In this document: piece after piece, positions 1-64,000 of the stretch | How positions within the stretch are numbered: the first letter of the stretch is position 1 | Layout of the letters: each line of letters opens with the position of its first letter | NCBI RefSeq assembly: GCF_014633365.1 | Contig: NC_068340.1 | Span: 42,607,758 to 42,671,757, forward strand | Direction of reading: 5' to 3' | DNA length: 64,000 nt | Source: Diospyros lotus | Taxonomy: Eukaryota > Streptophyta > Magnoliopsida > Ericales > Ebenaceae | Notes under the pieces: generated by a model | The model's database searches: none | Seen by the model: only the letters and a program-made list of their open reading frames with translations | What the model was told of the DNA's origin: nothing | Position numbers and translations under genes: made by a program

Positions 1-730
1 TTTTCTGTCTCTTCGTCCGCACTACACAAGTACGCAATAGGCAAAGCCCCCACAAACATTGTTATAGGTAGTGCAAGACGTGGCTTGAATAGCTGCTTAT
101 TCTTGGTGCAATGGCAAAATCATATGGTATTATTTGCTCAAAATTAACACCACACTCAGTAAAATGTAAGACTCGGAAAAGAAGTCAAGAAAATCAGTAA
201 AGATTTCATGCAAGAGCAAAACACTTTCATCAAATAAATGTCAATAATAGTAAAATTTTGACATTACATTGCAAGATCATATATCTATACCCCACTAGGT
301 ATTTTCAAAGAATAACAACCAATATGCTCAATACATTACAAAAAAAAAAAAAAATCACACCAAGGATGTAGAAGACTTAGCCTTTAAGCAACCACTCCTA
401 CAATAGGAAAATTTTGGGGAAAATAAATGGCTTGCATGACTTGGTAGTAATGCTAACCAGGTTTGTTCAGGTTTTCATGTACCTAAAACTAACTGCTAAT
501 TGATGTTCCCTGAGAAGGCAAGCCCTTGAGATTTTGACAGTTAAGGGTTCTTAAAACATGTAGTGAAGGTGCCTGGATTGAAATTCTCTAATAGAGGGTG
601 AAAATGAATGCCACCTTATTGGCATCCTAGTAGAACACAGTTATGAATTTTGTCCAATCCTTAGCATTATTACTTGTCTAATATGAAGAAAATATAATAG
701 TAATAAAGAAATCTTTCATAGCAGTATCAC
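1..730. other. intronic sequence, no exon seen
   Basis: This AT-rich stretch lies downstream, in minus-strand sense, of exon 2 of the Nudix hydrolase gene, so it should be intron 2. The donor of exon 2 (GTGATA) is at 725-730. The Nudix-box exon expected next was looked for on the minus strand and not found, so it probably lies left of position 1. An A-rich run sits near 340-355. Nothing else is recognisable. Confidence 0.55.
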
Positions 731-3700
731 CTGGGGCATCTGCCATGCTCCTGGAACATTCAATCTTGAAGCCACAAAAACCTGCAAGTTACTCAAAGAG
801 GATTACCATCTCTTGACATGCATCTATAAAGTTGTAATAAATTGAAATAAGAGGAATGTGGACTCTAGGTAACAAATAAATCTAATATACTTCATAACCC
901 ATCACCCTCCCTACTTTCCCCCCAGCCTCCATTGATTGAACCCCCATAGTCAAGACATGAATATAATATATTATCAGGCATGAAAGGAGAAAGAAGACAT
1001 TAGAAGGCTGAGGTATCCACATATTTGGGTGTCCTAGATACAGTTTTCTTGACCAAAATTTCAGTTCTTTCTGACAATAGAAAAAAAAGTAGTTTAAATA
1101 CACTTCAGAAATTGTGCACCATTAACCTAATTTTTGGGCCTTTAATCAACAAGTGCAACAAGTGGTTCCTAGATATTCTCTCAGACAAAATGAGGATTGA
1201 GGATGGCATCAACCTGTATATATGTATTTGTGGGGTTAATATTGAAGAAATTCAAAGTTGGTAAAGTGTGCCAAAACTAAGAGATTCATGCCTCTTTGCT
1301 TCAGAACTATGCAGGATACTACTAAAGAGAAAAAAAATTGCAAAAGAACAACATCAAGGGCCTGTTTAGATGTAGAAAACATTTTCTCTCCAATTTTCTA
1401 TTGAATAATTGAATCTCCAACTGTAAAATAGAAAACTCAATTTTCTAATTTTTCAATTTTATACTATGAATTGGAAAACATCAAAAAGATCGTCTAAATT
1501 TTCTGGAAAAGAATGCTATTGCTTTTTGAAAAATGAAATGTTAGAGCATGTTTAGTTGTAAAATTGGAGTTGAAAAATTAGAAAATATTTTCTATAACCG
1601 AACATATAGTGTTTATAGATCTAGAAAAGGCCTATGATAGGGTCCCTAGAGAAGTATTATGGAGGGTTTTAGAGAAAAAAAGAGTCAAAATAGCCTATAT
1701 ACAAGCCCTTAAGGACATGTATCATGGTGTAGAGACAAGGGTCAGAACATGCGGAGGGGATACTGAACCATTTACAACTACAATAGGACTGCATCAAGGT
1801 TCTGCACTAAGCCCATACTAATTTGCCCTAGTAATGGATGAACTCACTAAAGATATTCAGACAGATGTGCCATGGTGTATGCTATTTGCAGACGACATAG
1901 TGTTGGTGGATGAAACAAAAGACGGAGTGAACACTAAGCTTGAGTTGTGGAGAAACAATTTAGAATCTAAAGGATTTAAATTAAGTAGAAAGAAAACAGA
2001 ATATATGGAATGCAAATTTAGTAAAAATGCAAGAGTGGATGATGTTATAATAAAATTAGAAGACCAAATCTTACAAAGAAAAGACCATTTTCGATATTTG
2101 GGATCAGTGATTCAAAAAGATGGAGAAATCCACGAGGATGTCGCACATAGAATTAAGGCAGGTTGGCTAAAATGGAGAAATGCATCGGGGGTGTTATGTG
2201 ATGGTAAAATCCCATTAAAATTGAAAGGAAAATTTTATAGGACAGCTATAAGACCAGTCCTGTTGTATGGCTCAGAATGTTGGGCAGTCAAATACCAACA
2301 TGAGCAAAAGACGAGTGTAGCGGAGATGAGGATGTTAAGATGGATGTGCGAACATACAAGAAAGGATAAAATTAGAAATGAAGTTATTCGTAATAAGGTA
2401 GGAGTAGTGCCAATTGTGGAGAAGATGAGAGAGACTAGACTAAGATGGTTTGGTCATGTGAGAAGGAGACTAAGAGACGCTCCTGTGAGGAGAGTTGATG
2501 AAATGGAACAATTAGTCACAAAAAGAGGTAGAGGTAGACCCAAGAAGACTTTGAGAGAGACATTAAAATTTGATATGAAATATATGGATCTAAATGAGGA
2601 TATGACAAAAGACAGAAATACATGGAAGTCTAGAATTCATGTAGCCGACCCCACATAGTGGGATAAAGGGTGGATATGTTGTTGTTGTTGTTGTTTTCTA
2701 TAACTGAACAGACCCTAAGATTCCAATTATGTCACAAAAACCATTTCATAAACAACTGTTTTAGTTTTGGTAAAAGCTTTGGAAACAATTGACCAATACT
2801 TAAAATGGATGATAGGAGCTTAAATGAGCAAGCATGTACATGCAAATATAGGCACCAAGTGAACACACACACATATATATGCCACTGTATAGATATGCAG
2901 CAGTGCAGCCAATATTTTCTCAGACAGATCAAAGTATCATCTCATTATTTATTCACCGATTCTTCTTCCATTAAATTCAGGAGTTCACCCCATATGCAAT
3001 CATGCCATTTCTTTTATATGGAATCACAAATTGATTCCAGGAAACACATTTTAAGACTGATTCCAAAAAAATATGACAGTATCACCCCCACTTTAAATGC
3101 AAATAAATGAAATCTTCACCAAGATGACATAAATCAGATGACAGGGAGATACATAAAGATAACCTATCAATTCAAGATGCAGCATTAATGAAGCACACAT
3201 GCACGTGCATGAAGAAAGGGCATCAGGAATAGTCCTACTCCTAGCATGTCCAATGGGTACCCTGGTAACCTTTTTTTTTTTTTTTTTGTGATACAAGAAA
3301 GGGTCAAGGAAAGGCCAATATCTATGTTTAAAAACTTATAATTGGCATATAATCTAAATACTTGATTTGATAAAAAGTAATAAGGATCTTCAAACAACTA
3401 AAATTTTACTAAGCTGTATATTTAGACTCAATACTTAATGGATCTATTGACTAAAGAATGATAATGACTGCACTAATTAATCTCCTTTATTTTCAAATAC
3501 TAAAGATTGAATCAATCTATATTGCTAAAAAATTATAGTTTAGAACTTTTCATGTATTGACTGAAGAAAGTTGACAACTGCCCTAGCAAATCTCTCTCTC
3601 GCTGTGCGTGCAAAAACCACACAAGGACTTTTTAAATGCAGCAACTTAAAAGAAAAGTATGTCGGAATTTTTTTATCAATGTTAGTTGAAGAAGATTGAC

Positions 3701-3782
3701 ACCCTTTCACTCTAAAATCTAACTTAGAAAATCATGAAATCATGAAAAAATTTCAGTTTACATTTCCTCTCCGCACACCCCC

Positions 3783-3813
<31 letters not shown>

Positions 3814-4282
3814 AAAAAAAAATGGATTGGTGTCAAGTAAGCCCACACAAATCCATGTACTCTGCCCCAGTAGGTATAGATACAGCCATGTCTGCGAGAA
3901 AAATGCAAATAAACATGGAGATTTAATTTATGAAAAATCAAATGGCCGAAAATCCTAGCAAAAAAGAAAACTATAAATAAGGAAAGAAAGAAAGCAATTA
4001 TATGAGAGCCAATAGACCGCTTGATTGTCATAAAACGATCGCTGATTTTTCAAACAGTTGATCTGGTTGAAGGACGTACTTCAGAAAGAGGTCCAAAGAT
4101 TATGCACGCAACATGAGGCGTCAACAAGCAAATTCAACAAACAAAACAAACACAACTACAACTAATTCAGGCAAAAAATAAAAAATAAAAAGAAACCATG
4201 CGGCTTAAGTAAATACTTAAAACCAGAGGGAAAACGGGGCCTAGTACAAAAAACTCGAAACAAAGTCTAGGGTTGATGTACC

Positions 4283-4316
<34 letters not shown>

Positions 4317-4400
4317 GTGTTGGTAACGATTTACCTGATTGTCAGAATTGATGAGGCAGACTCCGACGTTGGGACGATAACCAGAGGGCAGGTCCTCCAT
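731..4400 (-). CDS. NUDT25: Nudix hydrolase, NUDT25-like, first two exons (partial)
   Basis: This is the 5' part of a plant Nudix hydrolase; the rest lies left of the window. Exon 1 is 4335-4400 (22 codons, ATG at 4398-4400) and reads [20 protein letters not shown] plus two residues, ending CAG|GTAAAT. Exon 2 is 731-781 (17 codons), follows TTGCAG and reads [17 protein letters not shown], with donor GTGATA. Both junctions are phase 0. From family knowledge, this is the start of the plant NUDT25/26/27 group, which hydrolyses diadenosine polyphosphates and related pyrophosphates. NUDT26 and NUDT27 carry plastid or mitochondrial presequences. This protein starts directly at the conserved GYRPNVG block, so a cytosolic NUDT25-type product is inferred. 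The catalytic Nudix box would be in exon 3, which is not visible. The 3.55 kb intron 1 (782-4334) is swollen by transposons. A minus-strand TATA box lies about 120 bp upstream of the ATG. The family call is firm; the exact paralogue is less so. Confidence 0.82.
1358..2715. mobile_element. Tourist/Harbinger-like MITE, split by an RTE LINE
   Basis: The left end GGGCCTGTTTAGATGTAGAAAA and the right end, read in reverse complement as GGGTCTGTTCAGTTATAGAAAA, form an imperfect terminal inverted repeat (TIR) of about 22 bp. The flanking triplets are CAA and TAA, close to the TAA duplication of this superfamily. The interior is non-coding and AT-rich. Positions 1543-1604 carry a second similar motif (GCATGTTTAGTTGTAAAA). 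The LINE at 1605-2693 interrupts it near the right end. The element lies in intron 1 of the Nudix gene. Confidence 0.6.
1605..2693 (+). mobile_element. RTE-type LINE, 5' truncated
   Basis: This insertion is framed by a 17 bp target duplication at 1588-1604 and 2694-2710, with one mismatch. It begins inside the reverse transcriptase, as is usual for 5'-truncated LINEs. It ends with the RTE signature: the last codons encode ADPT, a stop at 2656-2658, then ACATAGTGGGATAAAGG and a (GTT)n tail. Reading frame 1609-2658 carries the RT palm blocks HQGSALSPY and [10 protein letters not shown] and is open except for one TAA at 1819-1821 where Leu is expected after SPY. The endonuclease domain is absent. 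It is inserted in the MITE in the Nudix intron. Confidence 0.9.
3778..3822. repeat. poly(C)26-poly(A)19 homopolymer block
   Basis: Twenty-six C residues are followed directly by nineteen A residues. Long C/G homopolymers are rare in plant DNA and prone to length error in assembly. On the transcribed minus strand this would be T19 then G26 inside an intron. Confidence 0.9.
4285..4313. repeat. (GA)n microsatellite
   Basis: About 14 AG repeats lie in intron 1, some 20 bp from the exon 1 splice donor. On the transcribed strand this is a (CT)n tract. Confidence 0.9.
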
Positions 4401-4520
4401 TTTCTGCTCGCACAGAAAAAGGTCAGAATAATTGAGGAGGGAGAGGAGAGAAACAGAGAGGGTCACTGCGAGTCTGCGATTCGAGCACTATCACCAGAAT
4501 TTAAAAGGTCCGATGCTTCT

Positions 4521-4530
4521 GCATATATAG
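4521..4530 (-). promoter_or_regulatory. TATA box of the Nudix gene
   Basis: On the minus strand this reads CTATATATGC, about 120 bp upstream of the Nudix ATG. That would place transcription start near 4490-4495 and leave a 5' leader of roughly 90-95 bases rich in CTCTC/TTTCTC. The call rests on motif and spacing only. Confidence 0.45.
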
Positions 4531-5138
4531 CGTGACGGTGACGACGGCGATGCGTTCTATATTCTAATTGTATATATTGCTGATATTCACTTTGTATATA
4601 CTACATACACTGAAGTGGAGAGACTCACCACTCAGGGCGAGGTGGCTTCACCCCCTGTTATCCTGCGCACCATCACTTCTCGATTGCAACTTATTGAGAT
4701 CGATTCCGTTAGTCAAACTTCGAGGTGTTGAAATTAGATGAATGAAATTAGGAAGCCGTCAGGCTCACAGTCTTCCCATGCACCCTCATTTCATGGCCAA
4801 GCGGCTCTCTTATTCGCAATTGACTAAATAGGATATAGATAATTGGCCAGTTATAATCTTTATATATATAAAAGTACGGTGGTTTGAAAAAAAAAAATTC
4901 TCTCAAAACTTGCATTAATAATTTGTATTTAATAATTTATATTAATAATTTAAAATTTTTAATTACTTTGAAATAATAAATATTAATTACTGTAAAATTA
5001 ATAATGAATCTTAAATACATGAGTTTTTCAATGTTAATAATTAATTTTTTAATATATTATTATGTGAATATTAAATATTTAATTAATTCATCAATCAATC
5101 AAAAATAAATACTATTTATGAGGAATGTGAATAGATAT
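4531..5138. other. intergenic, AT-rich
   Basis: This is upstream sequence of the Nudix gene followed by an AT-rich stretch with repeated TTAATAATTT-like words at about 4910-5100. No gene or transposon end was seen. Confidence 0.5.
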
Positions 5139-5679
5139 TGTCGACGTTCGAAATTAGTCGACTGTGATTCGATTTGCCCATTCTGAGAAATGAGCGAGAA
5201 AAGAGAAAAAATGATACGCACCAGAGAAATTTGGATGGTTCAGTTAGCATTCCGACGGCCAGCACCTGCAAGCACTCCGACGTTCAAGTAAGTAAGGGAA
5301 TAAGTTGTGTATTACCAAGTCAGATAGTGAAAGCGTATCTCGGCTTTGAAGAGAACCAGCTAAATATAGAAGGGGATGCCTTCTCTACATGTACTGTGCT
5401 TTTGCATATGATGGGACTGAATACTAGCACCGGTGAGGTTTTCTAGGTAGCAGCATGGCGTTGACTGGACCCTTATTAATGCTGATGGGATCCAAGACGA
5501 GCGCACAAATACCCAGTAGAGATTGCAATGATGCTGCTGCAGATTAGTATAGGGCCAGGATAGGACCATCATAGGCTAAGAGATGGGTCGAGAAAGAAAA
5601 TAGATTGGGCCCGAACAGTCCAGCTAGAATTAGAGATGGCAAAATGGGCTCGGCCCGACGGGCTGGCCCGTTGGGGCCC

Positions 5680-5790
5680 GAGCTAGGGCCAGCAGTTTGC
5701 TGGCCCATTTAAGGCCGGGCCGATTTGGCCCGGCCCGCTTGGCCCAGCGGGCCAAATAGTGGCAGGCCGGGCTGGCTTGCTTGGCCCGCC
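5680..5790. repeat. hAT subterminal repeat, left copy
   Basis: The words GAGCTAGGGCCAG, GCTGGCCCATTT, GGGCCGATTTGG and GTGGCAGGCCGG occur here in the same order and orientation as in the right subterminal region at 10250-10340. The element therefore carries a direct subterminal repeat of about 90 bp in addition to its inverted ends. The core GGGCCAGCAGTTTGCTGGCCC is itself a hairpin. Confidence 0.75.
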
Positions 5791-5851
5791 GGCCCGTTAA
5801 TCGCCCACAAAACCCCCCACCCTCAGCCTCGCCTCTCGCCCTCACCCTAAC

Positions 5852-7384
5852 TGATGTGTGATTTTATGCACAATTAATTCGGGCAAGTGTACCTTAGTCA
5901 AATTTGCATATAGTGATGAAAAGATGTCGATCTCACGAGGACTAGATCACAATACCAAAACGATTCTAAATTAACCTAAGTTGAACCAATTAATTAATCA
6001 ATGAAGAAAAATGAAAATAAATGGAAAACTGGATTCTTTGTGAGAAAAATTAATTAATAAATGCACTAGGGTTTAGATTTCATTTAATCTAGGTTATGGA
6101 ATTATCTATTCAATCCGATTCAAAACCATAAATACATTTATAGTATTTTATAATTATTTGCATGTGATGGTGGATTTCCCTCAATTAATTAATAAGCTTT
6201 CTCAAGTCATAGTAATCCTTTATTAATTCAATTTCACTGTCAGATTTCTGAGCAGATATCAACGAAATAAATAAGCATTAAGTTCTTTGGAAACCTCTAA
6301 TCTCGGAAGGGGATTTGACTCACTAAGCTTCCTCAATTCCCACACATGAGTTAATCATCTTTCGATCTCATAGTCAAACATGTGATTTATATTGCCTATG
6401 GATCTAATTTATAACAATCCTTTAGTCAGTCATGCATAAATCATTAAATCATTAAAAGGTGGCCAATCTTTTAAAGCATTAAACACAACAATATAAATTC
6501 CTCACACAAATAATAATTGGGTTTTGAATCAAACCAAACAAATACTCACATAATTCCAGAATTAAAATCCATCCAAACCCTAGCTAAAATAAATTAACTA
6601 GACATTATTAACATAAAAATAAAAACAGAAATTAAATGAATGAAACAGAGAGGCTCCCTGTCCTAGATTTGAAACAGATCTGGGCACGGCTGCTGGCTCC
6701 AATCTTTGTATTGTTCGCGACTTCAATTTCCCCTTTTGTGTCCGCTACTTCTCTTCTTCAATCTCACTATGCGCGGCTTCCCAATTGCTTCGCTGTGCGT
6801 AGTTCCAAGCCTCTTTTGTTTTAATCTCCAATTCCTTTCAATCGTGTGCGCGGCTGCTGGCTCCCTGTCCCATGTTCACATATTAATATATATATATATA
6901 TGTATGACATGGGCCGCCCTAGCCAAGCCCAATTCAAGCCACTGCCTTTTATTTGTTTAATAATATATATATATATATATATATAAAAACATGCACATGG
7001 CATTCACGCCACTGCCAATTAATATATATATATATAATAGTTATGTTATTATAATATTATATATAAATAATATAAGATAAAATATAATATATATAATATT
7101 TAATATACTATTAAATATAATAGCTTTAATTATATTATAATATTAGTTATTTAAAATATTTATTTATTTTTTTAATTTATAATATTAATTATAAAATTAA
7201 CTTTATAATATATATATTTTTTCTTTTTATGCCCAAGTCTTCAAATTTATTTCCTTTGCTGGATTCCTACAAAACAAGATTAAAACAATGTAAAATTCAT
7301 ATAAACACACATTTATGTAGGAAAAATAGCACAAGATTAAGATAAAAAAATAAATAAAAATATGTATACAATTAAGCCCTATCA
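5852..7384 (+). mobile_element. solo LTR inside the hAT element
   Basis: The segment starts TGATGTGTGATTTT and ends CCCTATCA. It is flanked by the exact 5 bp duplication CTAAC (5847-5851 and 7385-7389). It is non-coding, with the tRNA-distal LTR wording of many plant Gypsy elements (AAGTGTACCTTAGTC, GTCGATCTCACGAGGAC). A very AT-rich stretch with (TA)n tracts lies at 6880-7220. No internal region remains, so it is called a solo LTR. It lies in the 5' non-coding part of the hAT element. Confidence 0.85.
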
Positions 7385-7745
7385 CTAACCCTCTGCCTCG
7401 CCCTCGCCCTCACCCTCGTCTCGCCCTCTGTCATCCTCACCCTCTGTCGCCCTCGCCCTCACCCTCTACCTCGCCCTTGCCCTTACCCTTGTCTCGCCCT
7501 CTGTCATCCTCGCCCTCGCCCTCGTCCTCGCCCGCGCCCCTCGCTCTCTCCCTGGCTCGCCCTCTGTCTCGCCCTCACCCTCGCCCTGGCCCGCGCCCCT
7601 CGCTCTCGCCCTCGCTCACCCTCTGTCTCGCCCTCGCCCTCTCCATCACCAGCGCCCCTCGCCCACGCCCCTCGCCCTCCCTCGCCGCCCTCGCCCCTCT
7701 GTCGCCCGAGCCCCTTGCCCTCTCTCGCTCACTGCCTCGCTCACG
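7385..7745. repeat. (CCCTCG)n-like C-rich tandem tract
   Basis: Degenerate hexamers CCCTCG/CCCTCA/CCCTCT run for about 350 bp in the 5' region of the hAT element. They restart exactly where the solo LTR split them, since the same words occur at 5812-5851. The strand is almost free of G-runs and strongly C-rich, so i-motif or G4 structure is possible. Confidence 0.85.
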
Positions 7746-7894
7746 CCGCCTGCCTCTATTGCCTAGCTAAAGCAAGGTAAGTTAAGTTTTTTTGTTAATT
7801 ATTTGCCTAGCTAAAGCTTAAAGTTTTGTGTTAATTATTTAAAATGAATTATTTTAATTATTTACAGTGAGGATTCTTCTGTTAGAAATTTAGA

Positions 7895-10088
7895 ATGGAT
7901 GGTGATGATCAAATTTCGAGAGGAATCCCTAGTAATGTTAATGAGGAATCCATCTCACAATCATAATCAAAAAAGCCTAAAATTTTAACCTCTGATGTGT
8001 GGAACCATTTTGTGAAAATTGGTGTTGGTAGTGATGGCAAACCAAGGTGTAAATGCAAGGGGTGTGGTAAAGAATATTCATGTCCATCTAAATCAGGAAC
8101 CTCTCATTTAAGTCGTCATATTCCTAAATGTATGATGATTTCTAAGTATAATGATGCGGGAGATATGTTTATTGATTATGAAGGGAAGTTGAAGAGAAAA
8201 AAATTTGATCCTAAAGTAAATCGTGAACTTATTGCTCAGATGATTATTTCACATGGTACTCCCTTTAATATGGTTGACTGGAAGGGGTTTAGAAATTACC
8301 AAAAGTTTCTGAATGGACATTGTAAGTTCATTTGTAGAAATACTGCTAAAACGGATGTCTTGAGAACATATGAAATAGAGAAAGAGAAGTTAAAACAACA
8401 ATTGGCCCAAATTCCTGGTAGAGTTTGTTTGACTTTTGATGTTTGGACTGCATGCACTAATCATGGATTTATTTCTCTTACTGTTCATTATGTTGATGGC
8501 AATTGGAAGTTAAATAGTAAGATATTGTCATTTGCTCATATGAAGCCACCACATAGTGGACATGAATTATCATTGAAGGTGTTGGAATTTTTAAAGGATT
8601 GGGGATTGGAGAAAAAAAAAATTTCCCTCACTTTGGACAATGCCACTTCAAATGACAACATGCAAAATATATTGAAAGAACATTTAAATTTGTCGAATAC
8701 TTTGTTGCTTAATGGAGAGTTCTTTCACATTAGATGTTGTGCTTATATACTGAACCTTATTGTTCAAGATGGTTTGAAGGTAGCTAGTGAGGCATTGCAT
8801 AAAATAAGACAAAGTGTTCATTATGTGAGGGGTTCAGAAGCTAGGATGAGACAATTTTATCAATGTATTGAGCAAGTTGGTGGAATTGATACAGGAATTG
8901 GGTTGAGACCGGATGTTGTCACTAGATGGAACTGCACCTACATAATGCTTGAGAGTGCACTCAAGTATCGTCGTGCATTTCATAGTTTAAGCTTATGTGA
9001 TAAAAATTATAGGTGATGTCCATCAAGTGATGAGTGGACAAGAGGGGAGATAATTTGTGAATTCTTGAAGCCATTTTATACTATCACTAATTTGATTTCT
9101 GGATCCTCTTACCCTACATCTAATTTGTATTTTGGGGAAATTTGGAGGATAGAGTGTCTCTTGACATCTAACTTGGAAAATGATGATGAGTTGATTGCAA
9201 GTATGAGTGCAAGGATGAAAGAAAAATTTGATAAGTATTGGAGTGATTATAGAGTGGTTCTTGCATTTGGGGCGATTCTTGATCCAACCAAGAAGTTTAA
9301 CTTTTTGAGGTACACTTATTCAAAACTCAATCCTTATAACTATGAAGAGAAGTTGGAAAGGGTGAAGACGGCTTTGTATAGGCTTTATGGTGAATATGTT
9401 AACAATGGTTTATCAAGTTCAAGTTCAATGCCTTCCTCAAATGTTAGTGGATCACAAATTTCCATTGGAGGTGAACAAGCAAAGAAGTCAAAAAATATAT
9501 ATGATGTAAGTCTATATTTTTTGAAAACACTTGTTCATATATAATTGATATAAATATTTGCTTGACTATTTTTTTGATTATTTGATAGGATTTTGAAGCA
9601 TTTGATTGCCAAGTTTCTAACGATGCCGAAAAATCCCAACTTGATATTTATTTGGAAGAGCCAAGGATTCCAATATCGGGAGCATTTGATGTCTTGACAT
9701 ATTGGAGAGAGCGAGCTAATAAAGGGAAAATTATTGCAAAGATGGCTTGTGATATATTGAGTATTCCGATAACAACCGTAGCATCGGAGTCCGCTTTTAG
9801 CATTGGATCTCGTATTTTGAACAAGTATAGAAGTCGTTTGCATGATGAAACAGTTCAAACTCTCTTGTGCACACGGAGTTGGTTACATGGTTTTGGAGGT
9901 AATTTTTTTTAAACTTTCTAATATCTAGGATTTAACATAATATTAAACATTTCTCTTATATGATAAATAATTAACATATGTAATTTTTTATTATAGATGA
10001 TGATGAGGAGGAGGAGTCAAGCATTGATGATATAAGACTTTCTAAACAAGACTCAAATGTTGTTGTTGATGAAGAGGATGAAGATTAG
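7895..10088 (+). pseudogene. hAT transposase (BED zinc finger, RICESLEEPER-like), two nonsense codons
   Basis: This is the transposase of the surrounding element. Exon 1 is 7895-9505, exon 2 is 9589-9898 and exon 3 is 9997-10088 (stop TAG 10086-10088). Introns are GTAAGT...GATAG and GTAATT...TATAG, and phases agree. The product would be 670 residues, close to the usual 650-750. A BED finger (CKCKGCGKEY ... HLSRH) lies at about residues 45-75. Catalytic-core Asp residues are in LTFDVW (about 182) and LTLDNA (about 248). The C-terminal dimerisation domain reads ITTVASESAFSIGSRIL. The end is acidic. Two in-frame stops break it: TAA at 7964-7966 and TGA at 9014-9016, the latter probably once Trp. 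No frameshift was found. The start is the first ATG in frame; the long open frame would otherwise begin at 7997. The copy is recently inactivated and could still be mobilised in trans. Confidence 0.9.
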
Positions 10089-10249
10089 AGGCATAATTTT
10101 TAATTATTTTTTTTCTTTTTATTTGTAATTTAGCATCTAGAAATGACTTTTTGAGCAAATTATTTTTCTTCAAAGTGGGCTAAATGGCCAAATATGGTAT
10201 CAAAAAAAAAAAAATGAGCGGGCCTGTTTGGCCCGCGAGCCCGTGGCAG

Positions 10250-10340
10250 GTCGAGCTAGGGCCAGTAATCTGCTGGCCCATTTTTAAGCGGGCCGATTTG
10301 GCTTGGCTCGCGGGCCACTTGGTGGCAGGCCGGCCCGGCC
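10250..10340. repeat. hAT subterminal repeat, right copy
   Basis: This is the directly oriented partner of the left subterminal repeat, with the words GAGCTAGGGCCAG, CTGCTGGCCCATTT, GGGCCGATTTGG and GTGGCAGGCCGG in the same order. Such repeats are typical transposase binding regions in hAT elements; binding here is inferred. Confidence 0.75.
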
Positions 10341-10671
10341 CGTTTGCCATCTCTAGCTAGAATGATGTGTAGCCCATCATTACTCCACGGTCTTCTCACT
10401 CATGTGAGCTGAAGGATCAAGCGGTCCGTGAGTTGAATGATCCCGCGGTCAACGAATTGAGAGTGCCGCTGGGAGCTCGCTTGGTCTGTGGTCTACGAGC
10501 TTAATGTGTTGATGGGAGCTTGCCTGGTTCGCGGTCTGAGCTCGGAATAGGTGACGTGCGAGCTGGTTCTGACGATCTTGGCCTTGGGCCTGTGTGGGCT
10601 TCAGGAGACTTGGGTCGACTTGCAAGGTCGAGTTCAGCCCACTTAGTTTTTTTCGAGAAATACCCATAACA

Positions 10672-11837
10672 GATACTTAAAGTATTAATTAAGTCACGGA
10701 TATTTATCCATTAAATAAAATCTTATTTTTATATAATATAATAATATTTAATATATTATATTAAAGTATAATAGTTTGTAAATTTTTTTCCCTCCAAATC
10801 TGCCAAGTTATTTTTGCCTCTAAAATTTATATTAAATTTGCATGGATTTTCTAAGAAATATTAATAGACAATTTGAACTATTAATTAAGTAATAGAAAAT
10901 TATCAATTTATTTAAAATTTTATCGTTATATCTTTATTCTATATATATATAATATTAAAATAGAATAGTCAGACAAAATATTTTGACAAGTGTCAATCAA
11001 TGGTGAATTTTTTCCTAAAAAACTTACATTAAATCAAATATTGTGCTTAATTATTTATTAATTTTACTTTAATAATTATATTATAGTATTAAAAATGTGA
11101 TATCTTAAAAAGTTCATAAAAAAATATTTAAAGTTGTCAAATGTTTGGGTTTTTCAATGCTAATTAATATTTAAGATATCATATTTTTAAGACTATGGAA
11201 GAAATCAAAATTAATATTTTTAAAGTTTTGTTATTATTGAAAGACTTATTTTTACTCATATTTAAGAATTTTAATCTATATTTATAATATAATAAATAGA
11301 AAATAACTAAAGGATATATTATAAATTTTATAATATTTATTTATAAATAAATATAATATAATATAATAAATAAAAAAATTTATAAATATTTTGTCAAATG
11401 ACCTACTTAATGTGTTAATTATTTTTTAGCACATTAAATGGTGGTACATTGAATTAAGAATGTTTTCTATTAGCATATTGACGAATAATTAATTAAACTT
11501 AAATTTTGATAAAAAAAATTGAGTATTAAAAGAAAAAAATTGTAATTATCAATTATGTTATAATTATTTAAAATAACTAGTTTAATTTTTTATTTTTAAA
11601 TTAAACTACCAGTGTATCACACGAGTTTACCATTAGTTTGTATAAAATTAACATTATTCAATCATTTTTTATATCAAAATAAACAATATATATAAAAATA
11701 GAACATGATTATAAAAATATTTTATGATTATATTTTGATTGGATCTTATATAAAATTTCTATTATTAGTATTATTTTGTATTTAAATATACTACTAAAAT
11801 TAAGATTTACGTATGAAAAGCGAGCGAAAAGAAAAAT
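10672..11837. other. AT-rich gene-less stretch
   Basis: Over a kilobase of AT-rich DNA made of TATAAT/AATATT words. No coding frame, transposon end or RNA gene could be identified. Confidence 0.5.
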
Positions 11838-12923
11838 TAAGGGCATGTGGGAAGGAGTCGCTAATTTTTAGTTTTTGTTTTAATTTTTGTTTTATATTTA
11901 ATTTCTATTTCTAGTTAAAAAATACAAATTGAATGCATTATTTGATAACACAATCAATTTTTGTTTTTAGGGCCATGATTGTTGTCGACCGTGATTCGTT
12001 TTGGGCTGCGGTGAGTCAATCCAAAAATATCGAGAAGAAAGGAAAAAACCCCCCAAAATTTCAAGCGTGTACACCAGAATCTTTACGTGGTTCGGCCAGA
12101 ATGAAGCCTAGTCCATGACCGCAGTCTGATTATTCTCTCAGAGTGGCGGTATCTGATTATTCCTCCTGTCCCTGTCCCTCATGGTCTCTTTGACTCTCAT
12201 TTATACTGAGGGGCTTTTACAATTCAGATAACATATAAAAATACAGTGATTGTATAATGGGGGACAAACAGTTCTTATCGCCTTCATAAGACTGGGAGTG
12301 GGATCCTCATTACGAGGGGCATGGGCTGTTACAGATAAAGTGATCGGACCCTACCTCTGACTTCTCAGCAGCTTTGCCACTCATGCGAGCTGGAGGTTTT
12401 AGACCGGCGACCTGGATGGTCCAGCGATCTAGAGGATATTTCAGGAGCTCATTAGTCAATTGCTTGGAGCTCGTTGGGGGATTATCGGGAGCTTGCCATA
12501 TGCTCGCTTTACGAGTTCCAGATTTTTGGTGGAGACTGGACTTTCCTTGACGAGGTCATCCGGGCCTTCTTGGCCTTGGGTGATTGGGCCGGTCTATCGG
12601 ACTGAGTCTGGCCCATGCGGAGTGATGCGGGAAATACATATAACAATTGCTAAATTAGTTTGACTCTAGATTTACAAAATTAGTCTCAAATAAGTTAAAT
12701 TAGTTTATTTAACATGTTTGATAAGAAATAAATAATGATGATTGTTCAACATTAATGTGATTAATGTGAATGAAACATGAAGTAAAAATAAAAAAGTGAA
12801 AGCAAAACATAAAATTTTTGTGTGTTCAAAATTTGAAAATTTAAAAACAAAAATAGGTAATCAAATTGAATTTTTGTTTTTATTTATAAAATCTTAAAAA
12901 TAAAATTATAGTAAAATGAGCCT
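11838..12923. mobile_element. possible Tourist-like MITE holding a solo LTR
   Basis: The left end TTAAGGGCATGT and the right end, whose reverse complement begins ATTAAGGCTCATTT, form a weak inverted repeat. Both sides have repeated ATTTTTGTTTTT wording. The solo LTR at 11983-12645 would be inserted in it. Ends and target duplication are poorly resolved. Confidence 0.3.
11983..12645 (+). mobile_element. solo LTR (family A relative)
   Basis: This 663 bp segment starts TGTCGACCGTGATTCG and ends ACATATAACA. The flanks are ATTGT (11978-11982) and ATTGC (12646-12650), a duplication with one mismatch. The wording TTTACGTGGTTCGGCC near the start is common in plant LTR leaders. It resembles the LTR at 5139-10671 in both halves. 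Confidence 0.65.
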
Positions 12924-15900
12924 TAATTTTCTTAGTTACATACATACATATAGTTGTGTATTTGTTTTTAGATAAATTGATCATATATTTTTTAAAATTT
13001 TAATTATTTAATTAATCACGACACTTTTTTGTTTTTAATAGTATTAAGTAAATTTACAGCACAATACTTGAATTTTAAGTTTTTAGCCTAAAGACCTCAT
13101 AAACTTTGAGTCTATAGTTTTAACATTTATTAAATTTTTATTTTTTTTCAAAGTTAAATAAAAGATATAAAAAACTAATATAAAAGGTTTTACGAAAAGA
13201 ATAGCTAAAGGTTTGGCAAGGAATACAAAAAATTGACAAAATTCAAGCTTAACCATTTTATCAAGTTTATCTAATGTTCAATTATACATGTTTTGTAAAT
13301 TAAAAAGTGTAATAGAAATAAAAAAGAGTTCTTAAAGAGAGACTTAATTTAACATGAATTGAAATTAGAAGACGAATAAAAGTTTTAAAATCGAGAGTAG
13401 GAGCGGCAAGGGGCCGCATAAAAGGGATAATGTCAAGATAAATAAAAGTCAACACGCCACACCATTAGTTTATGAGGGCGCGCCCAACGTATCACTGCTC
13501 AGACTGACATAAAATGAAAGGGTTGGAGGCGCACGATAGCACGAGGGGAGATGACGTGGTCAATGATTGTACATACAGAAACTTGTATATGGATACATGA
13601 AAAATGTTTGGGAAATCACTTATTGATATTTATATATATAATATATATAAAGTACGGCGGAGATAAAAAGTTGCAAGAGGACAAAAAGGGGACCGAAGGA
13701 AGTGGAGGCGTTGACTTTGGGGCAGAAAGTGGAAGCATCTCATTGATGGCTGGCCGCAACAATACCATTATCTAATCTCCTTCAGGTGGGCGGATAAAAA
13801 TATATATAAAGTAAACGTAAATTAAAAACAACAAAAAAATCCTATTCGCCCTTTTCAGGCTGTCTACATGAATTAAATATAATATTTTTCTTTGTTGATA
13901 TTATTATAGTAGAGTTATTTTCATTCAGCATAGAATCTGGCGTCTGGGGCTACCTATGGCTTCAAAAGGTCAAAAAATATCAAATTTCGCAATAATAATA
14001 GCATTAAACTCCAAGTGAGTCCACTAGTTGGGAATCAAATACAATCAACAAACACTCCCTGGGTACGAGGGCCTTGGATTAGACTTTGTTCAACAAGACA
14101 ACAAATAAAAAATTAACATTTTATCCTGTTTCCATTTTAAAATAACTCCATCAACAGTTAGCAAATGAGGTAAGATCTCATCATCTACCCCATCATTCAC
14201 ATAATTTATATAAATACAATTTTTACGAACAAATTCTATACGGAAAATTTTATATAGACACATTTTTAAATAGTACTTTGTGTAAAATGTTTTATAAAAA
14301 TTATTATTATCGAGCATTTTGAGATTATGTAAATGAATAGCCCAGAGCACCTTATAAAATATTATGGGCTTCTATAAAAAAATTTATTGATTAAAAATTC
14401 TTAACTTTTTTTTTTTTTTTTATAAAAATTCTTGCCACTCCATTTCTTAGAAGCCCAGAGGACCCCCTAATCCCATCGCTGTTCACGAACTGGTGGGAAA
14501 AAATCTAAAAACTTTTTCTGGATTGAAGATAGTTTTTTTTTTTAATTAGTATTTATTATTACAAAAAGCTATATAATAATACTTGAAACGCTAGGAAAAA
14601 ATGTAAATTTTTTGTTTCCTTTAGTTAGAACGATGTTTTAAAAGTTTCTTATTATTTTGAAATGATTTTTAACGCAAAGCCATATAGTATTACATGAAAT
14701 AGCAGGAAAAAATGAAAAAAATAAGCAGTCATAGTGGGATTCACTAAAAACAACTAATTATTTTTGCAATGATTTTTTGCACTAAGTAATATAATTAATA
14801 TAACTAAAATGATGGGAAAAAATGTAAAAAAAAAATTAGGAGTGAATCTCACATGACTACAGAAAACCATAGCTCACATCTCATATATATATATATATAT
14901 ATGTATGTATGAGATGTGAATTTTACAGAAAATCATTACTTCTTCACATTTATAAAAGTCAAAAAATCACATGTATAGTATAGCTCGTAGGTATAAAAAT
15001 TTTCATGAGTGGAAAAGTCATTTTTTTAGAAATTCACAATCTCACATCTTGATGGGAAATGAGGGTTTGAAGAAGATAAATTTAATCACTACTTCTTGTT
15101 TCTTTTTATGGGGAAAGTACAAGTCGATATGGTTATGATTTCAAAAACTATTTTATGGTTTCCAAATAAAAAAAAAAATTGAATGAAGCATATTTGTTGA
15201 ATTGATTGTTGAAATTGTTTTCACATAATTGACATGAAGATACTCTAGTTTTAAGGCCACAATAAAAAAAATATTTTAGTTGGTTCCAAAAATGGTTATA
15301 ATAAGCACATGAAATTATACAAAAAAGAAAGGACTTTTTAAAATTTTAAAAACTTTTAATTACAAAATATGAAAACATGGTAACCATAACTAGGGGAGGC
15401 CTAAAAATTTATAGAATGAGAGGGCTCAGATACATCATACATGTAGGAGATCATTTTAGTTTATTTTGTTTTGTTCACCCAATTTTTAATGACACAATAA
15501 ATAAAGGCGCACCATGTTACATGGTCAATTGTGTAAGTGGGTCATGGGCGGAGGATTTTTTGTGTGTAATTGCTCATCAATCTTTTAATAATGGTGTTTC
15601 CAAGGGTGGTTGTTGAACTCCTTATTTGGTTGAAGTGTTTGAAGGTCACCAAAAGTAAACAAGGTTTGGATATATTATTGCTAGACTGGTAAGATAAATG
15701 ATCCCGTATAATTCACCGAATAAGTATTGAAGCTTCTTCATGAAGATAAACTGTCATGAATCTCAATTTTAACGTGTATTTGACCAATTAAATAAGACAA
15801 AGAACTCCCAAGAATGGTCACCCTTACAAAATCTCATAACAAATGTTTGGCCTTCACAAGGTCTCTGGAGAAGTAATGCAAAACCAAAGGTTTGTCCAAC

Positions 15901-16898
15901 GTCAATCTTTGGGTTGAAACAAATCATAGATCACTCTGTCATGTGCTTGTTGGGGTCGCTAAACATAACATCAATTTTAAATGAGATATTGATGGCCAGA
16001 TCACGTACTCGCAATATGCTACTGGATCTGCTTTGCTAAAAAATATGATTCTGTTATAATTTTGCTGTTTGTAGCTTTAAATCTCATACAATAACAATCT
16101 GATTGATCAAGACATAGTTTTTGTCCTCCTTCCATAAAAACATTCCAGAAAGAACCTAGACTCAAACAATATCGTATAATGACATGATTTTGCATTCAGG
16201 GCAGGCATAACTAACTTGTATCTGCTTTCTCATTTAGGAACAACTCATTTAGACAGTAAGACTTAACTGGGAAGGACCAAAGATGGTGAAGCGTGAAGCT
16301 AACTTACAAACTGTCCTGCTTCTTTGGATTTACCTTGTCTTGATCTTCCTATGGCCTTAAGCAAGCGTAAGGTCAAAGAAAGGGTAATTCTCTTGCCCTC
16401 AGGACACAACTCTGCTAGTAGAGGAAGAATTTCTTGGGGTGATGTTCTTGGCGTCCTCAGATTTTGTGTTCGAGCCCTGATTAGAGGAGGCATATCCTCG
16501 ATTTATGTCTTCAGTGTAGTTTCAGAGACGAAATGACTGAAGACAATAATAATGACATATAATCCAAAAAAAAAAAAAAAAGATAATTGCTTCAACAAAA
16601 GGAGATGTAACTTGCATTGTACGAGAACACATGTAGACAAAAAAAAATTAGGACATTCACAAGCTATGAGGCAATTTTTCCTCACTTTTTCAGATAATTC
16701 ATCTGCATGACAACACATGTAGACATAACAAACATAAAAAAAATCATGTATGTGGATATATCAACTAGTTCTTTCCTTCAAAGGTCAATTTCGGTGAAGT
16801 TCGAAGTGCTTTAACATTCATCACCTATCCCCCAAACTAGAAAGATTTGATGTTAGTAATACAACAACGACAAACTGAACTCCTACTTTCCTTTTATA
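12924..16898. other. gene-poor stretch with one unassigned exon-like frame
   Basis: No gene was identified. At 13400-13560 is a GC-richer patch with an ACGTGGTCA word (near 13554). At 14874-14920 is an AT hairpin. On the minus strand 16299-16493 is open and reads TSPQEILPLLAELCPEGKRI in its middle, ending at a strong donor-like TTT|GTAAGT. No family is recognised for it and it may be chance. Confidence 0.4.
14874..14920. repeat. AT-rich hairpin (inverted repeat)
   Basis: TCACATCTCATA and TGAGATGTGA are inverted around an (AT)n core, so the strand can fold into a long hairpin. The flanks on both sides contain ACAGAAAA words, which suggests a degraded foldback transposon. Confidence 0.55.
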
Positions 16899-16913
16899 AG
16901 AGAATTCATTGAC

Positions 16914-17115
16914 GCCCCCAATGGACATAACTCACTGGTTGAGGGCAAGCACGAGTTGCTCTCAAAGAGATCTTAGATTGTAGACTATTATATAGCCAGT
17001 TGTAGGTTTCGTGTCCGAACCTTGGTCTTGAGTTCCGTAATTTAACCCCCTGTAGAAATTTTGGGGCTGAGTTGCGGGAGACCCCAAGGTGAGGGATTTC
17101 ACCTTTTGCTCCCAA
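16914..17115 (+). mobile_element. tRNA-derived SINE
   Basis: A segment of about 202 bp is bracketed by the perfect 15 bp duplication AGAGAATTCATTGAC (16899-16913 and 17116-17130). Near the start is an A-box-like TAACTCACTGGTTGAG and further in a B-box-like GTGTCCGAACCTTGG, as in tRNA-derived plant SINEs. No coding frame. The family is not known to me. Confidence 0.75.
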
Positions 17116-17531
17116 AGAGAATTCATTGACCAATAATAAACCATTAAAAGGACCATTGAGGCAATTCGTATCTCTTGATAAAATTTTTATTATTATTTTT
17201 ATGACTCCCTCGCAAAATATTGCAAGAATTTGTAATCAACAATTGTAAGACAACATATTATGTATATGTATATGTGTATATGCATAACAACTATGTAGCC
17301 AACATATAGATGAATAGTACCACAAATGGTATCGTAAAATAGTACTATATAGATGAATAGTATATATATATATATGAATAATGCGTGAACAATTGTACCA
17401 AAAATTACATCGAGAAAAATCTCAGGAAAGACTGGAGGGGTCACAAGCAGTCCCACTCAAAACCTAGACTCCTAAGATAGATTTTTCCTAGACATGCATT
17501 TAATAGTACAATATATCACTAACACTACTAC

Positions 17532-18408
17532 TGTTGTTGTCAAAATACAACAATATATTTTTAATTGTGGAGAATACAATTTGTGTGTAGTTGATCACAA
17601 GAGTCTTAAGAGTGTGGAGTCTTAGGAGTCTTGCAAGTCTCATCACCAAAGTGCCCTGAGAGTATTGGGTATGTGGAGTGATGGGAGACTCTTGTGATAT
17701 TTTGAACGGGAGACCTAAAGAGCAAGAGACTTCTTTGGATCTGATGGGAGGCTTCTTGATGATCGAGTGACCTTTGATCACCGAGAGAGTCTTGATGACC
17801 GAGAAACCTGTAAGATGAACGCACGGTTAGGGGAACGGGTAGATGTCCCAGCGCAAACCCTCTGATGCTTAAGTCAGTTCTTGAGAGTCGGAGCGCAAAA
17901 ATGTACACAAAAGGCATAAATTTCCCATATGGGGGAGGGTCCCACACAAAGCACGCAAAAATGATAAGTTCGACATTTAAAAATTCTTTTGAATATTCCA
18001 AGAAAATGATAGATAATTATCCATAGCAAATTTTAATTCTAAAATGATTATGAAATATTTGGATAAACATCATCCCTAAAAAATTTTATCCCTAAAAGGG
18101 ACAAAATAAATATCATATATAAAAGGTACAAGTTATCTATATCTTAATTCTAATAGGTTTTAGAATACTAAGATAGATGTTATCTGCAGTTATCCTAAGG
18201 AGACATTTAATCCTAAAAGGGGAGGATGTCTTTGATACTAATTTCAATACACTTTCTTTCATCATACTCAGTGTCCAACTTAAGCGTCGGAGTGTTTGCG
18301 TGGGGACCTCCCCGTGTTCTTTGACTATTTTCTTATTTTTGCAAACTTAGATAGTTTGAAGACGACGTTTCCATTCTACAAATTTATTATTGTATCCAAG
18401 CAACAACA
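17532..18408 (+). mobile_element. solo LTR in the 3' LTR of the Copia element
   Basis: The 877 bp segment starts TGTTGTTGTC and ends CAACAACA, flanked by the exact duplication ACTAC (17527-17531 and 18409-18413). Removing it rejoins the Copia LTR, whose intact partner is at 33918-34327. The phrase TTAAGCGTCGGAGTG near its 3' end is common in plant LTRs. Confidence 0.85.
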
Positions 18409-18780
18409 ACTACAATTTATACTCGACAAAACTATTGAATATAGTAACAAATAGAATACCAGAATTTAACGAGATTCAACCAATTTTGCCTATGTCCTTA
18501 GACACCACAAAAAATACTTCATTAATTTTCAAAGAGAGAAATACAAATGAGAGAGGAGAATACAATTTGAGATGATTTACACAAGAAGGGGATGACTCAT
18601 TTTATAGTAAAAGGAAAACCCTTTCCACATCTTAATGATGTGGGACTTGGGATTGAGCCACCAAGTTAACAAATCTCTACCTTCATGAATTTTCCAAAAC
18701 CCAATCAAATTCCTCTATTTACAAAATTCTCACTAAAAAAGCTATCATCAGTAATGTATTTAAATACTAAGGATATTAAT

Positions 18781-19984
18781 CAAGTCAAAACAATGTTGGA
18801 ACTTGACCGCTATCATTACCTTAGTCATCATATTAGTAGGATTTTCAATGGTTAAGATCTTCTAAATTTGTATCTCACATTCTTCTAGAATTTCCCATAC
18901 AAAATGATATCTTTTGTCGATATGCTTCGTCATTACATGATAAACTTGGTTCTTTAGTAAGTGAATAACACTCTGACTGTCACAATATACCTTAATGTAC
19001 TTATGACCAATTCCCAATTCATCAAGAAACCTATAAAGCCAAATTGTTTCCTTCATGGCTTTTGCAACTGCCATGTACTCTGCTTCTATTGTAGACAGAG
19101 CAACTGTAGATTGTAAAATAGACTTCCAACTGATCGGTGTTTTTGTTAAAGTGAAAATATAACCAATCGTAAATCAACGTTTATCCAAATCACCAACATA
19201 ATCGGAATCACAATAACCAACTATGTATTTACTCATTTTTTCATCTCGCTCAATACTAAACCAACATCTATATTGTTTAGAATATACCACAGAATTCATT
19301 TCACAGTTTGCCAATGTTCCTTTCGAAGATCATACATATGCTCACAACTCTAATTGTCTATGAAATATCGGCCCTTGTACACACCATAGCATACATCAAG
19401 CTGCTAACAACATTTGCATACAAAACTTTTGACATATACTCCCGTTTCGCAACACTTTTTGGAGATAAATATGCACTAAGCTTGAAATAATGAACTAACG
19501 AGGTACTCATAGGTTTTGACTTTTTATTCGTGCTAAAACGTTGTAGTATTTTCTTCAAATATATTTTAGAGTCAAATAAAGCCTTTCTTTTTTCCTGTCT
19601 CTAATTATCTTCATACCGAGAATCTTTTTGGCTTTGCCAAAATCTTTCATTTCAAACTTCTGATTCAGTTGAATTTTCAAATTTTCAACTTCTTCACTAT
19701 TCTTTGAAACTATCAATATATCATCAATGTACAAGATAAGATAGATGAAAGATCCATCTTGTAGCTTGTACAAATACACACAGTAATCATATTTACTTAT
19801 TGTGTACCTCTGACCCAACATAAACTTGTCAAATCGCTTATACCATTGCCTTGGAGATTGCTTCAATTTGTACAAAGATTTGTTTAGTTTACGAACCCAA
19901 TTTTCTTTACCAGCAACCCTGAATCCTTTTGGCCGAGTCATATAGATTTCCTTTTCCAAATCACTGTGTACAAATATAGTTATC
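18781..19984 (-). pseudogene. Copia RT C-terminal half and RNase H
   Basis: Minus-strand fragments follow the Copia order. RT is at 19555-19984 (ITIFVHSDLEKEIYM, LYKLKQSPRQWY, and the catalytic LYIDDILIVS). A linker at 19358-19558 follows. RNase H at 18862-19357 includes the IEAEYMAVAKAMKETIW and KVYCDSQSVIHL blocks, and a tail reads IENPTNMMTK. Frameshifts and stops occur throughout. The RT gene is cut exactly at the end of the QIDV motif by the Gypsy insertion at 19990-27322; its N-terminal half continues at 27328. Confidence 0.88.
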
Positions 19985-22273
19985 ACATCTGTAATGCCCC
20001 GCTTTTTAAATATACAATGATGCTAAATATAAACTAATATCTTACACGAGCATTATGAAAATCCTTACCAACAGAAGTAAATGATCGAACTTGATAGCTA
20101 GCTAAAACTAGATAATAAGGATTTTTACTATAAAAACTTTTATACAAGTACAATCATACGTTCCCAAAAGTTGACAAATAAACCCTTATCATCACGACTG
20201 CTTCTCTATACAACATCTGTAGTGCATTATTCGAGATACACATAGTGATATAAATACAATCGTGGTACACAACATCAAAGAAACGAAAGCCATAAAGGTA
20301 GCATTTTTTTGTTACAACATCTAATTCTAAGAAATGATAGAAAAATCCAATGATTTACAATAGCTCTTTTATACAAAAATTTGTAATACACGAACAACAG
20401 AAGGTAAGCTAATCTTTAACCATCTCTTTGTCTTTTCTCTTACTTGACTCCGGGGTACTTGCCACGTTTGACATATTTGAAACATTGAATATTCTAGAGA
20501 TATGAAACACCAAAATTAGATAATTACATATAGGTGAGTGATTTAGAAAAAGAAAGTTCACGCATGCAAAAACAATATGCAATAGGTAATATAAAATCTC
20601 CTCAAGATGTTGCTAGTCATCATGCAAAACTCCTTAGCCCCACCGAGGGCACGTGATTGGGTTAACTCCTGTAACATCCCTAATTTTGGGAATAATTAAT
20701 GTATGAATTTTAAGGAGATTTATTGAGTTGTCTTTGTGGTTTTGAGAAAATAGACAATTAGGATAATTAATTATTTTATTTGAGAATATTTATGAAAATA
20801 ATGAAAGAATAAAATGAATTGATTTGATGAATTTTACTAATATGATGAAAGAATAAAATGGATTTATTGATTTTATTTGAGGGTATGTGCGTTAATTTCT
20901 GAAAGTTACGGGGTCATAGTGAAAATCTCAAAAATGGGCTGAGAATTGGTTTAAATTTAATGGGAGGCATCATATAAATGAGTGAGCAGTTGGCGCGAAT
21001 GGTCACGTGTGGGCGTGTGCAGGTGGGGGTGCGGATCGAACCGCGGCGGGGGCAAGAAAAATGCGTTGGAATTTTTTCAGCAAGCCCAGGCGCCAAATGA
21101 CGCCTTTTTAGGACGCCCATGCGCAAGGGATCGCACGCGGGGCCTTGCTGCGCCATGTGGTGCCGTTGGGGCGTTTCCCAGCCACCCATCCTTCTTCTTT
21201 TACTGCCACGTGGCAGCTATCTGGGGCAGCCTTGGCCCCCAAGTTGTTCTCCCAATTTAGCTAGTTTCCTCCCCTTATTTAAGGCCGATCTTGGCCACTA
21301 TTAAGGCATTGGGTTATGTTCATTCTCTTTGCTCTGAGAAATTAAATTACATAAAGATTCTGCTAGCTGTACGGGCAAGGAAGAAATATGTAAGTGATAT
21401 ATATATTTAATATTAATTTAATAGTATTTAATAGAATTACCAGCATGTCTTATTGCATTAATTTATGATATTTTATGTTAAAGGAATATTAGAAAATGAT
21501 ATTGGTGATTCCGATGTTATGGAGAAATATTGTCAGAAAAGCTATCAAGGTAAAATGTCGGTACGTTTAACGAGAATAGGCGGTTAATATTGAACTGGTA
21601 AGGGTTTAATATACTTTGTATGTAAATTTCTTTTGTCATGGTTTGCATAAGATGTCAAGAGAGTGTCCAGGCATGGGACAGTGAATTTTTAACTGAGGGT
21701 CCTAGGATGGGGTCATAGAGGGAAACACTTGGGGCCACTTAGAGCCTGAGATAGATGCGGTGGACGGGCTTGCATACACGTTGTACTTCATTTTTATCTA
21801 TAATGTCATGCTCATTAATTTACTGTATTGCATATTGCTTTTACTGAATCCCCGGACTAACCCCTTTACTACCACTAACCCAATAGATGGCTCGGGGTCT
21901 AAGAAAGGGAAAACGATGTTGATGGAAGAGTCGTCAGTTAACAATAATTACGGACTGTGAGAATGTATGTCGTGTTTATGTGTCATTTATGCAATATATA
22001 TGCTTTGTATTTGGCTATGGCAGACTGCTATAGTTTAAATAAAATTTAATTAAGATCAAGTTAAGGTTCCCGCTATGAGTAACTCAGAGTGTGTGTCTCA
22101 ACTGGTCGGTTGCGATCGGGATATAGAATATGTTTAAATATGCTTGACTGTTGGAGTATTTTATCGAGCATGTATTTATTTATCTATTTGAAATTGGATT
22201 AATATTTTAAGGGCCTAATCAGGTACGAGAATCAGATGAATTTTCGTTGTCTATGCATTTTACACCCGAGTTC

Positions 22274-23950
22274 TGTTGTTTTACTTTTATATACTTAGTT
22301 TTGATGATGAAAAATAATATTTTATTTAATCCCTAAGTTATGAATCAAGGTTGTGGTTTTCAACATAAATCAATTTCAATATCAAGTATTATTTTGTGAG
22401 AATGAAAACCAAATGAATTTCAAGTATCGAGAATTCAAAGTCATATTTTTCTAAGTCTGGAAGGTTAGAGCACCTTATAAGGAGACATATATAAAAATGT
22501 TTTAGTTTTAGAAAACTAACTCCCGATAATTTAATAGTTAACATTCATTAGTGATAAAATGATTTTTAACGAATTTTTTAAGAAATAGAAAGTGTATATT
22601 TTAGAGGTGGTAAAATTGCAAAATCCTAAGTTCCTACTAAAATCCAAATTTTACTTTTTTATTCTTATGAATTTTAATTTTTTTGATATTTTTATTGAAT
22701 CCAAATGGGGGGTACTTTCTTATTTACATTTATGTATTAAAGTAAATAGAAGGTAAAATATAAATTAAACAAAATGAGGACATTTACTTAAACTAAAGAA
22801 ATGTAAATATGTTGTAATGTTTTCAAAATTCATTTTGTTGAAAATCTTCCTCATCTGTCGACTGTGTGTTTCAATCTGTCGACTATGCATAAGGATAATC
22901 GACTATGCTTGTTCAGTCTGTCGACTATATCTTGCATTTGTCGACTATTTTTGCATCTGTCGACTATGTTTGTTCATGAATTTCAAAATTTTCTTTGTAA
23001 TTTTTGATCTGTCGACTATGTAAAAGGATCTGTTGATTATGAGATTTTTGTGTTATAAGATAGTCGACTATACTTTTCTGTCTGTCGACTATGGCTAGTT
23101 TTATTTGATAAAATAGTCGACTAACCTATTTTCTCTATCGACTATGTGTTTCGTAGAAAGCTTCCAACGGCTAGTTTTTCAATCTCCAACGGCTAGTTTC
23201 TCATTCTCCAATGGTCACAAACGGCTTCATTTCTCTTCAATCTTGTGGGAAGCTTATATATACATATCAAGGAGATCAAGAGAAGGCTAATGGACGGGAA
23301 TGAATTAATTTGAGCTTACTGTTACTCTCGTTTGTATTTACAGTGATTGTGCTTCAATTTTTTCTCTCTTCAAGGCTTTGATTTTAACTTATATTAATTC
23401 ATTCAAGCCTTGTTTTTATTGTGAGAGAACTTGTAACTAAGAGTGCCAACTCTTAGCATCTTGTTTACATTTGTATCACTCTTATTTTCCTAGCTTTGTG
23501 CTAGAAGACTTGCTCGTTAAAGCAAGTGGTTGTAATTCCTAGCTAGGTGCTAGAGGGCTTACTTGTATAAGCAAGAGGTTGTAATTCTTAGTCTTGGACT
23601 AGAGGACCTACTTGGTTTAAGTAGGGGGTTTTAGTGGATGGTTTGAAAAATCCTTAGTGAGGAGCTAAGGTAGTGGATTAGGCTTGGTTAAGCCGAACCA
23701 CTATAAATCCTTGTGTTTTCTTATGCTTGTGTTCTTTGATACATTTATCTTTCCAAGCATTTCATTATTCCTCACTCGGTTCTCATATTTATCTTTGTTC
23801 ATTTGTCATTTTTATGGTTTACACTTTAAAACTCTAAAACCTCAATCTGTATCAAAAAGTTTTCCTTTTTAAGTTTTATCAATTAAGTTTTTAAAATAAC
23901 CAATTCACCCCCCCTCTTGGTGTGTGCCATAGCACCTACCTATTCTAACA
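22274..23950 (+). mobile_element. SIRE-like Copia solo LTR, third level
   Basis: The ends are TGTTGTTTTACTTTT and CTATTCTAACA, flanked by the exact duplication AGTTC (22269-22273 and 23951-23955). The 3' end wording TTCACCCCCCCTCTTGGTGTGTG is a hallmark of SIRE/Sto-type Copia LTRs. An array of GTCGACTAT words fills 22857-23155. A relative in the opposite orientation is at 54631-55842. Confidence 0.85.
22857..23155. repeat. GTCGACTAT motif array in LTR
   Basis: About twelve copies of [G/A]TCGACTAT, many preceded by TCT, are spaced 10-40 bp apart. A few have single changes (GTTGATTATG). The same motif array occurs in the sister LTR at 55315-55690, so it is a family trait and not local drift. 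Confidence 0.85.
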
Positions 23951-25030
23951 AGTTCTCGACAGTCGAAGGCGGCGAAGCCTAGAGCCCACCCAGGGCATCC
24001 ATATTATTTTAATATTTTATGTTGGTAGGGCATAACCATCATTCGAGATAGACTGGGGTTGTAACCGTGCGTTACGGTGGTACTCGGTAATAGAAGCCGA
24101 GGCGTCACAACTCCTTAACCTCATTGAGGGCACCGGATTCTCAGCCCCACAAAGGGCAGCAGATTTTCCTTCCCAATCACCATGATAACCACAACAACTA
24201 GCCACAAACTTCGTGATTATGTGTGCAAAATGGAGAAGACATGCTCGGAACAAGGGAAACATAAAATGTAAGCAATAAACCACACACAAATGAAACCAAG
24301 AATGATCAAGATAAAGCAAGAAGTATGCAAGAACCACTCATCTTGACTGTTTACCTTTTAGGTGTGCTATTCACACTTGTCGGTTTAGGTTTTTTTGCAA
24401 AAAACACGTATTTTTGTAAAACAAAACCCAAATATTTTTACATAACATTGTTCTATATCTTTTAAATTACTTGTGTCACACGCCCTCATGCCCTCCAAGA
24501 AGTAGGCTCACGTACCTACATGCGCAGGACAGACTGGTGTGTGCATTGCACGCGCCTGTTGTCTTCTTCGACAACGACGAACATGGATTGTTGCAGCCTC
24601 AGTTTTTCTGTGATTTCTCCCTTGTTTTAACTCCAATTTGACCTTCGTTTGAATCTACGACTTCCTCTCTTTCTCCTCTACAAGAATATAGGATTAAACG
24701 AGACTTACCTAGCTATTTTCCAGCAGCTTCGGTCAAGATTTCAGCAAGGCTTCGAAAACTCTGGCAAGGCTCGTTCTCTTTCATTTCTTCTCCAATTCCT
24801 CCATTTTTGTGTGTGCAGAATTTCCCCTTCTTTCTCAAGAATCCTTTCCCCTCATTTGGATCTCTCAATTTGGCAAAAAATTAAGTCGAATCTCACTTGG
24901 AATGCTTGATCTTACAAGCCAATGCCCCTTTTTATAGGTTTTTCGGTCAATCACGTTTCACCAAGTGTCCCGCCACCTAGCGCCGTAATTATTACATTGC
25001 TACTTGTCCTTGCCACCTCATGCTCCATTT

Positions 25031-26966
25031 TGTTAGTGTAGGTGCTCTAGACCCAATCAGATTGGGCATGTTGTACACTGACAATTGTAATTATGTTTAT
25101 TATTTGAATAAGGAGTTGTTCAAATTCACAAGAAGTCATTCTATTAGTTTCTTGTTATTATTGTAATAACCGAATGAAACTAGATAGAAGTCCATATGAT
25201 GTATACTGTGAATAATCTATAAAGATGTGAGATGATGCATCACAGTTTCTAGACATCATTAAACGTTCCAAGTCGTAGCAATGTCAAGAATGAACATTGA
25301 CAATTGCGGTAAGACTTGTATGTGCTATGTTTTTGCTATGTGATAGCAATGGGGGTCTCACACCCATAGGCATGGGGATGCTTAGACAAGTACATAGGTG
25401 ACCAATGTTGGAGAACGTATCACTAGACATGACTCGCCATGAGAATCCATTTTGGTTATATGTTGATGAAATTCTCATACGAGATGGGTGTAACTAATCC
25501 TTGGACCTGAGGTTGTCACGGTCATCTCATAAGAAGACCGGTATGCTTTGACATCGTTTCGATGGGCCTAGACAAAGGCTGCACGTGGGCGATCGTTGGG
25601 TATATCGTGAGGCTTATGGAGATGGGTGCATAACCAAGATGGGACTCGTCTATCCCTTGATAGAGGATGATGTATCTAAGGCGCCTTCGGTGGATATTCA
25701 CTTTAAATCCATAGCCATGGTAAAAGAGATCAATAAGGAGTTATTGATTTACTTTCTATTAAGTGAAGATATCCAGAAGACCGAAGAAAACTCATGTGAT
25801 TATTATCAAGCAACACATTGCCATACTTGAGATCACATAAGATACATTGACGAGAGGATCGAATTACACGGTAACCATGCTCGTGAAAGGTTATTTGCGG
25901 ATTATGAATCCTTCTGAATAATTGGGTAGGCATGATGCCTTGCTAGAGGCCAATCTTGTCTTATGTGTTCGTACCGACACATTGCCAACATATTCGAAAG
26001 CCTAATGAGTCATACGCAATAGGCACGGTCCCTGGCTTAAACCAGGAGAGTGGACGTATGGTTAAGTGGGACACTTTGGCAAGAAGTTGTGCCGTCGTAG
26101 GTTCTCACGAAAAAAGAACAAATAGACGTAATGACGTCTATATGGCGAGGGGTCGTCATAATGGAAAGAGTTTCCTAAAATGGCAATTGATTAAATTAGG
26201 AAGGAGTTTCTAATTTAATAATTTTCTATTTGTTGGAGTGGCAAATAGGAAATAAAATATTTTTGGGCTTAAGTTAATATTTGGACTAAATTAGATTTGG
26301 ACTAAATATTAAATTGAATATTATATTTGGACTAAATTGGATTTGGGCCAAATATTAAAATAAATATTATATTTGGACTAAATTAGATTTGGGCCAAATA
26401 TTAAATATTATATTTGGACCAAATTAGATTTGGGCCAAATATTAAATATTATATTTGGGCTTGAATTAGATTTGGGCCAAAATATTTTATTTAAACCTAT
26501 AAAAGGATTTGGGCCATTCAATTATATTTCTAGTTGGACTAGAATAAGCCCACTTAATATTCTAATTAAATTAGAATTATTGGGCTAAGCCCAATCCATT
26601 AGGGTTTTAGAAACCCTAGGATATTTCACTATAAATATCCCTTTATGGGTTGCCCAAAATAGTAGTATTTTTGGTGTCGTTTTTCAAGAGTTGAAAAACG
26701 TATTGCCGTTCACTCTTCCCGTTTCTTTTGGCATCGATTTGAAACGTGGGTGTTCTTTTACCGTCCATACACAAGCCACGCAAAGGAGAAGGAGCTAGCA
26801 CTCATATTCCGCTCTCCTTGCCAATGGACGCGTGCCGCGTATCACGAGTTAGAGGCTGGACGCTTGAACGGCTCGAATCCGCAAACGACTGGATAATCTA
26901 AAGGTTAGATTTATTTATTTGTATGTGAATGATTTGATTTCGACGTTGATCCAATCGCCGGGATCA
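25031..26966 (+). mobile_element. Copia-type LTR with internal tandem repeats
   Basis: The start TGTTAGTGTAGGTGCTCTAGACCC and the 3' wording GACGTTGATCCAATCGCCGGGATCA match a common plant Copia LTR family. It lies in the Gypsy LTR at 19990-27322. The 3' boundary and target duplication could not be resolved. Its middle shows an AT-rich stretch, a TATA-like CACTATAAATATCC near 26628, and tandem repeats at 26270-26490. Confidence 0.6.
26270..26490. repeat. tandem repeat, about 45-60 bp units
   Basis: Five imperfect units of ATATTTGGACTAAATT[A/G]GATTTGGGCCAAATATTAAA follow each other within the Copia LTR, differing by small internal deletions. Confidence 0.8.
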
Positions 26967-27327
26967 GGGTAAGTTCAAAAATTTTGAATTACGCTGTTTG
27001 CCCCGTAGCGATCTTGTTTTACTTTCACATTTTGCGTGCCTCGTCATGACTTCGAACGGCCCGTTCCACCAGTTTGTTTCTTTAATGATTCCGTTACGAG
27101 TTTTCAACAATTATACTGCATGCCCGAAGTTTTGTAGTATTATACTTTGGCCTTTGTGTTATCGCACATTGACCAAAACCTTTCTAAGATTGCATTCTTA
27201 CCCTAAACTTTTCGAAAACTACACTTTTACTCGAACTTTAAAATTATGATTTTTCCCTTGAACCCTAGGAAAAATCCTAATTCCTCAAATATATAAATTT
27301 TACAAAAATCTCAGGTATTACAACATC

Positions 27328-28907
27328 TATCTGAACTAGTTCCAAATCTAATTGCACTACTAAGACCAACAAAATTCTAATGGAGAAATGTCTCACAATT
27401 GGAGAAAAAATATCGTTATAATCAATGCCCTCTGTCTAAGCATAGTCTTTAGCCACTAACCTTGCCTTATAACGAACATCATTATTATCAGGAAATCCTT
27501 CTTTTTTTTGCATATACCCATTTGCATCCAGTTGCCTTATTTCCCTTTTGTAAACTGACTAGCCTCTATGTCTCATTCTTCTGAAGAGATTGAATTTCTT
27601 CATTTATAGTTTTCCTCAACTTTTCATTTTCTGAACTTTGGACAGCTTCATTGTAAGTGATATGAATGTTATCATTTACAATTTGAGATGCATAGGCTAC
27701 CATATCAATAAAACGAGCAGGTTTTCGAATCTTCCGTTGTGGCCTTCCTATTACAATTGATTCCTATTGGTGTGAAGGTTCTCGGTTCAAAACCTCTTTT
27801 TCATCTGACGACTCCTCTGCAGCATGAGCATTTATATCTGATCCATCAGTTACTATTGGATCAATTATTTTTCTATAAAACTCCACCTGTTGTGGATCAT
27901 CATCAATTTGCTGTACAACTTCATTTGTTACCTTATTCAACATGACAAATTCATCAAATGTAACATTTATACTAAATATTATCTTCTTTGATTCTAGACA
28001 CCGGAGTATGCATCCATTTTCTCTAGAAGTGATCCCTCTGAATAATGCTTTCTTTGCTCTTGGATCCAACTTGGATTCCTTAACATGGTAGTATGCAGTG
28101 GAACAAAACACATGTAAAGAATTGTAATCATCAAATGTAACATTCATACTAAAGATTATCTTTTTTTATTTTAGACACCAGAGCATGTATCCCTTTACTC
28201 CAGAAGTGATCCATCTGAATAATGCTTTCTTTGCTCTTGGATACAACTTGGATTCCTTAACATGGTAGTATGTAGTGGAACCAAACACATGTAAAGAATT
28301 GTAATCATTAGCAGATTTTTCAGATCACACCTCAAAAGGTGTTTTTCCACAAATAGCAGTCGATGGCAATCAATTAATGAGGTGACTTGCATATGCCACA
28401 GTCTTAGCCTAAAATTGTCTACCCAACCCAACATTTGACAACACACACTGAACTTTCTCCAACAACGTTTGGTTCATGAGCTCTACCATCCTATTTTGTT
28501 GTGGTATATCTTTGACTGTGAAGTGTCGAACAATACCTTCATCTTGGCAAACTTTGTCAAATAGATCATTTCTATACACATGACCATTATTTGTTCTGAG
28601 TCATTTGACCCTTCTACTAATATAAGTTTCCACCATGTTTCTACAATTAAGGAAACATCCCGACACTTCATCATTTTTTTTCAAAGTATACACCCATACT
28701 TTCTGGAAATAATCATCAATAAAGATAATATAGTAGTGTTTGTCTCCCATAGATGCTGTCTTGGAAGGTTCCTACACATCTGAATGAACATAATCTAGAA
28801 TACCCTTGGTATCATGGATTGCAGTGCTAAATTTCATTCACATCTATTTCCTCTTGACACAGTGCTCACAAAAGTTCAATTTGCAAGTCTTGACACCAAC
28901 AATCCTT
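27328..28907 (-). pseudogene. Copia integrase and RT N-terminal half
   Basis: In minus sense the order is integrase (GHVYRN..., then IPQQNRMVELMNQTL), the integrase-RT connection (FDEFVMLN, KVIFS-like motif) and the start of RT (ATGCKWVYAKKEGFP, YKARLVAKDYA, ending at QIDV). Stops and frameshifts are frequent. A 177 bp tandem duplication at 27961-28314 repeats the connection region. It is bounded by the CACTA element on one side and by the Gypsy LTR on the other. Confidence 0.85.
27961..28314. repeat. 177 bp tandem duplication inside Copia pol
   Basis: The block starting TAACATTTATACTAAA at 27961 recurs at 28138 (TAACATTCATACTAAA). The two copies share most of their sequence, including CTTTGCTCTTGGAT and AACATGGTAGTATG, with scattered substitutions. 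The period is 177 bp, a multiple of 3. Confidence 0.85.
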
Positions 28908-28910
28908 GCA

Positions 28911-30662
28911 CATTACAAGAAAAATCGTATTTAACGACGAAATTTTGAGACAGAATTATTCCGTTGCTAATTAGTGACAAATAACGACAGAATTTTCGTC
29001 CCTAATTTTCTAAAATATTTTTTAATTTAACTACGAAATTAGCGACGAAATACTCGTCACTAAATTTAGCGACGGAATTTGTGACGAAAATCCCGTCGCT
29101 AAATTTTAATTTTTTTTTAATTTTTAGCGACGGGAGTAACCCCGTCGCTAAATTTAAATTTTTTATTTAATTTTTTTTATTTTTTAGCGACGGGTCACTC
29201 AGTCGCTAAATTTTAATTTTTTTATTTATTTATTTTTATTTTTTAGCTACGGGAGTAAACCCGTCGCTAAATTTTAATTTTTTTATTTTTTAGTGACGGG
29301 AGTAACCTTGTCGCTAAATTTTAATTTTTTATTTAATTTTTTTATTTTTTAGTGAATTTGAATTTTTTTATTTAATTTAATTTTTATTTTTTAGCGACTG
29401 GATTGACCTGTCGTTAAATTTTAATTTTTTTTTATTTTGTAGCAACGGAAGTAATCCCGTTGCTAAATTTTAATTTTTAATTTTTTATTTTTTAATGAAT
29501 TTAAATTTTTTATTAAATTTTAATTTTTTTATATTTTTTAGCGACAAGATCACTCCTGTCACTAGAAATTAAAAAAAAAATTAAAATTTAGCGAAAGGGT
29601 AAACTCTGTTGCTACAATATAAAAAGAAATTAAATAAAAAAATTAAAATTTAGCGACGGGATCACTCCCGTCCCAAAATATTAAAAAACAAATTAAATTT
29701 TAGTGATGGGTCAACTCGTCTCTAAAAAAATAAAAATAAAAATAAAAATAAAAATAAAATTAAAATTAAAGAATTAAAATTTAGCGACAGGGTCTACCTA
29801 TCGCTAAAAAATAAAAATAAATAATTAAATAAAGAATTAAAATTTATCGACCGAACAAACCGTCACTAAAAAATAAAAAAATTAAATAAAAAATTAAAAA
29901 AATTACATTTAAACATATCACAATAATTTTTACTAACATTAATATTAGTAAAAATTAAACTAATAATTTTTTAAATATATTAAAATTAAAATAAAAATCA
30001 AAACATAATTTTTCACTCCTAATATAATAATTAATAAAGTTTTATTTAAATTAATAACGAAATAAAATTAAAATTAATATTCATTTCCGTTTACTAATAT
30101 TAAATATTAAAATTAATATCATTAAATAAATTTGAGAAATTTTGGTGTATAAATATAATTATGAAATATTTGAAAGAGAATAGTATAAATATATTTTATA
30201 CATATCAATGAACAAGAAGGCTTCCAAATCGGGTGGCTCACGCTCGAAACTTGATCATGAGAGGTTGGGGGTCAATCCCGTCGCTAAAAAATAAAAAAAT
30301 AAATGAATTAAAATTTAGCAACGAGGTAGATTTAGTCACTAAAAAATAAAAAAAATTAAATAAAAAATTTTAATTTAGCGACGGGGTTAACCCCGTCGCT
30401 AAAAAATAAAAAAATTAAAATTTAGCAACGGGGTCAACCTTGTCGCTAATTCCGTCGCTGATTAGCGACAGATACAACTCCCGTCGTTGATTCCGTTGCT
30501 AAAATACTCCCGTCGCTAACCCTGTCGCTAAATTTCAACGACGCCCTTTTTAGCGACGGAAATGTGCCTGTCACTAAATTCGTCGCTAAATTTTTTAGTG
30601 ACGATTTGTTTATGTTTTAGCAACGAAATTTTTCGTCACTAAAACGTTGATTTTTTGTAGTG
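28911..30662. mobile_element. CACTA-type element, non-autonomous
   Basis: The left end is CATTACAAGAAAAATC. The right end, reverse-complemented, starts CACTACAAAAAATCAACG. The 3 bp duplication GCA flanks it (28908-28910 and 30663-30665), as CACTA elements make. The 1752 bp body has no coding frame. It consists largely of TAGCGACGGG and CCCGTCGCTAAA words arranged as many small inverted repeats. It interrupts the Copia element between gag-pre-integrase and integrase. Confidence 0.88.
29040..30600. repeat. array of TAGCGACGGG inverted-repeat units
   Basis: More than a dozen imperfect palindromes of the type TTAGCGACGGG ... CCCGTCGCTAAA are separated by AT-rich spacers such as TTTTATTTAATTTTT. 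They form the CACTA subterminal region extended over nearly the whole element. Confidence 0.85.
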
Positions 30663-30665
30663 GCA

Positions 30666-31223
30666 TGGCTAGAATTTGCAAGGATTTTCCACCTGCATGT
30701 CCCAAACGCATATGCCAAAGTTTGGTTGCTTCTGTATCCCTGTCATCATTGAAAGCTACTACTGTTGTTATCCCAATAATTGCATTACCTTGATAGTAAT
30801 ATAAGTTATTATTCTTTCGAATACCATTCATCAATACAAGTGTACCAAAAATCACATTCATAACTCCATTTTTTGCAGTTACTTTGAGTCCCTTGAATTC
30901 TAAAGTTCTCACATAAATAAGATTCTTTGTTAGACTCAGCACATATCTCACATCTGTTAGTATTCTGGTCGATACATTATGATTTCTCAAATGAATTGTG
31001 CCAACTCCAGTTGTTTCACAAGGTGTGTCATTGGCTGTGTAAACAACTTACATCAAGTTCTTGAAAGTCAAAAAACCAGTCCCAATTAGGACACATATGG
31101 TGGCTGCAACCTGAATCCAAAAACTAAACACCATAATAGCTTGTTGAAGACGTAAGAATTAGTGAAATGTTTGAGCTTTCATCATCAAACCCAGCTACAT
31201 TTGAGACCGCTTTCCCTTTGTTA
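30666..31223 (-). pseudogene. Copia protease/gag-pre-integrase fragment
   Basis: In minus sense this reads KGKAVSNVAGFDDESSNIS, then FLDSGCSHHMCPNWDWFFDF (the DSG protease/active-site block), then LTDVRYVLSLTKNLIYV and TKLWHMRLGHAGGKSLQILA, the gag-pre-integrase domain ending in LWHMRLGH. Stops interrupt it. It continues gag after the Gypsy LTR at 31229-33480 and leads to integrase after the CACTA element. Confidence 0.87.
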
Positions 31224-31228
31224 GGCTT

Positions 31229-33480
31229 TGTAACACCCCACCTTCCGAGACATTAAAATATATGCTATGATTTTTTTTTTCATATACATCAAATATAAAT
31301 CAACAATAAATTCTCAACATAACCTTTATATATATAACACTCCCAAACATAGCGAATGAATGATACATTTTTAACATAAGCAGAAGCAAGATCAGAACCT
31401 GTATGAAACCTCGAAAACATAACATGGGTTTACAAACATTGTTTACCCAACACGTCCTTACAAACATTTATTTAAAATATAAATAATACAGTTGAATGAA
31501 ATATATGGTCCTAATCCCATATGGGACCCACAAAATTTCCATCGCGATCAGGTCTCGATCACATCCTTACCCTTCCGACCGCTTGTCTCGCCTGGAATGT
31601 GAAATATTCCAGGGACATAGTCCAATATTAGAAGATGAAATCTTCTAAGTGCTGGTTAAATAAGCATGAATGAATCAATGATGCATGGACATTTATAAAC
31701 AGATACCCTAGTATAACTTCCCTGGCCCACTAGCCAGTCACGGAACCCTAGGTAGAATCCTGAACCTCTGCAGGATAAGCCTAACGCTGTTCCATCAATT
31801 GCCTTTGGAGAATTGTGGCTACACTCTTAGGGCAACATTCCAATCCCATGCACGAATTTCAATATGACAATAATATCGTGCCATGTGAATATCCCAACTT
31901 TCCATACAATAAAATATGAACAAATATGATGAAAATGATCATAACATACATAAACATCATGCATAGAAAGATATTCATGTCGTATACAGGTTATAGGGAC
32001 AAAATCACTCACATTTCTCATAAATCAGGATACTTCAAAAAGCGTGTAACTTGTCTCATTTTTCATACCAATTTTGAAAATTGTACCAATTGATTCACTT
32101 CAAATCACAAGACACCCTAGGTAAGATATTCATTCAAATAATCAATAAAAACTATTTTTTTCCTTAATTTTCTTGCATTTTTTTCTATTTTTCTCCAATT
32201 ATTCTCTCTAATAATCCAAAATAAATACATACATTTCTTATTTTGCAAATCTTTTTTTTACAGAAAATCCTAAAATAATTTTTCAAGAATATTAAAGAAA
32301 ATTCAAAAATTAACAAGGCCCCACACGCCTGCACGCGCCAGTGCGTGATAGGGTGAGTGAGACTGGTGCGTGAGCTTCACGCGCCGGTCATCTTTTCCGG
32401 TGACGGCACACCAGAAAGTTGAGATTTTTGCATCTCGACAAATCCCAGCCCAAATCAATCACGATGGTACCTGAATCAGCCTGAAAGGAGGTTCGGAAGC
32501 CGGTCAATCGGAGGCTCGAAGTGTCAGCCAGAGTGTCCGCCTAAGGCTTCGACGAGGCTTTGGATCTCGCTCGTTCTTGCTCTGTTGTTCACGAAATTCT
32601 CCAGAAATGCTCTCCAACTTATGGGCAACAAAATCCCTTTATCCTTGCCTCTCAATTCGTTCGAAAATGGCTTTGATTTGAGCTTCAATGTTCTAAAATT
32701 TTTGGCTAACACAAGCTCTATTTATAGGCAAAGTTGAAGCTCGAAATGGCCTTGGCCGCCTTACCCATTGCCTTAGACGTCCTTACCTCCCCTGGATCGA
32801 CGTAAAGGCATCACCCTGCGCTCGAAAAAGCAAGTTGTAGGCGTCGTCCATTCAATCAGCTTTCTTGGCCGAATTTCTCGAAAATCCGACCACCCTAGTG
32901 GCCATTGTCGGCTCATCATCTCTCATTGGCCATCCCTAACCATCGCCCATGCGAGCCCAGTAGCTTTCAGCGACCTCTCGTGGCTTGGTCGGATTCCATG
33001 GCCAAGATTTTCCATTTTTGCACTTTTGCTCCACTGTTTTATTTTTTTTCTATTTTGGTCCCCTTTCACAAAAGCCCCTCAACTTTTGAATATTTCCATT
33101 AAATCCCTCAAGTTCTAATCTTTCCATTTCTCCCTTAAAACTTTCAAAAAATGTCATTTTGACCCCCTCCTTCATTTCTTCTGACTTTGCGAACAATTTC
33201 TTATAATCAATGCTTCTGCTGAACCATGCGTTGCTTCTTTCTAATAATGATGAGTGTGTTTTTTGTCGGAAGAAAGGATATTGGAAGAAGGACTGTCCAA
33301 AGTTAAAAATTAAAGGCAAGCCTGTAATACCCAAGAACTTTGGGGTGTTATTTTAAAGGAAAAATGAAAATTCGGGAAAAATAGGTATCTGAAGAGCCTG
33401 GAAAATTTACCGAATTAGCCGAAGAGAAAACCCTGAAGCTTAAATGCCTAAGAAAATAGGAACGCCTTAAAATAACAAAA
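31229..33480 (-). mobile_element. Gypsy-type LTR with an inverted segment
   Basis: The left end is TGTAACACCCC with GGCTT (31224-31228) outside it. The expected other terminus, TGTAATACCC, appears at 33323 pointing inward from the opposite strand, preceded by AAGCC (33318-33322), the reverse complement of GGCTT. The LTR body 31229 to about 33170 is in minus sense; its first 150 bp (33323 to about 33480) are in plus sense together with the neighbouring gag zinc knuckle. A local inversion of about 310 bp explains this. No coding content. Confidence 0.7.
33210..33320 (+). pseudogene. Copia gag zinc knuckle on the wrong strand
   Basis: The plus strand encodes NDECVFCRKKGYWKKDCPKL, a CX2CX4[H->W]X4C knuckle of Copia gag in which the His position is Trp. 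All other parts of this Copia element are on the minus strand. It runs into AAGCC and the Gypsy LTR start. On the other side of that LTR the minus strand continues KPNKGKAVSNV, so the two were once adjacent. Confidence 0.8.
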
Positions 33481-33915
33481 CAACACAAACTTCACTAAAA
33501 GACACCTTAACCTTTTTGTGAAGCAGAATAGTTACAAGAAATTCAAACTCCTCAAGAAGGATTCAAGCAAAATCAAAGCCAAATCCTTATCTTTGAATAT
33601 TTCATCCAAAATCATCAAATTAGTTACCTGATTAAAGGTAGTGATATAATCATTCATCATAGTACCAAAAACATAAGTAAAGCGGAATAATATCTTTTTC
33701 ATGTAGAGCTTATTCTCACCGCTTTTCTTAAATTTTTTTTTTCTCTAATGCCTTCCATAATGTATTTGCACAAGTTTCTTTCGCAAATACATACTTCTGT
33801 TCTCTGGACAGGCATGTTCGAATTGTATCACAAGCAAATCGATTGATGGTCATCCATTTTTTTCTTCAATATCAACTGATTTCTTCTCCTCAGTGGCGAT
33901 AGCACCGCATAGATA
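33481..33915 (-). pseudogene. Copia gag (UBN2-type) fragment
   Basis: In minus sense the frames read SREQKYVFAKETCANTLWKA, then YMKKILFRFTYVFGTMMNDY and LVTILLHKKVKVSFSEVCVV, the pattern of Tnt1-like gag (a Trp in the middle, LLHKK near the end). Stops are present. It lies directly inside the right LTR; no clear primer-binding site was seen between them. Confidence 0.8.
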
Positions 33916-33917
33916 AA

Positions 33918-34327
33918 CAATAAACAATACCCATATAGGTGAATAGTACGTGAACAATTGTACCAAAAATTGCATTACGAAAAATCTCAAGAAAGACTGG
34001 AGGGTTCACAAGCGGTCCCACTTAAAACTTAGACTTCTAAGACAAATTTTTCCTAGACATGCACTTAATAGCACAATATATCACTAACACCACTATAAAT
34101 ATACCCGACAAAACTATTGAATATAGCAACAAATAGAACACCATAATTTAATGAGATTCAACCAATTTTGCCTACATCATTGGACACCACCAAAAATACT
34201 TCATTAATTTTCAAATAGAGAAATACAAATGACAGAGGAGAATACAATTTGGGATGATTGGGGAGGATGCCTTTTATAATAAAAGGAAAACCCTCCCAGG
34301 ATTTGGGAATGAGCCACCAAGTCAACA
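33918..34327 (-). repeat. 5' LTR of the nested Copia element
   Basis: It aligns with the two halves of the left LTR (about 17350-17531 and 18414-18671): GTGAACAATTGTACCAAAAATT, GACTGGAGGG, TTTTTCCTAGACATGCA and GAGCCACCAAGT occur in both. It ends GTCAACA. The left LTR has a longer, AT-rich R/U5 side. Confidence 0.8.
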
Positions 34328-36902
34328 CTCTCCATAAAAACCTCTGCCTAGACGAAGCTTGAAAACTTTTTAATATAAAGTAGTCCTGCAGCAGAAATAT
34401 GGCGAGCAGATATAGAAGAATTTCCTTTGCTAATTAAATCTGCTCTAACTTTTAACATGAAAGCAATGATGCAAGTGAGAAGGTGAAACAAATAACGGTT
34501 TGTTGCATTATGCTCTAGATGCAGATTATGAAAAAAAAAAAAGAAAAAAGATAACACCCTGCAGCCAATGATAAAGTTGCAGTGGTGCACACATCTGTTA
34601 AAAACCTCATTATATGTCCATATCTGATCTGCATGAATCAGTTACAGTGAAAATATTAACTCTGACTGCTTGATCCCAACAACAATGATTTCCCATAAAT
34701 TTGATTTTCATACCTAGAATAGTAAATGCACGCTTCAATCAGTTTTGAGAATTCTGCCACAGATAAGAGAAATAGACAGCATGACACAATGTAAACATTG
34801 TGGCAAGCTCAATTTTTATTTTTTGCCTCCATAAATTTCCCAAGCAATAAATTATCTGCATTACCATTGTGATGATAGAGGTATTATTTGTAAAGACATG
34901 AAAATTTTAATCCAGACCATTTAATAAATCATCATGTGCAGAAAAATAGAACGAATCATACCTCAGTTGGAGACAATCTAAAGGAGGTCATGACAAAATT
35001 CAAAGAAATCCTGTTAACAGGTTGGTGCAAGGTTGTTGCACCAAGTAAGGAGAATTGGCTAATGAAACTAGTATGGTAAAGACATTGATAAAAGGAAACA
35101 GTTACTCTCAATATGCAAGGAAAGTAGCTCTCTTGATGAATTATTGGTATACCACCAATCCTTTCTTTGCCTTGAAGTTTGAAAAGTTAAAATAATAATT
35201 TTTACTGATTTGAAATCCAAAATTGAGCTAAACCTGTTCAGAAATGTGTGGATTAGTGATGCAGTTCAGCATTGGACGCCATTCACCCAGTCCAGAGTTA
35301 AATGCTTTAGTGTTTGGTAAGCTCCATTGACAAAGATCTCCGTGTTCAATGTAATTCAAAAAGCAACTCAACACGATCTCAATCTTTTGGGTGTAAGAGA
35401 CTTATGGCCTCTCCCTGTTATACAAAACAGTAAAACATTAATAATGAAATCATATTCATCCTAGAATTGTAATCCAGCTGGGTCATTTCATATAGTTTGG
35501 CTTTAATTCCAAACAGGCTAAGGCCAAAAGCACAATTCCACCACTTTAATTGCATGAAATTATCATATTTTCATGCAATTAATGTCCAGTTCACATCTAA
35601 TAGTGCACTACAAAGGACCGCCTCATGTGTTTTAAGCAGCATAGAAGAAAAACATTCCATTTCAAAGTATCCCCCAGCTTCGACGCGTTCTTGTTATGCC
35701 TTCATGACTTCGTAGTAAAATGATAGTGAAGTTGCAGCAGAGCAAGGCGATTAAGGTGATCGCATAGGAGGAAGGGAAAAGTTAGAAAGGGTTAACTTTG
35801 CAGTACCAAACATTAAGATAAACAGAACAAGGAAAGTGTAAATAACAAAATTTGCAGTATTTTATATGTTTACAGCATATATACAGGTACAATTTCGTAA
35901 TGCATGTTGTGAAAACTAACTAATTATATATCAAAGAAACAGAGTCTGAAAATGCACTACGTATCCATCCATTTAACTGCAACTATATATGTATATGTAT
36001 ATGTATGTATGTATGTATGAATGCTGTAAAAACACTGCATGCTCAACAAAGCAAACAAAACAAAGAAAGGAAGAAAGATTGGAAACTGGAAACTAACATA
36101 CACGAAAGGCTGGTTCTCAGTTGGAAATTGGTGAAACACAGTAAAATGGGCTTATAATGCAGCAGACAGAGCTGGTAGTCGTCACCCCGGCCCACGTTGC
36201 TGAAGAGGGAAGCCACTGATGCTGTTGTTTGCTATCACTGCAACAGCAAAAGTTGTGGGTCTTCAATGGTGTACTTACCGAGGCAGTGATCTGATCTGAT
36301 GGCAGTGGTTTCACAGACAAGGCAAGAAGAGAGTGTAGGAGGTGTGGGAAACTTTGGAAGGGCATAACTTTGCGCTCGGTGGACCGTTTTGGGCAATTTA
36401 GGCATCTATTTTGGGTAACTTGGCTCAAATATTATTCAATGAATAGAGGAGGAATGATGCACTGATATTTATAAAAAGACAATAAACTAACCAACTAACA
36501 AATTCAAAACTGAACTAATCTCAGTTGTACAGCTAATATTTCAGCCAATTGTAAGCCATCCTTACAAACTCTGTGGGCTGCACGCAGCAGTGGAAGATTG
36601 CTCAGGCTTTGTGCTAAGCTGTACTGGGATATTCTCTTCAACATGGGGCTTTGTTATGGGCGATACTACTCGACCTCCAATGAACCAAATTTATAAGCGT
36701 AGAAATAAACCCAAGACTGAATCATTCCTATTTTGATTAGAATATAGGATTATTTCTATTCCAAATTTTAGTTAGTTTCTTATTACTATTATGAGTCTTT
36801 GTTTTCCTGTTGGATTAGGAGACTGCAGATAGTTGCTATTTGTCTCCTAGTAGGAGTCTTTTAGGGTTTGATTATAAATATTTTCTTGCGGTGATTAGAA
36901 GA
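34328..36902. other. no gene identified; one exon-like frame
   Basis: On the minus strand 35234-35400 is open and reads SLPNTKAFNSGLGEWRPMLN before CAG|GTTTAG, which looks like a real exon, but I do not recognise the family. At 36300-36415 is wording (AACTTTGCGCTCGGTGGACCGTTTTGGGCAATTTAGG) that recurs in altered form at 53094-53135, so it belongs to a dispersed repeat. From about 36651 the sequence TGTTATGGGCGATAC looks like an LTR start. Its probable 3' end, TTCTCTCTAACA, is at about 42200, beyond the Copia insertion, but no target duplication was found. Confidence 0.4.
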
Positions 36903-37181
36903 TGTTGAAAACTGGAACAAGCAATAAGAATAAAGCTTGGATTGGAAGAACTCGGAAGAAACACACCTTTCGTCTTTTTCCTTGAATATACCATAAGGTG
37001 TTTAAATAGACTAAAGTTCCTATAATTTAGGAAATTTAAAATACAAACAAACTTATTTAAAATCCAAATACAACAACATATGTAATAACAAATCTCCTAA
37101 ATTTTAGAGATAGATAAGATCTTATCTCCTCCTAGATTTTAGAGAGATTGGAGGCATTATCGATATTATTATATTTCAACA
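36903..37181 (-). repeat. 3' LTR of the 5.2 kb Copia
   Basis: It starts TGTTGAAAACTGG and ends TATTTCAACA, with inverted TGTTGAAA/TTTCAACA tips. It is the same length as its partner and differs from it by six substitutions and no indels. Confidence 0.95.
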
Positions 37182-37192
37182 CTCCCCCTCAA
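37182..37192 (-). promoter_or_regulatory. polypurine tract of the Copia
   Basis: In minus sense the sequence TTGAGGGGGAG directly abuts the 3' LTR, the standard plus-strand DNA priming site of LTR elements. Confidence 0.85.
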
Positions 37193-40100
37193 GCTGAGGA
37201 ATGAATATCTATCATTCCAAGCTTGCATATTAGATCTTCAAACCTCTTGGCTGCCAAGTCTTTTATGAATACATCAGCTACCCGTTCTTCAGATGACACA
37301 CGAGGGATATAGATTAGTCCTGCATCCAATTTTTCTTTGATAAAATGTCGGTTTATCTCAATATGTTTTGTCCTGTCATGTTGTATAGGATTGTGTGCAA
37401 TGCTTATAGCGGATTTGTTATCACAAGATAACTCAATTGCTTCCTTAGTTTTTATCTTCAAATCGTCTAGGATAATCTCGAGCCATAACAATTCACATAT
37501 TCTGAGGGCCATAGCCCTAAACTTTGATTCTGCACTTGATCTAGCCACAATACTCTGTTTCTTACTTCTCCAAGACACTAGATTCCCACCTAGGAATACA
37601 CAATATCCTGTGGTTGATCTTCTGTCAGTGATAGATCCAGCATAGTTTTTATCAGTAAAGCCTTTAACATCAATTTCCCTTTCTCTTCTAAACAATAGAC
37701 CTCTACCTGGATTAGTCTTGAGATAGCTAAGTATCATCCTTACAGCTTGCATGTGCTCCTCAGTTGGGTTATGCATAAATTGATTCACGAGACTGACAAC
37801 AAAGGTAATATCTAGTTTAGTATGAGAAAGATATATTAATTTGCCCACTAACCTTTGATATCTACCTTTGTCAATCGGTTGACTCTCAGGATTCTGCCAT
37901 AGTTTTCTATTAGGTTTCACTGGGACACTAGAATCCTTATCTCCAGTAAGCCCTGTTTCAGCAAGTAGATCCAAAATATATTTACGTTGAGATAGGAAGA
38001 TACCATCTTTAGAGTAGGCCACTTCAATGCCCAAAAAATATTTGAGGATACCAAGCTCCTCGATTTCAAATTCTTGAGCCAAATTCCTTTTTAGCAGTAT
38101 TTGTTCCTCCTCATCATCTCCTGTCACAATTATGTCATCCACATATACTAGCAAGGCTATAATTTTTCCTTCTTTTGAGTGCTTCATGAAAAGTGTATGG
38201 TCACCCCGGCTTTGACTGTGTCCCATAGTTTTCATGGCTTTAGAAAACCTCCCAAACCAGGCCCTTGGAGATTGTTTGAGCCCATAGAGAGCTTTCTAGA
38301 GCCTACATATTTTTTCCTTTTCTTTTTCTTGAAATCCTGGAGGCAACTCCATGTATACTTCTTCTTCTAAGTCTCCATGAAGAAATGCGTTCTTAACATC
38401 AAATTGTTGTAATGTCCATCCAAAACATGATGCCAAAGAAATCAAAATTTTTACTGTTGCCATCTTAGCTACTGGAGCGAATGTTTCAAAATAGCCTATG
38501 CCATAGGATTGAGTGTATTATTTGGCTACTAAGCTGGCCTTGTATCTGTCCTATGTCCCATCAGCCTTGTATTTTACATTAAAAACCCATTTGCAGCCTA
38601 CTGGCAAAACCCCTCTTGGTCGTGACACAATTTCCCAAGTCTGATTTTTATTTAAGGCTCTCATCTCTTCCATCATGGCTTGCTTCCAATTCTGATATCT
38701 TTGGGTCTCTTCTACTGAGTTAGGAATGACAATTGAATCCAAAGATGGTAGGAACCCTTTGTGTTTTTGAGATAGCCGGTGGTAGGACAAAAAATTGGTT
38801 AGAGGATGTTTGGTACAGCTTCAGACACCCTTCCTAAAAGCAATAGGAAGATCTAAATCATCAAAGCTTGGGTTAGAAAGATTAGAGCAGTCCAAAACAG
38901 GAAGCTGGGAGTCTGAAATAGGAAGCTGGGATTCATTTTCTGGGATAAAAGATTGTATAAATTCCTTACCTTGAATAGGATCAGATGGTGACACTTGCTG
39001 TGGTTCCAGGATAGGCTGTCTTCTTCTGAAAACATAGAAAGATCCCTTAAATCGGCCTGGAAGCTGCTGAAGCTGCTGGCTGGATTTCTGGCTTGGTAGC
39101 TGCTGAAGCTGCTGGCTGGATTTCTGGTTATGAATCTCAGGATCAATCTGAGATGAGAGGACTGGAAGAGGAAGGAAGTTGTTGAGATGGAGAAATATTA
39201 GGTAGTTGAAAAATATCCCCAACCGCTGCCTGGTCACCATCCAAATGCTCCCCCTGATGACCAGTCTGATGAGAAGAGAAAAAGGGTTGGGTTTCAACAA
39301 ATGTAACATCCTTTGAGATATAAAATTTCTTTGTCGTTGGATGATAGCATTTGTATCCTTTTTGGGTAGGTGAATAGCCTAGGAAAACACACTTTAGGGC
39401 CCTTGGATCAAGTTTGTCTCTGTTTTGCTTGGGAATATGGACAAAAGAGACACACCCAAAGACCTTTAGTGGAAGAGGAGAATGTTGATTTAGATCTGGA
39501 TAATGATTAGATAGAAGCTGAAATGGTGTTTGATGGTTTAAGGTTTTTAAGGGTACACGGTTTATCAGGTAGGTTGCTGTAAGAGTGGCTTCTCCCCAGA
39601 AATTTTTAGGCACATTATGATGATGTAGGAGACTTCGAGCAACATTAAGCAGGTGTCTCATCTTCTGTTCTGCCACTCCATTTTGTTGTGGAGTGTGGAC
39701 ACAAGAAAACTCATGAATGATCCCTTCTTGTTGAAAGAATTGATGCAAATGATTGTTAACATAGTCCTTTGCATTATCAGTTCAGAATTTCTGGATTGGA
39801 TACTTGAATTGAGTGGAAATTAACTTACAGAAATATGGCAAAATGGTGCTAACAACAGCCTTTTCTTTTAATAAAAAAACCCAAGTCATTCGAGTACAAT
39901 CGTCAATAAATGAAATAAACCATTGAGCCCCCGAACAATTTGGTATTTTAGAGGGCCCCCAAAGATCGGAATGAATCAAAGAGAAAGGTGTAGATGATCT
40001 CTTATTACTAGGGGGATAGGACACTCGGTGATGCTTAGAAACCGCACACACATCACACTGAAATTCACTAAGGTCTAGGGACTGAAACAAAGAAGGAAAC

Positions 40101-41739
40101 ATTATTTTTAGAAGAGGGAACGCGGGATGGCCAAGTCTGTAATGTTGCAGCCAAACATGTGCAGTCAAACATGTGCAGTGTGGTTAGATGTAAACTGAGA
40201 GAATGCAGCAGTCTCAAAGACTTGATTTCCAGCCAAAGGGTACTCTCCTTTTATTTCCAGAAAATATAGCCCATGCTGTTCCCTAGCTGCACCAATCATC
40301 TTCCCAGTCTTCAGGGCTTGAAATTCACACACATTAGTAGAGAGTGGCATGGCAATTTAGATCATTAGTAAGCCTATGAATAGACACAAGGTTGGTGGAT
40401 AGATTTGGCACATGTAGAACTTTTTGAAGGGTAATATTGGGACTGAGGATGACTGTTCCTCGACCTTTGATGGATACTGAAGTCCCATTAGCAATGGTAA
40501 TCTATTTAGAGGTTACAATAGGCTCATAAGTGTCAAAAACCAATAGATTAGGAGTCATATGATCAGTGGCTCCTGAATCTAGGATCCAAATGTCATTCTT
40601 ATCAGATTTAGAGGCATTAAGAGAGGCTGAATGTAAACAATTACCTTGCTGGGCAAAAACACAATTTCCATTGTTAATAGTCTTAAGAAAAGCCTTAAGT
40701 TTGTTAATTTCCTCACCATCAAGTTGTGCAAGATCAGTACTTGGATTTGATTCTGTCTTACTGGTTGTTTCTCCTTCCTCGTGCTGCTCTTTGGTAGATA
40801 TGTAAGGCTGTTTTTGTGCTACCATATTTTTGAAAACTCCCATCTTCTTTAACACAACCTCCTTGCCATGAAGTTTGAAGCAATTATCTCGAGTATGCCT
40901 AGGCTTGTTGCAGAAACTACACCACAGTCCCTCACGATTCTTTGCTTCTGTTTTACCCATTATGAACCGTGTCCTATCCTTTCTTGCTGTAACCATGGAT
41001 GATCCTTCTGTTCCACTATCATTCAACATGACTCCCCTTCGGTTTTCTTCACTCCTTACCATACCAAATACTTCATTCAAGGATGGTAGCTTCTCCCTTC
41101 CAAAGATCTAAATCCTAACTTGATCAAACTCAGCATTTAATCCAGCTAAGAATTCCACAATCTTATCTCTTTCAATGATTCAGCTAAGAGTGGCAACATC
41201 ATCACTGCATATCATCTTGATTTCTTGAAATTGATCTAGCTCTAACCAAAGGCCATTCATCTTGTTAAAGTACTCAGTAACAGTTAGAGATGCTTGTCTA
41301 GTACTATTAATCTTTGTTTTGATATCAAATATAACTGAAGCATCCAGAACTTGGAATAAGTCTGCCTAATGGTGTCCCAAATAGCCTTGGCTGAATCTAA
41401 GAACATATAGTTTTTACTAACCTCAGGTTGCATGGCATTCCATAGCCATGACATGATAAGGGAGTCCTCGATATCCCATGTAGGAAAGGCTAGATCAGTA
41501 GACTTTGGTGGCGAAGCAGTGAGATGTCCTAGCTTCCCTCGCCCTTTCAGGAAGGTTCGAACAAGTTGCGCCCATTGGAGGTAATTTTTACCATCCAATT
41601 TGTAGGATACATGCATTCCCGGCAGTTCTCCACTGCCCGACCCAAGGAAGGTTCCTCCACTTCCATTTGTACCGGTAATCAGATCTGGTTCTGACTCACC
41701 AGTAGTTAAACCAGGATTAATATTCGAGATTCCTGACAT
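37189..41739 (-). pseudogene. Copia gag-pol polyprotein, decayed
   Basis: Gag starts at ATG 41737-41739 (MSGISNINPGLTTGES) and contains a Copia gag N-terminal domain (SYKLDGKNYLQWAQLV) and a knuckle CSFCNKPRHTRDNC at about 40870-40920. Protease ILDSGATDHMTP is near 40550. Gag-pre-integrase and the integrase core (WLQHYRLGHP, HSDLWGPS, FIDDCTRMTW, HTPQQNGVAE) span 39143-40168. RT begins TWEIVSRPRGVLPVGCKWVF (38551-38790), with catalytic VYVDDIIVTGDD near 38110. RNase H contains TDKNYAGSITDRRSTTGY and LSCDNKSAISIAHNP and ends ...IDIHSSA (stop at 37189). A one-base deletion in gag near 41345 and stops near 41175, 41110, 40500, 40165, 39780, 38550 and 38300 mean no full polyprotein can be made. 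The RT/RNase H part from 38235 to 37189 is open. Confidence 0.93.
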
Positions 41740-41850
41740 CCTTAGTACCGAGGAAACCAAGAGAAGGCAATGAAGGCCTAGGGAAGGAAATAAAGAACGA
41801 GAGACAAGAGTGCAATGAAGAAACGATGAGGTTCTACGAGCAGAATGAAG

Positions 41851-41862
41851 GCTCTGATACCA
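41851..41862 (-). promoter_or_regulatory. primer-binding site (initiator tRNA-Met type)
   Basis: In minus sense TGGTATCAGAGC lies immediately after the 5' LTR. This is the canonical plant Copia site, complementary to the 3' end of initiator methionine tRNA. Confidence 0.93.
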
Positions 41863-42141
41863 TGTTGAAAACTGGAACAAGCAATAAGAATAAAGCTTGG
41901 ATTGGAAGAACTCAGAAGAAACACACCTTCCGTCTTTTTCCTTGAATATACCATAAGGTGTTTAAATAGACTAAAGTTCCTATAATCTAGGAAATTTAAA
42001 ATACAAACAAACTTATTTAAAATACAAATACAACAACATATCTAATAACAAATCTCCTAAATTTTAGAGATAGATAAGATCTTATCTCCTCCTAGATTTT
42101 AGAGAGATTGGAGGCATTATCGATATTATCATATTTCAACA
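41863..42141 (-). repeat. 5' LTR of the 5.2 kb Copia
   Basis: Partner of 36903-37181, bounded by TGTTGAAAAC and TTTCAACA and followed by the duplicated GAAGA. Confidence 0.95.
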
Positions 42142-42146
42142 GAAGA

Positions 42147-43785
42147 CAATGAGAATAATTTTACAACATACTTAGCATATAAAAGATTGAAGGGTTCTCT
42201 CTAACAAACCATAGTTTCAACATAGGTTAGCAAGGATGGAAGTGTTTGAAGGGATTAGCTTTTGATATAGCTAATCACCCGTAGACTTGATCGGTTATAG
42301 GGTTCAACCGATTTGAGGTTTAGGTTTTTTTTTGGGGTTTGGGGGGTTCGAGGTTATCATTTTTAGAGTTTTCGATTAAAGTTTCAAGTTTGGGGTTTCT
42401 AATTTGAAGTTTAGAGTTTGGTTTTTAGGGTTTACATATTTGGTCTTAAGATTTATGGGTTTGATCTTAAATTTTAGATTTTAGATTTGGAGATTAGGGC
42501 CTAAGGGTTTTGGCTTTGGGCATTGGGTATACAGTTCAAATGTCCACTCCTTGTTTGCACCACTTTTATCAAGTAAAATTCCAAACTCACAACTCAAAAC
42601 CTAAATTCACAACCTAAGTCCCACATGAAATATATAAAATTAACATGATGCATTCTTACGACTATAGATACCTGCAAAATATAACTCAAAAGAGCCTATA
42701 CGTCTATGAGATGGCAATGGGAACTCACCTAATATGGGGCAAGTTTCGCTATTGTAAAATCTCCATTAAGACAAGTTTAAGGACAAATTTAAAATCTTTG
42801 TCAGGGCAACATTGGGGTGGGAATAGGGTCCCTGACCAGATTATATTTGAATTAATAAATTTCTCTTATTTTATATTATAATTCAAAATTGAAAAAGAAA
42901 CCTTGGAAGTGAAAACACTAATACCTTTTAACAGTTATCCCATCTAGGCTCATACTCAAAATCAAAGTACCTATTGTCGCTACTCCTCATTGCCACACTA
43001 CAAGAGGTTCTAGTCGTACAAGAGATTCCAATTGCCATTCCTCCTTGCCACACTACAGTATGTTTTTACCATTATCTTAACATTGGTATCACGACTTTGG
43101 TTGTACAAGAGGTTCCGGTTCAAGTCTTTTTACATGGTCTGATCCTCTAGTTTATGTGTTTGTTGGACGCACTTGTTCTGAATGTGTGTGTGTTTTTTTG
43201 ATCCAGTTCTGAATGTGTTTGTACAAATTAATTATGCCCACATACACATTGAAGAAGGGGAGAGATTGTTGGAAAACATCATATACATTGCTAGGCTCCC
43301 TTCTTGATAGCTTTAAACTTGTGCTGTAAGTGGGTACTTAAAACACATTTTTATTGATTATAAAGTAAATGATTGAATTTTTTCAAGTTCAACTAGCACA
43401 AACAGCCAAAGGCACAAGACATATCAATACGTAGCAGTCACATTCAACACCCCTCCCCCTAAAAAATCGCATTTTTTCTTTACTCCTAATTTCCTCCCTG
43501 CATGTATATCCATTTTGAAGCAATGTTATATGTAATTATGCGAGGAAGAAAACAAGAAGTGGGGATCATGTAAATAATGACACATGACTGTCCAGTGCGC
43601 CTTTCTAAGGCTTGAAATTCAGATGGGACAAAAAAGCATTATATATCATGATGTAACCACACTGTGTTTATTGGTCGGGTTACTTGCTAAAGAAAAAAGA
43701 ATAGATTGATTGGCAATAGATGTCAAGGAAATCCAACATATCTTCAATGCACCAAGAAAAAGTCAAAATCTAACCTGGAAAGTGA
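42147..43785. other. no gene; GGGTTT-like low-complexity patch
   Basis: At 42325-42530 the plus strand is rich in GGTTTAGG/GGGTTT-like words (TTTAGGGTTTACA, TAGAGTTTGG) without a regular 7 bp period. The rest of the interval shows no coding signal. It is the 3' flank of the alpha/beta hydrolase gene. Confidence 0.5.
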
Positions 43786-44258
43786 TTAGATAATCTTTGG
43801 AGAAAGACTAGCTTTAGTTTTAGCATGACGAGCCACGAAGGATTCAATTAGTTGGTTGACGAGATGAGGTGCCTCATCCTTCATACAAGTCAACAAATGA
43901 TGCAGTTAGAATTTAGAAATCATCATTCACCAAAATATTTGTAGAACTTCAAGCACAAACACTGAGATGAATAATTTCTTTCCACTTAACATGAGGGTAA
44001 GCTTTTGTTATGCACACATGATCTTTCACCATAACAATGTTTACATTTGACTTTGACCACAATTAAGGGTACATGAAAAATATGGTAGCTTCTATGCATA
44101 TGTGATGCTTCACTGCAACCATGTTTGCATTTGAATTTGCCCACAATCAAGGGCAAAAAAAGTGATGTGAAAAGTATTGCTATTCCTAGTTCCATTAGAA
44201 GGAAAAATATAGATAGTGATCCTTACCAGGCACGGTGTGCTGTGTGTGTGTGTGTGTG

Positions 44259-44308
<50 letters not shown>

Positions 44309-47300
44309 GAGGGCAATGGCCAACATTAGGGAGGACAATAAAATCTTCTACAGAATCAAATTTGCCAAAAGTTCTTCCAAGCTCAATGGGCTCCCACGGA
44401 TCCTTGTCACCCCATGCGATCAAAACAGGGCACTGCAAAGGAGGAGAAGCACAAAATTTGGGTCATTGAGACCATCAATATATATCCAAGAAACAATATC
44501 ACAAAATAGTATGGATTAACTTAATACTATGACCTTGACTAGAGGTAATAGCTCCTCCGGAAGAGGACCTCCTGAATAGCATATAAACTCCAGAAACACA
44601 TCTGCAGCACCAGGCTGGAGTCCTGGAAGAAGTATAGCCTGAACTAATTCATCTGTAACCTGGGAGGTGTCATGATAACACTGAAATGCACTGTGTCAGA
44701 AGTAGTTCAACAAGAAGGTAATAACTATATTGGATTAGTTGACAAAGTTAAAATTCCAATGACCATGGTTTGTGAGTAAAGGTATCCTGAATGTACATCC
44801 TGTTAGGGCTGATATAAAGGATGGCTGTCAGGGCTGATATTGTGGCTGTTATGCAGGTAGATTGTAGTTCCCATGTTGTGTTTATTTGAATTTCGTTTAT
44901 CTTTTTATATGAAATAAATAATTCCCCAGCAGTATAATTGATTCTAAAGACATTACAGAATGTGTGTTTTTATTCAGAATTTATTCCCACCATTCATCAT
45001 CAAATCCAGCCCTTACAGTGACAAGTTTATGAGAAATGGACATTATTACATATTCATTTGTGATTTAGGTTTAGGATTTAGGATTTAGGTTTTCTTTAGA
45101 TTTTAAAATTTTAATTTCTGGTAAAGGCAATGGTTGCAATTTCCCTGCTGTCCATAGGGATCCTTGTTCATAACTTCCATGTCCATGCTTAACATTCGTT
45201 ATATTTCTTTGCTTATGTAGCCCCTTGATACCATAAACATTATTGCCTAATAACATTGATCATACATCCTCAGTATCATACAAGAATACCTGAGAAAGAA
45301 TGCTCCTGATTGAGTCTGGTCTGGCAACAGATTTATAAAAAAGATTGCCCAGTGCAGTGTTCCTGACAAGAAGTGCACGAACTAAAACCCAAATTCACAA
45401 GATTAAGACTCTAGATTGGGTAAAGAGAGAATTACATTCAAATTTACCTCAACAAATTCTGAAATAATCTGATCAGAGGTCTTCCGTACCAAGGTTGCTT
45501 GTTGGTATGAAGCATACGAAGAGATATGTTTAGAAGCATAATGCCCATGCAGGTTTCAGGCTCCATCACTGCAGCCTGAAGACCAACAACTCCTACATAT
45601 TGCATCTTTTAGGCACATCATCTTCAATGTAGTCAAATTCAAGGAAAAGAATAAAGGTAGGGAAAAGAATACATCAAAGCAATTGAATGAGGCATCTAAT
45701 TGAGAAAAGAAGATTGGTTTATAATTTTAATCAACTCAAAAACAAAATGCGAATGTGTGAAGTGTGTCACAACATTTTCACCCAATGCAATTTGCTCTGA
45801 AGTGGGGCACTACAAAGTGTGCTATCTTGCTTAAACACCCCTCCCCTCCAACCCCATCTTAAATGAACTCAGGTACGAGTGTTGGATACAGGTGTGTACA
45901 TAGAGAATAGACTGGTCAATTTCATGAATTTTAGGATATGGGGACATGTGTTCAAAAGTAGGACACAGTTATTGGGATATGGCATAGAGAATAATAAATC
46001 TTACTGCCCTACCCATGCAACAAGAAGTAACCATTGCAGGTTTTAAATTCAGGAAAATTAGAAACTAAAAGGTGATCACCTCCAATAGAATTGCAGACAA
46101 AATATGCTTTGTCTTTAACCACATCTATACAGAATTCATTTAGCTGCATGGCCCAGGTCTCAAATGTGTAAAATGGCTCTTCATACTCACGAGGATTTGG
46201 TTTGTCTGAATAACCATAACCAATAAGATCAATTGAAAATACCCTATGGGAACGTGCAAGCACTGGAATATTTTTCCTCCAATGGTCACTGTCAAAAGAG
46301 ATAAGTTAATCAAAGCTACTTAACCAAACATTTGTGCAAAGGTTAATATTGAAATTTTAACAAAAATGAATCTGAATGGAAACACATTAATGTTCTAACT
46401 TTTTAGGCATTTATACAGGGGCATCAAAGTTATTTATGACAACAGCAACATCACGATGTAATGTAAGTTCGCTTATTAAATTAGACTTTAATCTTTTATA
46501 CCTATTGAATTTTAATGTCATCGTTATCCTTTTTAGATATCACAGCAATGCCTGTAATATTATTGAAGTTAAGCATCACCACTAAAGCTAATAGAAAATG
46601 AATGAAGCCAGGCTTAGAAGTGTGGGAACATTTTACCAAGTTGCTCCATAATGATAGTAATACAAAAGGTAATACAAAAGGTAAGTGCAATTATTCTGAT
46701 TAATTTTAATTTTGATATGATCCAGAAAAAATGGCATTACCCTCATTCAAGAATCATCTAGGTGCATCTAAAAAGCATCCCTATAATGCTTTTTAGATTG
46801 GCAAGCAGAATTAGATTGGCAACCAACCTAATCTACGTCACTTTACAAGATTCAGCCAATCTTGAATTTTACGAACCACTCTTAAGGTTTTCCCCCAAAT
46901 TGACCTTAGGAACTAAAAAACCCCTAGATTTCTTGGGCTCAAGAAAGCCACACAATCTCAGGCTAGGGAAGTAAAAGTAGATAGTTTAAGAATCATTCGT
47001 GGCAACTCTGCCCAAGCACAATACTTTTTTCTAGTTGGATGGTTCTAATTGTCTAAGGGCTAAAGTTTATGGGGAAAGAGAAGGAAACTGAACAGATCAA
47101 GTTTCGTAGTTAAATGATAATAATTTCAAATTCATACAAGAAAGAAGAAGATCTAGGTTAATGCAATCACTGAAAAAGTCTTAACTAATAAATCCAACTA
47201 TGAGGGTCAGCTACTTGAATTCTAACTCATCAATACTGTTCAACACTAAGAAATTTCTACAGCAACAAATTCTCATTGAATTTGAGACATTGAAACAGCA

Positions 47301-49734
47301 TTATATAGATTTTCAAGGTCTCAAAACTTTAATAAGAAATTACCTCCTAAATTTAGAAGCTAAAGACTTTGCTTTCTGGAACCTAATAAATCCTACAAAG
47401 TTCATATTTCATAAACCTATACCTATAGCATAGTTTGATATGGAAGCTGACACAGGCTACCCAATACCGCCCAAGTCTAGAGAATTCTGAAATGAACAAA
47501 ATCCCCTGTAAGCCATTACAAGACGTAGCAAATCCAAAAATAAAATTAAATCTAACTTAATAATCATCAAATATGACACTGATGAAGTTGAAAGTTTGAT
47601 TCTACACTATTTCAATAAGCAGACTTGAAAATTCCAGGTACATCCAATTTTTTGCAGCTTCTTTAATTTTTTAACTACTCATGAGTTCTTCATGGCCATA
47701 TCAACATGAGCAACATGAACCCTGTTTTTTTCAATCTCAAGATACAATAGATGAGCCTGTATTTACTGAACTGTAGAACAGTTGTGGTCAGGGAAACAAG
47801 AAGTCCTATTCTACATATTGATAGTTTAATTTTCAATTTTATGTAGACTGAAAGGCCAAAAGTAGCAGAAGTTCAAAGGATAATAAATGCAATAGTGCTA
47901 CCAGATCAGGTTAGTGCATAGTAAAGCTTCATGAACTCTACGTGAATGTTTTTAGTCTAATGACCAAGAACCCAAACCATTCACAGAGAAATCCTAGATT
48001 AAATCGATATTGACAATTCAAATAATTGATGCAGCAAAAGGCATGAAGATAGATAATGTTTTTGTGCCAATGGTCTGTGCATTTAATACCTACATCAATT
48101 ACTTGATGACAAGAAAAATGTGAGTGATGTGGACCTGTTTGCTCCAAAACCATGGACTAAAACTAATGCAGGGCCACTGTTCCCAGAATGTTGATAGCGA
48201 ATAGAGAACCCCCTCCAGTTCCATGTGCTACAACACCAACAGAAAAAAAGGATGAAAGAATTAGAAATCCATTAAAAAAAAACATCATCAAGAAGCAGTT
48301 AATGGGCTAAGGAGGTGCCAAGACATAAAAGAACAGATTCCGGGTGGCAGCATCATGTTGTGCCTATACATAAAGAGGAACTAATCAGGTTATGACCAAG
48401 AGAACACAAAAAAGTGGACAGCTCTGTAATACCCCCAGGTTTTCTCTGGAGAATGTCAAATGTGGGATGTGGAGGGACTACCTCCGATTCAACTATCTAA
48501 TATTGCAAGAAGCATATTCATCTCAATCTGCAACTAGAGAAGGATCTTGAATTGGCTACTCCCCCACCAGAAAGTGGGTGGTGCCTTTCGCAACCAGCCT
48601 CCATGCCTACTTCTTTGAGTGTGAAGCACCAAGCTCCTTCAAACTTTATCTACAGATCCACTAAATCTTTCTTGCTTCTAATTCACGTCCTGCTTTTTCA
48701 GTTCTTAAGCAAATGAATTGTGAATATAGAATTTGTTTTCTTTCATTTTTTTTCTTTAACTCTTTATCTTATGGTTTGCCTTAAAGCACTTCCAGTAAAC
48801 TAAGGAAAACGAGAATTAGAAGAAAACAAAGGAAGACGACAATTAGAATTATAAGACTCTAAATGGTCTTTTATTTAACGTTGTTTTTATTTGAATATCT
48901 GCTAGTTTTCTTCTTCACCCTGATCTGACACTAATTATAGTTGTATCATAAACATTTTTAATCACGTCACGTAGTCTATACTCTTGTGATTTGGCAACCC
49001 TCCAACCTAAGCCATGATGAACCTTATCATTTTTTTCTTCTTATGGTTCACGTTTTGAGTCGATAATTTTCCCCCATCTCCATATTTATCAATCAAATGC
49101 ATAAAATTCTAGAGATTCTTAGTAAAAGATCCTCAGAAAGTGTTTTGCTAATGTTCATTTGCTTGCTTGAATGTTCAATCCCAGAGAAGCCAGGTAGCAT
49201 TCCCAATCATGTAATGCAAATAATGAATGGCAGAATAAGCTTTATTGTGAAAGAAAAGGCGCCATTGATGCATAGCAGTCCATAACTTACAGTTCTGCTA
49301 ATTCAAGAAACAGAAATAGATAAAAAATCTGGCTATATAGTCATAATTAAGGCCACACTAAATTGACAGCAAAACTGGTAGGATATTGCTGAATTATCAT
49401 AGTTAGGTTTTATATTTTATTATAGTTAGATAAGAAAGAAACAGATGCAAAAAAGAAAATACAAAGGGGAGTTTAATTACCTGCTGCAAACTTCAAGTTG
49501 AGGGGTGTTTTGTTTCGTTGGATCATTAATTACATGATCATCGAGACGAGAAACAGTAGTAGTAGCAGGACGATAGACATGGGGGAGAGAAACTGTTGGT
49601 GTTCTGTACGAAAGCAAGGACTTTCTAGAAAGAGATGGGGGTAAAAGATTCTTTCTTATTCTTTGCAAATAACGAACCGGTAAATCAACTTTGGTGAAAG
49701 TAAACGATGAAGAGCTGGAGCTTGCCATGTACAT
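43786..49734 (-). CDS. plastid-type alpha/beta hydrolase, eight exons, frameshift in exon 5
   Basis: Exons in transcript order: 49481-49734, 48135-48227, 46080-46288, 45448-45592, 45289-45362, 44534-44680, 44307-44432, 43786-43878 (stop TAA 43786-43788). All introns are GT-AG and phases fit except for exon 5. The intended product is about 379 residues. It has a Ser-rich N-terminus (MASSSSSSFTF) like a chloroplast transit peptide, an oxyanion block LVLVHGFGAN, nucleophile Ser in YFVCNSIGG, Asp in VLIAWGDKDPWEP, His in NVGHCPH, and the end DEAPHLVNQLIESFVARHA. From family knowledge it belongs to the plant hydrolases related to pheophytinase and CLD1; the best remembered match is the AT5G19850 type, substrate unknown. 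Exon 5 has one base too many in the TT at 45300-45301, so the frame reads SNSFS and stops just inside exon 6, losing Asp and His. The start could also be 49728 or an upstream in-frame ATG at 49936-49938. Confidence 0.88.
44241..44305. repeat. compound (TG)n(GA)n microsatellite
   Basis: About 19 TG units, with one GG interruption, run into about 13 GA units. The tract abuts the splice donor of exon 7 of the hydrolase gene at 44306, so the transcribed intron begins GTCTCTCTCTC then (AC)n. Confidence 0.95.
44811..45017. mobile_element. possible small LTR/TRIM-like insertion
   Basis: TGTTAGGGCTG and, 207 bp on, CAGCCCTTACA form an 11 bp inverted tip pair of LTR style (TG...CA), in intron 5 of the hydrolase gene. 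The flanking pentamers CATCC and GTGAC do not match, so only the tips support the call. Confidence 0.4.
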
Positions 49735-50336
49735 TATGCATGAAAATGTATACGCAGGAGAAGGAGAAGACAGAACAGAATGTGGAAAGAGAAAGGAAAT
49801 TGAACGTGAAAACGTATATACAGAAGGAGGAGAAGACAGAACAGAATCTGCAAAGAGAACAGAAATTGAACGTTCGAGAGGTGTTGTGACCCAGTGCTGA
49901 GGGGTGCAAATTTGAATGAGAGTGAAGCATCCGGCCACGTCTGCCTGCTCTATCTATGGCTCCAATTCAACCGTCGCTTTGGGCCTCAACTCAAGTGACG
50001 GCAACGGAAATGCCCTGCTCTATTTTATTTTTTTTAACAAAATAATATTATTTTAATTAAACATTTACCAAAACAATACAGTTTGGAAAGGATTTACCAA
50101 GTTTATAATTATGGGCGATTTTGGTGTCCAATTCTGATATTTGTTTAGGAATTCTAGTGAAACACAAAAGAGATGTAAAAAAACTTTGAAGAGCTATCAG
50201 TGGATTGTTTTGGGAGATATAGGTGTCTATTTCATGTATTTTTTTGAAATATACGCGTTGCAAATAGCGTAGGCAATTGAGTTCAACGATTTTGCAGAGA
50301 AGGCAAGAAGAATGTGTTGGAGATGTGAGAAGTTTA
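49735..50336. other. upstream region of the hydrolase gene
   Basis: This holds the 5' leader and promoter side of the minus-strand hydrolase. The minus frame stays open to 49938 but the extra part is compositionally unlike coding sequence. Beyond 50080 the wording (GTGTTGGAGATGTGAGAAGTT) resembles that at 36315-36350, again the dispersed repeat. No clear TATA box was fixed. Confidence 0.4.
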
Positions 50337-50869
50337 GGTGGTGTTTTCTTTGTATTTCAGTTTTGAGTTTTAAATTTATTTTCAGTTTTATATTTTGAAT
50401 GTCTGTTTTGAAATTTTTGAAAACACATTCTTTCTATCATTCTAAAAAATTATTTCTTAAAATAGAAAACTAGAAAACGCGTTTACTTTGTAATTTTGAA
50501 AAATTATTTTTATAATATTTTATTTAATAAATTTGATTCAAAATAAATTATAAATATTTATTAATAAATTATAAATTTAATTCAAATACTTTAAACTATA
50601 ATACAAGAAATAACTAATAACAAAATAACAAAAACATTTAAAATCTTTAAAAATATCAGACTTTAAACATTAAAATCTAATAACAGACTTTAAACATCTA
50701 TTAATAAATGACTAAAATTATAAAATAACATAACATTAATTTATCATAGGTATAATCCAAAATCTTAAAAATATCTTTAAAAAAATTAATACAAAAAAAT
50801 CATATTACATATTTAGTTTAATATTCAAATAAAATAAAACAAAACAAAGAAAATCAAATCGCAGAAAGG

Positions 50870-52364
50870 TGAAGGATCATCACGAGGATACATAGCATGC
50901 AACGGAAGCGTTTTTAAATAAAAACTTTCCTCGTATTGATTAGAATCTAGGAAACTTACTTTTCCTTCGGATTACCGGACGGAATGAAGCGATAGGAGGA
51001 GGATGGGCGGGAGCTTCTTCTCGTGGTGGAGATGACGGCTATCCTGCAATCCTTCGGCTCCTTCGCATCAGAACTTGAACGTTCTCTTGATCTTCCAAAG
51101 GTATGACTCAAACTCGTGGCCTCTCTTTCGGTGAAAAAGAGTAAAAATAAAACCCTTAGATGAAAAACAACCAAGGAGAGAATATATATAGGGAGAACCC
51201 TAGGGTTAAAACCCTAGTGGGCTAAGTTTATTTAATTAATTTTCTAATTAGGTTAGCCCAATTAATTAATTAAAAAACTAATGAACTATTATTTTATTCT
51301 AGCCCAATTAATTATGGACCATTCTGAATAAAATAATTCTCTCTCAATGTAATTCACCCAACAAGCCAAATGTATTAAATAATACATGAGTTATATCGAG
51401 CTACCCCGGGGACCAAAAGACAAATTATTCACGGCTACTAAAATGATCAAAATATCCCTGCTACCTAGTAGCTATATTTTGTCATTCTAAGTGTTCCAAC
51501 TATCACCATATGGTAACACTGACCCCACGAATAATTTTGCATATGCAATGTCTTTGACCTACTAGTGTAATGACGAAAATACCCCTCTGCGTAACACCCA
51601 TCATTTAGAAAGGAATAATGTACTAACACCTCTCTAAATGATTTCTACCATCCTTAGATCACTAGTCCAATAATCCGTGACTACTCGAATGTACTTGCTT
51701 ATCATTGGGAGCTACCCAGAAGCACACACTCTTAAGTCACGTTCCCAGGGCTCTGGATTATTTGATTATTTTTGGACAATCACAAGGGGGTGAATCACAG
51801 AAACTATCTTGTATTAGTCTGTCTTAGCTAATTAGAAACCATACTCCCAACTCAAAAGGTTATTGATCTTTGATAGACCTCACCTACAGTGAATCTAAGA
51901 ATATAGCTCTGGGTTCACTAGACCACCAACTAATACTCAAGTATTAGAGTACTCGTCCACGTAGTAGCAGTGATAGACTAGCTCCATGATAATTAGTACT
52001 TTGTCATTAGCTTCTATCACAGGTCCACTCTACGCATTCCAAATGCGCTTGTACAATTAGAGTAAATGGACTGTTTACTGGCTAAGGCAAGCCATCCTCC
52101 ATTAGGATCTATTGCACAATGATCTTATCATGATAGAATGCCCAGTTCTATCAAAAGATCAAGAGTAATATTTTCTTGCTTATTAAGTACCCATGATTCA
52201 TGCCTAACTGTGAAGAACGACCCATCACATGAATCACTTACTTAATAGCATGGACACTTTTCCAACAATTAAATGCAAATAATATATGTGCCATAAATTG
52301 ACTAAAAGAAACATCATTACCATAAATTAAACAAAACGTGTCTTTAGGGCATACATTTCCAACA
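50870..52364 (-). mobile_element. Copia-type solo LTR
   Basis: In minus sense it begins TGTTGGAAATGTATGCCCTA, a very widespread plant Copia LTR start, and ends TATCCTCGTGATGATCCTTCA. The flanks AAAGG (50865-50869) and AAGGG (52365-52369) match at four of five positions. Length is 1495 bp. A leader-like region with AACCCTAGGGTTAAAACCC lies at about 51190-51215. No coding content. Confidence 0.8.
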
Positions 52365-52865
52365 AAGGGTTGGCGATGGGGGCAGTGATGTCAGACGGCA
52401 GGGGGCCGTGAAGTCGGACGACTTGCAAGGGTTTGCGATGGGGGGCGGTTGACAACGGTGGTTGCAGTGGTGGTGGCGAAAGCGGTCGACGACGGTGATG
52501 GCGATGGCGATGGTGGTGGTGGGCCAGAAGAGAAGAAAGGAGAAAGAAGACGGAGGGCAGTCGGCGACGGACGTGATGCAAGGGTTTGCGGAAGTGGTCG
52601 CGGAAGTTGTCGACGGCGGTGATGGCGGTGGGCCAGAAGAGAAGAGAAGAGAAGAGAAGAGAAGAGAAATGAGACTGGGGGCGGTCGACGGTGGATGCGA
52701 TGCAAGGGTTTGCAATAGGGGGCGGTCGACGGCTATGATTGTAGTGGCGGTGGAAGAAGCGGTCGACGGCGGTGATGGCAGTGATGGTGATGGCGGTGGT
52801 GGTCGACAGTCAAAAGAGAAGAGAGGAGAAATGAGAGAAGAGATGAGAGAAATGAGAGATGTGGC
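52365..52865. repeat. GATGGCGGTG-rich minisatellite, 120-155 bp units
   Basis: Three units start AAGGGTTTGC at about 52428, 52580 and 52704, each with GCGGTCGACGGCGGTGATGG-type wording and an AGAAGAGAAGAG tract. The strand is strongly G-rich in G2-G4 runs. Overlapping open frames on both strands are artefacts of this composition. Confidence 0.75.
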
Positions 52866-53096
52866 TCTCTGAAATGGGTTTACATAGTGGGTGGGTAGGT
52901 GGGGGGAGGCGTTTTCCGCGTTTTAGTGTTTTGGGTGAGTTTTCACTGAAAACGCCCACAACATTTTGGGTTTCCTTTACAAATTTTTTCCTCGTTTTTG
53001 AAAATATCAAAGTGAACACGTTTTCAGTGTTTTGAAAAATTGAAAACTCAAAACGGGCCGAAAATAACAAAGAGAACAAGCCCTTAACTTTTCGCT

Positions 53097-54630
53097 GAGT
53101 AGACCATTTTGAGCAATTTAGGTCTTGCAATGGTAAGAGATTTTGTGGTACTGGTGGTTGATTCCTTTTTTTACCTGGCATATTTGACTTCTTAGGGGTT
53201 AGGTCTTGCATTTTTCTTGGTCTATATGTAGTGGCATATGGAGACAGGTGCGTGATTGCTAATGAGATCCGTCGACCTTCGGCGTGAGGTGAACATTCTA
53301 TACAATCAGTGGTGTGGTTTTGATTAAAGAAACCCTTGGTCAGGGTACATTTGATTGGAAAGTGTTCCAATGTTGGAAGGAATTCCAATGTGTCATCTCA
53401 ATCTCCCACACTGATTTTGGCATAATCATCGAGTTAGTAATTTTGATCAATCCATGTCTCTTATTCGATTAGGATGATAATTAATGGAGGGATTATAGTA
53501 CATGAGAATCAAAAGCCCAATAGGTTCTATTTTGAAGAAAGACTTCATTACTGATAGGATTACCTTGACATAATGTTAGTTGTCACTTAGGGTCTTTTGG
53601 GGTACATTGGGGAGATGGAGAGATCCTCGTCGTAGATCAAAATATTTAGTTGATGTTAAAAAATTTAACGTGTCTTGATTGCTACTTAGTAGTGCATCTA
53701 GAAGGTCACACACATATTCGGGTGTGGTGGTTGATTGAGCGATTAAAATTGAAATCGTCATTAAGAGTTAATGACATCACCATTAAGAGTTAACAGATTA
53801 TGTTCAATAATCAAATTAATAAGGAGTAAATTTCAAGAGTTGATAGACATGCTGTTAAGAGTTAATAGGGGCCTCGGTTTCATCATGGGATGGTGAAAAG
53901 TTCATTAAGTGTTAATGGTGAGCTTAAATGCAATTTTTGTAAACTTGGTTAGGTGGGAAGAAAAACGGTCGGCAGCTCTTGGAGACTGTCGACTGATTCT
54001 GTCGACCAATCGAGCGAAATGGTCGATAGTTCATTTGGAATGGTCCACCGTTTCTATTGTAGAGGGTTGCGAATCGCTCGATCGATTTGTCATATCTGCA
54101 ACGATTTTAGGGCACGTGGTGTAAGAGGACAACGAAAGGGGCGATGACGTGCATCTTTCTTGTCTCCCCTTGGTCCCTTCTCACTTTCCTAGTTGGTTTT
54201 GTCCGATTGGGTGCAATTTGAATGTCTAGGGTTTATGTGTTCCATATATAAACCAAAAGGAAGAAAAATGAGAGAGAGCTTCGGCCTTGCAATTTGTTGC
54301 AAGTTTTTCTCTCGCTTTTGCTTGTTTTCTTTCTCTCATTCCAGAACCCTTGCCCATTCTCCATTACTCTCTTCCTTTTGCTCCATTGGTTATTCCATTG
54401 TTAGAGTAGCAATACTCTTTGGCTAGCACATAGAGTGAGTTGAGGGATTTACTTACTTACTGGAGTGTGGATGATTAGGCCTCCCGTGCTTTCGGGGGTC
54501 AGTTCGGTCTAATCGAATTTTTGTTCTGGAGGAGATTAGAGGTACATCAACCTAAAAACCATTTGTGAGGTATATCTTTGAACCCTCTATGGAATGGTTT
54601 GTATTGGTATTATATATGTGTTGTGCCATA
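53097..54630. other. no gene; LTR-like leader and short repeats
   Basis: At 53759-53920 the word TTAAGAGTTAATGGTG recurs four times in variants. At 54230-54600 a stretch with a TATA-like CCATATATAAACC, CT-rich tract and TCAGTTCGGTCTAATCG resembles the 3' part of an LTR, but its ends were not found. No coding frame is convincing. Confidence 0.4.
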
Positions 54631-55842
54631 TGTTGGAACGGGTAAGTGCTATGGCACACACCAAGAAGGGGGGTGAATTGGTTATATAAAACAATTTCTT
54701 TTGAGACGCAAAGATACTTTCATATGGTGAAGAATAAAAATGAAATCTTATCAATGAATAAACAAAGTCAATAGAGCAAAGATGCAAATGTAAAAGAGAA
54801 AACATGAAGAGCAGTGAAGACATAGATTTATAGTGGTTCGGCTTTCCAAACCTAGTCCACTACCTTAGCTACCCACTAAGGATTTTCAAGCAAATTCACT
54901 ATCAACTCGAATAAGTCCTCTAGTCTGTGACTAGGAAAAACTTACAAACCTCCCAATATAATGGGCCTGTAGCTTACGCTAGGATAATTACAGTAATCGT
55001 GAAAATGAGAGTCTAAGAGTACAAACTCTTAGTTACAAGCTCTCTCCAACTGATAAATTTAGGCTTACAATGAATGTAACAGTGTATACAAAGCCTGAGA
55101 AATGTAAATACAGTGAGAGAAGATATTGATCGCTCGATGTAAAAATGTAAGCTCGGTGGTTAAAGTTATTAAATGTTTTCCAACCGCCTTCAATCGGTTC
55201 TCCCAACCCATATTTATAGTAGATGGTAGATAGATCCAAAAATTCGACCGTTGTGGTGGTTGGGCGAGCATTAAATGCGCCAAAAACTAGCCGTTATAAG
55301 TTTCTGCAAAAGATATAGTCGATAGAAGAAAATGCATAGTTGACTATTTTTACAAGTAAAACAAGACATAGTCGACAGACAAAAACGCATAGTCGACTAT
55401 CTTACAACACAAATTTTCTATAGTCGACAGACACATAAACATAGTAGACAGATGTAAAAATATGAAGAGGATTTTGAATTTTATGAACAAAAATAGTCGA
55501 CAGATGAAAATTCATAGTCGACTATCCTTACCTGATAGTCGACAGATGCAAAAATAGTCGACAGAAGCCTTAAATAGTCGACATATCAAATCAGCATAGT
55601 TGACTATTTTCAGACATAGTCGACAACACTAAACCACATAGTCGACTATCCATAGACATAGTCAACAGAACATAAACACATAGTCGACTATTCTTTTTAT
55701 AAAAACTGAAACGATAAATGATAACATGAAAAAGAATATTTTGAATCATAAAATTCTTTAACATTGAAATTTCATAACTTTATTTCATCATCAAAATACA
55801 ATTGTTTTTCATCATCAAAATTATATAAAATGCAAAACATCA
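54631..55842 (-). mobile_element. SIRE-like Copia solo LTR, second copy
   Basis: In minus sense it begins TGATGTTTTGCATTTTATAT and ends AGCACTTACCCGTTCCAACA, matching the LTR at 22274-23950 in both tips and in the CACCCCCCTTCTTGGTGTGTG block. The flanks CCATA (54626-54630) and CTATA (55843-55847) match at four of five. It is 1212 bp, shorter than its relative, and carries the same TCGAC motif array. Confidence 0.8.
55315..55690. repeat. ATAGTCGAC motif array in LTR
   Basis: About sixteen copies of ATAGTCGAC, many in the palindrome ATAGTCGACTAT and others in ATAGTCGACAGA, spaced 10-35 bp. A few have one change. This is the reverse-strand counterpart of the array at 22857-23155. Confidence 0.85.
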
Positions 55843-56440
55843 CTATAAGAATCAGGAGCAAGCAAACTGAGGATTTTTAAGAAAAAAAATAAAAATAAAA
55901 ATCAAGGCTTGAGCCAAGCCTTGTGGCATGCTTTGCGACAGTGTGCCGCAAGGCCTTGTGGCCCGGCAGCCACAAGGCTTAATGGCCTTGAGGCCACGCC
56001 TTGTGGTAGAGTGCCGCAAGGCCTTGTGGCCAGGCTTTTGGCCTTAAGGCCACGCCTTGCGACAGTGTGCCGTAAGCCCTTGTGGTCTCGCCTTGGGGTA
56101 ATGAGCTGCCAGCTCTTGCGGCAGTATGCCACAACCTATTGCAAGTGTCTTACGACAAATGCCCTCGCGGTAAGCCCAAAGATATCTCAGCGAGGTTAAG
56201 ACTTCATTTAGGAGATGCCACGTGTCAGCACCAAGCATTCTTGAGAATTGCGCCCTATAAAAACCCAACTACAAGACAATGAATAGGACTTCCGATTTGG
56301 GTAAAATTTTGACACCTTGACGACATTTTCACTGTTTTCATGAATAGTTATTTGGATCTGGTACTGACATAGGCATCGGAGGGTCATCGTGGGCGAGGAT
56401 TCCTGGGAGCCTTCTAATCAGTGTCTGAGTATCAACAGGG
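55843..56440. other. GC-richer stretch with CTTGTGGCC repeats
   Basis: From 55905 to 56150 the words CTTGTGGC, GCCGCAAGG and GGCCACGCC recur on both strands, giving imperfect palindromes. Open frames in all directions (for example 55902-56132) follow from this repetition and are not taken as genes. It leads into the minisatellite. Confidence 0.5.
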
Positions 56441-56840
56441 CAAAATCCTAGCTGCAAGAGTCTTGAGGCAAATGAGCTTGTGGCGAAATCCTAGCGGCAA
56501 CAGTCTTAAGGCAAATGAGCTTGTGGCGAAATCCTAGAGGTAAGAGTCTTGAGGCAAATGAGCTTGTGGCGAAATCCTTGGGGCGGGACAGATCTTTGTG
56601 GCAAAGGAGCTTGTGATAAAATTCTTGCGGCGGGACAGATCCTTGGGGCGGGATCCTTGCGGCAAGAGTATTGAGGCAAACGAGCTTGAGGAAAAATCCT
56701 TGCAGCGGGACAGATCAATGTGGCAAAGGATCTTGTGGAGAAATCCTAGCGGCAAGAGTCTTGAGGCAAATGAGCTTGTGGGAAAATCCCTGCGGCGAGA
56801 GTCTTAAGGTAAATGAGCTTGAGGTAAAATCCTTACGACG
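56441..56840. repeat. subtelomere-like minisatellite, 43-47 bp units
   Basis: About nine units alternate two related forms, GCAAGAGTCTTGAGGCAAAT-GAGCTTGTGGCGAAATCCTAG and GGGACAGATC-TTTGTGGCAAAGGAGCTTGTG. They end abruptly at the first telomeric repeat at 56841. The position next to telomeric DNA suggests a telomere-associated satellite. Confidence 0.85.
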
Positions 56841-57192
56841 ATTAGGGTTTAGGGTTTAGGGTTTAGGGGTTTAGGGTTTAGGGTTAGGGTTTAGGGTTTA
56901 GGGTTTAGGGTTTAGGGTTTAGGGTTTAGGGTTTAGGGGTTAGGGGTTAGGGTTTTTGGGTTAGGGTTTAGGGATTAGGGTTTGGGGTTTTGGGTTTGGG
57001 GTTAGGGTTTAGGGTTTAGGGTTAAGGATTTTAGGGTTAGGGTTTTGGGGTTAGGGTTTATGGTTTAGGGGTTAGGGTTTAGGGTTTAGGGTTTAGGGTT
57101 TAGGGTTTAGGGTTTAGGGTTTAGGGTTTAGGGTTTAGGGTTTAGGGTTTAGGGTTTAGGGTTTAGGGTTTAGGGTTTAGGGTTTAGGGTTT
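56841..57192 (+). repeat. (TTTAGGG)n telomeric array, proximal
   Basis: About 350 bp of the plant telomere repeat with the G-rich strand pointing right. The first 95 bp are nearly perfect, 56935-57075 contain many variants (TTTAGGGG, TTAGGG, TTTTGGG, AAGGATTTTAGGG), and 57075-57192 are perfect. The array stops at GGGTTT, where the LINE poly(A) tail (T-run on this strand) begins. Confidence 0.97.
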
Positions 57193-57588
57193 TTTTTTTC
57201 TGTAAATAAGAGATGTATAAAAGAAAAAGGCCAAAGAAGGCTACAAACAAAGGCCAGGGCATACCCCGGGCCACCAAAAAACCAGAGGCGACAACACATC
57301 AACAATCACTCTCTGGGCCAAAAAAAGAAAAAGAAGCAAGGCGACAGAAAAACAAAACATATGTACAGCATAAATGTTCTGACCAGGAGAGAAACAAAAC
57401 CATCTCGTGGTGGCAAGGCAAAGAGAAAGATCTCTGACAGTCCAGCGACTGATAAACCAACAAACCCAGATGAGCTGGGAATGAAAAAAGAATGAAGAAG
57501 AAGCACTGGAAGGCTGGCACGAAAAATGAGGCGCCAAGGATACCTGAACCTGCCTCCAAAGCAACACCTCTCAACAGGGATGAGAGGT

Positions 57589-60500
57589 CTAGTCTCGCGG
57601 AAGTCTCCAAACGTGATGAAGCGCATGACTCTGAAGGGTTGGCCTGAAGTGAATAGTCGTCAGCCGGGCCCACACAGCACACTGAATCAAATGAGCTAGC
57701 TGAGAAGCTGATCTCTGCTGATCCCGAAAACACCTGTTGTTGCGCTCCCTCCAAATGAAATAAACCATAGCATGAAGCACTAATCTGTTTGCCACCTGCC
57801 AGGGACTCTTGCCACTCCATCTAGCTGCGGCCCAAAGAACTCCAATGTCCCATCTGCGCCACGGCCAGTTGAATTTCTTCGATCTACGGAAAAAGGACAG
57901 CACCTCTCGCGAGTAGCTACACTGGAAGAAGAGATGGCTATGTCTCTCAGCGTCCGCCCTGCAAAGGAAACATCTATTCGGAAAAGACAAAAAAATGTTA
58001 ATACGATCAAGAGTAAATAAACGTTCCCGAATAGCAAGCCAGAAGATAAACGAGTAGGCAGGGATACTAACAGATGACCAAACTAAACGGTACCAGGGAA
58101 CCTGGGAGCGCTGAGTTTGAATAGCCTGGAAGGCCGTCCTAACAGAGAAGAGCCCATTTGTAGTTGGGAGCCAATAAGGCTCATCACGACAGCCAGGGTG
58201 GGGCAGACTAGGGAGGCTCCCACAGAGGTCAGGGGATATGGAACTAAGGGTCTCCATCCGAGTCCAGGCACCATCCTCAATAAAATCTGAAACCGTAGCC
58301 AAAATAGGGATACCTAACTGACGAGGTAATTGGCGAGGGAAGCGATCAATGAGCACACCCAACGGGTGCCATTGATCATACCAAAAAAACGTGTTACAAC
58401 CGTCCCCAATTCTCCATCCAAAAAAAGGTTTCAGGATTCCCCGTAATAGGAGCAGCTTTCTCCAATACCAAGGGCAAGCATACGGAGTCTTAAGAAGCCA
58501 GAAGCAAGCCCCTTTTACCCGATAAGTGTGCACCCACTGCACCCATAAGGATTCTCTATCCCCAACCAGCAGGCGCCAAATAAGCTTGGCTACCAAGGAT
58601 TGATTCCAAACATAGAGAGGCTTAAGGCCAAGGCCACCCTGCCTCTTCGGCCAACAAATGTCATGCCAAGCCACTTTTGCTTTATGAGGGTCCGCCTCAT
58701 TACCACTCCAGAGGAAGTTACGAGTAAGTTGCTCAATCTCTTTGATCACCTTCTTCGGGAGGATAAACACCGAGGCCCAATACACATAGATAGTGGAAAG
58801 AATCGACTGAGCTAACTGCAATTGGCCTCCAAATGAGAGAGCCCTGCTGCGCCAAGCACAAATCTTAGTCCTCACTCTATCAATGATGGTCTGACAATCT
58901 CCATAGGAGAGCTTAGAGGAGAGCAGAGGAACCCCCAAATATCTCATAGGCAGACTCCCCCTCCGAAAACCAGAGGCGACATGGATAGCTTCACGAAGGG
59001 ATGGGTCCTTGCAAGAGACGAAACAGTCACTTTTAGATGGATTGGCAATAAGGCCCGACAAAGAGGAAAAACGCTCCAAGCATGACTTCAAGATGCTAAC
59101 CGAGGATGGGTCGCCATGAGAGAACAAGAGCAAATCATCAGCGAACATGAGCATCACCGTCTTAGTCTGCTCACATTTCCAATGGTATTGAAAGTCTGAA
59201 TCCCTCGAGTGGTGCTTAACAATACCTTGCAGGACTTGCATAACTAGAACAAAGAGGTAAGGGGACAGAGGGTCCCCTTGCCTCAAACCCCTGCCCCCAG
59301 GGAAAAAACCATTTAACTGGCCATTGATCTTAACCGAATAGCGGGGGGTCGTAATGCACTCTCGAATCTAGCCACAAAAACGGGAAGGGAAGTTCATCAG
59401 ATGAAGAGTCATCAGGAGGAAGTCCCACTCCACTGTGTCATAAGCCTTAGCAAGGTCAACTTTCATAGCACATCGGGGGGCCCCTCGGTGAAGATGGTAT
59501 TGAAAAACTAACTCCTGGGCAAGCAGAACATTATCCCCAATCGAACGCCCTGGCACAAAGGCCGCTTGAGACACATCCACCAATCCTGAGAGCACCGGCT
59601 TAATCCTATTGGCTAAGATTTTGGTTATGATTTTATACAAGACATTACAACACGAAATAGGCCTAAATTGGGAAGGCGTCTCAGGGTGAGGCACCTTGGG
59701 AATGAGACTAATAATGGTGGCGTTGACCTGGCCCAAGAGGCGACCAGAGGTGAAAAAGCTTTGAACAGCCTTAACCACGTCCACCCCCACGATCTCCCAA
59801 GACTTTTTGAAGAACTTAACTGTAAAACCATCGGGCCCCGGGGCTTTATCATCGCCCATATTGAAGAGGGCAGTCTTAACTTCTTCAGCCGAAACCTCAG
59901 CAATAAGCCCAGCCCATTGGTCTTGATTCAGACGCTTGTCAATGAAGGGGGCTACTTCAATCTGGCTAAGGGGAGAGTTCCGAGAACTAGGCCTATAAAG
60001 ATTTTGGAAGTAGGAGACCAAAACGTCTGCAACCTCATCTTTGGACTCAGTGAGGGTGCCATCTTCTCTAAGGAGGTTCATAATGCGATGATTATTACGC
60101 TTAGCGAGCATGGATTGGAAAAAGAAACGAGAGCATCTATCTCCCTCAGCAGACCACCTAATCCGAGCACGAAGGCGAAAGTGGTCAGACTCCTGCGCAA
60201 GAGCCACTAAAAGGTCTCTGTTCAACTCAAGCTCCTGTTGGTGAAGGACAGGGTCATGAGGATTGTCTTGCAAACGATGTTGGATACTAAGAAGATGATT
60301 CCTAAGGGACGAGACGAGATCAGAAACATGCCCCTTAGACCTATTAAGGGTCTTCATAGCATTCTTAACAGCTTTGAGCTTTTGAACAACTTGAAACATG
60401 GGAACTCCAGGGATGTGCCTTGTCCAACTAGCCTCCACCCTATCCAAGAAAAGAGGGTGATCAACAAGATGGTTAAGGAACCTAAACGGGCCGCCCTTAT

Positions 60501-61224
60501 GCTGAAGATCTCCTAACAAAGCCACAACAACAGGGCTGTGGTCAGAAATTCCTGGTTGAAAAAAGAGAGTCTTACTATCCGGATAGTGGGAGAGCCAATC
60601 ATCATTGACCAGGGCTCTATCAAGCTTCCTAAGAATACACTCTTCACCAAATCTCTTATTGGTCCACGTCAACTTAGGGCCACTATAAGCCAGATCCTGA
60701 AGCGAGGCAGAAGAAAGAAAATCGTTAAACCTACGCATACCTAGGGAGAAAGAGGTGTTGCCACCCCTCATTTCAGAACAATCGCGGCACACATTGAAAT
60801 CTCCCATCAGGAGCCAAGGGTCAGAAGAAGCTGCAACCCCAATAGCTGTGAGGGAATTCCATAATCTGGCTTGGTCCACCTCCTCATTCCTAGCATAAAT
60901 ACAAGACATGACAAAAGGGATAGGGATCTCAGGACTCGTCACTTTGACATGGATAGCCTGGTCTGACTTGAATAAGGTCCTCACACTAAGGGCATTCGGG
61001 TCATAACCTATCCAAATACGACCTCCATCACAAGTATCATAGTTGTAATCCCACTTCCAAGAGGGCATAATATTGTGGGAGACATCAGCGGCATGCCTTT
61101 CCTGGACTCTAGTCTCTAAAAGAGCGATGAACATCAACTTCTGAGAAGAAATAAAAGACCGCACCTCAAATTGCTTAGGGGCTTGATTCAAACCCCTTAC
61201 ATTCCATGCTGCAATCTGCATCAT
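57589..61224 (-). pseudogene. LINE ORF2: endonuclease and reverse transcriptase, one nonsense codon
   Basis: A frame of 1211 codons from ATG 61222-61224 to the stop at 57589-57591, broken only by TAG at 59368-59370 (codon 619). An apurinic-type endonuclease fills roughly residues 1-230: MQIAAWNVRGLN, LLETRV, LLMGDFNVCRD and GISDHSPVV are its catalytic blocks. RT follows from about 450: GDDKAPGPDGFTVKFFKKSW, FRPISCCNVLYKIITKILAN, VDLAKAYDTVEWDFL, LRQGDPLSPYLFVLVM and the catalytic FADDLLLFSHG (about 700). The C-terminus has a zf-RVT domain (CFLCRADAERHSHLFFQC). The stop sits where related LINEs have Trp before IREC. Its ATG overlaps the ORF1 stop as ATGA. Everything else looks intact, so the copy is recent. 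Confidence 0.95.
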
Positions 61225-63797
61225 TGATATTCTTGGAGAATCGGGTTCGAACTCGCCGACCCAGGCTTCTGCTCACCTTGCTCACCTTGCTCACGCATCT
61301 TCTTCCTATCCCTTTTAGCCTGAGATTTAGTCTTAGCTTGGTGACCGGCGGAGCTAACACTCCCTGCCCTCTCAGGCTCTAAGATCTGGTCCTCGCTATC
61401 ATCTTGCTCACTCAAGTTGCCTCGAGAGGTTTCTACAGCTACCTCTCCATCTGACTCCATAGGAGATGGGACATCCTTATCTTCTTCTGCTAGAGCACAA
61501 AATTGATTTTTAATATGTTCGTCAACATCCTTAGGGTCATAGGGGACTGTGACGGTATGAAATTCAAGGCACTCTACCATGGTCATGGAGGCATAATTAG
61601 GCACAATCGGCTTAGATGATGGACTGGCTTCCTTACCCTTATCTTGAGCCTTCCCTCTCCTACTTTGCACTCTAGTGAAGCCATCGCTCTCACCAGCTTC
61701 CTTACTACCTTCAGCATTATTAGGGTCTGTTTTGGGTTTCTTGGGACACCGGGAATCTGAATGACCAAAAACCTTACAGTGTGAGCAAATTGATGGGATC
61801 CACTGATATTCTATTGGGAGCCTAGATATACGACGTTCCCCGGTGGCTTCATCATAGCCCTGATCTATATCTATAAACTTGGGGAATTTGGAGCAAGCAT
61901 TAACATCAACACACACCCTAGCGTATCCTAGTCTTGATCTATCCTCTGTCATAGGATCAGCATACAATGGTCTTCCTATTTGACTTGCCATTATAGAAAT
62001 TCCTTTCAACGACCAGCCTTCTAGGGGCAGGTTATGGATCTTAATCCACAAGGGAATGGAAGAGTGGGAATCCTTAGCTAAGTTCATTCCTGGTTCCCAA
62101 CATTTAATAATAAATGGGCGACCCGCAAAATGATACGGACCCTCATCAAACACTCCCAGCATACTTTCTTGGGAATCAAAGCGAAAAAAATAAAATCCAC
62201 TATTATTCGATAGGACCTCTATAAGACCATGGCTTTGCCATAGTCTCTTGGCGATATTTTGAACCACTGGGAAAGGCAATCGCTTTTCAATGAAATATCC
62301 AACCAACGTATTCATCCAATATTCGGTACATTCGTCAATAACATCGCTAGGTAATTTAACAAGAGGGATTTCAGACGGCGTACCTGAGGGCGGAAAAAAA
62401 TCCAATCGGGTGGGGCTTCGATGGGCCCTAACCTCCGCAACATTGGCCCATGATTTATTGGGCTGCAATAAAGGATTTCCATTGGGCTGAATTGGGCCAA
62501 CAGGTTGCTGGGCATGCGCATGGTTTCTTTTAAAATGGCCTTGGGCCTTTGGTCCAATTTGGCCATGGCTTTGTGGGCCCGCATGCTGGGATAAATGGCC
62601 CTTTGGAAGGGCCCCACGTCCAACCTGATGCTGTCCAAGAGAAGAAGGCCCAGCAACCACATGCTGGGCTCCACGAGCGGACCCCACGATCGGCTGGCCC
62701 AACTCGACGAAGGAAGCTGCACGCTGGGCGGCTTGTTGCTGCTGCTTTTGCATGGAGGAAACCGGGCCACGTGGGCCACTTGGGCCTTGAAAATGTCGGC
62801 CATTAACGTGATGGGGAGATTCTCGCATGTGAGGCCCACCATCTTCAAAGCCTCTAGCTGTATTCTTCTGCAACGATCTGCCTGCAACAACGTGGTTGCT
62901 CCGGATATTGCGCCATGATGGATGCGACCAGTCACCATCTCGAGGGTCATCCCTTTGCTGCAAATGGGAGGGAGCTCGGGGAGGAGCACTGTTCGAGGTC
63001 TGAGACTTACCAAGTTGGGCTGCTGTTTCTTCACCCGCAGCTGGCAACGGAGCCGCCGACCTCTGCAACTTCTCGCCGATCTTGTTGATGGAGCTCAAGC
63101 CGACTTGAAGGAGGCTCCTGTTGCCCTCCTGGTTCGCATCTTGGCTCCCCCCTACCACTCGCTCACTGCCTGGGTCCTCATCGCCACCAGTTTGGGATGG
63201 CAGAACTCCCATGACAGCCTCAGCATGCGGCGAGGGTGACTGCACTTCGACAGAAGCTTCTGCACATGGAGGAGGTTGTGCATGACCACCATTCAGCGGA
63301 GGGAAGGCCGAGGGATCACCAAAGTCGAACCTCCTCGGGTTTCCTCCACCCTTCCCGGCCACTCCATTGGCGTCACCTTGCGTTGCTGCTTCTGCAAGCA
63401 GCAACTCGGCTTCTTCTAGCAGCAAGAGATCGTCTTCTTCAGCAAACCGAGCTTGCTCACCCGCCATTATCGCACCACCATCCGCACAAGTCTCCATCAC
63501 CATCTGATCTTCTTCACTGTACGCGGCATTATCCTTCCAAACCTGTTCCGACAGCATGCCTCGTACTTCATAGCTACTATAATCTTCACCCATGTTAACT
63601 TCAGAACTTGCTGCTTCCATCCCTCCATTTCCAGCCTCTAAAACACCTTCATTACTCGATCCTCTCAAGCTCGAAACAGCTGGATTCCGCGTCAACAACC
63701 TGTTAATATGCTTGGTGATGCCCCCGTTGCTTCGGCCTAAGGGAGGCCGACTTCTTGGGCGTGATCTCGCCGGCGGGGACCGGCGGGAACGCGCCAT
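61221..63797 (-). CDS. LINE ORF1: DUF4283 and CCHC zinc knuckle, long N-terminus
   Basis: An uninterrupted frame of 858 residues from ATG 63795-63797 to TGA 61221-61223. The start was chosen as the first ATG (MARSRRSPPARSRPRSRPPL); the frame is open to 63845 without another ATG. Residues 1-480 are low-complexity: an Arg/Ser-rich head, an acidic EEDDLLLLEEAELLLAE stretch near 125, then a Gly/Gln/His/Pro-rich region. DUF4283 spans about 485-640 (TEYWMNTLVGYFIEKRLPFP, FRFDSQESMLGVFDEGPYHF, PLWIKIHNLPLEGW). One CX2CX4HX4C knuckle, CSHCKVFGHSDSRC, lies near 670. A charged tail follows (QAKRDRKKMREQGEQ). From family knowledge plant L1 ORF1 proteins bind RNA and form the RNP. The N-terminal extension is longer than I would expect. 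Confidence 0.93.
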   Translation of the reverse strand: MARSRRSPPARSRPRSRPPLGRSNGGITKHINRLLTRNPAVSSLRGSSNEGVLEAGNGGMEAASSEVNMGEDYSSYEVRGMLSEQVWKDNAAYSEEDQMVMETCADGGAIMAGEQARFAEEDDLLLLEEAELLLAEAATQGDANGVAGKGGGNPRRFDFGDPSAFPPLNGGHAQPPPCAEASVEVQSPSPHAEAVMGVLPSQTGGDEDPGSERVVGGSQDANQEGNRSLLQVGLSSINKIGEKLQRSAAPLPAAGEETAAQLGKSQTSNSAPPRAPSHLQQRDDPRDGDWSHPSWRNIRSNHVVAGRSLQKNTARGFEDGGPHMRESPHHVNGRHFQGPSGPRGPVSSMQKQQQQAAQRAASFVELGQPIVGSARGAQHVVAGPSSLGQHQVGRGALPKGHLSQHAGPQSHGQIGPKAQGHFKRNHAHAQQPVGPIQPNGNPLLQPNKSWANVAEVRAHRSPTRLDFFPPSGTPSEIPLVKLPSDVIDECTEYWMNTLVGYFIEKRLPFPVVQNIAKRLWQSHGLIEVLSNNSGFYFFRFDSQESMLGVFDEGPYHFAGRPFIIKCWEPGMNLAKDSHSSIPLWIKIHNLPLEGWSLKGISIMASQIGRPLYADPMTEDRSRLGYARVCVDVNACSKFPKFIDIDQGYDEATGERRISRLPIEYQWIPSICSHCKVFGHSDSRCPKKPKTDPNNAEGSKEAGESDGFTRVQSRRGKAQDKGKEASPSSKPIVPNYASMTMVECLEFHTVTVPYDPKDVDEHIKNQFCALAEEDKDVPSPMESDGEVAVETSRGNLSEQDDSEDQILEPERAGSVSSAGHQAKTKSQAKRDRKKMREQGEQGEQKPGSASSNPILQEYQ

Positions 63798-63867
63798 ATG
63801 CGCTGTTTTCGTCGGAATAGCCACAAGACCTTCAAGTTCTCTCAAGGTAGAGAGAGAAACAAAAGAA

Positions 63868-64000
63868 GGGGTTTGGTTTAGGGTTTTAGGGTTTAGGGTT
63901 TAGGGTTTAGGGTTTAGGGTTTTAGGGTTTAGGGTTTAGGGTTTAGGGTTTAGGGTTTAGGGTTTAGGGTTTAGGGTTTAGGGTTTAGGGTTTAGGGTTT
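63868..64000 (+). repeat. (TTTAGGG)n telomeric array, distal, to window end
   Basis: Telomeric repeats with the G-rich strand pointing right run from the LINE 5' end to the last base. The first units are slightly altered (GGGGTTTGGTTTAGGGTTTTAGGG); the rest are nearly perfect. Whether this continues to a chromosome end cannot be seen. Confidence 0.95.

Follow-up and report, generated by a model that had tools for sequence, protein, structure and literature searches.

The final 64 kb of a chromosome-scale contig of Diospyros lotus (C3, 42,671,757 bp) carry a full-length L1-type LINE, located by sequence inspection at positions 57190-63874 on the minus strand, with TTTAGGG arrays on both of its sides. 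By the window we mean this whole stretch of 64,000 nucleotides, of which position 64000 is the assembled end of the contig. The element is most likely a member of a telomere-specialised family of L1-type LINEs: the majority of its close copies lie in the repeats of chromosome ends and have a fixed orientation, as expected of a telomere-specific retrotransposon.

Telomere-resident LINE-type elements are well known in insects and fungi. Among the open-licence PMC papers listed by our searches, none reports a LINE family embedded in the telomeres of a land plant, and the passages available from a 2025 review on the localisation of plant transposons state that Drosophila-like telomeric retrotransposons have not been found in plants (PMC12477314). 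With copies at 17 of the 30 chromosome ends (perhaps 18, as the C7R end may also carry one), the D. lotus family would be a case of plant telomeric retrotransposon. The same passages hold G4-forming motifs to be a probable prerequisite for telomeric retrotransposons (PMC12477314), whereas the LINE copy of the window has no G4-type motif (four runs of at least three G) on either strand; for that reason, a G4 strand bias was dropped from consideration. As coding-intact copies of the family and dispersed sister lineages are present in one genome, the step from a dispersed L1 to a telomere resident could be mapped to parts of the proteins. The family also allows one to ask whether LINEs lengthen the telomeres of a plant that keeps its TTTAGGG repeats.

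The LINE copy at the end of C3

The original prediction had read this region as telomeric repeats, a T-run corresponding to a poly(A) tail, a nearly intact minus-strand LINE and telomeric repeats again in the same orientation, and this order is confirmed from 56841 to 64000 (Table 1). The proximal array comprises 50 TTTAGGG-like units, 29 of which are exact, and the 16 consecutive units that face the LINE (57078-57189) are perfect. The distal array, made of 15 TTTAGGG and two TTTTAGGG units, reaches the assembled end of the chromosome-scale contig, which answers the proposed check on whether the array extends to a chromosome end. Up to 3-4 T's of the T-run are possibly derived from the target, and the 5' limit of the LINE lies at about 63864-63874. 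Scanning the window against Rfam and for tRNA genes gave no hit at the thresholds of these searches.

Table 1. Features of the telomeric end of the window and of the LINE copy that it contains
Feature	Positions	Strand	Basis
Partly degenerate telomeric array (TTTAGGG)n on the proximal side	56841-57189	+	sequence
Best target-duplication candidate GGTTTAGGGTTTT, left copy (non-diagnostic within tandem array)	57181-57193	+	sequence
T-run of 10, the LINE poly(A) tail	57190-57199	-	sequence; like junction in 29/29 near-end copies read
LINE 3' UTR	57200-57588	-	sequence; copies found genome-wide
ORF2 (EN, RT, zf-RVT), single in-frame TAG at 59368-59370	57589-61224	-	ORF and domain search
zf-RVT domain	57901-58149	-	domain search
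Endonuclease domain, ORF2 residues 1 to ~240	60505-61224	-	domain search and alignment with human L1 EN
ORF1, 858 aa, ATG at 63797, open; stop overlapping the ORF2 start (ATGA)	61221-63797	-	ORF
CCHC knuckle CSHCKVFGHSDSRC within ORF1	61746-61787	-	weak, under Pfam cut-off
DUF4283 domain within ORF1	61908-62264	-	domain search
Short 5' UTR, pyrimidine-rich start	63798-63864	-	start placed against other copies
Telomere-like but irregular bases of the 5' junction, from either the LINE start or the first distal repeat	63865-63874		comparison with other copies
Right copy of target-duplication candidate GGTTTAGGGTTTT, then AGGG	63875-63887	+	sequence
Distal telomeric array, 126 bp, to the assembled end of C3	63875-64000	+	sequence

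The description of the LINE as nearly intact holds, ORF1 being open and ORF2 interrupted by a single stop codon. An ORF1 with DUF4283 and a zinc knuckle, an ORF2 with APE-type endonuclease (EN), reverse transcriptase (RT) and zf-RVT, and a poly(A) tail are the marks of plant L1 elements. All of them are found here, with the knuckle below the Pfam cut-off. In particular, the domain search assigns the EN to the Exo_endo_phos/APE type, and the residues N, E, GDFN, D and SDH, which we take to act as L1 EN motifs in ORF2, are present and align with those of the human L1 EN. The first 618 aa of ORF2 have human L1 ORF2p as their best PDB match (E 6e-28, versus 6e-8 for R2, among 10 PDB matches that include no R1-clade protein), and the combination of DUF4283 and zf-RVT favours plant L1 over the R1 clade on domain content. 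A protein-database search with ORF1 gave no significant match among 7995 scored candidates, in a database that presumably holds few plants or none. When the window copy is compared with one copy from C8, ORF2 has a Ks of 0.126 and a Ka of 0.012, with Ka/Ks values of 0.094 for the whole frame and 0.10 for its EN part. Purifying selection on ORF2 is strong in this pair, the single one on which Ka/Ks is based, and these values of about 0.09-0.10 mean that the endonuclease has been maintained.

Distribution of the family

A genome search with ORF2 DNA (40 of 118 candidates scored) places 28 of the 31 copies that are at least 84% identical within 81 kb of contig ends. All 28 have their 5' end towards the contig end, so that the orientation noted for the window copy, whose 5' end faces the distal repeats, is that of the near-end copies as a whole. 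The nine listed copies that are at most 78% identical are all interior, none being near an end (Fisher p = 8e-7 for near-end versus interior by identity class, a value that is too small because tandem copies are not independent). The contig ends are those of the assembly and in some cases contain N stretches; at 12 of the 30 chromosome ends so assembled, no copy was seen. This clustering in one orientation speaks against chance and in that sense supports the original prediction, which offered two options, priming at a chromosome end followed by recapping or targeting of telomeric DNA.

A genome-wide search with the 3' end (40 of 110 candidates scored) and a census of 3' ends with 0-1 mismatches give a similar picture. 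Among the 35 3' ends of the census, 25 lie within 45 kb of contig ends; these are spread over 16 contig ends including C30, have one orientation without exception and are all joined to telomere-like repeats. The other 10 are interior, nine of them having no telomere-like flank, and they weigh against a telomere-specialised family. The flanks of the 3' UTR copies, whose tabulation had been proposed as a check, are thus mostly telomeric for the close copies. A tree built from 15 selected rows has a 100/100 branch that separates eight telomeric and three interior close copies from four dispersed relatives. A second tree, made from the 3' ends of 30 rows, contains long branches where rows include non-LINE sequence and scatters its four interior rows; the main claim does not rest on it.

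The left end of C8 carries five tandem copies, stacked in a single orientation with the more diverged ones inside. Copies 1-3 reach 99.96-99.97% identity with one another, and a single variant-repeat block is common to the arrays that separate them, which means that local amplification occurs. TTTAGGG-type arrays persist between and beyond the LINE copies. That the innermost copies landed on eroded ends, and for this reason lie a mere 2-5 repeats away from unique DNA, is an idea that was dropped, since it is confounded by what adjoins two of the tracts: an apparent 5' end of another LINE for L003, and for L012 what, by eye, is presumably the primer-binding site of an LTR element.

Insertion into the telomeric repeats

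We consider it probable that the family inserts into telomeric repeats by endonuclease-nicked, target-primed reverse transcription, and we judge this more likely than priming at the chromosome end itself. The LINE RNA-protein complex would be directed to chromosome ends, where its own endonuclease would nick the G strand of double-stranded repeats at TTT/A; the TTT-3' end would then pair with the poly(A) tail and prime reverse transcription, and the second strand would be joined within or close to an adjacent CCC, as the 5' junctions suggest. The outcome is a poly(A) end that is proximal, a 5' end that is distal and telomere-type repeats on both sides. Repeated insertion, together with tandem amplification on a local scale, of which the left end of C8 is an example, may produce chains of LINEs and telomere repeats in which telomerase-type repeats persist. 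Human L1 EN cuts TTAGGG repeats in vitro, according to the part of PMC10887698 available, and L1-CS, a plant L1 of Cuscuta, is described in a portion of PMC8091179 as occupying a satellite via L1-like sites, with shifts of 13-16 bp between ends. Since TTT/A is common everywhere, the taste of the endonuclease is insufficient alone to account for the telomere preference. In favour of nicking, the lineage also inserts elsewhere in ordinary L1 fashion: target duplications are present at all three interior copies for which the sequence on either side was read (C6:43.5M, C1:17.6M and C5:19.7M), with nicks read at TTT/AAG, GTT/ATTT and TTT/GG.

In the two arrays of the window, TTT/A is found at 51 sites on the G strand and at none on the C strand, which has 61 CCCT/AA-type sites that each leave a single T for poly(A) pairing. 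An ordinary L1-type nick therefore gives the same orientation as end-priming, so that the original prediction was right that the orientation fits end-priming, but orientation alone is no proof of it. All 29 near-end copies with a 3' flank read have their A-run joined to telomere-like repeats, and the phase of this junction, which was to be compared among copies, is nearly constant, with a CC(C)-type unit start after the A-run. It was dropped as a test of end-priming, as both models predict the same phase. Most of the distal (5') junctions read are at CC or CCC. The 13-bp GGTTTAGGGTTTT duplication was likewise rejected as a proof of internal insertion, because a perfect tandem array gives such matches cheaply. 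Exact junction matches of at least 10 bp occur in only four of 13 telomeric pairs tested (three of the 13 being the near-identical copies at the left end of C8) and in 28% of cross-copy comparisons; the junction matches of telomeric copies do not demonstrate target duplications, which counts against endonuclease-nicked insertion. So do the irregular first distal units of most copies, unexpected from a simple duplication: the first unit is regular on four of 16 distal sides versus 20 of 26 proximal ones (Fisher p = 0.0014; counted by eye, with two identical junctions at the left end of C8 taken once).

These irregular units could also come from the element itself, if its RNA started in the distal repeats; such a tail would be comparable to the telomere-like 5' terminus of MoTeR1, and the cDNA end would be telomerase-ready. 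This tail, which would be compatible with either insertion mode and whose likelihood overlaps with theirs, is a possibility that we hold to be unlikely. Several copies on different chromosomes have similar 5'-junction motifs that lack a T, for example CCCAAAACCC joined to ATTCTTC. However, copy 3 at the left end of C8 has a regular junction despite its 99.96% identity to copies 1-2, and the C3 and C13 copies have different junctions at 98% identity over the 3'-end query. A fixed telomere-repeat 5' UTR belonging to the LINE was rejected, as the junction varies between near-identical copies.

Also unlikely, in our view, is priming at the chromosome end, in which the TTT of the G-overhang would pair with the LINE poly(A), telomerase would recap the end and the LINE would be a backup extender similar to HeT-A/TART. 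It predicts the same orientation and 3' junction, the irregular first units at the 5' junctions resemble, in our judgement, new repeat addition to a non-telomeric end, and the one-way stack on C8 with diverged copies inside agrees with it. Against it stand the conservation of the EN in the pair compared and the target duplications of close interior copies. The two flanks of a copy are also more alike than flanks taken from separate copies if a maximum of 15 extra bases is tolerated (a value as high was reached in 6 of 5000 permutations), although the equal age of both flanks could explain it. A hybrid system, in which an L1-type LINE would end-prime on the G-overhang, telomerase would recap and end maintenance would be aided, possibly with a 5' tail seeding telomerase, seems to us just as unlikely.

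It is improbable that the family goes back to one or a few founder insertions carried from end to end as passengers, through recombination or break-induced replication within the telomeric repeats. In favour of this reading, the near-identical C8 copies with their shared variant block show that local amplification does occur, and orientation would be kept automatically; passive spread would not, however, give the Ka and Ks found between the C3 and C8 copies of ORF2, and the variable A-runs and the close interior copies with target duplications also speak against it. Finally, a chance insertion of a dispersed LINE into an interstitial array, possible from the window alone and named as an alternative in the original prediction, or an assembly artefact, for which the N stretches and the ends without a copy might be invoked, is very hard to credit: single chance insertion is ruled out by the clustering of close copies, among the candidates scored, near the ends of many chromosomes in one orientation, with diverged ones interior, the window and C8:1-50000 contain no N, and each type of junction is found again and again on many chromosomes, so that a one-off chimera is unnecessary.

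Comparison with known elements

HeT-A, TART and TAHRE of Drosophila have a proximal poly(A) end and a distal 5' end, and they form tandem chains at chromosome ends. The present family shares these features, but telomerase-type repeats lie between its copies and are not replaced, its EN is under selection in the pair compared and the window LINE has no G4-type motif.

TRAS and SART of Bombyx mori, of the R1 clade, are also LINEs that reside in repeats of the telomerase type, and their poly(A) junction has a fixed phase. PMC7265360 puts TRAS at the C/T step of the CCTAA strand, and most distal junctions of our family, at CC or CCC, are similar. The present family differs by its plant L1-type domain content and its best PDB match, by its interior insertions (three with nicks at other T-rich sites) and by the host repeat, TTTAGGG. 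In the excerpts available of PMC7367193, MoTeR1/2 of Magnaporthe oryzae always have their 5' ends nearest the chromosome end, form head-to-tail arrays with telomeric tracts between and have one telomere-like terminus, which is shown to be the 5' one. The D. lotus copies are likewise head-to-tail with a distal 5' end and separated by telomeric tracts; the telomere-like bases at their 5' junction, irregular and variable between near-identical copies, may be comparable. They differ from these CRE-like (REL-ENDO) elements in having an APE-type EN and plant L1 ORFs, and no restriction-like endonuclease.

Among green algae, the L1-type LINE Zepp was described in a Chlorella telomeric region, according to a title cited in PMC8226300 and listed in PMC10088271, and the available part of PMC8226300 describes Zepp and Zepp-like elements as nested, often 5'-truncated clusters marking centromeres. 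The present family has instead many full-length copies with telomeric tracts between. L1-CS of Cuscuta europaea is, in the portion of PMC8091179 available, a lineage of plant L1s that has accumulated in a single tandem repeat (CUS-TR24) through L1-like target sites and with an orientation bias; what it targets is not the telomere but a satellite located in heterochromatic bands. The passages available from PMC12477314 give Penelope-like elements of rotifers and Selaginella as telomere-associated retroelements, one of them a plant case, but these are not LINEs, whereas the present element has an APE-type EN and an L1-type RT.

The LINE at the end of contig C3

The window, C3:42607758-42671757, runs to the last base of contig C3 (42,671,757 bp). 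The contig is of chromosome scale and its assembled end coincides with base 64000; the array that the original prediction wished to see followed to a chromosome end does reach it. The ORF1 of the LINE encodes 858 aa with a DUF4283 domain and a weak CCHC match, and its stop overlaps the start of ORF2 in an ATGA. ORF2 carries an APE-type endonuclease, a reverse transcriptase (RT) and a zf-RVT domain, and its frame is broken only once, by an in-frame TAG. The aligned counterparts of the human L1 endonuclease motif residues are present, and among solved structures the first 618 aa match human L1 ORF2p best (E 6e-28), R2 proteins being far weaker.

Features of the window, and interior copies of the LINE (contig and position in Mb)
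Feature	Position	Strand	Remarks
Piece of another non-LTR reverse transcriptase	1834-2658	+	FADD motif in ORF translation
ORFs resembling zinc-finger BED/hAT-type transposase	7997-9544	+	judged by eye
Clustered A/T-rich tandem repeats	29024-30532		palindromic motifs TTTAGCGACGGG / CCCGTCGCTAAA recur
43-base tandem repeat	56439-56833		immediately proximal to telomeric array
Proximal TTTAGGG array	56841-57189		partly degenerate, last 16 units perfect
Run of ten T	57190-57199		directly distal to proximal array
LINE, about 6.68 kb	distal to T-run	-	
In-frame TAG of ORF2	59368-59370		
ORF1	61221-63797		
Distal TTTAGGG array	distal to LINE		nearly perfect, reaches contig end
Interior copy	C6:43.5M		target duplication AAAGTTACATGCACTAC
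Interior copy	C1:17.6M		target duplication AACTACTTTCTCTT; extra bases at 5' joint
Interior copy	C5:19.7M		target duplication about GTGTAATTAA; 452-base 3' fragment

Distribution of the family over chromosome ends

The original prediction took the orientation of the LINE as striking. The orientation is as described, but the arrays of the window contain 51 TTT/A sites on the G strand and 0 on the C strand, where 61 CCCT/AA-type sites each give one T to the poly(A). Nicking at T-rich sites is usual for an L1-type endonuclease, so that a single chance insertion would give the same orientation and, from the window alone, could be what we see. The question of chance is settled by the distribution of the family, not by this copy.

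A 507-base 3'-UTR query gave at least 41 matches (40 of 110 candidates scored). The 30 fetched matches fall into two groups: 26, at distances of 5.8-42.5 kb from a contig end, have their A-run joined to telomere-like repeats, and the remaining four are neither near an end nor telomere-joined. A 21-base 3'-end pattern with up to two mismatches was found at 79 places, against 2 for the reversed-pattern control. At 0-1 mismatches, 25 of 35 places are within 45 kb of a contig end, spread over 16 ends (the small contig C30 included) and all with the 5' end towards the contig end. At two mismatches, just 2 of 44 places are that close, and most of the others look like other LINE families. Flanks are telomere-like in all 25 near-end places read, and the A-run is joined to such repeats in 29 of 29 when four more diverged near-end copies are added. 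Nine of the 10 interior places have flanks free of telomere-like repeats; the tenth, on C5 and 176 kb from the end, is 5'-distal among degenerate ones. Of at least 32 matches to a 575-base 5'-end query (30 candidates), 21 are no more than 78 kb from a contig end.

An independent 901-base ORF2 query (40 of 118 candidates scored) places 28 of the 31 copies of at least 84% identity within 81 kb of a contig end and three in the interior, while the nine copies of 78% or less all lie away from the ends (Fisher p = 8e-7, tandem copies not being independent). The proposed telomere association thus goes beyond chance. All 28 near-end matches are 5'-distal, 16 on the plus strand at left ends and 12 on the minus strand at right ends. 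In an unrooted tree of a 15-row sample, eight telomeric and three interior close copies are split from four dispersed relatives by a 100/100 branch.

With the 3'-UTR, 3'-pattern and ORF2 searches combined, a member is found at 17 of the 30 ends of C1-C15, plus C30; this includes the left end of C3, where the copy lies 80 kb from the end, beyond an N stretch. At the right end of C7, a terminal LINE is recognised only through its type-2 5' half (74% identity). Among the other 12 ends, the final 600 bases contain at most one repeat unit at 10 and read N at two, so that the assembly there is probably incomplete. At about 77 kb inside C3 (locus L046), a telomeric array and a LINE 5' end adjoin an N stretch, perhaps a piece misplaced in scaffolding.

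Mode of insertion

The 3' junction has a G-strand primed form, with the 5' end distal. Both flanks were read for three interior copies, which are ordinary insertions with target duplications, nicked after TTT or GTT; in telomeric insertion the same endonuclease would nick the G strand at TTT/A. Cutting of TTAGGG repeats by the endonuclease of human L1 has been reported in vitro (PMC10887698). We lean, with some reserve, towards endonuclease-nicked insertion combined with telomere targeting; as TTT/A sites are everywhere, sequence preference alone cannot direct the element to telomeres.

Two observations speak against the simplest nick model: regular first units, counted by eye, are seen in 4 of 16 cases distally versus 20 of 26 proximally, and target duplications of at least 10 bp right at the junction occur in just 4 of 13 telomeric pairs (those of full-length human L1 inserts are described as usually 10-20 bp; PMC4245944). 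The distal irregularity reflects either bases added in 5' joining, or a telomere-like 5' tail of the RNA, or rebuilding by telomerase. The original prediction offered two readings beside chance, targeting of telomeric DNA and priming from the chromosome end itself with recapping by telomerase; we regard such true end-priming as unlikely. When up to 15 extra bases are allowed, similarity between the flanks of one copy exceeds that between flanks of different copies (6 of 5000 permutations as high), which fits insertion into a pre-existing array, though equal age could also explain it.

Coding constraint, known systems and chains of copies

Between the ORF2 of the window copy and that of one C8 copy, Ks is 0.126 and Ka 0.012 (ratio 0.094; 0.10 for endonuclease residues 1-240 and 0.054 for RT residues 481-770), and ORF1 is under looser constraint (0.49 overall). 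The family appears from these ratios to be functional, or to have been so recently; passive spread of copies by telomere recombination alone would not leave such ORF2 constraint, seen here in one pair. In the same comparison the first 330 residues of ORF1 are hypervariable (Ks 0.7-1.2), against about 96% identity over the aligned remainder of the element, so that an exchange of 5' halves, giving mosaic copies, is likely. A second kind of 5' half, starting near CATGCGGGAACGGCC and 66-87% alike in blastn pieces, is found at the right ends of C8 (L009), C7 (L087), C15 (L093), C14 (L092) and C11 (L097); at C8 it is apparently the start of the copy that has locus L019 as its 3' end.

Retrotransposons that live at telomeres have been listed from insects, Giardia, Chlorella, the blast fungus, rotifers and an anole (PMC10088271); for TRAS, the insertion site is given as C/T of the CCTAA strand (PMC7265360). 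For plants, a 2025 review states that similar ones had not been found, its examples being Selaginella Penelope-like elements and the subtelomeric Retand (PMC12477314), and our search of open-licence papers found no counter-example. The present family works as a telomeric LINE with plant L1 parts. A Cuscuta L1 lineage described as filling a satellite via L1-like sites (PMC8091179) is a good model for a plant L1 colonising a tandem repeat.

The first 50 kb of C8, free of N, hold five LINEs head to tail, all 5'-distal, with telomeric tracts between them, an arrangement in common with that described for MoTeRs (PMC7367193). Identity among the three distal ones is 99.96-99.97%, and their intervening tracts have a variant-repeat block in common, which makes tandem amplification, and not three insertions, their most likely origin; two have complete ORF1 and ORF2, and the third has ORF2 in two frames. 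The two inner ones carry inserts of about 2.5-2.6 kb (L063, C8:24494-27012; L064, C8:35491-38125). Several other telomeric tracts run directly into a further LINE 5' end. Long blocks of TTCAGGG variant repeats are found at L095 (C1:54506600-54508050), where they give way to regular TTTAGGG close to the contig end, and at the right end of C11 (L089). Twice on C13 (L058 at 40.355M and L059 at 40.369M), G-strand repeats meet C-strand repeats head to head before a LINE 5' end, a possible relic of telomere-telomere fusion.
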